Shown here in pieces: positions 1 through 64,000 of a stretch of 64,000 bases of DNA; position 1 is the first letter of the stretch, and the number at the start of each line of letters is the position of its first letter. Source of the stretch: Cadophora sp. MPI-SDFR-AT-0126 (lineage: Eukaryota > Ascomycota > Leotiomycetes > Helotiales > Ploettnerulaceae); assembly GCA_020747065.1 (NCBI GenBank), contig JAGMVK010000012.1, positions 1,860,001-1,924,000 on the forward strand, in the 5' to 3' direction. Position numbers and translations under genes: made by a program. Under the pieces are notes generated by a model. That model did not search any database. It was not told the origin of the DNA and was given only the letters and a program-made list of their open reading frames with translations.

Positions 1-135
1 CTACTATGCAAAACCAGGGAGTGAGAATCTCTGGACTGGATATCAGCTGGATCCTGGCTTATTAACTTCTCGACCCTGGGATTCCAATGTGCTTTGAATT
101 TTGTGATTCTGACTTGAGATAAACCCAAGCCCAAC

Positions 136-660
136 ATGTTTCGATTGCCTCTCACAGCTTGGACGCTCCTCATTCTGGTGGGCTTGGCTCTGGCCACGTC
201 AGTCATACCTGAATCCTCAGTCGGATTGCCAACAACCTCAGACCAAAGCTTCACTTCCAGTATCGTCCCTGATTCCGAACATGTCAGCCACAATGGCACT
301 ATCCGAACCGGGCCAGTGACAACGGTGGTCGTGTTGTGTCCAATGGTATCCGGAGGAGCAAAAGCTTCTGTGCTTTTCCCAGAACGGCCTTCGGGACCTT
401 TCTCTTGGTCAAACCAGACTTTCGACAAGGGCAGCTCGTCGCAAACGACTTCCGCAACAGTATCGGTCCTACAACCTACCGATCTCGCATCCCCGTCGTC
501 AACGAGCCCAAATTTGATCTTCGACCATGGCCCAACTCCTCTTCTTCCTTTGTCTACGTCGATCAATTCCACGTTGGCCATAGGCTCAGGGCATCGTTTG
601 ATCTGTAGGGATCAACTGCTCTGGCTCTTCTTTGGAATAGTGAACATAGGAGTGATATGA
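136..660 (+). CDS. Small Ser/Thr-rich secreted or GPI-anchored-like protein, 174 aa
   Basis: The N-terminus (about residues 1-21, LTAWTLLILVGLALA core) looks like a signal peptide. The middle is rich in Ser, Thr and Pro, with N-glycosylation sequons near NGT, NQT and NST. The last 15 residues (LLWLFFGIVNIGVI) are hydrophobic and run to the stop, as in a GPI-attachment signal or a C-terminal anchor. I recognise no enzyme domain; a cell-wall or surface protein is an inference. The first ATG of the frame was chosen. No intron is needed, though one cannot be excluded because the frame is short and low in complexity. Confidence 0.5.
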   Translation: MFRLPLTAWTLLILVGLALATSVIPESSVGLPTTSDQSFTSSIVPDSEHVSHNGTIRTGPVTTVVVLCPMVSGGAKASVLFPERPSGPFSWSNQTFDKGSSSQTTSATVSVLQPTDLASPSSTSPNLIFDHGPTPLLPLSTSINSTLAIGSGHRLICRDQLLWLFFGIVNIGVI

Positions 661-1690
661 AGGGTCACTGGAGTGTATGAAGGGTCTTTTGAAACATGGC
701 TAAAATTTTGGTGTGAGATTGCACAAGACTGAAATATTGTTGGATGATAAGGCACCGTATATTAGACAAGATTTATCTCGCATTAGTTAGCGAAACCTCT
801 CCCCCCTACGAACCTCATTTCATACTCAAGGACTTTTTAATCTTGGAATTGATGAGCAGCTATCACTTAATCCGAAAAGTAATAATACTTGAAAACTGTC
901 CACCCGCCCTAAACCCCCTACACCCCCCTTTCCAGGGTCATTCCATGAGTAGACATTGCTTTCTCCATACCATCGCTAGGTTGTGCATTCACACCACCTC
1001 CTTTACAGCTCCCTTAGCCTGCTTAAAAACAACAACGGGCTCCATTATCTTTTCTCGTAGTTTATTTTCTTGTTGGAAAGAAGCTGAGCGGAAGATTGGA
1101 TGTAAACTATGCACAGATTCATGGCGATTGCCCCCGTCCTGGCGTGCTTCCTTCACAACACTGACGATTCGTGGTCCTTGCGGCTCGGCGCCGTCGGTGG
1201 CCAATTTTTCGAGATGCTTCGGTACACCAAACGCCATTCCACAACCGCAAAACATGATGATTCTAGACGGTACACGTTAGCATATTACCGGCGACATGAG
1301 AGATATCGAACTAACAGCGTAAAAGATAAGATGTAAGTAAAGGTACTGGATCCGAGATGTGATGAGGATGCGTGTCGAAGTCTACTAGGATGAAGCCAAT
1401 ACCTGATTATTGTAGTTGGGTATTCAGTAGGAGCGAAATATCACGCTGCAAGCAGTCGAGCCGTTTACAGCTACGATATCCGTATTCAGTAGAGCATGTG
1501 CTAAAATTTTAATATCCCTATATCTGAGCCTGACAGCAAGAATATCTATTCTGAAAGTAGAATGCTAATTTGTGTAATACAAGGGCATGTACTTAATTTG
1601 CAGTTCTTAAACTCGTCTGTATCTAAAATCAACACTTCCTAAATGGACATCTTCGGAGTCGTCTGTTAGGAGATGAAGCATATGCTCTCT
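661..1690. other. Intergenic, no confident gene
   Basis: Short frames exist on both strands. The best is an 88-codon minus-strand frame at 989-1255 starting MFCGCGMAFG, with no convincing splice partners or domain. From about 1,340 the sequence becomes AT-rich and leads into the repeat block. Confidence 0.4.
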
Positions 1691-2110
1691 TGATATACGC
1701 GGCTCAAGAAAGTATACGGGTTCTTGTCCTGCCATACATTGCCGAGGATAACCTTTTTGCAGGATAGATTTGAAGTGCATAAAAATTTAGGCACATGCCC
1801 TTCAAGTAGGCGACACCGGGACATCCTTCTAGATTTAAGCATATGCCGTTTTATTTAACAACACCGAGGAAATCCTGTACAAACTTAATTTAAGTACAGA
1901 TCATTAAAGCAGAATCAAAATCTAGCATATGCCCTTGTGATAAACATTGCTGAGGATGTCCTGCATGTAAATTTAGGCACATGCCCGTTCGGCAATTAAG
2001 CGAAGACGGGGAAATCCTTCTTTAAGCCTATGCCCTCTTGTTTATAGACTAACGTATGCAAGGTTTTCTTGGAAACCCATGTCAAAAGACCACACGTCTA
2101 AATCCGAGCA
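1690..2110. repeat. Degenerate block of the GCATATGC hairpin satellite
   Basis: Repeated fragments resembling AGGCACATGCCC, AAGCATATGCC and TAGCATATGCCC occur at about 70-90 bp spacing, with GACACCGGGA/GAGGAAATCCT linkers like those of the arrays at 14.3, 19.5, 49 and 63 kb. This block is AT-rich and the palindrome cores are eroded, consistent with an old or RIP-mutated copy. The stretch from 2,110 to 2,626 holds nothing else I can support. Confidence 0.55.
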
Positions 2111-2626
2111 TGCCTGGAGTTGAGTCTAGAGAATTTTGCTCTGGTGCTAGCATTTTTTGAGTTACCTTAAATCCTCATGCGCGCTTCTGAGACAAACCTT
2201 TGAGTTTTCGAAGAGAGTATTCTGGCATACTCCGGTTTCATTTAGGTTGTCAGTTCTAGGCATATGTTCTTCCACAAACATGGAATATGCCCAGACACAT
2301 CGAAATTAGATTTCGATCAAATTCACTTTTAGCACTTATGCGGGACCGAGACATCGTCAACTTTACTCCCCAAGTCCGAGCAGCAGGTTTGTTGAGAAGC
2401 GGGTTACCGGAGAAAAGCTCAATCTAACATATCTCTTGTATCCCCATCTTGGCCATCCATGATTATAGTTCAGGTCCACATCGACCTGAACGGCAGCAGT
2501 ATGAGATAGTGCTAACTCAAATCGCTTAGGCAGCCTAGATACCGTGAAATGGAGCAAATCAAAACATTTCAACATGGGGAGAGTGGCAGCGTTAAATTAT
2601 TCAATTTTGATATCTAGTGAGATCCT

Positions 2627-5145
2627 TCACCACCCGTCTACTTTCCTCTCCCATGCAGGTACTGTAACCAAAATGACAAACTCAGTCAATCCGGGCATGC
2701 GTGCCGCCACATGCTCGCACACGGGCCTCATGTCTTGCTTCATGTAATCGAAATGTTCTTCATTGCCTCTGGCAATACGATTGTTTTTGGGCGTAGGAAG
2801 CGCATCTCTGAATGTGAAAGTCAACTCCTCGGGTCCCATACAGTCATCAAATCCCACCTCCCTTGCAAACCAGGCGAAGAATTCGGTGTTCCGGGGACTG
2901 AGCACCGCACTTGGATATGACCCACTCATACGCTTGAATTTATCTACCTGGATGCGCACGGTAATCTGCGGAGGCGCAGGATTTGTGTTTCCAGCTTCGG
3001 ATCTTTGCATGTAACCTCGCGCACTCACATCGGCTTGCAAGGCAGTCGCAGCATGACCGCGATCCCCGATTTCCTTCGACGTAACCAGGCTATAAGGTGG
3101 CGAAGGCTGCTCTCGCGACTTGAATCGAGAATTCGGCTGTGTAGATTGGGCGATCTTGGGTGCCGCCGTTCGTGTTGTTGCTGTCGACGACGTCGGCTGA
3201 GAATTACGGCCATTTCTCTGGCTGGGGATGGTAGTCACTAGTATCCTGAACTCCTCGAGTCTTGAATTCTCCGACAGGCTAGTCGCAAACGACGTGAAGG
3301 CGAATTGCTTTAAAGCTTGAAAGTTGGCTCGATCATTTGGGGCGACAATCGTTGACCAGTTGTGTCCGCCTGTAATGACATCCAGGAACTCAAACTTCAG
3401 CCCGCTGAAATACTCTCCGTTCTTGACGAGCCCCGCATAGTGGGCAAAGAACTCCGTCACGCTGTGCGACATTAAAGTGTTCACGCCGAGAACGAAGCCC
3501 CCCATGGGTTGATTGTGCAGAGGAATTAGGATTCTTCCAATTGATTGGAATCTCTGAGAAGTGGCCGTATCATGCCCATGCCTAGACACAAGGGTTGCGA
3601 CTTCGTAGGCATACGACGGTTTGGGTGCCAATGATTGGTAGGATTTCTCTCTACCAGAGTCCATGGACCCTGCTTGAGCGAAATTGGGAGTGCTAGCTCC
3701 CTGCAGTGAATGCCGTGATTGACGCGGCGGAGACTGCAACCGTAATATTGGAGTAACTGCGACTGGAGGTCTACCGGAAGATTCCATTGTTGGAGCTTCC
3801 GATGCTGGTTTTGGGCAGTCTCTGTCTCGTAGCATTGGGGGTGAATATTGTTTTTGCACATTTGGATCCTCTCGTCTTGGTGCTGTTGATCGCGAGGTTG
3901 GCGACGACAGAATGCTGGCCGGCGTAGGTGCCCGAGTCACAGAACCCGGGATATTCATCCCCGGATGCCCTGAGATGGCAGCTTCTGGCAAGGCTACCGA
4001 TAGCGTAGCATCACTGTGTTCGATGGCATCAGGAAGAGTGAGAGCCGTTGGCCGCACTGCCTCCTGGGCGCAGACAGCCGGGACCCCTCCAATACATGCC
4101 GTAGGACGTTGTGATAGACTGCCACACACAACAGGAGATTTCCTGATCTCGTCCGGTTGCGAATCAGCTTCGGTAACAGCAGCACCAGCTGTCGTGAGGG
4201 GAGTTTGGTGACTGGCGGGTATATGCGTCTCCAAGACCACGTCCTGCCGGGGAGTTAGCGAAGGAGGGGACTCTGAAACTTGGTTGCGCCGAACCTTCCC
4301 TTGCTCAAATTGGTTCGTTTCCAAAGGGGCTTTGCCTGGCAATGGGGATGCCGACGGACCCGGTTCTGATGCTTGAAGGGCTCTCTCATCCATGTCTACA
4401 TTCACGGTATTAGATTACTGAGAAGTTTGTTTGAAGATGCCGACCTCACCGATGCAGTCTGAGGAACTCGTGTCACTGGAGGTATTATCTGGATCGTCTG
4501 TTCGCTGTTTCTTTGTGCTTCTGCCATTAAGAGGCACGTCCGCTCCTCGCTACCATTCATTAGCATATAACGAAGATCCGAGGGGGGTATAACCTTCTCC
4601 TCCCCACCGTCCGCGGCCATGCTCACAGTCATGTCATTCTGACAGTGCTCGACTTGGGGTAAGCTTCCAAAAAAGGTGGACTCCGCCTGCCGGAAGGATT
4701 CTTCATGAGCTGCCCAAGCAGTTTTCAAAAGTGTATGCTTGCTGAAACCGCAACCTCTCTGTACCAGCAGACAGTCCTTTTTCCATCCCAAAGTAGATCC
4801 CCGAATCAAGGCGGAGCACTTCGAAGCCAGTACGCTCTTGTTATGCTCTGTTGGAGGAAGGCTTGTCCGCTGCACGAAACTTTCGATAAGGGCCGAGAAA
4901 GTAGCAGCTCTCGATGCGCCTAAATGGTAGAGGTTGTGGCGATGCATCCAGCGATAAATGTAGTTTAGAATCAACGGCGGCCATGAGACTTCCTGAAAAT
5001 TAATGAGCAAGCTTTTCACGTCGACTTCTGTGCCACATACCTTCTCGAGGAAAGAGACGTCAAGGTCGCGAAGCGCTGACGCCTCGGCTTCAGTTGGTTG
5101 AATGCTGTCGACATGCTGAGAATAGCGATCAGCGTCGGCCATCAT
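2627..5145 (-). CDS. Large unknown protein with an internally duplicated C-terminal domain (two exons, about 817 aa)
   Basis: Two abutting minus-strand frames appear to form one gene. Exon 1 (5145-4450, 232 codons) starts MMADADRYSQ and is helical, with a Trp/His-rich patch (YIYRWMHRHNLYHL). It is followed by GTGAGG and a CTAAT branch point. The phase-compatible acceptor is GATGAG, giving intron 4385-4449 and exon 2 at 4384-2627. A nicer TAG acceptor at 4396 would break the frame, so the junction is provisional; two separate genes are the alternative. The N-terminal half of exon 2 is Pro/Ser-rich and probably disordered. The C-terminal half holds two diverged copies of a domain of about 105 residues, each with a TEFFAHY/TEFFAWF motif and ending in FRILVTTIP or FVILVTVPAWE. 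I do not recognise the family. Confidence 0.55.
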
Positions 5146-5294
5146 TTCGTCGTTTGAGAGCTAGGTCGGACTGGAAGATTGGTAGATCTGTTTCTTCTTT
5201 TAAAATAGAACTTGCAGTATAGAGGCAACTCGATCGTGTCCCTGAGGCAAGCCATCATACCAAATCTCGACAAGACGCCAGTACTAATTTTGAC

Positions 5295-5565
5295 AGACAT
5301 GGGAGGCACATGCTTGATTAAGAGCAAAGATTTGACGAGAAAGACATATCCTCCGGTTTCGATAATGGCATATGACTGATTAAGAGCAAAGCTTGACGAA
5401 AAAGACATACGTCCGATGGCGGGAACAGCATATGCCTGATTAAGAGCAAAGCTTGACGAGAAAGACAGATCCTCCTCCGACGATAATGGTATATGCCTAA
5501 TTAAGAGCGAAGATCGACGAGAAAGACATACGGTCCGACGGCGGGAATGGTATATGCGTAATTGA
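5295..5565. repeat. Tandem repeat, about 60-bp unit, four to five copies, in the promoter of the 2627-5145 gene
   Basis: Units follow the pattern GCATATGCCTGATTAAGAGC, then AAAGCTTGACGAGAAAGACA, then a short GC-rich spacer (TCCTCCGACGATAATG). Starts lie near 5305, 5368, 5428, 5488 and 5550. The unit opens with the same GCATATGCC half-site that anchors the large satellite arrays. A 153-codon frame runs through it on the minus strand and encodes repeated SFSSSFALNQ-like peptides; I treat that frame as a by-product of the repeat. Confidence 0.75.
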
Positions 5566-5656
5566 AAGCTCAAAAGTCTGAAATGACGTAACCTTCGTAT
5601 CACCGAACGCCGCTACCGTGTCTCTGCTTCTCCAGGATCAGAGACTGTCCCCTACC

Positions 5657-5714
5657 CCTTGAAAAAGGTTAAATTTTCTGCTAGGTTCTGCAGAAAATTT
5701 AACCTTTTTCAGGG
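5657..5714. repeat. Fold-back hairpin element A (22-bp perfect arms)
   Basis: Left arm 5660-5681 (TGAAAAAGGTTAAATTTTCT then GC) and right arm 5690-5711 are exact reverse complements, separated by the 8-nt loop TAGGTTCT. A weaker CCC/GGG and CCTA/TAG extension lies outside the arms. The element sits between the divergent 2627-5145 gene and the 5806 gene. It looks like a collapsed pair of transposon terminal repeats; no coding capacity. Confidence 0.8.
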
Positions 5715-5805
5715 ATAGTGGATGAGAAAGCCAACAAAAGCCCCACATGGGTTATTCGAAGAATTCCGTTAACCGCCAAAAGCGCCCAAGCCGCTCCTCT
5801 CCTCT

Positions 5806-6261
5806 TTGGACAATGTCAAATTAGGCCCCGCATGGGTTTATTTCGAAGGATTCCCACCGGCGACGCCGAAAGAAGCCGCTCGTCTTCCCAAAATGGGCCC
5901 CTCGAACACACCAGACGAGGATCCACCCTATCCATCAAACTCACCCCGCCCATGTTCAAGCGTCTACAGTGATCACTTTGAGCTGCAAGACCTGGTTTAC
6001 CAAGTGGATGACTTGGTGAGAGTCGGGCAGTTGAATACAATCGAGCAACTTGAGAGGGAAAACTCGATACTACATGAGGAGGTGGGACAGTACCAACGGA
6101 CTTGGGATGCAGTTCTAGAATTGTTCGATGAAGCTTTCGATATGGCGCTTCTGCTTCGTTGTTCACTTGAGGAGTGTGAGGAAAGGATATCGGTTGCGCA
6201 GGCCGATTGGCTTGCGTTGTGGGACGTCAGAGACGCAACAGAGGTGGGAAATTGGATTTGA
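5806..6261 (+). CDS. Small coiled-coil orphan protein, 151 aa
   Basis: Starts MDNVKLGPAWVYFEGF. A Pro-rich N-terminal third (to about residue 50) leads into a helical, acidic heptad-type stretch (QLNTIEQLERENSILHEEVGQYQRTWDAVLELFDEAFDMALLLR, residues about 75-120; the quoted region is given in pieces as LERENSILHEEV and VLELFDEAFDM in the sequence). No catalytic motif. It faces the 6283-7096 gene tail to tail with a 21-bp gap. It is the first of a cluster of small coiled-coil proteins reaching to 10.6 kb; function unknown. Confidence 0.5.
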   Translation: MDNVKLGPAWVYFEGFPPATPKEAARLPKMGPSNTPDEDPPYPSNSPRPCSSVYSDHFELQDLVYQVDDLVRVGQLNTIEQLERENSILHEEVGQYQRTWDAVLELFDEAFDMALLLRCSLEECEERISVAQADWLALWDVRDATEVGNWI

Positions 6262-6282
6262 AGAATGCATGCATTCGTAGCT

Positions 6283-7096
6283 CTACACTCCCTTCATGAA
6301 ATCAAAAGAAGTACCATCTTGATTCTCACCATCCCCGCCTTCCATCTGCTCGCCCCAGCTACCATTCTTGTATTCTCCTGTGCCACCATTCGTCTCCTCC
6401 GCAATCCCCGCCACAGCAGCTTGAACCCATAATTTAATAGATCTATTATTTACATCCATTCTGGTGAGTCAGTGCCTGATCTTGTAGTAGGGAGTGGAGT
6501 TCTCACGTTCTTTTGAACTGCCCTTCAACCGTATTGACTAAATCCTCCAGATTTCCGTAGCTCATGACTTTCTCCTCGATGCTACGCCACTTCTGCTCCA
6601 TTTTTTCAAAGGCGTCGCGGTTCTTCATGAGCTCGTTGCGGAGGGAGCCGATCTTACGGTTGCCACTCTCAACCTGTCGCCGGAGGTCCTCAATCTCTCG
6701 CCGGAGATTATCTTGTGTTCCTCCTAGGGCCTGTGAGGTCGGTTGCCTGGATGCTTGGTTGTCTGCACCCCCCCAAGATTGTGGGGACTGGAAATTTTTG
6801 GCAAGGACCGAGGCGTTATTTAGCGAACTGCCATTCCTTACATTGCCCATCTCAGCCCCATAGCTCGGCTGGTATGGTTGTGAAGCTGGTCGTCCACGGT
6901 AGCCTTGTGGTCCAGAGTTCTGGTGAGGTGGTCTTAGTGGAAACGAAGAGCCTTCGAATTGTGGCATATATGGCACGTCCGCATCGAGGACACCTGGGAG
7001 AAGCGCATCACTCTCCGACCAGATATCGTCAGGTGGTGCTACTTGCTGGGAAAATCCAGGACGACGTGCAGCTTGGTCTGACCATTCAGAATTCAT
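6283..7096 (-). CDS. Coiled-coil orphan protein, two exons, 255 aa
   Basis: Exon 1 is 7096-6507 (590 nt) and exon 2 is 6460-6283 (178 nt). The 46-nt intron begins GTGAGAAC, has a CTGAC branch site and ends CACCAG; the phases 2+1 join exactly, adding 59 residues that the uninterrupted frame misses. The protein has a disordered Gln/Pro/Ser-rich N-terminal half, a coiled coil at about residues 128-195 (LRREIEDLRRQVESGNRK, then LRNELMKNRDAFEKMEQ), and a Gly/Glu-rich tail ending FDFMKGV. No known domain recognised. Clean splicing supports a real expressed gene. Confidence 0.65.
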
Positions 7097-7194
7097 TGTA
7101 ATCTGGGCAACGAGGTAAAAAGTGGCTGTCAGGAACCGCCGGGAATGTTTGGCCTGAACAAAATTGAATACATGGCAGTGGCCAGCTTAAGAGT

Positions 7195-7386
7195 TCATCT
7201 ACCTGACCCGGTAGATTGGTACAGTGGTAACCCCCCCTCAACCAACAACGAAAAACCAACAGCCAAGGTGAACCCGATCACACCACCCACCTCAAAAACA
7301 GCCCGTGGAGGGAAAATGCCGTAGGAAATTTTGTTGCAAGTCATAGGTAACGCCTTTTTCCTTGCCTCTGCTGCTGCGGTCGACAT
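7195..7386 (-). CDS. Possible small single-pass membrane protein, 63 aa
   Basis: The frame from the ATG at 7386 reads MSTAAAEARKKAL and then a hydrophobic segment (VFEVGGVIGFTLAVGFSLLV, residues about 29-48). The frame stays open upstream to about 7524 but without an ATG, so an upstream exon is possible. There is no homology I recognise. Short length and lack of splice support keep this tentative. Confidence 0.3.
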   Translation of the reverse strand: MSTAAAEARKKALPMTCNKISYGIFPPRAVFEVGGVIGFTLAVGFSLLVEGGLPLYQSTGSGR

Positions 7387-7881
7387 ACTCCTATTTCCCA
7401 GAGGCTCATATGTCTCGTAAGGCGGCTTCCAAAATTGACGTATGGCAATACCCAACTTTTTAGTCGCAATGAAACCAGGGTAGGTAGAACCAAAGGCTCG
7501 TCGTACAGCAGCTGTGTCAAGCACGACTCAGTGGACTCCGGGACGCGCGGCTGATCCACTCGCTTGTCTATCGAATTATTGGCTGACTGCGGGCTCGGTC
7601 ACACATCCTTAGTCTAGCATTAGCGCCAGCGCCCAAGTTGTGCCACATTGGCGTGCGCCTAGTTCTGAGCCTGAACCATTTCAAAAACTCTTAAAATCGC
7701 TTGCGCGAAAAGTAGCTCGTCAATTTCGGCAGACCCAGGACATATGCCTAAACGAGCGAGCAACAAAATGCAAATCTGAGCCCATATTGACGATAGAGAT
7801 GGATTTTCGCTGCGGATGGCCCGGATATAAAAGAGAAGACTGAATTGGAGCGAGGCTTGAGAGACAAACTAGCCACCGGCC

Positions 7882-8699
7882 ATGGAACACCTTGACCCGT
7901 CTCTTACTAGCCAACCCAATGTTGGTCACTCCTCCCTCTTGGGAAGCTATGGGCTAACCCTTCGTAGACCATTGCTCTCACCTCCGAGAGCCACGCCTGC
8001 CTATTCCACCATGACGAAGAGATCATCAGCAGGTTCCAGGCGCAGATAGACCTCGCTAACGAACAGCTCTCCTGTCTTGAAAAGAAGCTACGGGTAAGCA
8101 TGGAAGACAGTGAAGCTACCCGCTTGGCTCTCTACGAGAGCGAAACCGCGCGAAACAACGAGATGCAGTCGCGCCTGGCCTTCCAACGGCATCTCCAGCT
8201 AGAGCAGTACCTCCACAGTGGATGCGCGGAGACCAGGCTCTCACTTGAAGAGGAGAGCGAGAGGATTCGAACTGAGATGGAAATATTGCACATGACTAAT
8301 GGAATGCTGCAAGAGGAACTCCAACGCCACGAGAGCGTGATCGAATCACTGGGCACCAAACTTTCCGCCTACGAGAGTGCTGCTGATAGCCTTGTCACTT
8401 CATCTAAGGAGCAAGCAAAGCTTGCATGGGGGCAAGACATCCTTGTATCGGATGAGGCAGGAAGTCCAGACTCTTTCACGTTGGTGACAGTTGACGAGTG
8501 CCTCAACCCGTACCCCAGTCCAACAACCAACAATGGCTCCTCAGAAGTGTCGATCAGCACCGCAACCCCAGTCGCACCCTTAGCACCTCCCGTCATCAAG
8601 CGGAACCCTCGGACGACAATCAAAGGAGCAGAGGGGAAGAAGGCGAGAAAGTGCAAGAAGCCAAAGGCTCGGCAGGAAGGGAAGAAAGAACCCGTGTAG
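7882..8699 (+). CDS. Coiled-coil orphan protein, two exons, 256 aa
   Basis: Exon 1 (7882-7920) encodes MEHLDPSLTSQPN. A 47-nt intron (7921-7967; donor GTTGGT, branch CTAAC, acceptor TTCGTAG) is followed by exon 2 (7968-8699). This start was preferred to the internal ATG at 8100 because it extends the heptads upstream (EEIISRFQAQIDLANEQLSC) and the phases are 0/0. Residues about 20-120 form a long coiled coil. The C-terminal 60 residues are Pro/Thr-rich and end in a strongly basic tail (KKARKCKKPKARQEGKKEPV), possibly a nuclear signal. Unknown family. Confidence 0.6.
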
Positions 8700-9022
8700 C
8701 TTGAGTACTTGTAGTCATGCGTCAACGATAAGATCAAATGCAGGAAGTGAACCATAGCACGTGCAATTCGTTAAATCTCCGTAGCTAACGTTAATCTTCC
8801 CGATCTTCGATATGCCGGATCGAGAACTCTCCGCTCCAATTCCAATGTAGGCACTGTCCCAAAAACGAGAGTTCCCTGAGGGCAATCAAGCTTCGAGTGG
8901 CAGCTTGAACCGTGTTCCTTCTCAAGAATAGATAAAGAGCCAGACATGACACGCAACTCCTCCCCCCAAAAAAATTCCTCCAACATCGCATATCCACCAG
9001 AAGAGTACTGACTGTCACAATC

Positions 9023-9397
9023 ATGCGCCGAGCCACTCGATCATCAACGAAGACAAATGCGTCGGACAAGCCCATGGAGCCTAGCCCGGTTGATCTGAAG
9101 ATCGGGCAAATGGAGGGCAGAACGGTCGCACTAGAGGCAACCCCCGAGCTCCTGGAAGCTGCGAAGAAAAAGCCGATCCCGAACCTGTCCGAAAGAATCG
9201 ATGAACTGACGCGAGAGAATGGGCGGCTGCGATTAGAGATCAGATTTCACCAGCAGGTGCAGGAGGCGATGCAAGCTTTGCCCACAGATGTGAGATTTGC
9301 GATACAAACTATGGAAGCCAGTATTCTCAAGCTCAATACAGTCCTTGAGTTGGCAGAGGAGGACCGGTATCGCACGTTGGACGCAGACAGGAAGTGA
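9023..9397 (+). CDS. Small coiled-coil orphan protein, 124 aa
   Basis: Starts MRRATRSSTKTNASDKPM with a basic N-terminus. It has a clear heptad stretch around LSERIDELTRENGRLRLEI (residues about 55-73) and a second helix (FAIQTMEASILKLNTVLEL). Single exon. Size and composition resemble the neighbouring 5806, 6283 and 7882 genes, so these may be distant paralogues, but I cannot show that without alignment. Confidence 0.45.
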   Translation: MRRATRSSTKTNASDKPMEPSPVDLKIGQMEGRTVALEATPELLEAAKKKPIPNLSERIDELTRENGRLRLEIRFHQQVQEAMQALPTDVRFAIQTMEASILKLNTVLELAEEDRYRTLDADRK

Positions 9398-9628
9398 CTG
9401 AACGATGGATGGAATCGGACGTGGCAAGCGAGCCTGGGGGGAACTGGCGGGGCCTGGGCGACACTTGCCGCGGCACCTGAATGCATCTTCTAAGCGAGAA
9501 CATGGGTGCATATGCTGTGCCGCTGCGCGACTCATCGACCAACAAAGCTAAGAATCCTTCCGAGGGCGCCAATAAGTCGTCTTACGCTTGTCCCACAACA
9601 GCCGTAAATTTCTACATGCTTGAAGAGG

Positions 9629-9706
9629 AGTCTGCTTAAAGGGTCTGCTTAAAAGGTTTGGTTAAAGAGTCTGCTTAAATAGAAGTCTGCTTAATAAGAA
9701 TCTGCT
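9629..9706. repeat. Cluster of TCTGCTTAAA motifs upstream of the 9844 gene
   Basis: The motif TCTGCTTAA or a close variant occurs five to six times in about 80 bp with irregular 14-20 bp spacing, all in the same orientation. It lies 140-215 bp upstream of the ATG at 9844, where it could act as a repeated regulatory site or be a decayed minisatellite. Confidence 0.6.
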
Positions 9707-9782
9707 CGAATGAATTGCCGTCCCCATGCGCACCTTGCACAAGATCGTACGGCCGAACCTGACCTATCGATCTTGTAATTTC

Positions 9783-9789
9783 TATATAA
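9783..9789 (+). promoter_or_regulatory. TATA box for the 9844 gene
   Basis: TATATAA lies 55 bp upstream of the start codon, a normal spacing for a short 5' leader in ascomycetes. Confidence 0.45.
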
Positions 9790-9843
9790 GCCAGGAGTCT
9801 GTCCAGGCAAATGATTGAAGCTCAGCAACTTTAGTGAGATCAG

Positions 9844-10608
9844 ATGTCTTCATCCAACACATTGCAAAACATGTCCGACGGACGTGCCCACGACATTGTC
9901 GCCGAACAAATAATGAAAACAGAACGCGCGAGTTTCCTGAAGAGAAAGTTGGGCACGCAAAAGAAGATTGTGCAGTTGAAGAAGGAGGTGTGGCCGTTTT
10001 GTGATATTGAGTTCAAGATCATAGACAATGCAAGTCAGAAGGTTTACCTCCTTCAGACGGCTAAAGAGGATCTTGATTCTATATCCTCTCTGGTGCGTCC
10101 TTCCTCCCGGGTAGTAGCTCTTCTAATAGTTTGGCAGAAACAGAACTATCCAGAAATGGTTGCAGAATCGCTTAATTTGGATGATTTCACGACCGATGAG
10201 GACGCCAACGAAGATGACGACGGAGATAGTGGCGGGGAGATGAAGGCAAGGAGAAGAAAGATAAAGAATTTCAAGCTGAGAAAGAGACCCACAAGGACCA
10301 CTCCAACCAAAGTGAAAGTTGACAAGCTCGCGGCACGTCGTCCAGCGCATCGAGTTCCACCACCAGCGTTTATCAAATCACTCGTGTCAGGAAGGAAGCT
10401 GGGACAGTCTGGCGGGAGCGCTGTGCGAGCTCGCAAGCAAACAAGAGCAGGAAGGTTGGGGAAGAGAACTCCGCTTCCTCCATTTCCCATTCTCGAAAGT
10501 GGCGGCACACCGCTTGACCCCAGAACCGTTTTCGATGGACCTTTTGAGATAATGGAACCGAGGAAGAGCCCCAATGTCCTAGCTTATTCTGAGGCGGTAC
10601 TGGCGTAG
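9844..10608 (+). CDS. Basic unknown protein, 254 aa (or 239 aa if a 45-nt intron is removed)
   Basis: The N-terminal third is helical and charged. The middle has an acidic run (TTDEDANEDDDGDSGGE) followed by dense basic patches (KARRRKIKNFKLRKRPTR, RKQTRAGRLGKR), suggesting a nuclear or nucleic-acid-binding protein; that is inference. Positions 10093-10137 carry GTGCGT..TCTAATAG..GGCAG. This is exactly 45 nt with no in-frame stop, so it may be a 3n intron (optionally retained) that would delete 15 residues starting VRPSSR. No known domain. Confidence 0.55.
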   Translation: MSSSNTLQNMSDGRAHDIVAEQIMKTERASFLKRKLGTQKKIVQLKKEVWPFCDIEFKIIDNASQKVYLLQTAKEDLDSISSLVRPSSRVVALLIVWQKQNYPEMVAESLNLDDFTTDEDANEDDDGDSGGEMKARRRKIKNFKLRKRPTRTTPTKVKVDKLAARRPAHRVPPPAFIKSLVSGRKLGQSGGSAVRARKQTRAGRLGKRTPLPPFPILESGGTPLDPRTVFDGPFEIMEPRKSPNVLAYSEAVLA

Positions 10609-11023
10609 CAGACCGTGTATTGAATGTAGATAGGATGTCGTCTTAGTCACAGCTTCTGCAATATTACAGCCTCTTTTTCCGACGATGTGCCACCTTGCTT
10701 TGTGATACGAAAATTTGGGTGCCCCAATTCCTCTCACGTAACATGCCATACCTTCCGTGCTTATTCCTTTCTCGGGATCTCCCTAATCTAGTTGGCATTC
10801 TACAAAATTTAAAGTCGACACTTCCGATTGACATGAGTAGGGGCATGACACAACTTGCGGGTAGATAAATAGGATTGATCCTAATTAAGGACGGGAAATG
10901 GGCACGAATATTTTTGGGTGTTGTTTAATCATGCCTATCACAGAAGTTTGATGTTCATGGCTCGATTCAAGTATTTAAGAACATCCACTGCAGCCACAAA
11001 TTCAGCTCCACAGCATCGCCACT
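10609..11023. other. Intergenic, nothing seen beyond presumptive promoter
   Basis: AT-rich spacer with no frame worth calling. The last 60 bp probably hold the 5' leader of the 11024 gene. Confidence 0.4.
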
Positions 11024-11551
11024 ATGTACTTCAAGACTTTCACGTAAGCTAAATCCCTATGTACTGTGATCTTCTTCTAAACTCGCTCCAGAGCAAGTCT
11101 TACAGTATCTGTGCTGAGTCGCGGCCTCCAGGCAGCTGCTCTCCTCGGAAGCCCCGCCTCTGTCATAGAGCGTTCAAATAATTCCCCCTGTGGCCAAGTC
11201 TACATTACCGGGTTTCCAGCTCCCAACTGCAACTCGGCAGAAGCAGTCATTGCACCCATTGGATCTACAGATGCAAAGATTACACCTGTACTATGGGGCA
11301 TTCCAGATATTAAAAGCATTAGATACGGGTACGGAATCACAAATGCGACTGGGTGCTACGTCTCACCACCACGCTATCCTACTCAATACAGGTTCTACAA
11401 CCGAGACGGTCAGCATGTGGGCGCGGCCTGGTTCACCCTAGGCCAGACCAGCAGACCATGTGTTGATTTTAATAACGTTTCGGTTGTGAGCTACGATGGA
11501 GTCCAAAGGCTCGTGCCGTTTCCAGATGATCGTACACGTGTTGGGCAGTAG
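11024..11551 (+). CDS. Small secreted cysteine-containing protein, two exons, 159 aa
   Basis: Exon 1 is 20 nt (11024-11043), followed by a 48-nt intron (GTAAGC..TTCTAAAC..CTCCAG, 11044-11091) and exon 2 at 11092-11551. The phases 2+1 join to give MYFKTFTASLTVSVLSRGLQ, a typical signal peptide that the unspliced frame lacks. The mature part has four cysteines (PCGQ, NCNS, GCYV, PCVD), two sequons (NAT, NVS) and many aromatic residues. I do not recognise the fold. Size and secretion fit an effector-like or cell-wall protein. Confidence 0.65.
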
Positions 11552-12262
11552 GAAGAAGGAGAGGCTTTGTCATGTGTCAAAAGCCGCGTGATTCTCTGTG
11601 GGGGGTGTGTTTACCAGGTCGCAAGGGTCTTCAGAGCCCCATCCTCCATGTTCCTTCCTTAGCTAGTCTAGATACCAATATAAAAGCCTTCAGCATACTC
11701 TGTTTGTCATGACACCAGGGCGATGAAACTTAAACTCATTCTCAAAAGAGCTTAGAAGCATTTCGCCTGCGATTTTAAGAAGCTCTCATATTTGGGAAAA
11801 GTTGAATATGCTGCCGAAGGCCTGTTTTATCAAAAGCCAATAACTCCGGAACATTTTAGGAAATATAATATTATGGAATGTACTTAGACGTATCATGCTT
11901 TATCAATTGTCAGATTAGCTCAAGGCGCAAATCAGCCGACTGCTTTGTTGACGAGTCCAACTTTCGATGCTCGGCGGCCCTTGAGTTGGCAGAGGCTTAT
12001 ATTGGCGAAGGTAATTATTGATGTGGTGCCCACCTGGCTGCTTATGCCTAGAATAAGCCTATTCTGTTTATGTAGTCAACATATTGAGATGCTGCTCTAT
12101 TGATAAATAAGGACAAGTTTGGGATACAAAGGTGTGTTCTCATTTAAGCCTACCGAATCAGGCATATGCCATTGTCAATGTCAGATAATGTTACAGTTTA
12201 TATATGAATTCCCGCAGAATTTTCTTGCAGGTGAATTGAAGCCTGGCTATCGTCGGCTCACA
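11552..12262. other. Intergenic upstream of the chitinase
   Basis: No gene seen. One isolated satellite half-site (AGGCATATGCC) occurs near 12,161, showing that the hairpin family also occurs as single copies. Confidence 0.4.
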
Positions 12263-14110
12263 ATGTGGAGCACTTTGAAACTCCCTGCTGTTGCCGTGCT
12301 TTGTTTCGTACCGTGGTGCAGTGGGATACAAGAAGCGAAGCGGCAAGAGAATTCCAGCTGTTCCAAGTATCGCACAGCAGCTTATTACGCCAACTGGTAA
12401 GTTTGTTATTCCGATATGAACAGAAGCTAAGTATCAAGGGATATTTACCAAAGAAAATTCTTCCCCAAGGATTTACCCATTGACCAGCTTACTCATGTGC
12501 TGTATGCGTTTGCAAATATAAACCCGTTCACAGGACAAGTGTTAGATTCTCTTCAGTCCAGCAGCTTTGTTCGCTAATATCTTTCCAGTTATCTCTCCGA
12601 TCCAGAGGCTGATACTTCCATTCAATTTGGGGACCAGACGGCAACTCAGATAGGGGCTCAGCTCTACGGGTGTCTGGGACAATTGTATTCTATCAAGAAA
12701 AATCGGAACCTGAAGGTCCTTCTCTCGATCGGTGGCGCGACATACTCTCAAAACTTTGCGGGCCCTGCTTCGTCGGAACAGGGTCGGACTTTGTTCGCTT
12801 CCTCTGCGGTGGATCTCGTCAAGAACCTTGGACTTGACGGCCTGGATGTCAATTGGGAGTATCCTGTTGATGAAGCTGAGGCCGCCAACCTTGTGTTACT
12901 CTTAAAAGAGACCAGAAGACAACTCGATCAATATGGCGACTCCTTGCACACAACGTATCACTTTGAACTTACATTCGCAGCGCCCGCAGGTCCTTCAAAC
13001 TATCGAAAATTAGACTTAGCAGCCATGGACCAATATCTCGACTTTTGGAACTTGATGGCATATGACTACGCGGGGAGCTGGTTAGTTCCTAGGATCACGG
13101 GGCACCAAGCAAACCTATTCTCTGCCGGAGACGCCTCTACTCCTTTCGATACTAAGTCCAGTGTTGACTACTACACTTCTCACGGCGTGGCGTCCCACAA
13201 AATTGTCCTAGGAATGCCTATTTACGGCCGATCATTTACGAAGACTAAAGGACTTGGACAATCCTTCGGGGCCGTAGGGACTGGTACTTGGGAAGAAGGG
13301 GTATACGACTACAAGTCTCTGCCAATGGATGGTTCTTCTGAAATCTACGATGAGAAGCTTGGCGCAAGCTATAGTTGGGACCCAACCAAGCAGGAACTGA
13401 TCAGCTATGATACCGCGGAGGCTGGTCGTCAAAAGGCCCGATGGATCAAGAGTATGAATCTAGGAGGTGTAATGTGGTGGGAAAGCAGTGCAGACAAGAA
13501 GGGAGGGGATAGTCTAATTGAAAATGTGGTTCTGGAGCTAGGAGACTGCATTCAACATGCAGCAAACAATTTGGATTTCCCGGACTCTTCATACGACAAC
13601 GTTCGCAACCCACCTGTCTCGCAATTGCCATCGGTGACTGCCTCTATCGGGTCTCAATATCGTTCCACCGAACCGCAAACGCATTCTGACATAGTTTGCA
13701 CAACACAAGTGCCCTTCGATGTGGGCACAGGCACCGCACTTATCTCGCTACCGCTTTCATGGCTATCCTTGTTATCTTCATCTTCAGCATCTTCAGCATC
13801 TTCAGCATCTTCGGCATCTTCGATATCTTCAACACCTCCGACACCCTCATCCTCAACCTCTTCAACGCCTTCAAAATCTTCAACATCTTCAACATCCTCA
13901 ACATCTTCAACACTAGCAACACCATCAACATCTTCGACGTCACGTTCAGGAACCTGGGAACCAAATTCTTGTAGCTCTGAAGGTTCCATACCGTGTATAT
14001 CCCTCCTCACACAAACGCTTGGTCAATCTATCTTATACACGACTATAACCACGAATATTCCTGTTGCCACAACAACCATAGTAACTGTTGTCTTCGCCAC
14101 GCGAAGGTGA
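12263..14110 (+). CDS. GH18 chitinase with a Ser-rich tail, three exons, 585 aa
   Basis: Exons are 12263-12396, 12439-12540 and 12589-14110; phases 2+1 and 2+1 close exactly. The introns are 42 and 48 nt, the second with GCTAATA and TTTCCAG. A signal peptide (MWSTLKLPAVAVLCFVPW) precedes the TIM barrel. The motifs are YYANW, THVLYAFANI, VLLSIGGATYS, the catalytic segment DGLDVNWEYP (D162-E169), MAYDYAGSW, LGMPIYGRSF and GVMWWESSADK. Secreted family 18 enzymes cleave beta-1,4-GlcNAc polymers, with Glu (E169 here) as proton donor. The middle Asp of DxxDxDxE is Asn (N167), which would be expected to lower or alter activity. A low-complexity SS/ST tract (about residues 455-520, TCT/TCA/GCA triplets) follows. 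No LysM or chitin-binding module was seen. Confidence 0.9.
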
Positions 14111-14269
14111 ATCCGTGGGCGAAGAAAATCATGAGGAAGCAAGCACCTGAAGAGTGACTAGAGTTATTGTTGTATTGCTTTTCACAATAAATTCTTTTGC
14201 CACCTGTGCTTACCTCAGGCTGAGAATTACTACAAAATGAAAAGTGGGGTTATGTATTCGAGGACAACC

Positions 14270-16790
14270 TTCTCGTCCTAGGCTATTTTGTGCCAATTTC
14301 AAGAATACGCAGATTTAAGCATACACCCCCAAGACAAGCGATGGGGAGGATATTTTTGTGTAGGCTTAATTCTATGCATGTATAGATTTAAGTATATGTC
14401 ATTGTGATAAGTGATGCCGGGAAACCCAGTGAGGAAATCTTTCCTCATATGCTGAACTTGCGTATGCCTAAAATTGAGTCTGCAGAAAAGGCGCCCCACC
14501 CGCCCTTTTTCCCCGTGTCTCTTGATTTGGGGCATGCGCAATTTTGAGCATATGCCCCCCAAACAAGCGACGGTGGGGGGAGGGCCTTTTCTGCACACTC
14601 AGTGTGAAGCATATGCAGATTTGAATGTGTGCCTGGAGGCAAGCCCTATGGCGGGGTGGGGGTGCGGCCTTCTCTGCGGACTCAGTTTTAAGCCGATGCA
14701 GATTTAAGCGACCAGCTGATCCTTCTGGTAGAGATTCGGTTTAGGCAGACTCAGTTTAGTCATTCGCAGATTTGGATACATGTCCAGACAAGTGATGCCG
14801 TGAAAAACCTCCCAATGAAATCTTTCTCGACTTAGTCAGTCTCTTGTCACAAGGGCATACACTTAAATCTCTGTATGCCTAGGATTAAGTCTGTATAAAG
14901 GAATCCTTCCCGTCGTCTGTCACATGGGAGCCTAACCTTAAATCTGCGCATACCTTGAATCAAGAAGGTCGTACCATGCCCCCGGCACTTGTCTCGGGAG
15001 TATATGCCTCCCACCTCCTCCCACGGCTTGTCTTGGGCCATATCCGTAGGTCTGCGTATGCTAAAGCTTGAGGCTACACGACAGGGTTCTCCACTGTCGC
15101 TTGTCTCGGGCGCATATGCTTGATCTGGGTATGCCTAATTAAATGTTGGTAAAGAAGGGTCTCACCCTAACCCCTCCGAGTGCATGTCTCGGGGGGCATA
15201 TTCTTTATTTGGCGTATGCCCAAAATCAAGAGCCCCACAACCATCCCCCTATGGGCGCTAGCCTTGGGGGCATATGCCTAATAATATGCCTCCCACCTCC
15301 TTAACTTGGCGTATACCCAAAATCAAGAACCCCGCACCCCCTATCCCGAGTGCATGTCTCGGGGGCATATGCTTAAATCTTTGTATGCCCAAAATCAAGA
15401 ACCCCGCACGCCTACCCCGAGTGCATGTCTCAGGGGCATATGCTTCAACTTGTGTATGCCCAAAAGCAAGAACCCCGCACCCATCCCCCCTATGGGCGCT
15501 AGTCTTGGGCGCATATACTCAAATTTGCGTACATCTAAAACCAAGTCTCAAGGAAATACAAGCATATACCTTTTTAAAATTCGACGCTGAGAAGATACTT
15601 ATTTACAGACTTGATTTTAAGCATACATCCACAGAATCAACCTTGAGGATATGCAGATGCAAGTATTTTTCTCTGAGACAAAGCGACCGGGAGGGGGGTC
15701 CGTGTAGTATAAGTTACTTGTAAACTCAATTTAGGCATATGCAGTTTAGGTATATGCCCTTATGACAGGCACTGGGAGGGGTCGAAGCGGGGGCGGGGCT
15801 GGGGGTGCGGCCTTCTGTGCAGATTCAATCTTCGGCATATGCAAGTTAAGTAGATGCCCCCAAGACAAGTCCCGGAATGGGGTGGGGTACGGCTTTCTTG
15901 ATTTTAGGAATACGCAGATTTAAACATATGCCCTTATGAAAGTAGTGGGAAAGGGGGGGGGGGGGGGGGGGGGGAGGGGGAACGGGCGGTTTAAGGTGCG
16001 GCCATCTTGATTTTACGTATACGCAAATTCAAGTATATCCCTTAAACAAGCGACTGCAAGGGGTTGAAAGGGCCTCCCTTCTACTGACCAGTTTTAAACA
16101 TACGCAGATTTAGCTATGTGCCTTAAAACCAGCCCTAGGACGGGGATAAAGTGCCGCCTTCTGTGCAGACTCTGTTTAAAGTATATGCAGATTTAGGCAT
16201 ATAATCTGTAGGGCAAGCAACCAGCTGATAGATATGTGTAGATTAGTTTTAGGCAGACTTAGTTTAGGTATACGCAGGTTTGGGTCCCGATGAGGGATGA
16301 TGCCGAGGAAATTCGCTAGGAAATCCTTCTCGAGACTTGGGTTTGAGCATTCGAATATTTGAGTATAGGCCCCCGTGAATGGGAAAATTCTCGGCGCCGT
16401 TGTGAGAAGGGCATAGGATAAAATTTGCGCATGTTTGTTTCTCGATTCAGAGATCCTCGGCGTGGCTGTTATGGAAGCATGTGCTTATTTTCCGTATCCC
16501 TGGATTGAGTTGTCTCTGGTGGATATGCTTGAATAGCCGTATGCCTAAAAACTAAGTCTCAAGAAGGATTTCGTCAAAGTTTTCCCGGCATCACTTGTCG
16601 CAAAGGCATATGCTTAAGTTTATACATGTTTAGAATTAAATCTGCACAGAATTTACCCCCTCCCCCCCCCCCCTCACACATTTCTTGTCTCAGGGGCAGA
16701 AGCTTAAATCTACGTATGCTTAAAACTAACTCTCGGGAAGGATCTCCTCAGAAGTTTCTGCCCGGTGTCACTTGTTGCGAGAGCAAACAA
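14270..16790. repeat. Dense array of the 26-nt hairpin satellite, with orientation switches
   Basis: About 25 copies of a unit of roughly 75-110 bp. Each is anchored on GGCATACGC, spacer AGATTTAA, then GCATATGCC, a near-palindrome. Linkers alternate between ACAAGCGACGG/GGGTGCGGCCTTCT, TGCAGACTCAATTTTA and GATGCCGAGGAAATCC types. Units run one way to about 14,840, the other way at 14,845-15,545, back again to about 16,330, then reverse to 16,780. A 22-nt G run lies at 15953-15974 and C runs near 16,656-16,673. Open frames across the block only encode repeat-derived peptides. Confidence 0.85.
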
Positions 16791-16816
16791 TTTGCTCACA
16801 GTTTGCTAACAAATTG

Positions 16817-16933
16817 TACACACACACACAATTTATTAACGCCCGGCGGCTAACCCGATAGGGCAACTATTGTATAGTAGTAATAGTTGCCCTATCGGGT
16901 TAGCCGCCGGGCGTAATAAATTGTGTGTGTGTA
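16817..16933. repeat. Fold-back hairpin element B (arms of about 50 bp)
   Basis: Left arm about 16817-16871 and right arm about 16881-16933 are reverse complements with one 1-nt bulge. They include ACGCCCGGCGGCTAACCC and its complement, and both ends terminate in (CA)n/(TG)n runs. The loop is about 9 nt (GTATAGTAG). It lies about 300 bp upstream of HET gene 1 and closes the array to its left. No coding capacity; best described as a MITE-like or fold-back insertion. Confidence 0.85.
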
Positions 16934-17095
16934 AAAATAATGTGAGCACAGACTATCTCAGCCACTTTTGGCTGACTGTGGCTTGTTCGTCATCCTGTGT
17001 CCTCTTCGTACCAGGCCACTGCCGTAAACGGTTGGGGCATGACATCCAGCCACTGTGTCCTGTGCACTTAGAATCTGGGGAGCTGACCGGGGAGG

Positions 17096-17103
17096 TATAT
17101 AAA
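17096..17103 (+). promoter_or_regulatory. TATA box for HET gene 1
   Basis: TATATAAA lies 125 bp upstream of the ATG at 17228, just downstream of the hairpin element. Confidence 0.4.
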
Positions 17104-17227
17104 CCCGAAGCGTTGCATTTTCTATCTTTGTGGCGAGGATATTTGGTCTGTTGACCATCCGACCTGAGCCCCCTCAACCAACCTCCAACACCGACTCCCC
17201 AAATTGGTATTAATACTATCAAAGACA

Positions 17228-19342
17228 ATGGCAACAGAGTCCTCTTTCTGCTCCAGGTGCAAACCTGCTCTTGAATTGGTGTCTGCCAAGCCGATATCGG
17301 GCCACGACCTTGTGAACACACGAAATCCTTTGTGGACGACGCCGTATCCAGAGCTGAAGCAGGCAGCTATCGCTGGTTGTCGAATCTGTGCCGGGGTTTA
17401 CGCCTACGCCCTCAATCCGCATCCCCTATCAAATCCCAGACAAACTTATCTCGTGGGCCTCTCGGAACAGCGCCGAGAGCTCATCAGCATCGAGTGTACC
17501 TTAACAAGGCATGGGGACGCCTTTCAATTCGTGTTCTGGGGTCCAGAGGAGCAATTGCTTGGGGGGGACGACCGATTGGGTCACCCTAGCTACGGCTATC
17601 TTATCTATCAACTCTTTCCAGCCAGCTCGGTTCGCCACCTTGGCCCACTCGAACCGTGGGGGTCAAGTCTTAGGCCACCATATCGACCGCTTCTTCAAGA
17701 TTGGATTATGTCTTGCGCTCAGAGGCACCCAGAGTGTAGAGTGCCGAATGCTGATAAGAAATGGATCCCAAGCCGGCTTATAGATGTTGGCACCGTCGAG
17801 CATTCCGGGTACGATCCTCACTTGGTTATCACCAATAAGGACCCGGCAGTTTCACAACCTCCTTATGTGACGCTGAGCCACAGATGGCAAGAAAATATGC
17901 CAACCCTGACTATCAACAACCTCGAGTCGCTCGAGACTCGCTTGCCTGAGGCACTGCCAAAGACATTCCGGGATGCGATCCTTCTTACAAGGGAGCTCGG
18001 CTTAAGATATCTTTGGATTGATTGCTTGTGCATTTTGCAAGACTCGACGCACGACTGGCGCCAGGAAAGCTCGGTCATGGGCAAGATTTACAGCAACTGC
18101 GAGTTGAATCTTGCGGCCACTTGGGCTAGTGACGGCGGAGATGGCCTCTTTGCGAATTATGCGGAAACGACCGATGCCCCGTGGCTAGATATCACGATCG
18201 AATGCAATTGGAATACGGACGAGAGAGCCAGATTTGAAACATATTACCTGGTCAGAGACACCATCTGGAGGTCGAACGTCATGGACTGCGAGCTCCACGG
18301 CAGGGGGTGGGTGTTTCCCGAGAGACTGCTTTCACCAAGGACGGTTCACTTTGGCAAGAGCGGAATATTCTGGGAATGTCGTCACCTACAAGCATGCACA
18401 CTTCGATCCAAGGACTCTCTCTCTGAGCTAAGCTGGGCTGGAGCCTATATGGACCGCATGGGAGGAAGTCCAAAAGGCCCGATACTGAAAAATTGGAAGG
18501 CAGACCTAATCCAGAAGAAGGCGCAATACGACTCGGGAACTATCTCCTTGGGCGGACTGTACCAACAGTGGGACAGCGTGGTCACTGCGTATACGAGCAC
18601 TGGTTTAACCAAGTGTACCGATCGGCTCGTCGCACTCTCAGGTATTGCCCAGAGTACACAGGAGATCTTGGGTGACGAATATATCGCTGGTCTGTGGCGA
18701 AAGACGCTTGTGTGGGACCTATGCTGGTCTTCCACTGCACCGGCGGCGGTAATGACTTCAGTAAGTTCGCAAACATCAAATCCAGCCCCTTCTTGGTCTT
18801 GGGCGTCCATTGATGCCACGCCTCATGGCGTCAGCCGCCCGTTTGTGGCCTTCCCTCACGAGCACCATGTCGTCACCGAGGTAATTGGCGTTACCTTGGA
18901 ACCTCTTGGTGCAGATGCCACTGAACCCTCAATTTCCGCTACTCTGACGCTGCGTGGCGTGATACTCCCGTTACCGGCTATTGGACCAGAGGCCGCGGAA
19001 TCTTCATTCCCAAATTCGCCGGGTTCCTTCGACATGACACGACTTATATCAGCCAGCACCGATATAGAGTGTCGATACGACAACTATGATTTACAAACCG
19101 TGACGTCGGATATATTTTGCTTGCATCTCTACGTAAGTAACGAGGGACATATAGGTTTTCCGGGTTGGTTCGTCTTGCATGGGCTTTTGTTACGGCGAAC
19201 AGGCGCAGACCATGATAAGTACAAGAGGATAGGCGTATTTACACTGCACCTACGAGATATTGTCGAGTATTATCTGCTGCTAGATAGCATCAGCCGCTCC
19301 AAAGGCGAAGGGGCACAGTTTCGGCTTGTAAGGATTGTTTGA
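17228..19342 (+). CDS. HET-domain protein 1 (heterokaryon-incompatibility type), 704 aa
   Basis: Start is the ATG of ACAATGGCAACAGAG; the upstream in-frame codons have no ATG. The N-terminus has a paired-cysteine motif (CSRCKP, then CRIC about 40 residues later) common in TOL/HET-6-like proteins. The HET domain proper spans about residues 215-370: YVTLSHRWQ, LRYLWIDCLCILQD, WRQESSVMGKIYSNCELNLAAT. The GRGWVFPERLLSPRTVHFG segment and a long C-terminal region follow. HET proteins trigger cell death on non-self recognition in filamentous ascomycetes; partner and specificity cannot be read here. Single exon, intact. A 3' flank without features runs to about 19,540. Confidence 0.9.
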   Translation: MATESSFCSRCKPALELVSAKPISGHDLVNTRNPLWTTPYPELKQAAIAGCRICAGVYAYALNPHPLSNPRQTYLVGLSEQRRELISIECTLTRHGDAFQFVFWGPEEQLLGGDDRLGHPSYGYLIYQLFPASSVRHLGPLEPWGSSLRPPYRPLLQDWIMSCAQRHPECRVPNADKKWIPSRLIDVGTVEHSGYDPHLVITNKDPAVSQPPYVTLSHRWQENMPTLTINNLESLETRLPEALPKTFRDAILLTRELGLRYLWIDCLCILQDSTHDWRQESSVMGKIYSNCELNLAATWASDGGDGLFANYAETTDAPWLDITIECNWNTDERARFETYYLVRDTIWRSNVMDCELHGRGWVFPERLLSPRTVHFGKSGIFWECRHLQACTLRSKDSLSELSWAGAYMDRMGGSPKGPILKNWKADLIQKKAQYDSGTISLGGLYQQWDSVVTAYTSTGLTKCTDRLVALSGIAQSTQEILGDEYIAGLWRKTLVWDLCWSSTAPAAVMTSVSSQTSNPAPSWSWASIDATPHGVSRPFVAFPHEHHVVTEVIGVTLEPLGADATEPSISATLTLRGVILPLPAIGPEAAESSFPNSPGSFDMTRLISASTDIECRYDNYDLQTVTSDIFCLHLYVSNEGHIGFPGWFVLHGLLLRRTGADHDKYKRIGVFTLHLRDIVEYYLLLDSISRSKGEGAQFRLVRIV

Positions 19343-19544
19343 AAGACTTTACTACCTTCAACACTTTGTATAGTACAGTTGCCAGGCTGTGTGTAAAGTT
19401 GCTTCACAATGTCTGCTTTTTGTATAGTATAAGGATTAAGTGACTGTTCGAACGATTTCGAAAGAATGTGTAAGTTACTGTAATGGCAGAGTGGTCTGTG
19501 CTCAGAATTTTCTAAGGCGAACTGGGACGAAACCGATTTTGCAA

Positions 19545-21205
19545 GTGACTATAACAAATTGTACGCAGATGTACGCATATTCTATCAAGACAAGCGACAC
19601 GGGGAAGGTGGCGGCGCTTTTTTTGCAGACTCAATTGAGGCACACGCAAATTAGTCATATGCCACCGAGACAAGTGCCGGCAAGAGGATAAGGCACGACG
19701 ACCTTCTTAATTTAAGGCAGACACAGATTTAAGCATATGGCCCAAGATTAGCGACCGTCGGGGGCCCTTTCTGCAGACTCGGTTCCAAGCATATGCAGAT
19801 TCCAGTATATGCACCTAGGATAAGCAAGCAGCGGATACTTCTGCGTCGATTTATCTCCGGGCAGACCTAGTTCTAGGGATACGCAGATTTGGATGCATGT
19901 CCTAGTGACAAGTGTGCCGTGGAATGACTCCGAGGAAATTCCTTCTCGCGAATTTGGTTTTGAGCATACGAACATTTAGGGACTGACCCCAAACCAGGCG
20001 ACCATCGGTGGGTGACGCTGCTTTATGCCAGACTTACTTTCAGCATACGCAGATTTAAGCATATACTCCCAAGACAAGGGCTAGGAAAGGGGAAGGGGCA
20101 CAGCTTTCTGTGCAGACTTAACTTTTGGCATGTGTAGATTTAAGTATACGCTCTCACCATAAAGCGACCGGTTAATACATTTGTGCAGACTCGGTGTTAA
20201 GCATACTTAGATTTAGGTATCTGCCCTCGCGACAAGAGACGCCAGGGAAATCCGCTAGGAAATCCTTCTTGAGACTTGAGTCTGGGCATATGCAGAGTAA
20301 AGCATATGCTCTCGAGACACAAGCGGGGTCTCAATTTTTAGGAATGCGCAAATCAAACATATGCCCCCAGTGCAAGCGAGACAGGTGGTGAGAAAAGGGT
20401 GGTACGACATTCTTGATTTCAGGCATACGCTGATTTAAGCATATACCCTCGAGGACAAGCGACAGCGGTCGGGGACGCTGTTTTGCAGACTTAAGCAAAC
20501 GCAGATTTAGGCATATGCCCCTAAGATAAGCGAGACAAGTGCCGGGAAGTGGGTGGGGCTGACACTTCTTGATTTCAGGCACACGGAGATTTAAGCATAT
20601 GCCCCCAAGATAAGCGAGACAAGTGCTGGAAAGGTGGTGGGAACGCCCCTCTTAATTCAAGGCATACGCAGATTTAAGCATAGGCCCTCGAGACAACCAA
20701 CGGCTGTGGGGACGCTGTTGTGCAGAATTAATCTAAGCATACGCCCCCAAGACAAGAGATGGTGGGGAATCCCTTTTTATAGACTTAGTTTTGGGCATAC
20801 GTAGATTTAAGCATCTGCTCCCGAAACAAGCGACGGGTTGCGGGGAACGCTGATGTGCGGACTCAAATTTGGGGCATACGCAGATTTTAATTACATGCCC
20901 CCTTGACAAGTATCGTAAGGTGACTGCGTTCCCAGCTTTGGGTATACGCAGATACAAACATATGCCTTGAGACACATCCCAGGAAGGGACTGGAAGTGCG
21001 GCTTGCTGTACAAATCCAACCAAGTTGAAGCATACGCAGATATATTCATATGACGCCGGGAAATTCTTCGGGATATTCTCTAGGCATAGGCAGATTCAGG
21101 CACATGCCCTCGTGAACAGGGAGGCCAAAAACACCCTCATATGTAAACATAAATCTAAGGCATACGCAAATGAGGTATATGCTTCATGGCAAGTGACGCG
21201 ACCAG
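19545..21205. repeat. Hairpin satellite array, mostly one orientation
   Basis: About 18 units with cores such as GGCATACGCTGATTTAAGC and linkers ATGCCCCCAAGACAAGCGAC, CGGGAAGTGGGTGGGG and CTTCTTGATTTCAGG. Spacing is about 75-110 bp. The copies here are the best preserved after those at 63 kb. The array follows HET gene 1 and ends before the small Cys-rich gene at 21.4 kb. Confidence 0.85.
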
Positions 21206-21432
21206 TAGCATAGACCCTTGCTGATGTTGGCACCCGTCAAGTGAATGATTAAGGCTATTTGAAGAGTCACTCTTCGGATGGTGAATGCGTCTTACTCAGC
21301 ATCCAATAAAGATTGTTCTGCAAACTTTCACGGAGTCAATTGTTTTCATGGTTACAGGAGGCGAGTTGGTTGAATGCTTCAGCTTTCATGAGGATTATCT
21401 ATCAATCATAATAATCAGAAATCCTCATCTCA

Positions 21433-21822
21433 TCAGAAAATATGTGACGCTACCGGTTTTGTCCACGCGTAGACGGGAGGTGGTGACCGTCCTGTAGTTC
21501 TCATAGTTGATGAGTGGCGAGTAGAATCCGAAGCTAATTCTACGCGGGGGGCTGGAGCCTCCTCAGGAGGAGCGGTGTCTCCTTCACCACCACATTGACA
21601 GTGATAGTAGTGATGAACATAATGGTGAATTTCTTGGCGAGGTTGGGTCAATTCGCCATGCGAGGTCGATGAAACGGGGAGAGGTTGTCTTGGTTCCTCG
21701 AGGAATCTCCTGACGCAGTGGGAACAGACGCCGGGTCGGGGTACTTTGCCAGGGACAAGAGGATGTCGCGCCTGATACGACTGTGAGCGCGGTCTTCGAC
21801 ATGCGGCACAGATATGCTCCAT
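21433..21822 (-). CDS. Small cysteine/histidine-rich protein, 129 aa
   Basis: Begins MEHICAACRRPRSQ. Cys pairs CxxC (CAAC), CxxC (CSHC) and CQCGG, plus a His/Tyr-rich run (HHYVHHYYHCQC), could bind zinc as a ribbon-like module of about 75 residues. A Pro/Thr-rich tail follows. No named family recognised. It lies between a repeat array and the patatin gene, divergent from the latter. The call rests on composition and a clean ATG only. Confidence 0.45.
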   Translation of the reverse strand: MEHICAACRRPRSQSYQARHPLVPGKVPRPGVCSHCVRRFLEEPRQPLPVSSTSHGELTQPRQEIHHYVHHYYHCQCGGEGDTAPPEEAPAPRVELASDSTRHSSTMRTTGRSPPPVYAWTKPVASHIF

Positions 21823-22247
21823 GATTTGTATGTAGATCCAGGAGCGCTGGATATTTTAGCATGTCCCAATCGTCATAAAATGGAAAGGGAATATCTCACG
21901 TGTTTGTAGCATCGGTGATGGTTATGTTTGGGGCGTCGTCGAGTTACTTACTCCTGCAGAGACACGCGGCGACCGATTCTATAAGACTCTTCGATACTAC
22001 ACGGAAAATGATTGGGCAATTATTTCATGTTCCAGTTATTGGCACTTGTTGACTAAGCGTATGCCTCAACATCATGAAAAGAACAAAAAGTAAGAGTATG
22101 CCTGAATTTAGACCCGCTCAAATGTGACTTGCCTACTCAGGTATCAGGGGGTATATCCCATCCGTATAAGACAGGATCCCAACCTCCACAGTGAAGTGAA
22201 CATTTCATTTCCATCCTTTCTTCGAACAGCAGCTGGCCTGCTTCACT

Positions 22248-25200
22248 ATGAAACCGTGCAATCACAGCCACTGGCTTAGCCTGCACTCACATCACGGTGA
22301 AATCACCTTCACTCAGTCCGATCGGGCTGCCACACTCCTTCATAGTCTTCTTTATCTTGAATCTCAACGGCCTAGTCTATTTGTTCTTGTTGGAAATCGG
22401 TCCAAAGCGCGTGCGCTGAGAGAGTTGGTCTCGGCCAGTACCGGAAAACGGTCGGCTGGCAGACGAAGCTACGGTGAGATTCACCTTCACCTCGATCCAT
22501 CCGCTCCTTTCAGTGGCAGGCCGATTTTGTTCGCAGATGGTGATTTCCCAATCCAACAAAACATTAAGCCCTCCACGTCCGGGAAGTGTCACGAGGTTAC
22601 CCAGATACTTCTTCCAAAAACAAACCGTCTACCAAGCGAGACCTTACAGGCGGCTGCAGATAGCATCTATTTTCGGCTCTTGTTTCCTTTCACCGACGTC
22701 TTCTGCTTTTTTGCCCTCGACCTTGGGGGCCTACAGCCTATCGCTCGCAGGATTGCCGCCTGGTTAGACGGTGGCCACCCTCCGACCTTGCCTATTGTCG
22801 TGCCACCACAGATTATAATCGTGACGGAATCGTCAACGCCGGAGTTTCAAGAATCACAACTCTTGGAGCACTTCCTCCGATTACTCGCTCATGAGACGAG
22901 AACAGACACCTCAAAATATTTCGCGGCCATCCGCGTGGTAGCCCTGCTCCCAGATGGGCACATCTCGCCAACAGCCCGCCATAGAAAGCTGAAAGAATCG
23001 TTGATGATTGCGTCTGATCAGGTACGACTACAAAGACTTGAGACGGGTATGCTTTTCTCAGCGCAGCATTTCGCCGCTTTCTTGAGGCAAGCTTGCTCTT
23101 CCTTTGTAGAGGCTCTCAACGAGCCTTTTGATTTCATTAGGGCATCGCGCGTAGGCAACCCGCCGGCACTGGATCTCAAAGAGCATCTGACTAACCTCTT
23201 AACTAAAATCAACACCATTGACGAACTTAAAAACTTCGCTGTCCCTCTCATTGCTTCTAGCTTATTGCTGGACGGTTACCACCCCGACATGCATCGTGAG
23301 TTCACTGCCAGAAGGGTGAGTAGATCTAACGAGAATACAGTCTTCCGCCCTCGAGATGTGTTCCGATTGCTATACAAAGACGCTTGCATCCGAGCATGCA
23401 GGGACGGGATACACTTACAAGACCCAGCAATTCTGATCTTACCCTCGGGATCAATTAGGATGATCGAGGATAGTTTCTCGGAGCTTTTTGTGACGCTCAG
23501 CTCGCGACCAAGTAATAAAGCAGTAGATCTTCACCACCAGTTTTTTCTCGACTTGCACCACGACTGGAGGGCATTTCAATTGGATGGTACCTGCCTTACC
23601 TGCCTTCGCCGAACACCTCGGTACCGCCTACCCTGTGGGCACTGCATCTGTCTGAATTGCGTTCGCGATTTTGGGATACTCAATGAACATGACCCGTGGC
23701 TCTTGGAATTGGAGAGCTGCATCTTCTGTAACATCAGCACATCGGGCATGGTCATCAAGGATCTTCCCCCCACGGCTGGCCTTCGTCTCTTGACATTCGA
23801 TGGGGGTGGAGTGAGGGGTCTTGCTACTCTACAATACCTGCAGTGTCTTCAGGAAGAGATTGGCCTACCTTACCCAGTGCAAGAGAATTTCGATGTTGTT
23901 TTTGGCACAAGTATCGGCAAGCAATCTTCTACCCCCCGGGATTCGCAGCTAATCAGTTTCAGGTGGAATCATTGCGATAGGGCTATCGATATGCGGCTGG
24001 ACAATCGAGCAAGCCACAGAAAATCTCGAGCGCTACGCAGAATTAGCATTTCAACCTCGTTCTATATGGAACACCGACATCCCACTGGTCTCGCAGTTCT
24101 TACAAGTGATTGACTTCATAATTTCATACCTCGCAGACAGCCGCTACTCGGCAGACAACCTGGAAGCGGCCTTACGAGAAGCATTTGGTAGCAATCGGAG
24201 CCTGTTGGACTATTCGACTGCAACCAGAACCGGGACATGCGTCGGCGTACCGGTTACAACCATTCGCGACACGTCGATATGTGTCTTTACGAACTATAAC
24301 GGAGTTGGGACGAGGAGTCGCGATTGCGGTATGGCCCATGTTTGAGTTTTGTGTATCGACTGATAATAGATAGGTTACCATGTCTTCGGTCCAAGCGATG
24401 GCTCGTCGCGTGTCCCTTTGTGGGAGATGTAAGTTTCCATCGATCAGATATGAACTAGGCTGACATCAATACAGCGCCCGGTGTGGATCTGCCGCACCTT
24501 TGTAAGTATTTCCCCTCAACGAGGTGTCCTCGAAGCTGACCTACCAGTTATTTCAAACCAAAGCACATAACCGGACTGGGCACTTTCCAAGACGGTGGCT
24601 TGCGGGAGAATGATCCAGGAAATCTTGCCTTAGAAGAGGCGGCAGTTATACATCCGTCCATTGATGAGCCAAGTCTTGTGGTATCACTCGGAACAGGATC
24701 GTCTCGCCCCAGTGAGGTCCCACGCATGTCGCCGTCTCGCGGTATTCTACAGGATGGTTTTATCGCGAGATTACTGCGCGCATTTAAATTGTCTTTTGGT
24801 AGTATTCGTGGTCATAAATTCCGTAGCCGTCGACGCGAGGGCCGTAAGGAGCAATATTTTCGATTTGACATGGAGTTTGATGGACCGGAGCCTGCCTTAG
24901 ACGACACGACGAAGATGCAGGAACTGAAAGCGGCCGCTCGAGCTGCTATTCACGGATCTAAGGAGCTGAAACGACTTGCGCGTTGTGTTGTGGCGGAGTT
25001 GTTTGTTTTTGTGCTGGACCATGATCCGTCGAAGGAGAATGGAAAATATCTTTGCAAAGGGCGAATACTGTGTCGTCGGCGTGCTGACGACCCCGCATTC
25101 GATGTCCTGATGGAGCAGCTGTCCAAAAAGTCGATCAAATTTTTTGTCGAAGGTCATCCATTAGAAGGTTTGATCGACAATTCATGGTTGGATCCGAAGG

Positions 25201-25436
25201 GAAACTTCAGCAAAAGAGTCTCTATAGAGCTTGTCGACAGGCGATCTACTTTTACTATTCAACTGCGGGAAGGGAACATGGATCCTTGCAGTATCAGCGG
25301 TTCTCCATTTACAATCGATGGGCTCGTATCAGCCCAAGAGTTGAACGCACCCTTCGGAACATCGAATCATCGGAAGCGGATGAGGGTAGACTCAGCGGAT
25401 GTTTTGTGCAGGAAGCGTCAGCGTGTGAGACCCTGA
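22248..25436 (+). CDS. Patatin-like phospholipase with N-terminal NTPase-like region and RING-like zinc module (PLP), five exons, 1001 aa
   Basis: Exons are 22248-23916, 23963-24328, 24374-24428, 24475-24501 and 24548-25436; all phases close. Intron 1 (23917-23962) is GC-AG (GCAAGC..GCTAATC..TTTCAG); the others are GT-AG, 45-46 nt. Residues 1 to about 330 form an unassigned region with a VLVGNRSKAR segment. About 440-505 is a RING-like Cys/His cluster (CLTCLRR, PCGHCICLNC, CIFC). The patatin domain starts at LLTFDGGGVRGL (oxyanion motif), has the nucleophile in GTSIG (S555), a SAAPFYFKP block and catalytic Asp in FQDGG (D721). The C-terminus is basic (RKRMR, RKRQR). Patatins are Ser-Asp lipid acyl hydrolases. 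PLPs are one of the accessory classes of Starship transposons. Confidence 0.88.
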
Positions 25437-26954
25437 GGGCCACGATGTGAATGCGACGTACGTATCTCGGATTCTGATCTCCGGTCGTCACCTTTGAAGT
25501 AAACAACAATTCTCGCTTAGCGTCCCCGCCAGACCATTGAGGTTCAGGGCTCCCCCTACCAACCTCCAACTTCAACTTTTTCGCCACTTCGTCAACTTCA
25601 GCTCTTCTTTAACCTCCATTCTACTTAGCCTCGCATTCTGTCATTGTTGACATTGCCAGCAATACCGACGACAGCTGACGACGCGTCGCAGATAGAAGGT
25701 GTTTGAAGATCGAGGAAGCAAGTTGCGAAGGTAGAGATCGCGATCAAGGGGCGCGCCATCTACATTTTAATCCCTCAATCACGACCTGACACCTTCGCAG
25801 GCTTCCAAAGCATTCCATAACGCACCTTTAACGCCGTTAAACTTACAACGCACGTCGTCGACGCTCTGGCCAAAGTATCTTTGGAGGAGGAATGACCTTT
25901 CATAGCACCCGGCGCAAAGCAGGGCATATGCTAAAACTTATAGACCTTTCGCAGGATTGACACGCTCTTCTACGAAACGCTACTACGACGGCTAAGGAGG
26001 AGGGGAAGGCAGTGGGGAAGCGGAAAACGGTTGAGAAGGAGAAGGTGGAGGAGAAGCCGTAGAATTCCGAGGAGCTGAGAAAGTCCGGCGGGGTGACATA
26101 ATTCGGCCCAAACGCTCAAAGCATCTCGTTGTCAAGACACGTAGTTACTTTCCCGGCTGCTGTCGAGGTCATCTTGGCATAAGAAGATTGAATTGAGGGA
26201 GTGAGATGTGGTGAGATGTGGATGTGTGTGAAGCAGCGAGACGGCGACCCAAGCGTGATAAGATGAATATAGTCTGACAAGTTGTGGAAGAAAGAAAGAA
26301 GAGGAGACGAAAGAGGAGGGAGTATGAGGTATTTATGTATCTCGCAAGGTGCTGGCATGTTCTATGACCATCGAGTATTAGTGCCAACTCTATTGGGTGC
26401 AGGTAAGGCGTGACTTTCTTAAACGAACTACTGATTGACCAGATTTACTCGTCATGACTTTGGCTTCAATAGGGGGTGGGTAGTCGCCAAGTCTTACAGA
26501 GTGGCTCTTTGAGAAGGCCTTGCTCATGGCGTTTGGCGGTCCAGGCGAATACGCAAGCCCTTGCTGACATAAGCCAAACAAGCAAGCACAACTGAAGGCA
26601 TTCTGACCTGTCAAATGTCACCTGACATGGCTGCAACTCTAACCTTTGCACTGTACTGGCGTTTTGAGCTCAATTCGAGATGCATTGAGAGGAGGGCGCA
26701 TATCGCGGGGCCACACCTATTTCTTTTGGTGAATTCATGTTATGGGAAGCAGCTTCGGCTAGCACTTGCCAATTGTACTGAAGAGATTCATTCCTCGTTT
26801 GAGGGATCAGTCATCTCGAGCATGTCTATCCTTGGGGCTGAAGAAGCTGGAAGCTGAAAGCTGAAAAGGAAACTAAAGCCTCCAGGAATCCATCCCCTAT
26901 TTAAATGAATATTTCAATTCAAATTTTTTTTCATCTTATTTCTTCATCTGTGTA
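25437..26954. other. Intergenic, no confident gene
   Basis: Short frames on both strands lack domains or splice signals. CT-rich and AG-rich stretches at 25,985-26,060 and 26,180-26,340 look promoter-like. A possible short minus-strand start at 26172 (MTSTAAGK) has no convincing continuation. The segment just before 26,953 is probably the original upstream region of HET gene 2, displaced by the TIR element. Confidence 0.4.
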
Positions 26955-27395
26955 ACGTCCCTCCCCGCGTGCCGAGAAACCCTCCGTGCCGAGAAAAAAG
27001 AGAAGTACTTAGACTTTACGCAATTCAAATTCCACACCAACTTATAAATCTATTAAAAGAAGTGATCAGCCGTATTATATAACTATTTATTAGCCATTTC
27101 ACCCTTTCTGGAGTAAATTTTATATTCGCATTATCGCCCTTTCGCCTGATTAAAGCGAGGCTTCCGTTTAAGCTTCATTTCGAGTTCTTTGCCACAGCCA
27201 TACTGGCAGTCTTATATTGTCCCTTACGCACCTTAAAAGATCTTATCTGAGCTTCAGATCGATTATTTTTAATCCAAGACCATAATAAGCTTTCTGGCTG
27301 CTGTGGCGCGCGAACAGCTGCAGGGCCGCCACGCGGTTCGGTACTTCTGATCGACGGAACTAATGATTCTCGGCTGGAAGGGACTCACCCCGCAC
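26955..27395 (+). repeat. Left terminal inverted repeat of the NLR element
   Basis: Matches the reverse complement of about 31235-31684 throughout, for example CCACACCAACTTATAA versus CCACACCAGCTTATAA and GGTACTTCTGATCGAC in both. The terminal part contains two direct copies of CGTGCCGAGAAA. Identity by eye is about three quarters; many differences are C/T or G/A transitions. Confidence 0.8.
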
Positions 27396-27716
27396 TTCCT
27401 AAAAGGCTTTAACTTACTTCTATGTTCAGTAAATGGTTACTGCAAGACATCTTACCATTTCATAGAGCAAGCATGAGATGGAAAACTAATTATATTGTCC
27501 TTGCAAGGCGTGACTTTTTTCTTACATGGACGATATTATTTGAAAGTCACCATAATTCCGTCAGTTTGTTCTACAAGATTCTAGAAGCAAGTAGTCATCA
27601 AAATGCTATAAAGTCTTAAGCTCCCCTAGGACCCTCTATGAAATAGAGATTAAAGAAAAAGAGGCATCATATTAAAAGCTTTATATACTATACATAGGCA
27701 AATACCGTCATACTTT

Positions 27717-30700
27717 TCATATTAGTAGGTTCAGCCCTTGTCGAATCTGAAGAAATGATAATCTCCCTGACGAATGCCCCAAAACCACAACCCTGCCGCA
27801 TACAGCTTCACAAGTAGGTCGATAATTAGTAGGTAGCCAGAGATACCTAGCAGTACCTTCTACTAGCCATTCACCAGATACGTGTAAGGTCGGAATATGT
27901 TTGCTGTCGGGAGAGAAGGCCAGAGACGTGACCCCGTTAGTATGACCCTCGAGCGTCTGGAGCGGGGCTCCTGTCGCAGCGTCCCAGAGCCGCACTGTCT
28001 TGTCGTAAGAGCCCGACACGACCTGCTTGCCGTCGGGAGAGAAGGCCACAGACGTGACCCAGCCAGAGTGTCCCTCGAGCGTCTGGAGCGGGGCTCCTGT
28101 CGCAGCGTCCCAGAGCCGCACTGTCTTGTCGTAAGACCCCGACACGACCTGCTTGCCGTCGGGAGAGAAGGCTACGGACGTGACTGCACTAGAATGGCCC
28201 TCGAGTGCTTGAAGCATCGCAGTCCAATGTGCGTCTACTCTAGGTTTTCTCTGGATCCAAGACGGAATATATCTGTCGAACGTTTCTCGAACAATGCTCT
28301 TCTCTGGGGCAAAGACAAGAGCCGAACAATATGCTTGAAGAGGCGCCTGTTCAACAATTGATCGGCTGGATACGGCAAACCGCCTTCCATCATGTATGAA
28401 TGCATGTAACTTCGGACTTTCATCGAACTTATTCATTTTAGCAGAGTATTCCCTGAGATCATCCTCAAAATCGTAATATAACTTACCTGAATCCAGTTCT
28501 CGAGCTTCTGTATCATCACGACACCATCTGGCAAGCTTTTCATTAAGCTGAGCGCCTCAAGCCAGAACATATAAGTCGTTTTTAAAAATCGATGAACGGA
28601 GCCACCGTCCATAAGATCAATGGTAATGTTTCCTCTATTACAGTCAAGTAGATGGTCAACCCAGTAAAGGCACGAGTATTGCGCTGCCGCAAGTGGATCT
28701 GGAACTGGCGGCTCAACCATCTCAATCGGGAACCCTGGCGCGCGCAATCCGTATATGTCGCGTCGAAGCGTTTTCGACATAATCTCGAGCGATTTTGAGA
28801 ACATTGTGTAGATTACATCTGCCTTTCCAGATGGAAATACTCTATCAAATGCCTTTTCGAGCAAGAAGTCCTTTGCCGACTGATGGATGAAATACGTGCG
28901 ATTATCTCGTACAGTGAGGAATGAGCCGCATTTATTGACAACCTTCACGACTTTCTCAAGATTGGAAGAGATTTGCTGAGGAAGAACAGAGAGGGCTCCT
29001 ACTTCGAGGAGGTGGAGTGGGCGGTACGCAAGCGTTATGGTAGATAGGACGAGACGGCAGAACTCAGGGTCTTTGCGCTGCAGCTGTTCAACTTGACGTA
29101 GCATCCGATCGTAGAGCGGTTCTAGCTCGGGCGGCATGTCCTGAAGCACATCGAGCACGTCCCAGCTCTCTACGGGCTCAAGCTCCTTTAAGACAAGAGC
29201 CGCCCAGAGAAATGTCCCATTGGCCTTAGCATATATTTGACCTCGAACTATCTCCTGTAGCTCGCTGTCATCCTCAATAAGTCGTAGTTTGGAAACCTTG
29301 AAATCGATAAATACCTGGACAGCACGAGAAACATGCTTTTCGTTGAGCTCAAGGCTAAGCCTCATCTGCGTATGATCAAGTCTCAGCCGCGCCTCAATGT
29401 TGGGTTCGTTGCGGCTTGACACAATCCATTTCACGCGAGTAGATGTTGAGGCAGTTCGATTTATGAGATCCAAAAGCTGGTCAAGATTTGCTTTGCATTC
29501 ATCGAGCGCATCGATGATCAAATAGATGCTCGTCAAGCTTGGGTCTTGCAGAATGCTAGTGAAGATTTCAGATAATGCAACCCAGGCGTTTGGATCTTCG
29601 AAAAGGGCCTTGCCAGCGTGGTCGTACTTTTTCCGCACATGCGAGATGAGCAATGGTTGCTGGTCGATGAGCAGGTAGATAAGACCGCGGAGCGTGGCTG
29701 ACGCATTATCAATGCGGTCATCGGTAGCCTGGCAGAAGAAGTACGACAATAGTGTGGTTGCCTCTTTGTCTCTCAGCTTCGTCGAAGGGCTCATTTCATC
29801 GAGGATGCCGCTAATAAGCATCGTCTTGCCTTTACCAGGGTCACCCTTGATCCAGAGCAGCCGACTCTGTGTATCGTCGCGCCATTGCTGGAAATCGGGA
29901 TGTTCGAGGATCCATTGGTAAGAGCCTCGCAGCAACCCGCCCTTCGTGTCTTCAATCCGCTTCTTGTCCTCCCGGGGATCTGTTATCCGCAGGTCTTGTA
30001 TACAACTTTGGCTTTCAGGGTCGAGTAGATTCTGCTCGTCTTCTTTCAAAAAGTGATTAGCAGATGGCCAAAGATGAAGCGATTTGTCGGGTGTTCACCT
30101 GTCAGCGATTTCTGGATCTTCTTCTTCAGCCGTCTGAACGCATTCTCTTTTCCTTCGCTATAGATGAGCGACATATTGACATTGAAAATGCCCAGTAGTG
30201 AGTATGCTTTGTCTTCCTGGCGAAAAGTCTCACGACTTGCTGCCCACGATAATCGCTCATCAACGCTGAAATCAGACAAAGGGCTCCCTCGAAGAGCCCT
30301 GGCTGGAATGCCTGTTACCTCCCCGATGTGTCGTTCTAAGGAGACCTTATTGCCTAGCAGCTCTCCTTCTTTGGAGAAGAAGTCGACCGATACCGGCGCA
30401 ATGAGCTCTTGCAGAGTCCAGCCTCGTCTGAACCATTCACTTTTTCGAAATATCGATACCCAGTCCTCGTTGGACCCATCAGCCGGATCGGGTCGAGGTC
30501 GCGAAACATCTGGCAGATGAACGTAGCACTTGGTCGCATCCCGGTACCAGCGAAACATCGAGTTGATGGCTTCCTGAAGCTCGACAGCATTGGATTTATC
30601 GATACAGCAAGTGTCCACCCAGAAGTATTGCAGGCCATCACGCCTTGCCTGCTCTCCGCAGAACTGTATCTTGCCGTAGCCAGCCTTACCTTTGCTCGTG

Positions 30701-30837
30701 CCGTTTGTCAGATCCCTGAAAGTGACCTCTTCTGCTCCCCATCTGTGCGATAGTATAGCATACTTCTTGGGTACATCGCCCTCAAAGAACTCGGTCAGGC
30801 TGAAGTCGCCGTCTTTATTGTACTGTAGCAGACGCAT
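27717..30837 (-). CDS. HET-NACHT-WD40 NOD-like receptor (HET-E/D/R type), three exons, 1001 aa
   Basis: Exons are 30837-30099, 30042-28487 and 28427-27717; introns of 56 nt (GTGAAC..GCTAATC..TGAAAG) and 59 nt (GTAAGT..AATAAG) join in phase. Start is at MRLLQYN, the usual beginning of this HET class. The HET domain (about 1-200) has YAILSHRWG, FWVDTCCIDK and RRGWTLQELIAP. A DPREDKKRIEDTKGGLL linker leads to NACHT with Walker A GDPGKGKT (313-320) and a LIIDALDEC Walker B. WD40 repeats start near residue 839: two almost identical 42-residue units plus a partial third, then the family's C-terminal segment (WLVEGTARYLWLPTNYRPTC). STAND receptors of this class recognise non-self ligands via the WD40 and signal death via HET. 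HET-E has about ten repeats, so this is a contracted but intact allele-like form. Confidence 0.93.
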
Positions 30838-31234
30838 TATTCGACTAGGTTCGAGAATCGTGAAGAGGAGGGTTTTCGGAAGTAGTTGAGCCGTCGAGAT
30901 AGCATAGATGCGAAGGTTGAAGACTTCATGTTGGGGTGAGGCTGGCGCACTCAGCTGGGCGGCAGACTCGCGGCAACAGCATCGTCGTGCATAACTGGCA
31001 GCGCGCAAGACCGGCCCAGTTGCTCAGGATCACCGTCGGAATGCTGGAAATCATGAGCACAATAGATTCTTGTTGCTAAGACGGAAGCTAGAGAAGTCTG
31101 GGAATTGAGTGATTAAAAAAGAGGTTCAGGATACAGTCTACCTACGATCATCCACCTCTTGTCTAATTCTAGCCTTAAGTCTCAGGCTGGAATTTATTAA
31201 GCAGGCAAACGGCGAAACTAGGGCGAAATACCAA

Positions 31235-31684
31235 AGCTTTGCGGGAGGGCGGGGGTCCGCCTAGCCGAGAATCATTAGTTTTGTCGATCAGAAGTACCAA
31301 ACCGCCTAGTGGCCCTGCCATTGTTTGCGCACCACAGCAGCCACAAAGCTTATCAGGGTCTTGGACTAAAGAATAATTAATCTAAAGCTCGAATAAGGAC
31401 TTTTAAGATGTGTAAGGGACAACAAGAGATTGCCAGTATAGCTGTGGCAGAAAGTTCAAACTAAAGCCGAACAGACGCTTCTCGCGAATCAGGCGAATAG
31501 AGTGACAATGCAAATAAATAAAATTCTTCGGAAGGGGTCAAATGAGTAATAAACAGCTGTGTCATGCTACTGATCTTTCACTTTCTTAGACTTATAAGCT
31601 GGTGTGGAGTTTGACATGCTCAAAGTCAAAGTACCTATATCTTTTCTCGGCACGCAGGGTTTCTCGGCACGTAGGGAGGGACGT
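31235..31684 (-). repeat. Right terminal inverted repeat of the NLR element
   Basis: Inverted counterpart of 26955-27395. Relative to the left copy, several GG pairs read AA and CG pairs read TG or CA on the aligned strand (GACGGAACT versus GACAAAACT), which fits RIP-type or age-related transitions. The inner boundary near 31,235 is approximate. Confidence 0.8.
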
Positions 31685-31743
31685 TATCTCGATTCTTTTG
31701 CTTTTCATCTCTCCGAGCTGATTATTCTGATCGCAATTTTGCT

Positions 31744-33654
31744 ATGTCAGCTTCATACTCCGAAGAGGAGAAACTGCCAGAAATGGCAGATCTTCCCGAT
31801 AGTTCTCGACAAGGTCTCTACGTATATCAATCGTTGGATAAATCAACTCGAAAAATTCGACTTCTCCAGCTTACGCGAAACGTTACTTTGAATGATATTG
31901 AATGCAAACTACCTGATTGGTCTCTCGACGAAGCGCCCGGCTACGACGCCATTTCCTATACCTGGGGTAATCCTGCCGAGACACATGGGATAATCGTGAA
32001 TGGGAAATGGCTCCCTACATCCGCCAACGTGTGGGAGATAGTACAAAAGCTAGCCCCACAAGAGAACACAGGCTGTGTATATATATGGATTGATTTCATC
32101 TGCATCAACCAAAAAAACAACGACGAGAAAAACTGGCAGGTTGATATGATGGGGAAAATATATGAAAGTGCGAAGCAAGTCGTGGTATTCCTCGGCGATT
32201 CACCAAATGGTGACGCGGATCTAGCAATCGAGCAGGTAGAGTATCTGAGGTCACAACTTGAAGAAAAGAAAGAAAATGTAGAGGATTTTCGGGCACAGGT
32301 CGACGGTCCTGAGTTTGGAAATGCCTCCCCGAAATGGGACGCATTCAACACTCTTGTCAATCACAAATTCTGGACAAGGGTTTGGATTGTTCAAGAAGTT
32401 GCCCTGGCACGAAAGCTTCGGATTGTATATGGCGGAAAGGAGCTATCGTGGGAGGGCTTCGCGACAGTGATGGAGGCGTTCAAGAACATTGACAATGATG
32501 GCCCGCTCGGGATTCCCAAGATGGTCGCTGGGCGACCAAAGGAAGGATTGCCCTTTCTTGGTGTGGCTAGGATCCTCTTAGTTGCAAAAATCAGGAAAAT
32601 GGTTCGTGATGCTGAGACAATTACTCTCCGCGACATGCTAGAACATTCGTCAAAATTCGCGGCCACTAATCCAAGGGATCATATATTTGCTCTCGAAGGC
32701 TTGGTTACCGATAAAGAAACAATTGACCCACATCTCAGACCAGATTATGGTAAGACAGTAGCCGATATCTTCAAGATCACCACTCGCCATTACCTCCAAC
32801 AAGAGAACGGGCTTTGGATTCTAGAACTCGCAGGCATCGGATACAAAAGAAATATAGGGGATCTTCCATCCTGGGTTGCCGACTTAAGCTGCGACCGAAG
32901 GATGGCCTCAGATTCAGAAACCACCGATCCGCTCGTATCAATGCTCGCGCTGCTCGGCATCACACCAGCCATTGCGACAGTACGGCTGCCCACCATCTCG
33001 TATCCTCCGGAGACGATATCCATGCATGGCATCATAGCCACCCAGATCTCAAGAGTCTCGACCCTCGCCTTAATGACGAATTCCCAGCCTGGACTTGGTT
33101 CCCTCCTCTCGCTGGGCGCCTTCCTCCAAATGCGCAGCATGGCCATGACCGTTTTCCCAATCCAGTACAACGCAACTGGCGAGGACTGCCGGGAAGCTTT
33201 CTGGCGGACTTTAGTCCAGACTACCGAGACGGACGAGTTTGCTGACATGTTGCGGTTATGCTATGCGGGGTTGGATGGCGGGCTCGCACTATTCCAGACT
33301 GTTACAGAGAGAATGCTCCTCAATCCGGAGGAGAGTGTGCAGGCTTCGATACCGGGCGTGCAGGATGATTTGGCGTCGTTGATGTTCTTGGCGACGAGAT
33401 TTTTTATGGCTGTGGGGGTGAGGAGTGGAGGAGAGCGGTTTGCTATCTTGAATGGGGGGTATATGGCGATGGTTCCGCCTGGGGCGAAGCAGGGGGATGT
33501 GTTGGTTTTGGTGAGGGGTGAGAAGCCCTTTTTATTTAGGAAGAGTTACATGCAGGGGAAATATCAGCTGGTAGGGAAATGTTATGTTCACGGTTTAACG
33601 GCGGCAAAGCTGGCGAATGAGGGGAAAAAAGGAGAGAGCATTGAAATATGTTGA
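31744..33654 (+). CDS. HET-domain protein 2 (HET-6/OR-like), 636 aa
   Basis: Single exon, ATG at 31744. The HET domain spans about residues 65-230: YDAISYTWGNP, YIWIDFICINQ, WQVDMMGKIYESAKQVVVFLG, FWTRVWIVQEVALARKL. A helical region with the RDHIFALEGL block and a C-terminal section (GVRSGGERFAILNGGYMAMVPPGAKQGDVLVLV) are typical of the HET-6 group. The TIR element of the NLR ends 60 bp upstream, so the native promoter was either replaced or lies beyond the element. Intact; expression may now depend on the element's right end. Confidence 0.92.
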   Translation: MSASYSEEEKLPEMADLPDSSRQGLYVYQSLDKSTRKIRLLQLTRNVTLNDIECKLPDWSLDEAPGYDAISYTWGNPAETHGIIVNGKWLPTSANVWEIVQKLAPQENTGCVYIWIDFICINQKNNDEKNWQVDMMGKIYESAKQVVVFLGDSPNGDADLAIEQVEYLRSQLEEKKENVEDFRAQVDGPEFGNASPKWDAFNTLVNHKFWTRVWIVQEVALARKLRIVYGGKELSWEGFATVMEAFKNIDNDGPLGIPKMVAGRPKEGLPFLGVARILLVAKIRKMVRDAETITLRDMLEHSSKFAATNPRDHIFALEGLVTDKETIDPHLRPDYGKTVADIFKITTRHYLQQENGLWILELAGIGYKRNIGDLPSWVADLSCDRRMASDSETTDPLVSMLALLGITPAIATVRLPTISYPPETISMHGIIATQISRVSTLALMTNSQPGLGSLLSLGAFLQMRSMAMTVFPIQYNATGEDCREAFWRTLVQTTETDEFADMLRLCYAGLDGGLALFQTVTERMLLNPEESVQASIPGVQDDLASLMFLATRFFMAVGVRSGGERFAILNGGYMAMVPPGAKQGDVLVLVRGEKPFLFRKSYMQGKYQLVGKCYVHGLTAAKLANEGKKGESIEIC

Positions 33655-34081
33655 CGGATTAAAATGGCAGCGAGCCTCCTGCCGGCGGGGTAAGTTTTCA
33701 CTTCGTTTCAGGGCATAAAAGCTATCAACAACAAAAAAAGACGTCTAGAAATCATTCTTAAGCAAGTCTCCTCTTCCCCAATCTCTCCCACACTCTAGTT
33801 ACTCTAATGTAGCTGCTGCCAATGACGTTTTATCTTAAGGTCCAGAACAAGGCTAACAAACGTACGTAATCGATGTCCTGTCGAGACTTCAAGAAGCCGC
33901 ATTCACGAGGAAAGATGTATTGATTATTATTGCAAGCATGGGTTTCATTTGACAAAGCTTTCGCGGAATACATCACTAATTGAAGACATGTGAAAGGGAA
34001 AGCAACAGTAAAATACGGACAAAAGCTCCAACCCGCTTAAACAAGTGTTGTAAGTTAGACATCCCTCGCTGCTCTCTGTTC
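33655..34081. other. Short convergent intergenic region
   Basis: 3' flanks of the HET gene (+) and the acidic protein gene (-). No structure seen. Confidence 0.4.
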
Positions 34082-34921
34082 CTACTGATGACGGCGAGCC
34101 CGATACAGTTTTCTACGATATTTCGTGCTCTCCTTTACGAGGTAGGCGAGACAACCAACCGTTCTGCTCGTCGCATCCTTCTCAGACAAGAGGTACTCAT
34201 CTATAGAACGGCCATGGTGATCAGTGTTCTCAGGCTTCCCATCATCGCGACTTGCAATCTGCTCAGTCAAACGCTCAAGAACTTTGATCGTGTATCCCAC
34301 ATGATTATCTCGAAGCTGATTCAGTCGCCCCTGAAGTCGAGATGAGCGAGAAAATTGTCGGGCAGAACCGTGATAGTTGTTGTCGTCGCTATAGTCAGAC
34401 TCCATGTCTTCATCCGAGACGTCTCTTCGCACAAGATCACGAATGTCAGCTGGCGCCTCATCGATCTGCTCATCATCAGATTCATCGACCACGAACGGCT
34501 GCTTTGAGCCGCCAACATCAGCGATGGTCTCTTCGATGGCACTGGCTGGAGCTGCATCCTCGCCCAGTTGGCCTGTTGGGCCGTCAATGGGAGTGGAGGA
34601 TCGGATGCCACCGGGGATGGTCTCTTCGATGGCACTGGCTGGAGCTGTATCCTCGCTCGATGGTGCGAAATCGCCCGTGGGCGCAGTATCGTCCATGATG
34701 CTGGCTTGGGCTGGGGCTGGGGCTGTGTCCTCGCGCCTGGAGCGAGCCGCCATTTCATGCATCATGACCGCATCGACGTCAGTCCCAGGTAACGGTCCGC
34801 CCGTGATGATGCGCTCGCTCATAATGATATCTGGAGTCTCGGAAGCCAGACTCGTGGACAAGGTGGGAAGGCGACGCCCCGATCTGAGTTGACGAGTGGA
34901 ATTGGAATTGTAGGCAGGCAT
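34082..34921 (-). CDS. Acidic unknown protein with EDTAPASAIEETI repeats, 279 aa
   Basis: Begins MPAYNSNSTRQLRSGRRL. Residues about 65-150 contain three to four imperfect copies of a motif like EDTAPASAIEETI, visible at DNA level as repeated GGCACTGGCTGGAGCTG blocks. An acidic stretch (DESDDEQIDEAP, SDEDMESDYSDDNNY) follows, then a charged helical C-terminus ending YRRKLYRARRHQ. Likely nuclear and largely disordered; no domain recognised. Single exon; a CT-rich leader precedes the ATG on the minus strand. Confidence 0.55.
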   Translation of the reverse strand: MPAYNSNSTRQLRSGRRLPTLSTSLASETPDIIMSERIITGGPLPGTDVDAVMMHEMAARSRREDTAPAPAQASIMDDTAPTGDFAPSSEDTAPASAIEETIPGGIRSSTPIDGPTGQLGEDAAPASAIEETIADVGGSKQPFVVDESDDEQIDEAPADIRDLVRRDVSDEDMESDYSDDNNYHGSARQFSRSSRLQGRLNQLRDNHVGYTIKVLERLTEQIASRDDGKPENTDHHGRSIDEYLLSEKDATSRTVGCLAYLVKESTKYRRKLYRARRHQ

Positions 34922-37329
34922 GACGAATGGGCTGATTGGGCTTGATAGTGATGATGATTGAGTTGAGGGACGGGGAAGAAGAGGAAAGAAGGAAGATGGA
35001 GAATTGAAGATTCATGGGCAGGACGAAGGCTTATATACATGTGCCCGGCTCTAGCGCACATTTCAAGGGCCACGCTGATGACATCTTGCCATTCCATGTG
35101 CGTCCTCCATTGGTAGAAGATGATGACAGGGGAAATCTATTGGGTGCATCGCGCCCCTGCCTCTATACCATACATACGAAAGGCCAATCCAGCTACAACA
35201 AGGGTGGAGGAGCGCCACGCTACGGCTCCTTTGGTGGCTTCGACTTGAACCTTACTAGCTACGTATGCGGGCGAGAAGAAGAAGGGCTCTCTGAGACTTT
35301 CGAATGTTCCAGCACCTTATACGTTCTCTCTTGCGTGTGAGATGCGTGCTTATGGTGGTCGGTCACAGCTGTTGCTAACGGGGACCTGAATATCGACAAT
35401 ATGACCAACGCCAACATGACGGGATGGAGCACGTTATGGCAATGACCCTCTCGCGTCGCAGCCGGCTTGGGGGTGAAGGACGAGCATTCCTACACCTGTC
35501 CCTGTTCCGGCTCGATTTCGGTCTCTGGAAAGTTGCATAGTGTCCTGGTGCAGCCGAGCAGCCTTTACGTGTCCTCGCACTACTCATGGGGTCCCATGAA
35601 GATAAACTATGCCGGTCATTGCCATTCCTGCAAATGCATGAATGGATTCCTACAAACGGAAAGAGGCAAAAAGTGGACCTCTGGATGTTGTCGTTCGGCT
35701 GTTTAAGCGAAGCCCCTATTCGCTAAGCGAGAAAGGTGCAGTTTGGCTTCAACCTGCCCCAAGTTCAGCAATCACCAAGTGAAGCTCCTTACCTGTCGGG
35801 CAATAGAAGAATCTGGGATCCAGAGTGTGATAGGAAATCTTCCTAACCTCATCGCGTCTGATTATATTGTACATATATGCGCCGAGCTTACTTGATGCGT
35901 TGGATAAACATGAAGGCGGCCTGGTCTCGGAAATACCTCATCCGGCTAACCTTCCAATTATATTGCCTTGTGAGACAGTGGCACTTCGGTATTCCATGTG
36001 TTTCTGCAGGTGGTTCCATCTTCAATCCTGGGACAGACCTGCTTTGCCGTTATTGAGGATTACATTCCGGAAGGGACCTTGTCCTTGTGGTACCAGGGTC
36101 GTAGGATGGGCTAGGATTCAAGGAGCAGCAAGACCTACGCATTCCGCCCTATTTACCACTGTCAAGACGGCTCTGCATCAATGAGCAAAAGGTAACTGCT
36201 CCTGGAAAGGTGAGGGATAGAGATATAGAGCGGGAAATATGATAGGCATGGGCTTGCCGTGAGAGTTTTGATGGGATCTAAGTATGCCTTCCCCGAATTC
36301 CTACAGCAGCTGCATATAAGACATGCGTCTAACTCAGCTTATTTCAGCACCAAAGCAGACGATTCGGCACATGTTGCTCCGTATAATCTAACAAATTGAG
36401 GCCAGAAATCGCCCAGCCTGGTCTGACACCATTATCCAGGGTGATCAACTACTTGAAAGTGGAGGCAAGTTGCAGCGAGCTGAGCTATAGATTTTCCCAT
36501 TGATCTTATTTTCGAGTGGCATTTGTGTGCTGACGATCTATGCCGCCATTCATAGAAGGCACGAAGTCAGGTCGTCACGCCTCGCTTAGCAACCTAGGGG
36601 TTCGCTTAAGCACTTGAAGTAAACATTGGATATCAAGGCATATCTTAAGCGAGGTGACTCAAACGGGCTGCCAAGCGTCTTGTCAACCACATGTGCGCCC
36701 TTTGGAATTGCAGGAGCCAGTGGAAATGATACCAGAGAAACCTATGTATAGGCTTTCATAGTTGTTCTCTGCACCTAATCTTCTATTTGCAGCATCAAAA
36801 ATTAAAATTGGATATCATCCACCTACTTTTACCGAAGAGCCCAACGTTATCCTCACCATTATACACAGCGCGGCCGAAGCTCAGTCTTATCGCGACCGAA
36901 TTGAGAAATCACCCGAAGACCTTGAAATGAAACCCAATCACCAGAGCAGATGGGAGAAGGGTAGGGCGAGATCTGGTTGAAGGTTGAAGTTGCAGATGTG
37001 TTACCCTTGGAATTTTTTGTCCCATAGTAAAAGGAGATGCTCTCCTCCTCTTCCAATCTGGGACGCTGGAAGCCATACCGAACAGGCTTAAAAAGAAAAT
37101 AGATATGTGATTGTTGTGACAGTGAACTGTAGACAACCTATCGTACTTGTGGGTTGTCTTGACAGATCAGCTTGATCAAGGTGACTCAAAACTACAGCGG
37201 TCATAGGCGGGATTGGAACCATCAATTGCGGGAGAATTTGGGGGTCCATCAAGTTTTGGTGATATCAATTTTCGCATCCATCATTTTTGGAGCCACTTGT
37301 TGTGAGCTATCCATTTAGGACACCTCCAT
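34922..37329. other. 2.4 kb with no confident gene
   Basis: Several short frames exist. One at 35467-35706 encodes a Cys-rich 79-residue peptide (CPCSG, CHSCKC) that could be the remnant of a zinc-binding protein. Two copies of a dispersed motif built on TCGCTTAG and AGGGGTTCGCTTAA lie at about 35,704-35,736 (inverted) and 36,578-36,610; a third is near 59,331. The second is followed by an inverted partner (CTTAAGCGAGGTGA) at about 36,648. Confidence 0.35.
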
Positions 37330-37757
37330 CAGTGTTCCCAATAGTATTCCCCGTATTTTGATACGCCCCACTCGGGTGGTAACAATGTCGATTTAGAAAT
37401 ACGAGGTAGTAACAATATCGATTTTGGAATACTAAGCCGTATCAATACAGAATCTGAATATTAGTTACCACTGCCCGTATACTGTAATACAGATTGCGGG
37501 GTAAAAGGAGGGGTAAAAAGGGGTTTACGTGACTAGAAAATAGGAGTAAAAGGGGCTCTCCTTAAGAGCTCGCCCCTTTTAAAAGTATCTATTAGGCTTA
37601 GCTCCGTATTCCAGAATATTGCAATATATCCCCGTACAATACAGTACTATCACTGCCCCTGCCAATACGTATGGTCTCAAGAATACTGTACGCCGTACGT
37701 ATGAGACCACCTAAATACTGAGCTAGTAATACAGAACGTATACTATTGGGAACACTG
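37330..37757. mobile_element. 428-bp MITE-like element with 18-bp perfect TIRs
   Basis: Both ends are CAGTGTTCCCAATAGTAT, perfectly inverted (37330-37347 and 37740-37757). The interior is non-coding and full of AATAC/GTATT subterminal motifs, with a central palindrome AAAAGGGGC..GCCCCTTTT (about 37,549-37,582). No clear target duplication (left flank CTCCAT, right flank GGTATA), so the superfamily is unassigned. The terminal CAGTG would be compatible with hAT or pogo-like elements. Confidence 0.75.
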
Positions 37758-37774
37758 GGTATAATTTTTAGAAT

Positions 37775-38600
37775 GGCATATGGGGAAAATAATTGGGTAA
37801 ATGAGAAGTTGTTCTGCGTCATTTATTAAAATGGCATATCCTTAAATTAGCATATTCTTAAAACATTTGTATGAATAAGTATTTTTTTCGGTTGTTTATT
37901 TAGGAGGGCATTTTCTTTTATCATATGCTTAAAATAATTTAATAGATAAGAATTCGTTCTGCGTGTTTTGTTAGGGGAGCACATTCTTTAATAAGCACAT
38001 GCCTGAATTAATTATGTAAACAAGGATATGTTTTGACGTATTTATTAGGAGAGCATATTTTTAAAGTAGCATATTATAAGATGGAGTGTCACGGCAGGCA
38101 AAGAATGTAGAAGTTCAAGAATTGATTCAGAACTAATCTCTGGACTCGAAAGGAGTCCAGAGGTGGAGCGCATATATAGGGCCATTGAATAAAGTTCCAC
38201 CGGCGTGACTATATATTCTCTGTGCAGTAGTAACCTTCGCCGCGGTGCTGGTGAACCCCCGCTCGGCGAAGGACTGGGAGACCAAACATGCAGAGTGGTT
38301 GTGCCAAAACTCACACATGACACATATGCTTAAAATAGTTAGGTGAATAAGGATTTGTTTTGACTTGTTTATCAGCACGGCATATCCTTAAAGTAGCATA
38401 TGCTTAAAATAAGCAGGTGAATAAGGATTTGTTTTGACTTGTTTACTAAGGAGAGCATATTCCTATTTTAGCATATACTTAACATAATTTCGTAAATAAG
38501 GATTTGTTGTGTTGTTTATTTTGTGTTGTTTATTGGGAGAGAATATTCCTAAATTGGCATATACTTAAAATAATTCTATGTATTAGGTTTTGTTTTCCGT
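37775..38600. repeat. AT-rich version of the hairpin satellite, unit about 75-80 bp
   Basis: Tandem units of the form GCATATGCTTAAAATAAG, CAGGTGAATAAGGATTTGTT, TTGACTTGTTTATTAGGAGA, GCATATCC. About eight copies, interrupted at 38075-38322. It shares the GCATATGCTTAAA half-site with the GC-rich arrays but has lost the G-rich linkers. It may be a RIP-altered or separately evolved subfamily. Confidence 0.75.
38075..38322. mobile_element. 248-bp insertion in the satellite, solo-LTR-like
   Basis: The array sequence AGTAGCATATGCTTA is split, and CATAT is present on both sides (38070-38074 and 38323-38327), as a 5-bp target duplication. The insertion contains TGTCACGGCAGG near its left end (38087) and ends ACACATGACA, giving TGTCA..TGACA ends typical of fungal LTRs. 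It includes a TATATA and two small hairpins (CTCTGGACTC/GAGTCCAGAG and CCTTCGCCG/CGGCGAAGG). Twelve extra bases separate CATAT from TGTCA, so the exact left end is unsure. Confidence 0.5.
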
Positions 38601-38904
38601 TATTGTAGGCTATATGCCTAATTTGAGCTCAGAAATGAGAGCACGGATGTGGTCATTGTCCCGCCGGTTGATTTTCAATCTGTTGCCACCATCCCTACTC
38701 CCTCTCATTCTTCTTCCTCCTCGTCTCCGCCATATTCGCTTAAATCTCTCTTCCTTGCCTCCATCGCGCGCTACGACTGCACGCGATATCGTCATTTCTT
38801 TCTAGCAATAACGACCGAGCGAATATTTCCAGAACGTACAGTATCACTTCCCATGAACCGCCATCCCAAGCTCTTCCACAAGATTTCCCGACTTTGAGGT
38901 GACG

Positions 38905-39578
38905 ATGTGGAAGTCTATCTTGATGTTCATTTGCACATTACCTCTCCTGTCTCTATATTATTCAGCCCTTGCACCCTGTAAAGTCCCTTACTCCTTTTCA
39001 TCTACAGAATTAACATTGTGCTAGTTTCGCAGGAATCCCTTGCACAAGTTGCAAGTCAAGCTCGTGATTTATCACAACTATATTCAACTACACATGGCCG
39101 AAACGACACTGCTGGTGGGACGATCTTCATGAAGTCTAGATCCGAGGACTTGGGTCTGCCTATCAAATTTACGCTTACTGGAAGCTGTCCAGAGCTATCA
39201 ACCGAGTTGCCAGTCACTATACGGCTTATAACCGAAGACATCATCCAATCGCATATTGATAGCCCCGGACGCTGGCCACCCTTTGAATACTTTCAAGAAA
39301 CGTTTAGTGTGCCAGGCACTGAGCTCAGTTTGAGTCTGGACTTGCTTGCTGGAAATACATTGAGTGGATCAGAGTTCAAGGACTTAGCTAGCCTTGTCGA
39401 AGGGACGACTTTAAGACTGTTCCAAGCGACTCAATACAAAGCATTTGAAATGGCATGGCTTCGGGGAGAATATCGAGAAGTCTCTTTCCAAGCTTGGTGG
39501 ACATTATACTCGAGTTTCGCTGGGGAAACGGCACCTTGTGAAGGACCAGCCAGCCATGCTAGTAACGAAGAGCTATAA
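38905..39578 (+). CDS. Putative secreted protein, two exons, 208 aa
   Basis: Exon 1 (38905-38977) encodes MWKSILMFICTLPLLSLYYS followed by ALAP, a strong signal peptide. A 47-nt intron (GTAAAG..TTAAC..GTGCTAG, 38978-39024) joins phase 1 to exon 2 (39025-39578). Without this exon the frame has only a GTG start. The mature protein is acidic with few cysteines and no motif I recognise; the C-terminal end (ETAPCEGPASHASNEEL) could change if another intron exists. Role unknown. Confidence 0.5.
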
Positions 39579-39722
39579 TACCACTTTTGACGGACCTATC
39601 TGGTCTTACCGTCTTACTTTGCAGACTGTTACAAAGCAATGTACATCACTTGGAGAGTTTCGAAGTTCAGACACTACAAGATTGAATTGAATTCCATCGC
39701 GTTTGTTCTAGAGGCTGTAATT

Positions 39723-40139
39723 TCAGGGATGCTGATCATGCCTGTGGTACCCTTCCAAACAACTGACAGACACTTTGCTTTTTCCCACCTCGATAAGCGG
39801 CCTGACACCATTGAGGAACAGCATTGCCCTACGTTTGGTGAATAACCTCACGTATCTGTGTTGCTCTCCAATATCATTCATCATATTCATATCTTGAATT
39901 GCTAGTCTTTCAACTTCACAGAACTCGTCGTCATCGTTGGTACTTGTGGTGGGTCGTTTTGCCATACATTTTGAACATCTTACGCAGAATGCAGCAGTAA
40001 TTTTTTCCGCTTCAACGCCAAAGCGCAGGAACTGCCAGACACCGAGGAGGTGGGTGCAAACCATGTCCGACTTGAGATCTTTGCGCTCTTCGCGGCCGCA
40101 TTGGAGACATATGACAGTAACTGCAATGGTGGTAAGCAT
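39723..40139 (-). CDS. Possible small cysteine-rich protein, 138 aa
   Basis: The frame has CxxC pairs (CLQC, CVRCSKC) and a charged middle (TSTNDDDEFCEVERLAIQ). The ATG at 40139 directly follows AG-rich sequence, so an upstream exon is possible. It has protein-like composition but no recognised domain; weak call. Confidence 0.28.
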   Translation of the reverse strand: MLTTIAVTVICLQCGREERKDLKSDMVCTHLLGVWQFLRFGVEAEKITAAFCVRCSKCMAKRPTTSTNDDDEFCEVERLAIQDMNMMNDIGEQHRYVRLFTKRRAMLFLNGVRPLIEVGKSKVSVSCLEGYHRHDQHP

Positions 40140-40552
40140 AATGATTTTGAGTATAGGACGAAGATGAAGGTAAACTATCCCAGTAAGTTTTGCAACAACA
40201 CGCCAATAAATAGTAATTAGAATAAGGGGGCTATGTACCTTAGAATTCTAAGTATCGACAACAACAAAAATGGCTGACGTCTGTGCTCAGATTACTTTTT
40301 AACTTCATTCTATTATATGCTTTTGTTTGGTGTATGGTTATGTGTGTCGTATGCTTAAGTTTGCTGGGTGCTTTTTTCGCAGAAAGCTTAACTAATGTAA
40401 TGTGCCAAATGCTGATGTCGACTGTCAAATTTCTAGGTGCTCATTAACTATACTTAAAACAGTGTATGCTGTTATTGGCTGGACCCTAAAAACTCTTAAC
40501 TTGGTGGATTAGAACACACCATCATTAGCATAGTCAACTTTGAATATCGACG

Positions 40553-43142
40553 ATGGTACAAGAACGAGGATTCGCTCCTAGGAACCAGCTCGCCTCCTCC
40601 TCTTACATCATCAAATCCTCAAGGAACATGCTACAATCTAGAGCTCGGGCTGAGGAGTCTAGACTCGACGTTGAACGGCGTCTAAAGTATCTAGGTGCAG
40701 CACGCGTCAGCCTCGATGTGCTCCGTCTCTATTGGGATGGCACAAACGTGCGAAGGGAGCCAAGCAGACAGCATGTGGAGATATTGGCGGAGTGCTTTCA
40801 CAAGGAAGGATGTCACCGCTTGAAACTGCACAATCATGTACCCGCGAAGATCTCCCAGGATTGTCTGGATTCGGCGTTACGTAATTCGAGTGTTTCAGCA
40901 CACCAATTGCTGAATGGTGTCCCAGAGCTCACCTTCCCGGACGATTACAAGCTTGATTATTTGCATGGACTACATAGAATTGAGGCTGCCCGAGAATTTC
41001 TCTCTGAGACAGACAAATGGTGGACAGTCGATCTCTACTTGTCAGGTATAGTCAAGCCTGATCAACAGATGTTCAAACTAACCCCCACGGGTAGACCTCG
41101 ACACTAACCTGGAAACTTGCCTCATTGAAGAATACTCAAACGAGGAGGAGCCTTCCGATGGTGAAGTGTATCGCAAAATACGTCAATACAAGGATAATTT
41201 CATCTTCAGGCAGCGATGGCGAGCTCGGCTGAAGAAGACCCGAGCAAGGGACATGACCACCTTGCTCCGGAACGAGGAATTGACGGAAGCCTTCGATAGC
41301 CTATTACCTATCTACGGTCTTTGGGATGGAATGATGTTGACTACAATTCACAAGATAACGCCAATGAAATGCCCCGAAGTAAGTAACAAGTGGATCTTAG
41401 CATACAAGCTAATTTTGCCTTAGCTAATCACGAATTACCTCGAACGTATAAAGGAATTCTACTCGGACTTGGTTGAGGGTGATGAGCATGCAATGCAGAA
41501 GATTGATCCGGCGACGGTGAAGGCCATAGAGCTGAGAGCGCCGCGAGCATCGACGAAGGATGCAAAGTTTCTCTACAGCGAGATACACGGGGGCAGGATA
41601 TTCAGTGCCTTCAGCGATCCTGAACGTGAAGAGATCTGGAGACGCCTACAGACGTTCGAGGGACTTGTGCCGTCCCTGTACACGTTTTTCCACGATATTC
41701 TGTATCTGGAGCTCCTTACCGACTCGGTGAGGTGGCTGACACGAATTCCAAAGAACAAAAGTCTCATCGAAGCTCTTCAAAAACGGTTCACCGGTGTGAA
41801 TCAGGAGAATGGCCTTATCAGAATCCAAAGAACAGAAGGCACGTTCGTTCATCGGGAAGGCAACCGCGCAGATCAGATCGATTATGGAATTCGACAGCTG
41901 TTCGCCTTCGCCATGCGCGAATACCCTTCCATGCCGCGGGAGCCTAAGGAGGAGGATCTGCTGCAACAGCCAAGGGCACACGCCGTCCCTTCCGTGTTGC
42001 ATTGCTTTGCTGATCTTGCAAGTGACTTGGGATTTGCATCCGACGAGATCACGGCTTTGAAGCAGCTAGGCACAGATGCTAGGCGAACATACCCGCGATC
42101 AAGGCCTATCCTAGTGACTTCTGGGCCTGGTGTTGCACTATCTGTCAGGTGTGGGAAGCCCCGGTGCCGGTCTTCTAAAACAGATCGCAACTTGTTGTTT
42201 ATCGATCACCTGCACGATACACGACAAGATCAAGGAGATGGCATAACGTCCTTCTTCGTTCGGAAATCTGTATACCTTGCATTCTTTGGCAGGCCGTCTA
42301 GGATGGGAACCCCAACCATGGACAATGATATGGAAGATACGGATAGTGTGCTGTCTTATTATCACAGGGAAGATAGAGGTCGATCCCAGGAGCCTTCTGG
42401 GGTAGATCAGACTAGAGGTCAATCGCAGCCCTCGAGTGCGCAAGAAGAGAGAAGGCAAGAACAACGCAGGCAAGAACAAGAGCTGCAGAGAAGGCTGGAG
42501 CAAGAGAGTGTGGACCAGGAGAGATTGGAGCGGGAGAGATTGGAGCGGGAGAGATTGGAGTGGGAGAGATTGGAGTGGGAGAGGTTGCAGCAGGAGTTGA
42601 AGCAGGAGATATTGAACAGGGAGAGACTGCAGCAAGAGGAATTAGAAAGGGAGAGACTAGAGCGGGAGAGACTAGAGCGGGAGAGACTAGAGCAGGAGAG
42701 GCGAGAACAACACAGACAAGAACAGCTCAGGCAAGAAGAAGAATTACAGAGGAGGTTAGAGGAGGAAAGGCTGGAGCGGGAAAGACGAGCACAGGATCAA
42801 CACGAGCAAGAGAAGGTCGAAATCCAATTCAAGGTCTGGGAGGGACATCACTGGAAAGTGGTGCCATCAATACATGCCCATCCAGAGGACTCATCCGAAG
42901 TTGAACGAATTGTTAAGAAGTATATAAGGAAGAAATTCCGGGCACTCAACACCAAGTTACAGATGCTTGCTCCACGAGATTGTTTCCAGGCGGTAATAGA
43001 TGATCGGACACATACGATATTGCTAGTCTCACAGGACAGTCTTCGTACTGATGAGATGGAAGAATCTGCTAAGAGACTGCATGACTATGCGTTGAGGACA
43101 GAAAATATATCGAGATTCTACCACGGAAAGAAGCGTCGTTAA
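40553..43142 (+). CDS. DUF3723 family protein, three exons, 831 aa
   Basis: Exons are 40553-41045, 41095-41378 and 41424-43142; introns of 49 nt (GTATAG..AACTAAC..GGGTAG) and 45 nt (GTAAGT..GCTAATT..CCTTAG) join exactly. The N-terminal YLGAARVSLDVLRLYWDG..REPSRQHVEILAECFHKEGCHRL..HVPAKI block is the hallmark I associate with DUF3723. The region around GKPRCRSSKTDRNLLFIDHLHD is further conserved-looking core. Residues about 610-725 are a Glu/Arg coiled coil built from LERER pentads, with 15-bp tandem DNA repeats underneath (about 42,515-42,720). Molecular function is unknown. DUF3723 genes are a recurring Starship accessory class. A broken relative lies at 57.8-58.5 kb. Confidence 0.82.
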
Positions 43143-43620
43143 GGCTCAACGTCAGATTCAGTCGCACGTTTGCATTCTGCATTCTAATCATATATCTAGT
43201 TGTATTCTATTGCTGTGGGCACGGGCAAATCTGTATTTGATTGACTGTTCTTCCTGGCCTCCTCCTGCTTTCCTCAGCTCAGCTTCTCTTCTCGACGGAT
43301 TAAACCCTCTCCTCTCTGCTCAATAAACTCAATATTGCGATCACTCACTTGAACCTCATCGTTTTGAGAGGTCCGGTCTATTTCCAAGGTCGCATCACAA
43401 TCATGCTAGTGGCCTGATTTGAAATAGTAATAGTTAAGAATAGTCCCTGGCCACGCTTCTTGAGCACAAAATTCTGGGTTGTCAGGGGTACAGATCGCCT
43501 GAATAGGCGGTAGCAATGAAAGACTGAAGCTTAATTAACCCTTTTGCAGCTTCAGAAGTCTAATCGCTAGTACTTAAAGGGGACGGCCACCCTCTTGGAC
43601 TTGCCTCTCTATCATCAACT
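43143..43620. other. Intergenic, promoter of the 43621 gene
   Basis: CT-rich stretches near 43,255-43,320 and 43,600; no gene or repeat seen. Confidence 0.4.
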
Positions 43621-44395
43621 ATGAACAAGATGCCGGGCTCTTTCTCTCGTTCCGACTCCCCGCACCCATTCCGCCTTCAGCGACATCCACCTCCACGGAC
43701 CAAGAAGACCAAGGCGCCCACCACTGATGAAGAGGCGCCCCAAGAAGAGCCTTCAATCACCCCAAATCCACCATTGCAAACAAGGTACATCGATATGCTC
43801 CTACAGTTGGACACAATTCCCAAGTTGCATAACATCCTCGCAGGTGTCTTCAGTTGGTTGCTACTCGCTGGATACCTCGTCTTGCCAGGAACATTCACAT
43901 CAATCCGGAATTCTCGTACACTTTCTGAGGGGGCGGGTAAGGCGGGTAAGGTCGTTGTCAAAGCTGCACAGAACCTGCCGCTACTTTGGTTGGCTGGATT
44001 CTGCTGTGGCGTTGCTTCAGTAGGGATGCTCTTCCTGTGCAGGATCTGGTACAGTAACTACAAGTGGATGCTGGATCGAATTATATGGTACGTTCGGTAA
44101 CAGCGAGGGTGTGTAAGGGGTAACTAAAATGTTCATGAGGCCCAGCTTGACCAATTCAGCGATTGGTTTCCTCACGACAATCATCAACATCTACACGGCT
44201 CGAGGCGGGCACTGGTCAGTTACTGCTATCGTCACAGCGGCGGTCACAGGGGGTTACACCACTATTATGCTAGTACTATTACTGGCATTTGATATATGGG
44301 GTATGAGGAAGATTATGAAGGAGCACGATGATAAGAAGAAAAAAGCGGAACAGGAGGAGGCTATGAGAGTGAGACGTGGGCGGGGTGAAGCATGA
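43621..44395 (+). CDS. Four-TM membrane protein, two exons, 240 aa
   Basis: Exon 1 (43621-44087) and exon 2 (44140-44395) flank a 52-nt intron (GTACGT..AACTAAA..CATGAG); phases 2+1 restore Trp and continue WPSLTNSAIGFL. The N-terminal 60 residues are Pro-rich and cytosol-like. Hydrophobic segments lie at about 73-95 (ILAGVFSWLLLAGYLVLPG), 120-143 (LPLLWLAGFCCGVASVGMLF), 158-176 and 183-207 (AIVTAAVTGGYTTIMLVLLL). The tail is highly charged (EHDDKKKKAEQEEAMRVRRG). Looks like an orphan fungal integral membrane protein; function unknown. Confidence 0.7.
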
Positions 44396-45128
44396 TCAAG
44401 CCATAAATGGTTCTTTCACTTCGATGGTCGTGAAATATTTGGGCGAGAATATATGAAACTTTGGCATGGCATTCATCAAGGGCACCTTGCAACTATTAGG
44501 CCAGCATTCCACTGTGGTGGCAAAGATTGTATACAATATTCTCCAATTTGTTTACCCAATGACCAATTGAAGCTATTCAAGCTTTTTATATAAATGAACC
44601 GGAGGCGAGGTATACTCTCTTTGAACAACTTTAAGGCTCTAGGTGAATTCCTCCTAAGCAGAGTAGATCCTCTAAGCTGAAGAGATAAAAGTAACAGAAA
44701 GCACTGCGACAATAAAAGCTCACGTACTTTGATCGTCATGCGGAAGGGAATTCTTCGAATGCTAGCAGTAGCATTTTGCCTCTCTGCATTGTCCTCGTGT
44801 GACGTATTGCGGGGGAAATAAGACTTAGCATCTGTCAGAAGTTGCATGAGTAATCTATTCTGTCGAGCATCACCCTATATATGCATCCGCTCTTTGAAGC
44901 CTCGTAGAAGAGTTCCCATTTAGGAAACAGATGGCATGACTACGCTTATTTAGCACAGCCAGCTATTTATGTCATGACCTGATGAATCTGGCATATTCTG
45001 ATTTAAGCTTAAGTCTTGGTTCGCAACCACAACCCACTCAACCCTTCCTACAAAACCGTCGTAGAATGAAGTCCTTTCAAGTAAATTAAATTGAAGATAC
45101 GATTATCAAGCCCTTCACAATACGTCTG
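44396..45128. other. Intergenic, no gene seen
   Basis: A 123-codon minus-strand frame (44476-44847) lacks domain features and is not called. Confidence 0.35.
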
Positions 45129-45464
45129 ATGTCTCCAGAAATGCGCAAAGCGGCGAAACGAAGAAACGAGAGGGTGAGGAGGAAAGAGGAGACTTTGCTT
45201 ATCAACACACACCGTTTAAGCGAGGAGCCTGGGGTCAAAGCCGCGGTGATCGTCCTACGGGGTGGGAGATATACTGTCTACAGCAGCTCCGACTGGTGGC
45301 CACCTTCTAAAAAGGAAATTGTAAGAAATCTACTGCCACGGGATCAATTTTGCTGACTTGACCAGGCGGGAACTTATCCACTTCCTAAGATTCTACAACC
45401 ACATGAATTAGAGAGGAAAATAGCCGCAAGATCATTGCATGTCAAGAAATGTAACAGATTGTAG
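45129..45464 (+). CDS. MADS-like mini-protein, two exons, 96 aa
   Basis: Exon 1 is 45129-45320 and exon 2 is 45366-45464, separated by a 45-nt intron (GTAAGA..GCTGACTTGACCAG). The protein begins MSPEMRKAAKRRNERVRRKE and has a segment resembling the beta part of SRF-type MADS boxes (VKAAVIVLRGGRYTVYSSSD), followed by WWPPSKKEIAGTYPLP. Many ascomycetes encode such short stand-alone MADS-like proteins; I know of no assigned function. DNA binding is plausible from the basic N-terminus but inferred. Confidence 0.6.
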
Positions 45465-45665
45465 CCTATCGAGCAAGTCCGTTGCGTGCATGGAGATGGG
45501 AAGGGAAGGCTTGCTAGTGAACATAATTGAGGCTCTGCCATATTATATCAAGACATTCAGTTGAAATCGACATACACAGCAATTTCTAGAATAAAGTCAA
45601 GCCGGGGACATAAGAGTCAATCGCTGCAAAAGCGAACATCAGGCATGATAGATGTCATGTGGTAC

Positions 45666-46305
45666 TTATTGATCACTATCCGAACTATCACTACCCAAAG
45701 TAAAAAAATGCTCAAAGACTTGATCGAGGACCTCCCGAAGATTTCGAGCATTATCCCTCGCCCTCAAAAGAAGAAGCTGAGTTGCGCGGGTCTCCTTGTT
45801 GGCACCGAGTCCGTAAACCATATCAAGAGCTCCCTCGACTGCTTCCTCGATAGAGTTCAGCTTGTCCGATGCTCGACAAGAGTTCTCAGACAAGTCCAAG
45901 GGGAATATGCGGCGCCTTTTGGACATGTTCTTGCCGCTTTTGTGGCCGAATTTGACACTCCCCTCTGTCACATCATCCTTCGCTCCAACACCCGCATGTC
46001 CGTGTTTGTCGCAGGGTGGCTGCTGAATATCTGCCTTCGCCGTTTGTTTCCTCTTCCGGGGTCCGGAGACAGTTGGCTTCGAAGATGTCTCTTCTATCTT
46101 GATTGGGTGTTCTAGTCAAACATTAGCATGGGATGTAGAACGGTTTTTGTAGCGAGCTACCTTGAGAATCATCCAGAACCTGAACTTCACTCGATTCCAA
46201 CGAGGACGTGTACAGATCGCGGGTTGGCTGGGTAAGATTCTCCCCCGGGAGGGGAGTTGCGTTGTTGCATGAGCCCGAAACTTTGCTTGCGCTAGACTTC
46301 GTCAT
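45666..46305 (-). CDS. Basic nuclear-type unknown protein, two exons, 196 aa
   Basis: Exon 1 (46305-46161) begins MTKSSASKVSGSCNNATPLP. A 49-nt intron (GTAGCTC..GCTAATG..TGACTAG, 46112-46160) joins phase 1 to exon 2 (46111-45666). Exon 2 has basic clusters (GPRKRKQTAK, KNMSKRRRIF), a helical stretch (ATQLLLLRARDNARNLREVL) and ends acidic (SDSSDSDQ). Probably nuclear; no recognised domain. The unspliced frames on the opposite strand (45561-46115) are shadows. Confidence 0.6.
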
Positions 46306-46663
46306 GATCGCGGTTATATTATGAAAAATGATGTGGAAGAAGTGGGACTTCAAAAAGAGAAAAGGAGGGAGGAGTGACCTTCTTATACCTGTCTCCTGGG
46401 GCGCAGCCCCCAAGCGTATACTACTCTCAGGGACGATAGCCCAGGATACGTGGCAATGCGTGGAATTGACCGCCTTGAGCGGCACCGAGGTCAGGAGCGG
46501 ATGCAAAACACTTGCAAGGGACGATTTGCAGTACGATCACTCTGATCAATGCCGACCTGAATAGGCCAATACATGATGACACGCCAGCACGCGAACCACA
46601 GTCCCATTCGATGCATGTTTTATTATTTATACCAGTATCTAAGTATTCCAACTATTCTGTACG

Positions 46664-47710
46664 TCACGTAACATCCACCCTGCCGGATACAGACTCTCTA
46701 TTGATATTCAACAGGTCTATCCTTGATGCCTCCATGGCGAATCGTACCCTTGGCGCAAGCTTGCTTGCGGCCTTAGCATTAGCGAGGAAAGGATGCTGGC
46801 TTGTCAGTGATGACTCCAGTCGCTGGGCATATTACTTACTCTCATCAAGCTTTGGATTGAACCAGTCAAGCAACACGAGACGAAATCAATCACCTTTTCG
46901 GGCCAAACGTCCTCCTCGTATCTCAATAGCAACATCTCTTCCACTATCTTTGCCATGAATGGTAGATCGAGGAGGGCATGCGCGAATCTTGAACTCTCAT
47001 CCGATGCTTTTCGCCCGTACTGCTCCAAATCTAACACTAGGCTCTGGTCAGTGAGTCTAACACATGCCAATGGTCGTTCTTACCAATCTTGATTTTCCCC
47101 TCTGCTGATATTCGAATATCAGACATAGACAGCTCCTTACAAGATATCCCTCTTAACAAAAGGTACCCCGCGCCGGTCAAGACCTATTGCTGTGAGCAGG
47201 TACTTCAAAATAGTGCGCTTGATGTACCTCTGTGATGATCGTGGCGATTTCCCACTCCTCGAACGGGAAGGATAGAAAGTTGGTGTCAGCTAGAGACAAC
47301 TCGAGATATTCCGAAGCGGTAAATATCCTATCGCTGTGACAATATACATCGTATATTGCAGCGATATTAGGATGTTCAATTCCTGAGAGTGCTTGAAGAA
47401 GCTCCATGCTTCCCGGGTTCGGATACTCGCGAATTGTGGCTCTGGAGAAGTACTTTCCTGGGCAGCTGGCCAAGGAAGGTTCCACAGATCCGGACCTGAT
47501 CAGAGTATAATCATCCCAGGGAGATCTCAACCACATTCTGAGAAGTTTCCCCGGCGATCGTACACTTTCGGGGTAAGGCGATAATGGGCCCTCACCTGCG
47601 GGAGAGAGCTCGCTTTTTGAGAACTCATCCACAAGATCAGTGTAAATGCGTTTCACGCGGCGAAGGCCCCAACGGGGTGGTACCGAAGAGCGGTCAGATG
47701 CGTCGGACAT
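46664..47710 (-). CDS. Protein-kinase-fold pseudokinase 1, four exons, 303 aa
   Basis: Exons are 47710-47228, 47183-47084, 47036-46840 and 46795-46664; three introns of 44-47 nt join in phase. The N-lobe shows FSRATIREYP, with Arg where the VAIK lysine belongs, HPNIAAIYDVYC, and a hinge-like FTASEYLELSL. The catalytic-loop region reads ISCKELSMSDIRISAEGKIKI: no HRD Asp. The DFG region is VLDLEQYG. The C-lobe ends with SLMRHPFL. It is therefore expected to be catalytically dead. It has the same exon plan as the gene at 56292-57481 (exon 2 is 100 nt in both, same phases), so the two are paralogues. Role unknown; possibly a scaffold or decoy. Confidence 0.75.
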
Positions 47711-48563
47711 CCTGGGTTATCGGAAATGGAAATATTAGGAGGAAAGTCCAGCGAGTGTGGAGGGTCATCGCAAGAGCCTTCATAAATGGTTCAGTCGGTT
47801 CAATCAGAACTTTGGCGTGTGCTCTCTTGAACTATCTGAGCAATAAAACATCCCAAATCTGAGATGTAACATTTATTTGGAGACGCTTTATTAGGTAAAC
47901 AGTCGATTAGGAGTTGACCGTTTTAAGCGAGAGCTTAAATAAGGATAATGCGTGATCATGTCCCTTTATGTTTAGCATATTCGTGGTCTGATCATAACCT
48001 AAATAGGAACCCTTGAACAGTTAATTTGGGAAATACTGATTTCCGGCGGTGATCCCTGAGACCCTGAACATTCGTCGCTGAAATAAGTATATGTCAAATA
48101 AACAAAGCACTTAACGGCAAAGCAGGGGTGCAGTTCAAGAGGTTTTTCACTTTGGCCAGTTCGAGTGGAAGTTACCAAGTCGGGCAACGGTGGGCAGTAT
48201 ACGATAGAACATATTCCAGATCTCCCAGGTGATTATAACGATTACTTATGTTAATGAGAATAAGGATATTTACTAAAATCGTAACTGAGCAGAGTAGGCA
48301 TTTGGCGCCCTGCATCGCCTGAAAGTTCCTCCAGCTCCGTTCAAAGGTAAGGCTGGTTCCAACATCTGCAAGTCTTCGACAGGCAGTGCTCGTCGCCAGT
48401 GGTAATGACCATTTAAGGTGACTGCTATGCAGCTGTGTGATTCAATCGAAGCCTTTTACTCCTTATACCTATGATTTAGGTCAGCGCTGGCGCTTGAAGC
48501 CCAAGTAGGTAGTGTGCCTACACCCGTCCAGCCGTATCAAGATCACCAAAACGGCCATCATCA
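47711..48563. other. Intergenic, no confident gene
   Basis: A 62-codon minus-strand frame (47999-48187) is too weak to call. Nothing else structured seen. Confidence 0.35.
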
Positions 48564-48728
48564 CTAACCCTCCTCTTCGTCATTGCCCCAACCCGTGATC
48601 TTTGTCACGAAGCCTGGAAGTCGCGCGCCCAAAATCCAATAATGAGTGATGAAGTATGCTCCGAGAAGTACTCCTACAATAATAACAACGATCAGGGCCG
48701 CACCTGTAGTGGCACTGGTAATGCGCAT
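48564..48728 (-). CDS. Possible 54-aa single-pass membrane peptide
   Basis: Reads MRITSATTGAALIVVIIVGV, LLGAYFITHYW and continues to NDEEEG. One strong hydrophobic helix (about residues 8-27), then a basic and finally an acidic tail. The frame is intact from ATG to stop and the hydrophobic pattern is unlikely in random sequence, but it could be the last exon of a larger gene. Unknown function. Confidence 0.35.
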   Translation of the reverse strand: MRITSATTGAALIVVIIVGVLLGAYFITHYWILGARLPGFVTKITGWGNDEEEG

Positions 48729-49009
48729 CGTGTTTCTTGGCAGAGGTAGGCCAGTGGTCCAACAGCAGGGGTCGCAAAATGACGATCAGTTGACAGGAAT
48801 TTCCTTGGGGCTAGCTCCTGAGCAGTCTATGAGTTTTACGGACATAAGCTGCGTGGGCTTCTCTCATTTCAGCTGCGACTGTCTCCAAGCGCTCGTGAAA
48901 TTTCAACTCGGTGTGCTTTATTCACCACTCATGATAGGAATCAGTATTTCCAACCGCTTGGCTATTCTATCTAACGCTTGATTTTTAAGTTGATGCATTC
49001 CTATTGGCA

Positions 49010-51540
49010 CACAAATTTCTCCGAATAGGTGCATTCCTTCGTGTTGTATACAAATGGGGAATATGCCTAAATTTGCATATCCCTAAAGCAACCCTACAAT
49101 TGTCCTCTGAATCAATCTTGAGCATAAGAATATTTAGGCACGAGACAAACGACGGTGGGGGACCCTTTTTAGTGCACACTAAATTTTAGGCATACGCAAA
49201 TTAAGCATACGCCCTCGCGACAACGACGCCGAGGAAATCCTTAACTAGTCACAAGTTAACCATATGCAGGTTTAAGTACATTCGCCTGAGACAAGTGCCG
49301 GGAGGGGGGGAGGAGTGCGGCCTTCTGGGCAGGTTCTGTTTAGTTATCCGCAGATTTAAACATATGCCCCGAGACAGGCGAGCGGGCAGATTCTTCTGTG
49401 CAGACTCAATTTCAAGTATACGCAGATTTAGGTATATAACCTTGTGACAAGTGACGCCGGGAAATCCTTCAGGCAAGTCCTTCTCCCATAAACAGATTTA
49501 AGCACATACCCCAGAGACAAGCGCCGGGAAGGGGTGGGGTGCGACCTTCTATGGAGATTCCGTTTTAGGCATGCGTGATCTGAGCCTGTGCCCCGAGATA
49601 AGCGAGCAGGCAGATCCTTCCGTCTAATCTCAGTTTTAGGCATACGCAGATTTAGGACAAGTGATACCAGGGAAATCCTTCTCGAATTTCTTTTTTAATG
49701 TATACGCAAATTTAAGCGTATGCCCTCGTGACAGGGAGGCTGAAGATATCCTCATATACAAACCAAGTGATGCTTGTAGAGCGTGCTTCAAATGCCAAAG
49801 AGATGACGGCGGTGGGAAGAATTACTTCCCAACTACTGTTTAGCTGGTTGCTTTATCTTGCGCTGTATTTTCAAGTTGATGCATTCCTATTGAGACTGGT
49901 TAATTAAGGATTTCGCTCTTTATTTGTTAGCACATGCAGATTTGAGCATATGCACCCGGGGATGAGCGACCGGCTGATATTTCTGTGTACATTTAGTATT
50001 AGGCAGACTCAGTTCTAGGCATACGCAGATTTGGGTGTTCCAGTGAAAAGAGTGCCGTGGAAGGACTCCGAGGAAAATCCTTCTCGCGACTTGGTTTTGA
50101 GCATACGAATATTTAAGCATATGCTGCAGAGACAAGTGCCGGTCGGGAAGGGGGCAGGGTACGACCTTCTTGATTTAAGGCATACGCAAATTTAAGCATA
50201 TGCCCCAAAAACAAGCGACGGTGGGGCGAGCCCTTTCTACAGACCTCGTTTTAGGCAGACTCAGTTTACGCAGATTTGGGTGTATGCCCCAGTGACAAGT
50301 GATGCCGTGAAAAGCCTCTGAGCAAATCCTGCTCGAGACTTAGTTCGTCGCTTGCCATATGCTTAAATCTGCATATGCCTAAAATTGAGTCTACACAGAA
50401 GGACTAGCCCAGTCAACTAATAGTCCCTGGCGGCAGCACCGCCTTTTTTTTTTAGTGCAACCTCGGTGCATAGGCAGGCTGTGTAAGATCTGCCCGGAGA
50501 AGACCGGAGAAGACCGGACAAGAAAATATACTTTGAAAGCTTCTAAGCATGTAATATCGCGCCGGGGAATCTGTGTGAAATTACTAGAGTCACCATCAGC
50601 TCAATCCAAACAAGCATTCTGATGCTGGTTGATGGAGCCCGCCAGAGCACGCCAGTTGGCGTGCTGGCGTGCTGGCGCGGTTCCAGGATCACTCGCCACA
50701 GCCACATTTGCGTATGCCTAAGATTGAGTCTGCGCAGAATGCCACACCCCTACCTCCGCCTTCCCCCCCGGTTGTCTTGGGGCATATCCGTAAATCTGCG
50801 TATACCCAAAATTGAGGCTGCACAACAGGGTTACCCACCGTCGCTTGTCTCGACGGCATATGCTTAGATTTGCGTATGCCTTAAATCAAGAAGGTCGTAC
50901 CCCCGCCCCCTTCCCGGCCGGCGCTTGCCTCGGGGGCATATTCTTAACTTGGCGTATGCCCGACATCAAAAACGCCGGCACCCCTACCCCTCCAAGTGCT
51001 TGTCTCGAGGGCACATGCTTAAATCTACGTATGCTTAAATCTGAGTCTGCGCAGAAGGCGGCACCCCCCGCCCCCGTCCCAGGGCTTGTCTTGAGGCATA
51101 TATTTAAATCTGCGTATGTCTAAAACTGGGTCTGCAGAAGTGGCGCTCCCTCCACCCCCCCTGCAGTCGCTTGTCATGGGGGCATATGCTTAATCTGCGT
51201 ATACCTCAAATCAAGAAGGCCGCACCTTAAATCCCGCCCCTCCCAGTACTTGTCATAGGGCATATGTTTAAATCTGCGTATGCCTAAAATCAAGAAAGCC
51301 GTACCCCACCTCCTTCCCAGCACTTGTCTCGGGGGCATATGCTTAACTTGCGTATGCCTAAGATTGAGTCTGCGCAGAAGGCCGCACCCCCACCCCCCGC
51401 TCCTGCCCCTCCCGTGCCTGTTATAAGAGCATATACCTAAACTGCATATGCTTAAATTGAGTCTACACAACACGCCCCCCCCCCCCCCCCCCTTCCCGGT
51501 CGCTTGTCTCAGGAAACATACTTGCATCTGCGTATTCTCA
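49010..51540. repeat. Hairpin satellite array, two orientation blocks
   Basis: Units run in the GGCATACGC-to-GCATATGCC direction from about 49,170 to 50,330 and in the opposite direction from about 50,340 to 51,540. A unique 200-bp element sits near the switch (50486-50690). A good core is at 50179-50204. An 18-nt C run lies at 51475-51492. ORFs here encode only repeat peptides (LSRGICLNLRIxK type). Confidence 0.85.
50486..50690 (+). repeat. Dispersed repeat R2, copy A
   Basis: Runs from AGATCTGCCCGGAGAAG to GCGCGGTTCCAGGATC and matches the reverse complement of 62029-62202, including CAAGCATTCTGATGCTGGTT, GATGGAG, CGCCAGAGCACGCC and CGCGGTTCCAGGATC. Copy A has an extra stretch of about 25 bp (GTGTGAAATTACTAGAGTCA region) relative to B. 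Both copies are embedded in satellite arrays, 11.5 kb apart and inverted. Confidence 0.7.
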
Positions 51541-51543
51541 AGA

Positions 51544-51621
51544 TTACTAGTCGGTCCACCTTCTGTGGCTCGGGGCTCGCTTACACGAGCCCCGAGCCAC
51601 AGAAGGTGGACCGACTAGTAA
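51544..51621. repeat. Fold-back hairpin element C: perfect 36-bp arms, 6-nt loop
   Basis: Left arm 51544-51579 and right arm 51586-51621 are exact reverse complements (TTACTAGTCGGTCCACC .. and .. GGTGGACCGACTAGTAA) around the loop CTTACA. With 36 of 36 pairs it shows no decay, so it is recent or maintained. It closes the 49-51.5 kb array and lies 258 bp from the solo LTR. Confidence 0.9.
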
Positions 51622-51878
51622 CCCTATGGACAAAGATATCTTCGGTGTCGCTTAGTTAAGCAATATATCAAATTTGCAGATAATTAAAGTTAAGTCTGTT
51701 CATGAGGATATTCTCCGCGTCGTTTATGGGGGGCATGTACTTAGATTTTTGTATCGTTAGAATCAAGTCTGCAAATAAGGATATCCTCAGTGTCCTATGT
51801 TAGGACAGTATATGCTTATCTTTCCTAGAAAGTTGGCTCACTCTACCTGCTACCCATGGATAGCCATCACCTTAATAT

Positions 51879-52098
51879 TGTTACGGCGCTGGACCGGTGC
51901 CTGGACAGCTTATCACCTGACAAGGATGAGTCACGGGTTGCGTCACATGACCAGGTTTCTGTATATATACTCAACCTCTCCCTCTCTCCCCTTCTCTCCT
52001 TAGCTTTAGATCCTCGTATATAGGCATTCTACTTCTCTCAGGGCTTCGACCTATTTGCTTAGTGTCTCCCCTGAATCATAAGTAACCGGGCCGCCACA
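51879..52098. mobile_element. Solo LTR, 220 bp, with AATAT target duplication
   Basis: Begins TGTTACGGCGC and ends GGGCCGCCACA, i.e. TG..CA termini, flanked on both sides by AATAT (51874-51878 and 52099-52103). It contains a TATATATA box and CT-rich promoter-like sequence. No internal retrotransposon sequence is adjacent, so it is a solo LTR left by recombination. LTR superfamily not assigned. Confidence 0.85.
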
Positions 52099-52179
52099 AA
52101 TATCTACAATAGTTTCTGTTCCCTTAATAATTTGTGAGCAAAGTATTTGCCCGTGAAGTGACGTCAAGGAAAACTTCCG

Positions 52180-52640
52180 AGGAGAGTCTCCTCGAGACCC
52201 AGTTTTTGGCCGTAAATTTAAGCATATGCCACGGAGAAAAGCGGCAGTAGCGGGGGACCCTATTGTGTCGACTCAATTTGAAGCATACGCAGATTCAAGC
52301 GTATATTCCCAAGGCAAACAATGGAGATGATTCTTTTGTGCAAACTTAATTTTAGGCATATATCGGTTCAAGTATATGCACTTATGACAAGTGACGCTAG
52401 AGAAACCCTCTGAGGAAATCCTTCTCGAGACTTGGCTTTAGATATACGCAAATTTAAGTATATGCGCCCAAGACAAGCACCGGCGGGGGTGTCTTTCTGC
52501 AGACTCAATTTTATTAGGCATACACAAATTTAGGTATATGCCCTCGAGCCAGGCGCCCGAAGGGGGGTTGGGGTACAGCGTTCTTGATTTTTGGCATACG
52601 CAGTTGTAAAGCATATGCTTAAATTCGCATGTGCCTAACG
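52180..52640. repeat. Short hairpin satellite array
   Basis: Five units in one orientation with cores such as AAGCATACGCAGATTCAAGC and linkers GACGCTAGAGAAACCC and TTCTGCAGACTCAATTTTA. It ends about 270 bp before the ferric reductase start. Confidence 0.75.
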
Positions 52641-52913
52641 CTCAGAGTAATTTCGTAAATTAGGAAGCTGCCGTAGGGTGAAAATGCTTCGTGCTTAATG
52701 GGTGAGTCCGCAGCATCGAAATTTGCTGAAGGCTTAATTCTGTCGTTTGCTTCCGCTCCCTGCATCGGATGCCTTCTACTGTATTCTGAAGCCGCCCATA
52801 ACAGCAACTTGGAGGCAGATTTAAAGGTTGGAGGTCGCCTGCTCGCACCTCCTCGACGCCTTCACTGCCGTCCACCCCAACCTCTTCTGCTAGGAACGCC
52901 TGTGATTTTCATC

Positions 52914-54729
52914 ATGGATTGGACCCAAATATATGCAATAGTAGCGGCTGGAATCTTTTCCATGTTCGTTCTAGTCCATTTCCGCAAATATCTCAACCAA
53001 ATTGTCAATTACATGTTCCTGTTATCGAGGCATCTCACATACCCCAGGCTCGTCCATCGACATAGGTTTTTGGGCCCATGGAGTCCATCCGTTGTGATTA
53101 TACAGCTGATCTACATCGCAGCGAATACATTCTGCGCAACGTTTCCAGCGTCCACAGTTGCCGAGATTGGCCGCCGCGCGGGGACACTCGCAGCTATAAA
53201 CATGGTGCCTCTTTTCGCTGGGCCACACCTCGCATTTCTCGGAGATATCCTTGGTACTCCCTTAGGCAATATACACCTCATTCACCGTTCCGCAGGTATC
53301 ATGGCGTTCTCATTAAGCATTATCCATGCCCTGGTGGTAGCTAAATCCAAGATATCTCTACCCCTAGACGTTCCCCAGAATCTGTTTGCGGTTGTAGTAA
53401 GTTTTTCCATCTCGCTCTGAGCAGGGAGCTGACTATTTGCATGGAGGATCATCGCTTTGTCTTCTGATTTTGCTGACAATTCCGATTTTCCGGCGACTGT
53501 CTTACGAACTCTTCCTCCGAACACATCAAGTCCTCGCAACGGCCACTGTCTATTCCCTTTGGCGACATCTTCCTTCAAAAGAAGCATTTCCGCTAGTATA
53601 TGTCTACCTTTCAGCAGCGCTGTTTTTGCTATTGCTTCTCTTGCAGATGATTCTCATCGTACAGAAGAATGGCATCTTTCGGTACCACCTTTCTCGTGCT
53701 ACCATCACAGACTGTCATGGCGCAGTACACTTACGTATCCAACACCAAAAGGGACTCAAGATCGATAGTGGGCAATATATCAATCTGTGGATTCCTTGGA
53801 TGCCTTTTGTCAGTTTCTGGTCCTTCTTACAAACTCATCCGTTCATGGTAATCTCGTGGACACCAGGGAAGCAGGATACTATTGAGCTCTTCGTCAAACC
53901 CCGGCGGGGTTTCACGCGAAAGCTTTTGTATCATGCTGCGAATGGCCACCTCAGGAATCCCGTGGTGATGTTTAGTGGACCGCATGGTACAAGTATTGCT
54001 ATGGACGAATACGAAAGCGTTTTGATGGTAGCTAGCGGGTTCGGTATCGCGGCTCACTTGTCCAGCTTGAAAAAGCTCATCTATGGCTACAACGCTCGAC
54101 TGGGTCGTACGCGACGAATTCGTTTGGTCTGGCAACTACGAAACCAAGGTGAGACGTTAAGCCATATATCCAACCGACACTGACTCAAGCAGCGGACGGT
54201 ATCGGGGCTCAATCGTTTCTGAACAATGCTCTGGAAGAGGACAAATTTGACGATGGGCGTGTATGTAACCCTACCTCTCCAGCAGTAGATCTGGCTAATA
54301 TATGCCCTGGCCAGATCCTTCTCATTACGATCCATCTAGAGTCTAACGATACAGTGATCCCTTTTGGGAAGCGCGCGACTGTGTATCCAGGCTGTGCACC
54401 CCTATCCCGTATTTTTCAAGAAGAGGTATCAGGGGAGAACATAAAGAAACCCGAGAAGCAAATAGTTGAACGGCACACGAGCACAGTAGAGAGCTGGGAA
54501 TTAGACAAACTACGAGAATCACGGCTCATCGAGTCTGGGGAAACAAGGGACACTACAAGAGATGGCAAGATGCTAGTAATGGGTAAGCAGCCTTGGGTTT
54601 TTGGTAGTGTAAAGTTGACCAAATGAAGTATCTGGCAATGACGATATCAGAGATCAAATGCGAGCTCTGGTGCAAGGCTATATTCAAGCAGGTGTGAGCT
54701 TGGTGGAGCTGGATTACCAGCCCGAGTAA
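52914..54729 (+). CDS. Ferric-chelate reductase / NOX-type transmembrane oxidoreductase (FRE), five exons, about 547 aa
   Basis: Model exons: 52914-53396, 53425-54148, 54193-54260, 54315-54582 and 54629-54729. The last three introns (44, 54, 46 nt) are canonical and in phase. The first junction is uncertain: GTAAGT..GAGCAG gives only 28 nt; a 46-nt alternative (53401-53446) needs a weak GTTTTT donor. The start MDWTQIYAIVAAGIFSMF was preferred to an upstream in-frame ATG at 52698. It shows several TM helices, bis-heme histidines (NIHLIHRSAG, IIHAL; RTHQVLA, LWRHL), the FAD motif HPFMVISW and NADPH-binding FSGPHGTS and VASGFGIA. The C-terminus SLVELDYQPE matches the family. It moves electrons from NADPH to extracellular Fe(III) or Cu(II). 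FREs are a Starship accessory class. Confidence 0.85.
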
Positions 54730-54748
54730 TCTAGTCTCAGTCTTCGAA

Positions 54749-54776
54749 GGGCAAGGGCAAGGGCAAGGGCAAGGGC
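54749..54776. repeat. GGGCAA hexamer microsatellite, four full units
   Basis: GGGCAA repeated four times plus GGGC, in the 3' flank of the ferric reductase. Confidence 0.85.
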
Positions 54777-55019
54777 GATGGAGGCAATTCAGGTCACTCA
54801 CTTATGTTTCTTGAGGCAGGTAGGTATTTAGTACAGAATTGATTCAATCTCAAGCATTTCGGGTCCATATAAATAGTGAATTACATGGTGCGGACTGAAA
54901 TGTGTCAACCAAGTGAATAGGGTTCCATCAACGTAAGTGCCTCCGCGTAAATCACACCCGATCACCAAAGCTCACTTCGATGGAAACCGCCGCTGTCTGT
55001 AAGCTGGCATTAGTCCTTA

Positions 55020-55265
55020 GCGCATATATCTGCTGGGAGACATCTCTAGGGAGATCATCAGTCCCAGGAGAGAGACTCTACTAGGAGAATGTTCTTGGGA
55101 GGTAATACTGCATAGGAGGTGGCTCACAGGAGACTGATCCTCCCAGGAATTGTTTCCTAGGACGCTACCACACGCAGGAGAATGTTCCTAGGAGAATAAC
55201 GCTCCTCGGAGAATTCAAGTCCTAGGATACTACTCCTCAGAGAGTCCCGCTCCTAGAGCACAAGG
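55020..55265. repeat. Degenerate CCTAGGAGAATGTTC-type short repeats
   Basis: About ten imperfect copies of a motif around CTCCTAGGAGAATG, at 20-30 bp spacing and in both orientations (CTAGGAGA and TCTCCTAG-like), a decayed minisatellite. Unrelated to the GCATATGC family. Confidence 0.6.
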
Positions 55266-55299
55266 CATAAATAGGAAGCCGCGCCCTGCGCCTATAGAT

Positions 55300-56170
55300 A
55301 GCATGCTTATATAGAAGTCTGTCGTATGCTTAATTCTTCCAAAGGACTAAAATGACTCTATTTGCATACTGCAGTAGCCTCCAGCAGCATCGTTTGTCAC
55401 GAAGGTATATGGCTAAATCTGCGTTGTATGGTTTAATTTTTTCCCTCGGCAATCTAAGCAGCAAAGTATCCAACAAAATTCGACACATAGCATAACGCGT
55501 AAAGTAGGAATAAGTACCTGGCAGATTTATCATACGGCAATTTCAGTAATATGTGTATGCGTATATTTACGGATACCTGAACTTCATTTGCTAAAAGGAC
55601 GTATGCCTGCATTTACATAACCGTAAGATTAAGTTTATCTTAATGGATTTGCCCAACCTTACTTCGAAAGGCGTATGCCTAAATTTGCGTATACTTAAAT
55701 TTTAGTCTACACAAAAGGACTTCGCTTATTAAGAGGACATATGTTGTCATCTGCTAGTAGGGCATATACTTAAGAAATGGTTTAGACACAAGGGTTTTAT
55801 TTACAAAACGCGCATGTGCCTAAATTTACATCAGTTTATAATCAAGTTGATATAAAGGAATATTCCCGGCGTTGTTTATCCAGAGGGCCCATAATTAAAT
55901 TTGTGTGTATGTTTTTCAAATTTAGTCCGTACAAAAGGGCTTCGATTGTCAGGGACGCATCTTCTTAAACTTGCGTATGCTTTTGAAGTCCGGCATAAAA
56001 TGTGCAGCAGAATTGTCCATTCGACACCATCATATGAAGCAAACAATATTCGGCACAGCAGTATTAAGCACATAGCAATATCAAGCATATAGCCGTATCT
56101 TCCAGCATGACGTATTAAGCACGAAATGACTACATAGCAGCATGAAGCATCTAGCATACGCAGAATTCAG
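55300..56170. repeat. AT-rich, eroded hairpin satellite
   Basis: Cores such as CGTATGCCTAAATTTGCGTA and GGGCATATACTTAAG occur at about 80-100 bp spacing in TTTAGTCTACACAAAAGGAC contexts, in the reverse orientation. They are degraded compared with the 63-kb array. It leads directly into the 5' region of pseudokinase 2. Confidence 0.65.
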
Positions 56171-56291
56171 CATCCTACCGGATTCCTGGCCTTGCCGGTG
56201 CATCTCAGACTGCCTCGAGCAAAGTTTGAGGCCTTATTACAACCTGAAGCTGGATCGAAAGATACTCGGTACACCATGTGCACAAAGGAAA

Positions 56292-57481
56292 ATGGACTCG
56301 AACAGTCGCGATCGAACAACTCAAATCGACTTACTCGGTATTCCAAAGCGTGGCTCACCACCTGCCTCACCTATCCCATCCAGCCTTTCCAGCCCTACGG
56401 CAGTCTCCAGTAGGCACGTCACACCGAATAAAAAGAGGCTAGAGGGGCCTACTGCACAAAGTTCTACTGCTACAAAGCACCAGAAGACCACGACAGCAGT
56501 CGAAAATACAACTCTCACCGGATCTGACCACAAAGATCTTGCGATCGTCCGAGCAGCCGAGCAGGGCATCAGTGTACTCGATTCCCAGACTATCAGATAC
56601 GAGTCACCGTGGAAGAGCCTTCGAAGTGACTATGAATTAAACCTTGGTGGGTTTGTTATCATCGCGTCCGATCGAGGGAATGAACGGGATTCTTTCATCG
56701 TCAAGAGGTTCTCGGGCCCGGACATGGCTGGAAAACTGCGAATGCTGCAAAGAATTCGCCATGTCAATTTTCTCTCCGTGCTGCAACGCTTCAGCTTTGA
56801 AGACTCGTACTATGCGGTATTCGACCATGTATCTATCTCGCTAGCACATATCGTGACTTCCCCACCTTACCTCAGGATATGCGAGCTGGCAGCTATTCTT
56901 TTTCAAGTGCGTTTCTGAAGAGTGCTGCCTGGTCTTCGCTGATGTATGTAGATCCTGGAAGCCGTATCATATCTCGAAAAGCAAAAGCTAGAACATGGCT
57001 CCCTGAATTGCTCCAACATCCTGCTTTCCCCCCAGGGCGTTATCAAGATCAGTAAGCTAAGGACCAGCAGACCTGTATTGTGTTTGTCCTTACCCCATTG
57101 TAGCCTACCAGGAGACTTGCCGCGACATCACATCGAGCCAACCACGTCTGGCGGACGTGAAGGCGATAGGCTACATCGCAATGGAACTGATGCAGAAATA
57201 CCATAAAGAGGATGGCGCCATCGGCTTAGAAGATTTCAGCAGGTACCCTTCTGACAGCGATGCAGTCGACTTCCTCGCGGCCACCACATCCGCTACCTCA
57301 GCAGGGGAGCTCCTTCGGGTGAGCAGCCCTTCTACTAAGACAGTTCTGCGTTTCCGCTAACGCATTCTAGCACAGGCTTTTACGGAATGATGTTCAAAAG
57401 GAACAGCTGAAATGGCTAGTGGGAATCGCAACTACCGCTCGCATTGGATTCAGATATGACGAAGGGAAGTGGGAATCTTGA
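56292..57481 (+). CDS. Protein-kinase-fold pseudokinase 2, four exons, 346 aa
   Basis: Exons are 56292-56906, 56952-57051, 57104-57318 and 57371-57481; introns of 45, 52 and 52 nt fit in phase. The N-terminal 100 residues are Ser/Thr/Pro-rich. The kinase-like part has LNLGGFVIIAS (glycine-loop region), FIVKRFSG (Lys kept), IRHVNFLSVLQRF and a YYAVFDHVSISL hinge. The catalytic loop is LEHGSLNCSNILLSPQGVIKI, so HRD is replaced by HGS. No DFG is recognisable at the expected place (TYQETC). Likely inactive, STE20-like in layout. Shares exon plan with 46664-47710, supporting duplication within the region. Confidence 0.75.
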
Positions 57482-57779
57482 AGTTTCATAAGGAGTAATT
57501 TATTCTTCGGGAGAATTGAGGAAAGGGTAGGGTTTGTGAAATATGATTAGCACTAGAAGAATCAACAAGTATCTTAAAATCACGCTACCGTTGCCCACAC
57601 CTTTGTTCTCCGAGAGAGAGATATGTAAGGGGAATGGTGGCCTGGCTGGGCGTTGATGGTTTTGTTGAGGGTGTGAGCTTGCTTAATTAAGAGGCATCAA
57701 AATTTGTCCGCTTCCAAGGACCTGCAAAGAGTGATAGACCCTCCCACCCTCTCGCCCACTCCCCCTTCTCTTGGAAAAT

Positions 57780-58518
57780 TCCATCAACTCAGACCCCGGA
57801 GACACACAAAGATGCCAGATGCTACCGCCGTCCAGATTCGCAGATCGAGAGGAGAGGCTAGCCACTGACGGGCAGGAGAAGTATCAAGGTACGGCTCGGA
57901 TCAGGCTTGAGGTACTGCATTTCCCACAAAAAGAATCCCGAGGACTAGACCAGGAGAACCTCGAGAGACCGAAGGGGTACTTTCAGAAGGGACAATGTGA
58001 CCGGGTGGAGAGAAATCACATTACTGCTGTCATAGATCTCAACTTTCGGAGGTGCTTCGAGATTCCAAGGTCTCGGCAAGAAAGCTTAGCCTAGTTGGAG
58101 CGCGCGCCACGGGCCGGAGAGGAGCAAGCGGGGACCGAAGTAGATATGTGGGAGCCAAGCAGACAAGAACAGGAGAGACAGGCATCACTGGACGATCCCA
58201 ACAATGCACGAGAGGGGGTTGCCTCTTCACAGCCAACAGCGAGAGACTAGAGACCAGGTACGTTCACTGCTATTGAGAGAATCATCGCGGATGGGCTTGC
58301 TAGCACGAGGCCAGGCTACCGAGGATCTGGAAGACCTTGTTCACTCGTACCGGGAGCTGATTGGTACAGACAATGTCGATACCAATAGAAACAGGGACGA
58401 GCACCACCAGGCTCCGGACAAACAGCTGCAGATACTGTACTGCCTGCGGCTTCTACAGTACGTATTGAGTTCAAAATGCACGAGCGAGACACTTGGAGGA
58501 CCGTCGGCAGTCTCCTAG
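57780..58518 (+). pseudogene. Broken DUF3723-like gene
   Basis: Residues YQGTARIRLEVLHF, then RGLDQENLERPKGYFQKGQC and RVERNHITAVID align by eye with YLGAARVSLDVLRLY, REPSRQHVEILAECFHKEGC and HRLKLHNHVPAKI of the 40553 gene. After about 107 codons the frame stops (58,092). Downstream, other frames hold Gln/Glu-rich and helical pieces (WEPSRQEQERQASLDDPNNA; LEDLVHSYRELIG). The long core present in the intact copy is missing, so this is a truncated, frame-broken relic. A spliced short protein is the alternative. Confidence 0.45.
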
Positions 58519-58648
58519 ATAAACTCAGTGAAGAAGATGATAATTGTTTTTGTTTGGTATATTCAGCTGCATATTTGCCCCAAATAATGTTTGATTCCCC
58601 CTCTGTTTCCAATAGAAGTACTGCAAGCTAACCCTGCCCTTGTGTAAC

Positions 58649-59062
58649 TTATTCATGTATTTGTTTTTTGACAACCTTAAGCTGAGCTCTTTTCACGACC
58701 GCAGGAGTAGCTGAAGATAGTGTTGTAGTAGAAGTGCGTAGTCGACTCGAGGTAGTCAAGCAGCCCATATCCCAATACATTTCCGGCCCAGTCTTTTGGA
58801 AAGTGTAAGACATCGGACGCGAGAACAGAAAGCAAGACTTTCCTGCTAAGTCACTCGCGAAAGCATTGCAGGTATCATCGTTGTTGCAGTCGATAGCGCA
58901 TTGTGGGATATCAGCGGACTTGACAGTCATATACCTGGTGAGGGTATTGTCAGACAGAGTAATGCTGTTGATATCGATCCCTTCTCCACAACTCAAGGAC
59001 GAGCCATTGAAACCGGCGGAAGAGTAGTGAAAAAGAGCTGATAGGATCCAAAGTTTATTCAT
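58649..59062 (-). CDS. Small secreted PAN/apple-like protein, 137 aa
   Basis: Signal peptide MNKLWILSALFHYSSAG. The body has the spacing of PAN/apple-type modules seen in fungal secreted proteins: IPQCAIDCNNDDTCNAFASD, then SCFLFSRPMSY and a closing MGCL; about six cysteines. A Thr/Ser linker (TSTTTLSSATPAV) and basic tail follow. Such domains bind carbohydrate or protein; the specific ligand is unknown. Single exon. Confidence 0.6.
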   Translation of the reverse strand: MNKLWILSALFHYSSAGFNGSSLSCGEGIDINSITLSDNTLTRYMTVKSADIPQCAIDCNNDDTCNAFASDLAGKSCFLFSRPMSYTFQKTGPEMYWDMGCLTTSSRLRTSTTTLSSATPAVVKRAQLKVVKKQIHE

Positions 59063-59586
59063 AGTATTCGATTTCCTCCTTTGTTCATTGGCAAGTAGTC
59101 AGTGCTGAGCTCTCCTTTTAATACAGTACCAGAAGTCTTCACCACACCAAGGTCTATTTATAAGTGGATGCTAAGTCTCAAGTGCCCATATTGTGAGTTG
59201 TCTGCTGTATTCTTAAATTAGCACTAGCTTTGGCTTCGAATACGAATAGGTCTAATGTCTGCTCTGCTGGAAGTCTTTGTTTCCCGTACCTAAAGAGGTA
59301 TATCCAAAATAGGAACTGGGACCTCGCTTGAATAGGGGTTCGCTTAGACCCTGGACACAGGACAAATTTTTAGCGCCCGCATTTTTAGGCATGTGTCTCG
59401 TACATGCCTCATGCAGAAATCTCGCCTTAACAGTCGAATGAGGTCTTAACCAAGCAAATTCTTCATACCCCTATCGTATCTAGTAACATGAATTTAATAT
59501 CTAAATCATGGAGTACCTCAACTTGTTCATATAAGCGTTTTTTTCTTTTACCTTGGTCAATTAAGGCTTTCAAGCACCTTCAAAAC
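59063..59586. other. Intergenic with one copy of the dispersed GGGGTTCGCTTAG motif
   Basis: CCTCGCTTGAATAGGGGTTC followed by GCTTAGAC lies at about 59,331-59,357, related to copies at 35.7 and 36.6 kb. A small hairpin GGCATGTG/GTACATGCC sits near 59,388. No gene seen. Confidence 0.45.
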
Positions 59587-60417
59587 ATGTCACCGCCATC
59601 CTCGGACAGTTTTTCTCACGGACAGCCTGTACCTGCTATACGTAACACCCCACTTCTTCTGGGCGGTACCCTTGAGTGCTCCATAAGCAGTGACGATGTC
59701 GCTCACACACCACTAGTGTTTCCCGGATTTCGGAAACTTCCCCTCGAACTGCGAAATGAAATATGGAACATGGCGATACCCTGCCGTCTGATTACCATTA
59801 CCCCGGAACTGGACCCGGAACATTTCACTGGCGAGGTGGAAATCCAAACAGAGCCAGTCACAATTCGAAGCGTGTGTCAAGAGTCTCGAAGGGAAGCTTT
59901 AAGAGGATATCAGACAGTCACCTTCTCCGATGAAAGTTTCTCCTCCATGTATATCGACTGGTCTCGAGACACTATCTTCCTGGATCTTCCTGAGGAATGT
60001 ATAGATATCGACAGGATGGTGAGCGTCCTTGGCACAGCTTTTCGATCGGTACAAACCCTTGCAGTCAGGATGAGAGCACATTGCTTTTGGGGCCTTGCTA
60101 CGTTCTTAAGGCAGTCCAACGAGCTTCAAAAGCTAATTTTTGTCGACGAACCCGAGCATCCACCTTTCCTGCACATTGGGAATGCGAGCTTGTACCTGGT
60201 GGATCTTGGCACATGGGGTTTCATCAAAGGAAATCTGACGGACTTCTCTGAAAGCCATGAATTTTTTGGAGAAGGGACCTGGATTAAGCTAGCGGAGTCA
60301 AATGAGCTTGAGTCGGTTGGTGTCAGGCAGTGGGAAATGTCTATCGAAAACATTTCTTCGGTTAGACGATTGATAGAACGGGGAGAAAAGTACTTTTTGT
60401 TACTTCCACTTACCTAG
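59587..60417 (+). CDS. 2EXR-domain protein, 276 aa
   Basis: The 2EXR signature PGFRKLPLELRNEIWNMAI lies at about residues 41-59, followed by the SVCQESRREAL block (about 95-105), both typical of this fungal family. The C-terminal half is less conserved (RQSNELQKLIFVDEPEHPPF). Start at MSPPSSDSF was preferred; an in-frame ATG 99 nt upstream (59488) would add a basic, unlikely leader. Function of 2EXR proteins is unknown; the family is expanded in Leotiomycetes and Sordariomycetes. Single exon. Confidence 0.75.
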   Translation: MSPPSSDSFSHGQPVPAIRNTPLLLGGTLECSISSDDVAHTPLVFPGFRKLPLELRNEIWNMAIPCRLITITPELDPEHFTGEVEIQTEPVTIRSVCQESRREALRGYQTVTFSDESFSSMYIDWSRDTIFLDLPEECIDIDRMVSVLGTAFRSVQTLAVRMRAHCFWGLATFLRQSNELQKLIFVDEPEHPPFLHIGNASLYLVDLGTWGFIKGNLTDFSESHEFFGEGTWIKLAESNELESVGVRQWEMSIENISSVRRLIERGEKYFLLLPLT

Positions 60418-60850
60418 ACTAGATATTCGACTTTTTGAACTGGTCGGCTTAGTCAATGTAAATCTCTTCATAAGAGCATACAACGTCAGACGGAAGATGT
60501 GAACAAGAAGAGAAGTCTACGGAGAGTCATGTCTTGGGAGTATTGATGGCCGTGTGATGCCTCGTTTTATTTTACAATCCCAAGTCAGTGGCCCATGCAC
60601 ATAACAAAGCCTTCCACATCGAATGGTCTCGTGATTTGGCTTCTGTGATCATTGTCAAGCGCATGGCTCTCTCTACGCTTCTCACCACTGAAGGGCGATC
60701 AATGGGTTCTGCTTGTTTGAAAATGGAACTGGCAAAATATCATTTGGTAAGCACCATGTTACTAGTAATGACGTGCTATTGGTCGTGCCGTTCCTCCTAA
60801 ATTTGTAGTTGCATGGTACAAGGTTAGTTTGCAAAGGAATTCCGTCCGTC
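60418..60850. other. Intergenic, no gene seen
   Basis: Short frames only; leads into the next satellite block. Confidence 0.35.
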
Positions 60851-60854
60851 CCAT

Positions 60855-61960
60855 CCTTTGCCACAAGGGCATATGCTTGAATTCCCGTGAGAAAGGAATT
60901 CCTCGGCGTTGTTTGCCTCAAGAGACTATGCTCAAACTTGTATATCCTTTGACTGAAGTGTGTGAGAAAGGACTTCCCTCAGCATCGTCGCCAGAATTTG
61001 TGCCCAGCCTTGTATGTGACAACGACGTACGCTTAATTTTGCGTATGCTGAAATGATTTTTTAAGCAAGAATTCTTAGTATACGAAGTTGAGACTGTGTT
61101 CATTTACAGAATTAATTTCAAGCATATCTGAGTCAAAGCATAGACTTCATAAAAAAGCATACAAAAATATAAGTACATGCACCCCTAATAAACGGTGCGG
61201 GGGGCATCTTCACGTCCAGGTTTAAGCATATACCCCGAGACAAGCGACAGTAGTGGGATCCTTTTGTGTAGACACAATTTTAGGCGTACGGAAACTGAGC
61301 GTAAGCCGTACCGTACATGCCGTCGTGATCACTTATGCCGGGGAAATTTTAGGCCTACCCAGATTTCAGGTCTATGTGTACGCAGATTCAAGGATATGGC
61401 CGCAGAACAAGCGTTGGATGAGGGTGGGGTACCGCCTACCCTTTCTCAAGACTTGGTTTTCGGCGCGCGCAGATCTAAGTATATGCCCCTAGAGAAGCGA
61501 CGGCGGGGAGCCATTTCTATAGAGTCTACTTTAAGTATATGCAGGTTTCATTTATAAGTATACGCAGATTTGAGCATATGCCCTCAAGACAAGCGACGGC
61601 GGGGGGCCGTTTTTGTAGACTCAACTTTTGGCATATGCAGGTTTCACTTTTGGTCACACGCTAATGTCAGTATGTACCCTCGAGAGAAGCACTGGGAGGA
61701 AGGTGGGAGGCATTCTGTGTAGTTTGAATTGTATGCATATGCAGATTTAAGGATATACTCCGGAACGAGCGCCGAGAGGAGGGTGGGTATTGCCTCCCTT
61801 CCAGACACAGTTTAGACATATGCCGATTTAAGCATATGCCCTCGGTATGGAGCGACGCAAGGAAAGCCCTGCGAGGAGACAGTTCTCGCGCCGGGCATGC
61901 TCTGACTCGATCCTGGGCAGGTTTAAGTGGAAAGGCGGACACCTTAGATCATGGGATGGT
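60855..61960. repeat. Hairpin satellite array
   Basis: About ten units, best between 61,160 and 61,860, with cores such as AAGTATACGCAGATTTGAGC, linkers CAAGACAAGCGACGGCGGGG and GTAGACTCAACTTTTGG, all in one orientation. The first 250 bp are eroded. Confidence 0.8.
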
Positions 61961-62028
61961 GGTTCGTGCTAACGCAGTCACCAAGAACAAACTCTTATTC
62001 TCCACAATGTGATGAAGCTCGTAACATC

Positions 62029-62202
62029 GATCCTGGAACCGCGCCAGAGCAAGCCAACAGCATGCCATTCGGCGTGCTCTGGCGGTCTCCATCAACCAGC
62101 ATCAGAATGCTTGTCTGGACTGCAAATTCCCCGGCACAATGGGACACCTTGAGATGCTTTCAGTGTATACATTCATATCTATCTCCCTCTCCGGGCAGAT
62201 CT
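62029..62202 (-). repeat. Dispersed repeat R2, copy B (inverted)
   Basis: Inverted counterpart of 50486-50690; starts GATCCTGGAACCGCGCCAGA and ends CCGGGCAGATCT. It lies between two satellite blocks, like copy A. Confidence 0.7.
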
Positions 62203-62379
62203 GACGAAAGCTAAATTCTACCTCCCCTTGAACTCGGGTGGTTGGTGGGTAGAGTCAATTGGGCGGATGCGGGTAAACTACGCCTGCTGAGCAGAGCCGC
62301 TAGGAGGGATTACCCGGCTGGCTCGCATGCATGATGAGGTAACAGCGTCTGCACTGTGATCATTTGAGAAAGACTTCCT

Positions 62380-63990
62380 AGGAGGATTTCGCCGGCGTCG
62401 CTATCATGAGGGAATATGCTTAAACTATGTATGCCTAACTGAGTCTGCACAAAGGGCTGCCTCCCATCTGCTTCCCAGAGCCTTTTCTAGGGGGCATAGG
62501 CTTAAATTTGCGTATGCAACCTGCTCCCGACGCTTGTTTCGGGGACATATTCTTAAATCCGCGTATGCCTAGATCCATGCCCTTGAAAAAGATTTCTTCC
62601 GGAGGATTCCCGGGCTTCACTTGTCATGGGAGCATGTACCTAAATCTGTGTTACGCAGAATTGAGTCTGCACAAAGGATTCCTACCGTTGCTTGTCTCGA
62701 GGACGTGGGGCGGCATATGCTTAAATCTGCATATGCTCAAAATCAAAAATGTCGCACCCCTGAAGGAAGCTGTTGTAAGTTTTTAGTTGACGGCTTTCCA
62801 TAGGTCACGGGCAGAGTGAGCCACTTTCTGGTAAATACAAGCATATGCCTCCTCACGTACGACGCTGGGGATATTCCCATTTACAGACTTAATCTTAAGT
62901 AGATCTACATCAAAGCACATGCTGTCCTATACGACGACAAGGAAATCCTCATGAGTAGACTTAGTTTAAGCTCCGCAGATTTAATATTTTCTTTCAACAA
63001 GCGACACCGGAGAAATCTTTGTCCACAGAATAATCTGAGCTTCCTGGTATAAGCATATTCCCCCGAGTTATGCCGACTTAATTCTAGGCGTCCGCAGATT
63101 TTATGTATCTGCCCCCGTGACAAGCACTGCGAGTTGGTGTTGCGGCCTTTTGCACCCTCAATCTTAGGCATACGGAAATTAAGCATACATCCCCGAGATA
63201 ATTGCCGGCAAGAGTATGGGGGTACGGTCATTCTGATCTGAGGCATACGCAGATTTAAGGATATGCCCTTACAATAAGTACTGGGAGGGGCAGGATTTGA
63301 GGGGCGGGATTTGAGGGGCGGGATTTGAGGTGCGGTGTTCTTGATTTTGGGCATACGCAGATCTAAGCATATGCTACCGATGCAGACGCCCGGTGGGAGG
63401 TTGGGTTGCGGCGGTCTTGATTTTGGGCATACGCAGATCTAAGCATATGCCACCGATGCAAACGCCCGGTGGGAGGTTGAGCTGCGGCGGTCTTGATTTT
63501 GGGCATACGCAGATCTAAGCATATGCCGCAAAGACAAGCGAGACAGATGCCGGGAAGGAGGGTGGGAGTGGGGGGTGGGGATGCGACATTTTTGATTTAG
63601 GGCATACGCAGATTCAAGTATACGCCGCAAAGACAGATGCCGGGAAGGAGGATAGGAGTGGGGGAGCGACTTTTTTGATTTTGGGCATCTGCAGATTTAA
63701 GCATACGCCCCAAAGACAAGCGAGACAGACGCCGGGAAGGAGGGTGCGAGTGGGGGGTGGGGGTGCGACATTTTTAGTTTTGGGCATATACTTAAATCTG
63801 CATATGCCCTGAGACAAGCGAGACAGACGTGGGGAAGGCGGTGGGGTGGGGGTGCGATATTTTTGATTTTGGGCATATGCAGATTTAGGCATATGCCGCA
63901 AAGACAAGCGAGACAGACGCGAGGAAGGACTGCGTTCGGTTGACACATTGTTAGCAGAAAAGTAACAACGGAGCCGGGGAAACCCTCCGA
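62380..63990. repeat. Hairpin satellite array with the best-preserved tandem units
   Basis: Reverse-orientation units at 62,400-62,760, then forward units from about 63,040 to the window end. Three consecutive cores near 63,346, 63,424 and 63,501 are 77-78 bp apart and nearly identical (GATTTTGGGCATACGCAGAT, CTAAGCATATGCC, then GATGCAGACGCCCGGTGGGA). Later units are about 85-100 bp with CAAAGACAAGCGAGACAGAC linkers. The array probably continues past the window. Confidence 0.88.
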
Positions 63991-64000
63991 GGACATCCGC

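What the first reader, a model, noticed from the sequence alone, without database searches (positions are those of the whole stretch)
26955..31684. A complete NLR packaged between ~440-bp terminal inverted repeats with TA flanks
The two ends share the ACGTCCCTCCC terminus, are inverted, diverged but homologous over about 440 bp, and are bounded by TA. The only gene inside is an intact HET-NACHT-WD40 receptor and there is no transposase. A self/non-self recognition gene carried as sole cargo of a Tc1/mariner-like long-TIR element would be an unusual route for moving NLRs, possibly nested within a Starship.
Basis: partly seen in the sequence, partly recalled or inferred. Interest (0 to 1): 0.9.

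Follow-up and report, generated by a model that had tools for sequence, protein, structure and literature searches.

The report
Jumping DNA carrying fungal immune-receptor genes
A fungal gene for an immune-type receptor of the kind that detects foreign cells sits inside a piece of DNA shaped like a transposon, one of a scattered family in the same genome that often carries such receptors, so transposition may help spread and reshuffle these genes.

Summary
Window 26955-31684 is a 4,730-bp unit with ~422-bp terminal inverted repeats (78% identical), flanked by TA, holding one readable HET-NACHT-WD40 gene (1001 aa, two predicted introns, only three WD40 repeats) and no transposase. It belongs to a dispersed family in this 54-Mb genome: 161 matches to the conserved terminus, 0 for the reversed control. 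Of 31 inward-facing end pairs 1.8-15.7 kb apart, 18 contain a HET match related to this one. Among 84 related HET loci, 24 have an inward-facing end within 1.6 kb upstream; among 150 generic HET rows, 2 do. Two members with other cargo have related empty sites: E10 with a single TA, and E6 with three, one with TA and two differing there by a base. Best reading: a non-autonomous, TA-targeting long-TIR family, probably moved in trans by a Fot1-type Tc1/mariner transposase, with a HET-headed NLR as its usual gene. Ends are mixed between members. Not shown: movement of this copy or of any unit with an intact NLR, the transposase, or any other strain or species. A Starship setting is plausible, unproven.

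The parts
26953..26954 (.). TA, left copy of the presumed target duplication
26955..27376 (+). left terminal inverted repeat (3' side of the gene)
26963..26996 (+). two subterminal 17-bp direct repeats (putative transposase sites, inferred)
   Evidence: family D8
27717..30837 (-). HET-NACHT-WD40 NLR gene, 1001 aa, three predicted exons
30099..30837 (-). exon 1, HET domain
30043..30098 (-). predicted intron 1, 56 nt
28487..30042 (-). exon 2, NACHT domain
28428..28486 (-). predicted intron 2, 59 nt
27717..28427 (-). exon 3, WD40 repeats
27901..28205 (-). 126-bp WD40 repeat array, 2.4 copies, 90% matches
31263..31684 (-). right terminal inverted repeat (5' side of the gene; ATG 847 bp from the terminus)
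31643..31676 (-). two subterminal 17-bp direct repeats
31685..31686 (.). TA, right copy of the presumed target duplication
31744..33654 (+). neighbouring HET-domain gene (636 aa) whose ATG lies 59 bp outside the element; context, not part of it

Best explanation
The feature is one copy of a dispersed family of non-autonomous DNA transposons that insert at TA. Copies have long, diverged inverted repeats whose outer ~75 bp (ACGT terminus plus tandem 17-bp repeats) is conserved, and most often enclose a HET-headed NLR gene that starts roughly 0.8-1 kb inside one end. Mobilisation is most likely in trans by a Fot1-type (DDE_1) Tc1/mariner transposase that recognises the conserved ends. Shown: the repeats, TA flanks, family dispersal, precise insertion of two members with other cargo, recurrent NLR cargo with fixed orientation and spacing, and mixing of end types between copies. 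Inferred: that this copy moved, which transposase acts, and that recombination or alternative pairing of ends lets bodies be swapped and other genes be picked up.
For: TIR matches at 46 places in the own genome, its own two arms included. 161 matches to the 26-base terminus (up to 3 mismatches; MITE-like copies included) against 0 for the reversed control. All 31 ends I laid side by side are flanked by TA (exceptions below). Similarity between units, often over 1-3 kb, stops within about ten bases of the TA where the end is intact. Related empty sites that run through the junction: E10 (C23) against C2:2100517-2100777, and E6 (C20, 15.7 kb) against copies on C19, C15 and C4. 24 of 84 related HET loci have an inward 5' end within 1.6 kb; as ends, 27, of which 21 lie at 776-995 bp and 10 at 828-854 bp; the other three placements/orientations give 2, 1 and 1, and 2000 local-shift permutations average 1.3 with a maximum of 8. 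2 of 150 generic HET rows do (Fisher p 3e-10). 18 of 31 pairs hold a related HET row, 21 of 31 any HET row. NLR bodies vary: HET-NACHT-WD40, HET-NB-ARC-TPR, HET-WD40. dN/dS 0.13-0.27 in four comparisons between copies. Genomic DDE_1 transposons on C5 and C34 have TA|ACGTC ends with tandem subterminal repeats; the intact C34 copy has HTH_psq, HTH_Tnp_Tc5 and DDE_1.
Against: No empty site for this copy or for any unit carrying an intact NLR: 11 of 13 units tested gave none, and the two positives carry other cargo (E6 keeps a HET fragment). Two of the three E6 empty copies have TG or TT, not TA, at the site. Some listed ends lack the TA: C12:3259407 (CA), C12:3213530 (AA), C12:3355022 (GA), C33:305642 (TT) and C33:961657 (CA); most of the other listed ends came from patterns that begin with TA, so they cannot test it. 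No DDE_1 gene sits in a private inward pair of this end type: of 128 hits, 2 (probably one gene) fall inside a 12.8-kb pair that also contains an NLR unit, and ends of its own were not found. Sclerotinia Tc1-Mariner TIRs had no direct repeats, and its Pogo family lacks ACGT (PMC4188875, passages). TIR pairs within one unit are 66-80% identical in the joint alignment, so recent activity is not shown. 60 of 84 related HET loci have no detected 5' end, and 10 of 31 pairs no HET row.
Confidence: 0.8

Rival explanations
1. The NLRs spread by ordinary segmental duplication in a repeat-rich region; TA-targeting MITE-like elements inserted independently on both sides, so the pairs look like transposons but do not move as units.
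For: 57 of 138 compiled ends lie on contig C12, 54 of them between 3.0 and 3.6 Mb. Short 246-248-bp inverted-repeat elements with similar ends exist. 5' and 3' ends of one unit are mostly not sisters in the tree. Some flanks share repeats too: E5 with E8 and E9, and the right flank of E5 with NLR TPR stretches.
Against: Empty sites show that both ends of E10 and of the 15.7-kb E6 entered one site. Fixed orientation and a narrow spacing of the HET start to the end, on several contigs. Similarity continues from the TIR into the HET gene as one block and stops at the TA.
Confidence: 0.11
2. A local inverted duplication around one NLR, with no mobile element.
For: None beyond the inverted arms themselves.
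Against: The arms are dispersed repeats found on 13 contigs, the terminus on 24, with conserved ends and TA flanks.
Confidence: 0.02
3. The unit is moved only as a passenger of a Starship (DUF3435 tyrosine recombinase element); the TIR element itself is long dead.
For: DUF3435 gene at C4:1942343-1943665; DUF3723, ferric reductase and a weak patatin match in the window. 50 of 138 compiled ends lie within 60 kb of one of 21 DUF3435 positions (typed from the 42 rows), against at most 3.7% of the genome; the C12 cluster inflates this.
Against: Empty sites and conserved ends show independent TIR-type insertion of family members. Starship boundaries were not tested. The two routes are compatible.
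Confidence: 0.2

Closest known systems
Fot1-type Tc1/mariner transposons of fungi (DDE_1; pogo family in PMC7325037, passages)
   Same: TA target and ACGT terminus as in Sclerotinia Tc1-Mariner families (PMC4188875, passages); genomic examples with DDE_1 and tandem subterminal repeats
   Different: The unit is 4.7 kb with ~422-bp TIRs, against 1.8-2.3 kb and 36-70 bp in Sclerotinia, and carries an NLR instead of a transposase; Sclerotinia elements had no direct repeats in the TIRs, and its Pogo family lacks ACGT
Pack-TYPE / gene-carrying non-autonomous DNA transposons (recalled)
   Same: TIRs and target duplication enclosing host-type genes, no transposase
   Different: The same gene type, orientation and spacing recur in many units and the genes show dN/dS well below 1, rather than random captured fragments
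HNWD NLR family of Podospora anserina (het-d, het-e, het-r; PMC1805685 and PMC12222747, passages)
   Same: HET-NACHT-WD40 order and near-identical WD40 repeats
   Different: The passages seen mention a transposon relic beside one pseudogene but no TIR unit; here only three repeats
Starship giant transposons
   Same: DUF3723, ferric reductase and patatin-like genes are named as common Starship genes, and one sesA-NACHT-WD NLR was found on a Gaeumannomyces element (PMC12134995, passages)
   Different: Starships use a DUF3435 recombinase and are far larger (recalled, and abstract); this unit has TIRs and no recombinase. That paper found DUF3723, FRE and PLP absent from Gaeumannomyces Starships
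ToxhAT / Sanctuary (PMC6737239, PMC12506042; search listings with the start of the abstract only)
   Same: A small DNA transposon moving a gene, in a Starship setting
   Different: 14-kb ToxhAT with the ToxA effector gene, rather than a TA-targeting family with NLR cargo

Membership tests
Tc1/mariner, Fot1-type | TA target duplication | tested here: met
   TA on both sides of this unit; 31 of 31 ends laid side by side; E10 empty site with single TA, E6 empty copies with TA in one of three. At least five other listed ends lack TA
Tc1/mariner, Fot1-type | ACGT terminus | tested here: met
   this unit; invariant in the 22 aligned ends, with a decayed exception in E5; published signature seen as passages of PMC4188875
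Tc1/mariner, Fot1-type | encodes DDE_1 transposase | tested here: not met
   no transposase in the unit; hence at most a non-autonomous derivative
Tc1/mariner, Fot1-type | autonomous partner sharing the subterminal repeats | tested here: inconclusive
   128 DDE_1 hits compared with 138 compiled ends, 8 kb each side; no private pair; the end list is incomplete
MITE | short (under ~800 bp), no coding capacity | tested here: not met
   4,730 bp with a 1001-aa gene
Pack-TYPE | TIRs and TSD enclosing host-type coding sequence without transposase | tested here: met
Pack-TYPE | parental copy of the cargo elsewhere | tested here: inconclusive
   related HET loci without detected ends exist, but direction of transfer was not tested
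HNWD NLR | HET, NACHT, WD40 in this order | tested here: met
HNWD NLR | incompatibility function | not testable with these tools
   needs genetics
Starship | DUF3435 captain at the element end | tested here: inconclusive
   a DUF3435 gene ~51 kb right of the unit; boundaries not tested

The most novel reading that the evidence does not exclude
The NLR is the resident gene of the transposon, not incidental cargo: a mobile immune-receptor element whose constant head (TIR, promoter, HET death domain) is repeatedly joined to different nucleotide-binding and sensor bodies, so transposition and end exchange act as an engine of NLR repertoire growth, comparable to defence systems carried by bacterial mobile elements.
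Probability: 0.35. Interest if true: 0.88.

Novelty: new variant of a known kind. Interest (0 to 1): 0.76.

Why it matters
Fungal NLR repertoires are large and change quickly, and how new copies and new domain combinations reach new loci is largely open. A TA-targeting element family whose usual gene is a HET-NLR would give a concrete route that can be tested by presence/absence in strains, and would explain shared 5' modules on different receptor types. It also gives short, searchable termini for surveying other fungi.

Tried and rejected
Local inverted duplication: rejected, because the arms are dispersed. DDE_1 gene at C12:3214746-3215384 as the autonomous copy: not supported, no matching ends of its own were found; the outer (-) end closes a stretch with another NB-ARC/TPR-like ORF (domain by eye). 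The transposase inside E4 is a nested DDE_Tnp_1_7 (piggyBac-type, name recalled) element that splits its TIR. Interruptions at the same place between the 17-mers in two ends looked like one shared insertion, but the sequences differ. E3 inserted in the TIR of E2: E2 lacks roughly its outer 115-125 bp next to E3, but the missing piece is not on the far side, so a simple nested insertion is not shown. Empty sites for E11-E14: self matches only. Rfam: nothing in the unit at gathering scores. Literature: nine searches ran; none of the rows listed by them describes a TIR-bounded NLR family, but only open-licence PMC text is covered, lists were cut at 10-25 rows, and one search returned mostly unrelated papers. 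Of the 110 rows I used 84 and dropped 26 (second fragments of the same gene or weak matches); re-checking them added only a second fragment of a gene already counted (whose list of 27 repeats one kept row). The 138 ends were typed from the listed rows; they are incomplete because listings were cut, and 18 were added by hand from similarity or 13-base pattern rows. Selection of units read: E1-E10 came from TIR similarity; E11-E14 were fetched because a HET match was already known inside, so 9 of 14 NLR units is biased upward (7 of 10 in E1-E10).
Full report
OBSERVATION. The unit at 26955-31684 is as described. Its two ends are inverted copies over ~422 bp, 78% identical, and their similarity stops at the flanking TA. 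The minus-strand gene reads as 1001 aa over three exons with two short predicted introns and has HET, NACHT and WD40 domains. The best-scoring database protein, from Rhexocercosporidium sp. MPI-PUGE-AT-0058, is 93% identical over 96% of the NACHT query and over 249 HET residues; other close named hits are Leptodontidium, Cadophora and Bisporella, so the host is probably a helotialean fungus (inference; no call names the genome). The sensor has only three WD40 repeats.

A DISPERSED FAMILY. The left TIR alone gives 46 matches in the own genome, itself and its partner included, on 13 contigs. A 26-base terminus pattern with up to 3 mismatches has 161 matches and its reversed control 0; these include short MITE-like copies. 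All 31 ends laid side by side are flanked by TA; they were picked mainly from similarity hits, with two start points extrapolated. Exceptions elsewhere: C12:3259407 (CA), C12:3213530 (AA), C12:3355022 (GA), C33:305642 (TT), C33:961657 (CA). Among 138 compiled ends (incomplete) 31 inward-facing pairs lie 1.8-15.7 kb apart, paired by nearness; E2 is counted although its right end is lost. 18 of the 31 hold a HET row related to this gene, two of them fragments, and 21 any HET row found; 10 hold none.

CARGO. I read 14 units, E1 (this one) to E14. Nine hold NLR bodies: E1, E2, E9 HET-NACHT-WD40; E3, E4, E11, E13 HET-NB-ARC-TPR; E7 and E8 decayed. E12 has another HET gene and E14 a HET-WD40 gene. 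E5 has an alpha/beta hydrolase beside a HET remnant, E6 a 15.7-kb stretch with NmrA-like, short-chain dehydrogenase and OrsD-type genes beside a HET remnant, and E10 a MYND-finger ORF. The calls for E4, E7, E8, E9 and the WD40 part of E2 rest on DNA similarity to E1, E3 or each other; HET in E3, E11, E13 and E14 rests. E11-E14 were fetched because a HET match inside was known, so the share is biased; in E1-E10 it is 7 of 10.

FIXED GEOMETRY. Of 84 HET loci related to the window's HET (84 of the 110 rows), 24 have an inward-facing end within 1.6 kb of the 5' side. Counting ends, 27 are so placed, at 647-1281 bp, 21 of them at 776-995 and 10 at 828-854, against 2, 1 and 1 for the other placements and orientations; shifting loci by 10-100 kb gives a mean of 1.3 and a maximum of 8 in 2000 trials. 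By identity to this HET the share falls: 17 of 32 loci at 60% or more, 5 of 20 at 52-59%, 2 of 32 below. Of the 150 best generic HET rows (447 candidates existed), 2 have such an end. The gene and the element therefore share descent; 60 of 84 related loci nevertheless show no detected 5' end.

INSERTION SHOWN FOR RELATIVES. Joined flanks were searched in the own genome. Of 13 units, 2 have related empty sites: E10 with one copy on C2 (85%), and E6 with three copies on C19, C15 and C4 (76-79%). All alignments run through the junction without a gap there. At the site the E10 empty copy has the single TA; of the E6 empty copies C19 has TA, C15 has TG and C4 has TT. The other 11, this copy included, gave only self matches or one-sided ones. 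Thus family members insert precisely, at TA where the empty copy keeps it; for this copy movement is inferred.

MODULARITY. Similarity between E1 and E3 covers TIR, leader and most of HET as one 1.57-kb block and then stops, where E1 continues into NACHT and E3 into NB-ARC. E1 and E9 share 3.2 kb of gene, but their TIRs match only in the outer ~70 bp. In a tree of 25 ends, 5' and 3' ends are mixed (8 changes, shuffled mean 8.5), with well supported pairs such as E3 3' with E4 5' and E1 3' with E18 5' (an end at C4:1939182); E6 and E8 share both end types but carry different bodies. The simplest reading is exchange between ends or pairing of alternative ends by the transposase. Within-unit TIR identities are 66-80% in that alignment. 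HET and NACHT parts give dN/dS 0.13-0.27 in four comparisons, one with dS near 1, so these genes were kept under constraint for long; E7 and E8 are AT-rich with many TAG/TAA stops, as after RIP. Some units are not intact: the HET reading frames of E3 and E4 contain stops.

MOBILISER. The unit encodes none. TA plus ACGT is reported for all but one (Pogo) Tc1-Mariner family in Sclerotinia sclerotiorum, without direct repeats in the TIRs (PMC4188875, passages only). In this genome DDE_1 elements on C5 and C34 have TA|ACGTC ends followed by tandem repeats, and the C34 copy has HTH_psq, HTH_Tnp_Tc5 and DDE_1. Of eight further DDE_1 loci fetched, C34 included, only the C34 one showed such ends. None of 128 DDE_1 hits lies in a private pair of the NLR-type ends. 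Trans-mobilisation by a Fot1-type enzyme is the best but unproven assignment.

CONTEXT. The window also holds DUF3723 and ferric reductase genes, two further HET genes and a patatin match just under its cut-off, and a DUF3435 gene lies at C4:1942343-1943665. DUF3723, ferric reductase and patatin-like genes are named as common Starship genes in PMC12134995, which itself found one NLR on an element (passages). A Starship around this unit is plausible; no boundary was tested.

VERDICT. A new variant of a known kind: gene-carrying, non-autonomous TA-targeting elements, here with an NLR as the usual gene. Evidence is from one genome; none of the rows listed by nine paper searches describes a counterpart.

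Noticed in passing
window 22248-24113, 40553-43142, 53437-54183; G000:C4:1942343-1943665: Patatin (below cut-off), DUF3723 and ferric reductase genes in the window and a largely open DUF3435 gene ~18 kb beyond its right edge: a Starship-like neighbourhood.
   Followed up: partly
G000:C12:3040000-3550000: 54 of 138 compiled ends crowd into about 0.5 Mb of one contig, an NLR- and transposon-rich hotspot.
   Followed up: partly
L018 (C12:3404227-3406277): A DDE_Tnp_1_7 element is inserted in the right TIR of E4.
   Followed up: partly
L017 (about C12:3399134-3399250) and L031 (about C4:1939029-1939156): Two ends are interrupted at the same place between the two 17-mers by different sequences of roughly 115-130 bp that start alike.
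   Followed up: partly
L009 (C12:3178732): One end carries an expanded array of at least four copies of the 17-mer.
   Followed up: no
L016 (C12:3383300-3383545) and similar pairs: 246-248-bp inverted-repeat elements with TA|ACGTCCCTCCC-type ends, MITE-like relatives of the NLR units.
   Followed up: no
G000:C7:1245039 and 12 further places: Thirteen DDE_1 loci with the same score and open frames of 588-611 aa, possibly a recently active Fot1-like family.
   Followed up: no
L022 (C6:220129 onward): The right flank of E5 is, from the TA on, similar to the TPR end of the NLR units E8 and E11, as if E5 had entered another NLR unit; the left flank does not continue it.
   Followed up: partly
window 31684-31744: The unit ends 59 bp before the start codon of another HET gene, so it may affect that gene's promoter.
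   Followed up: no
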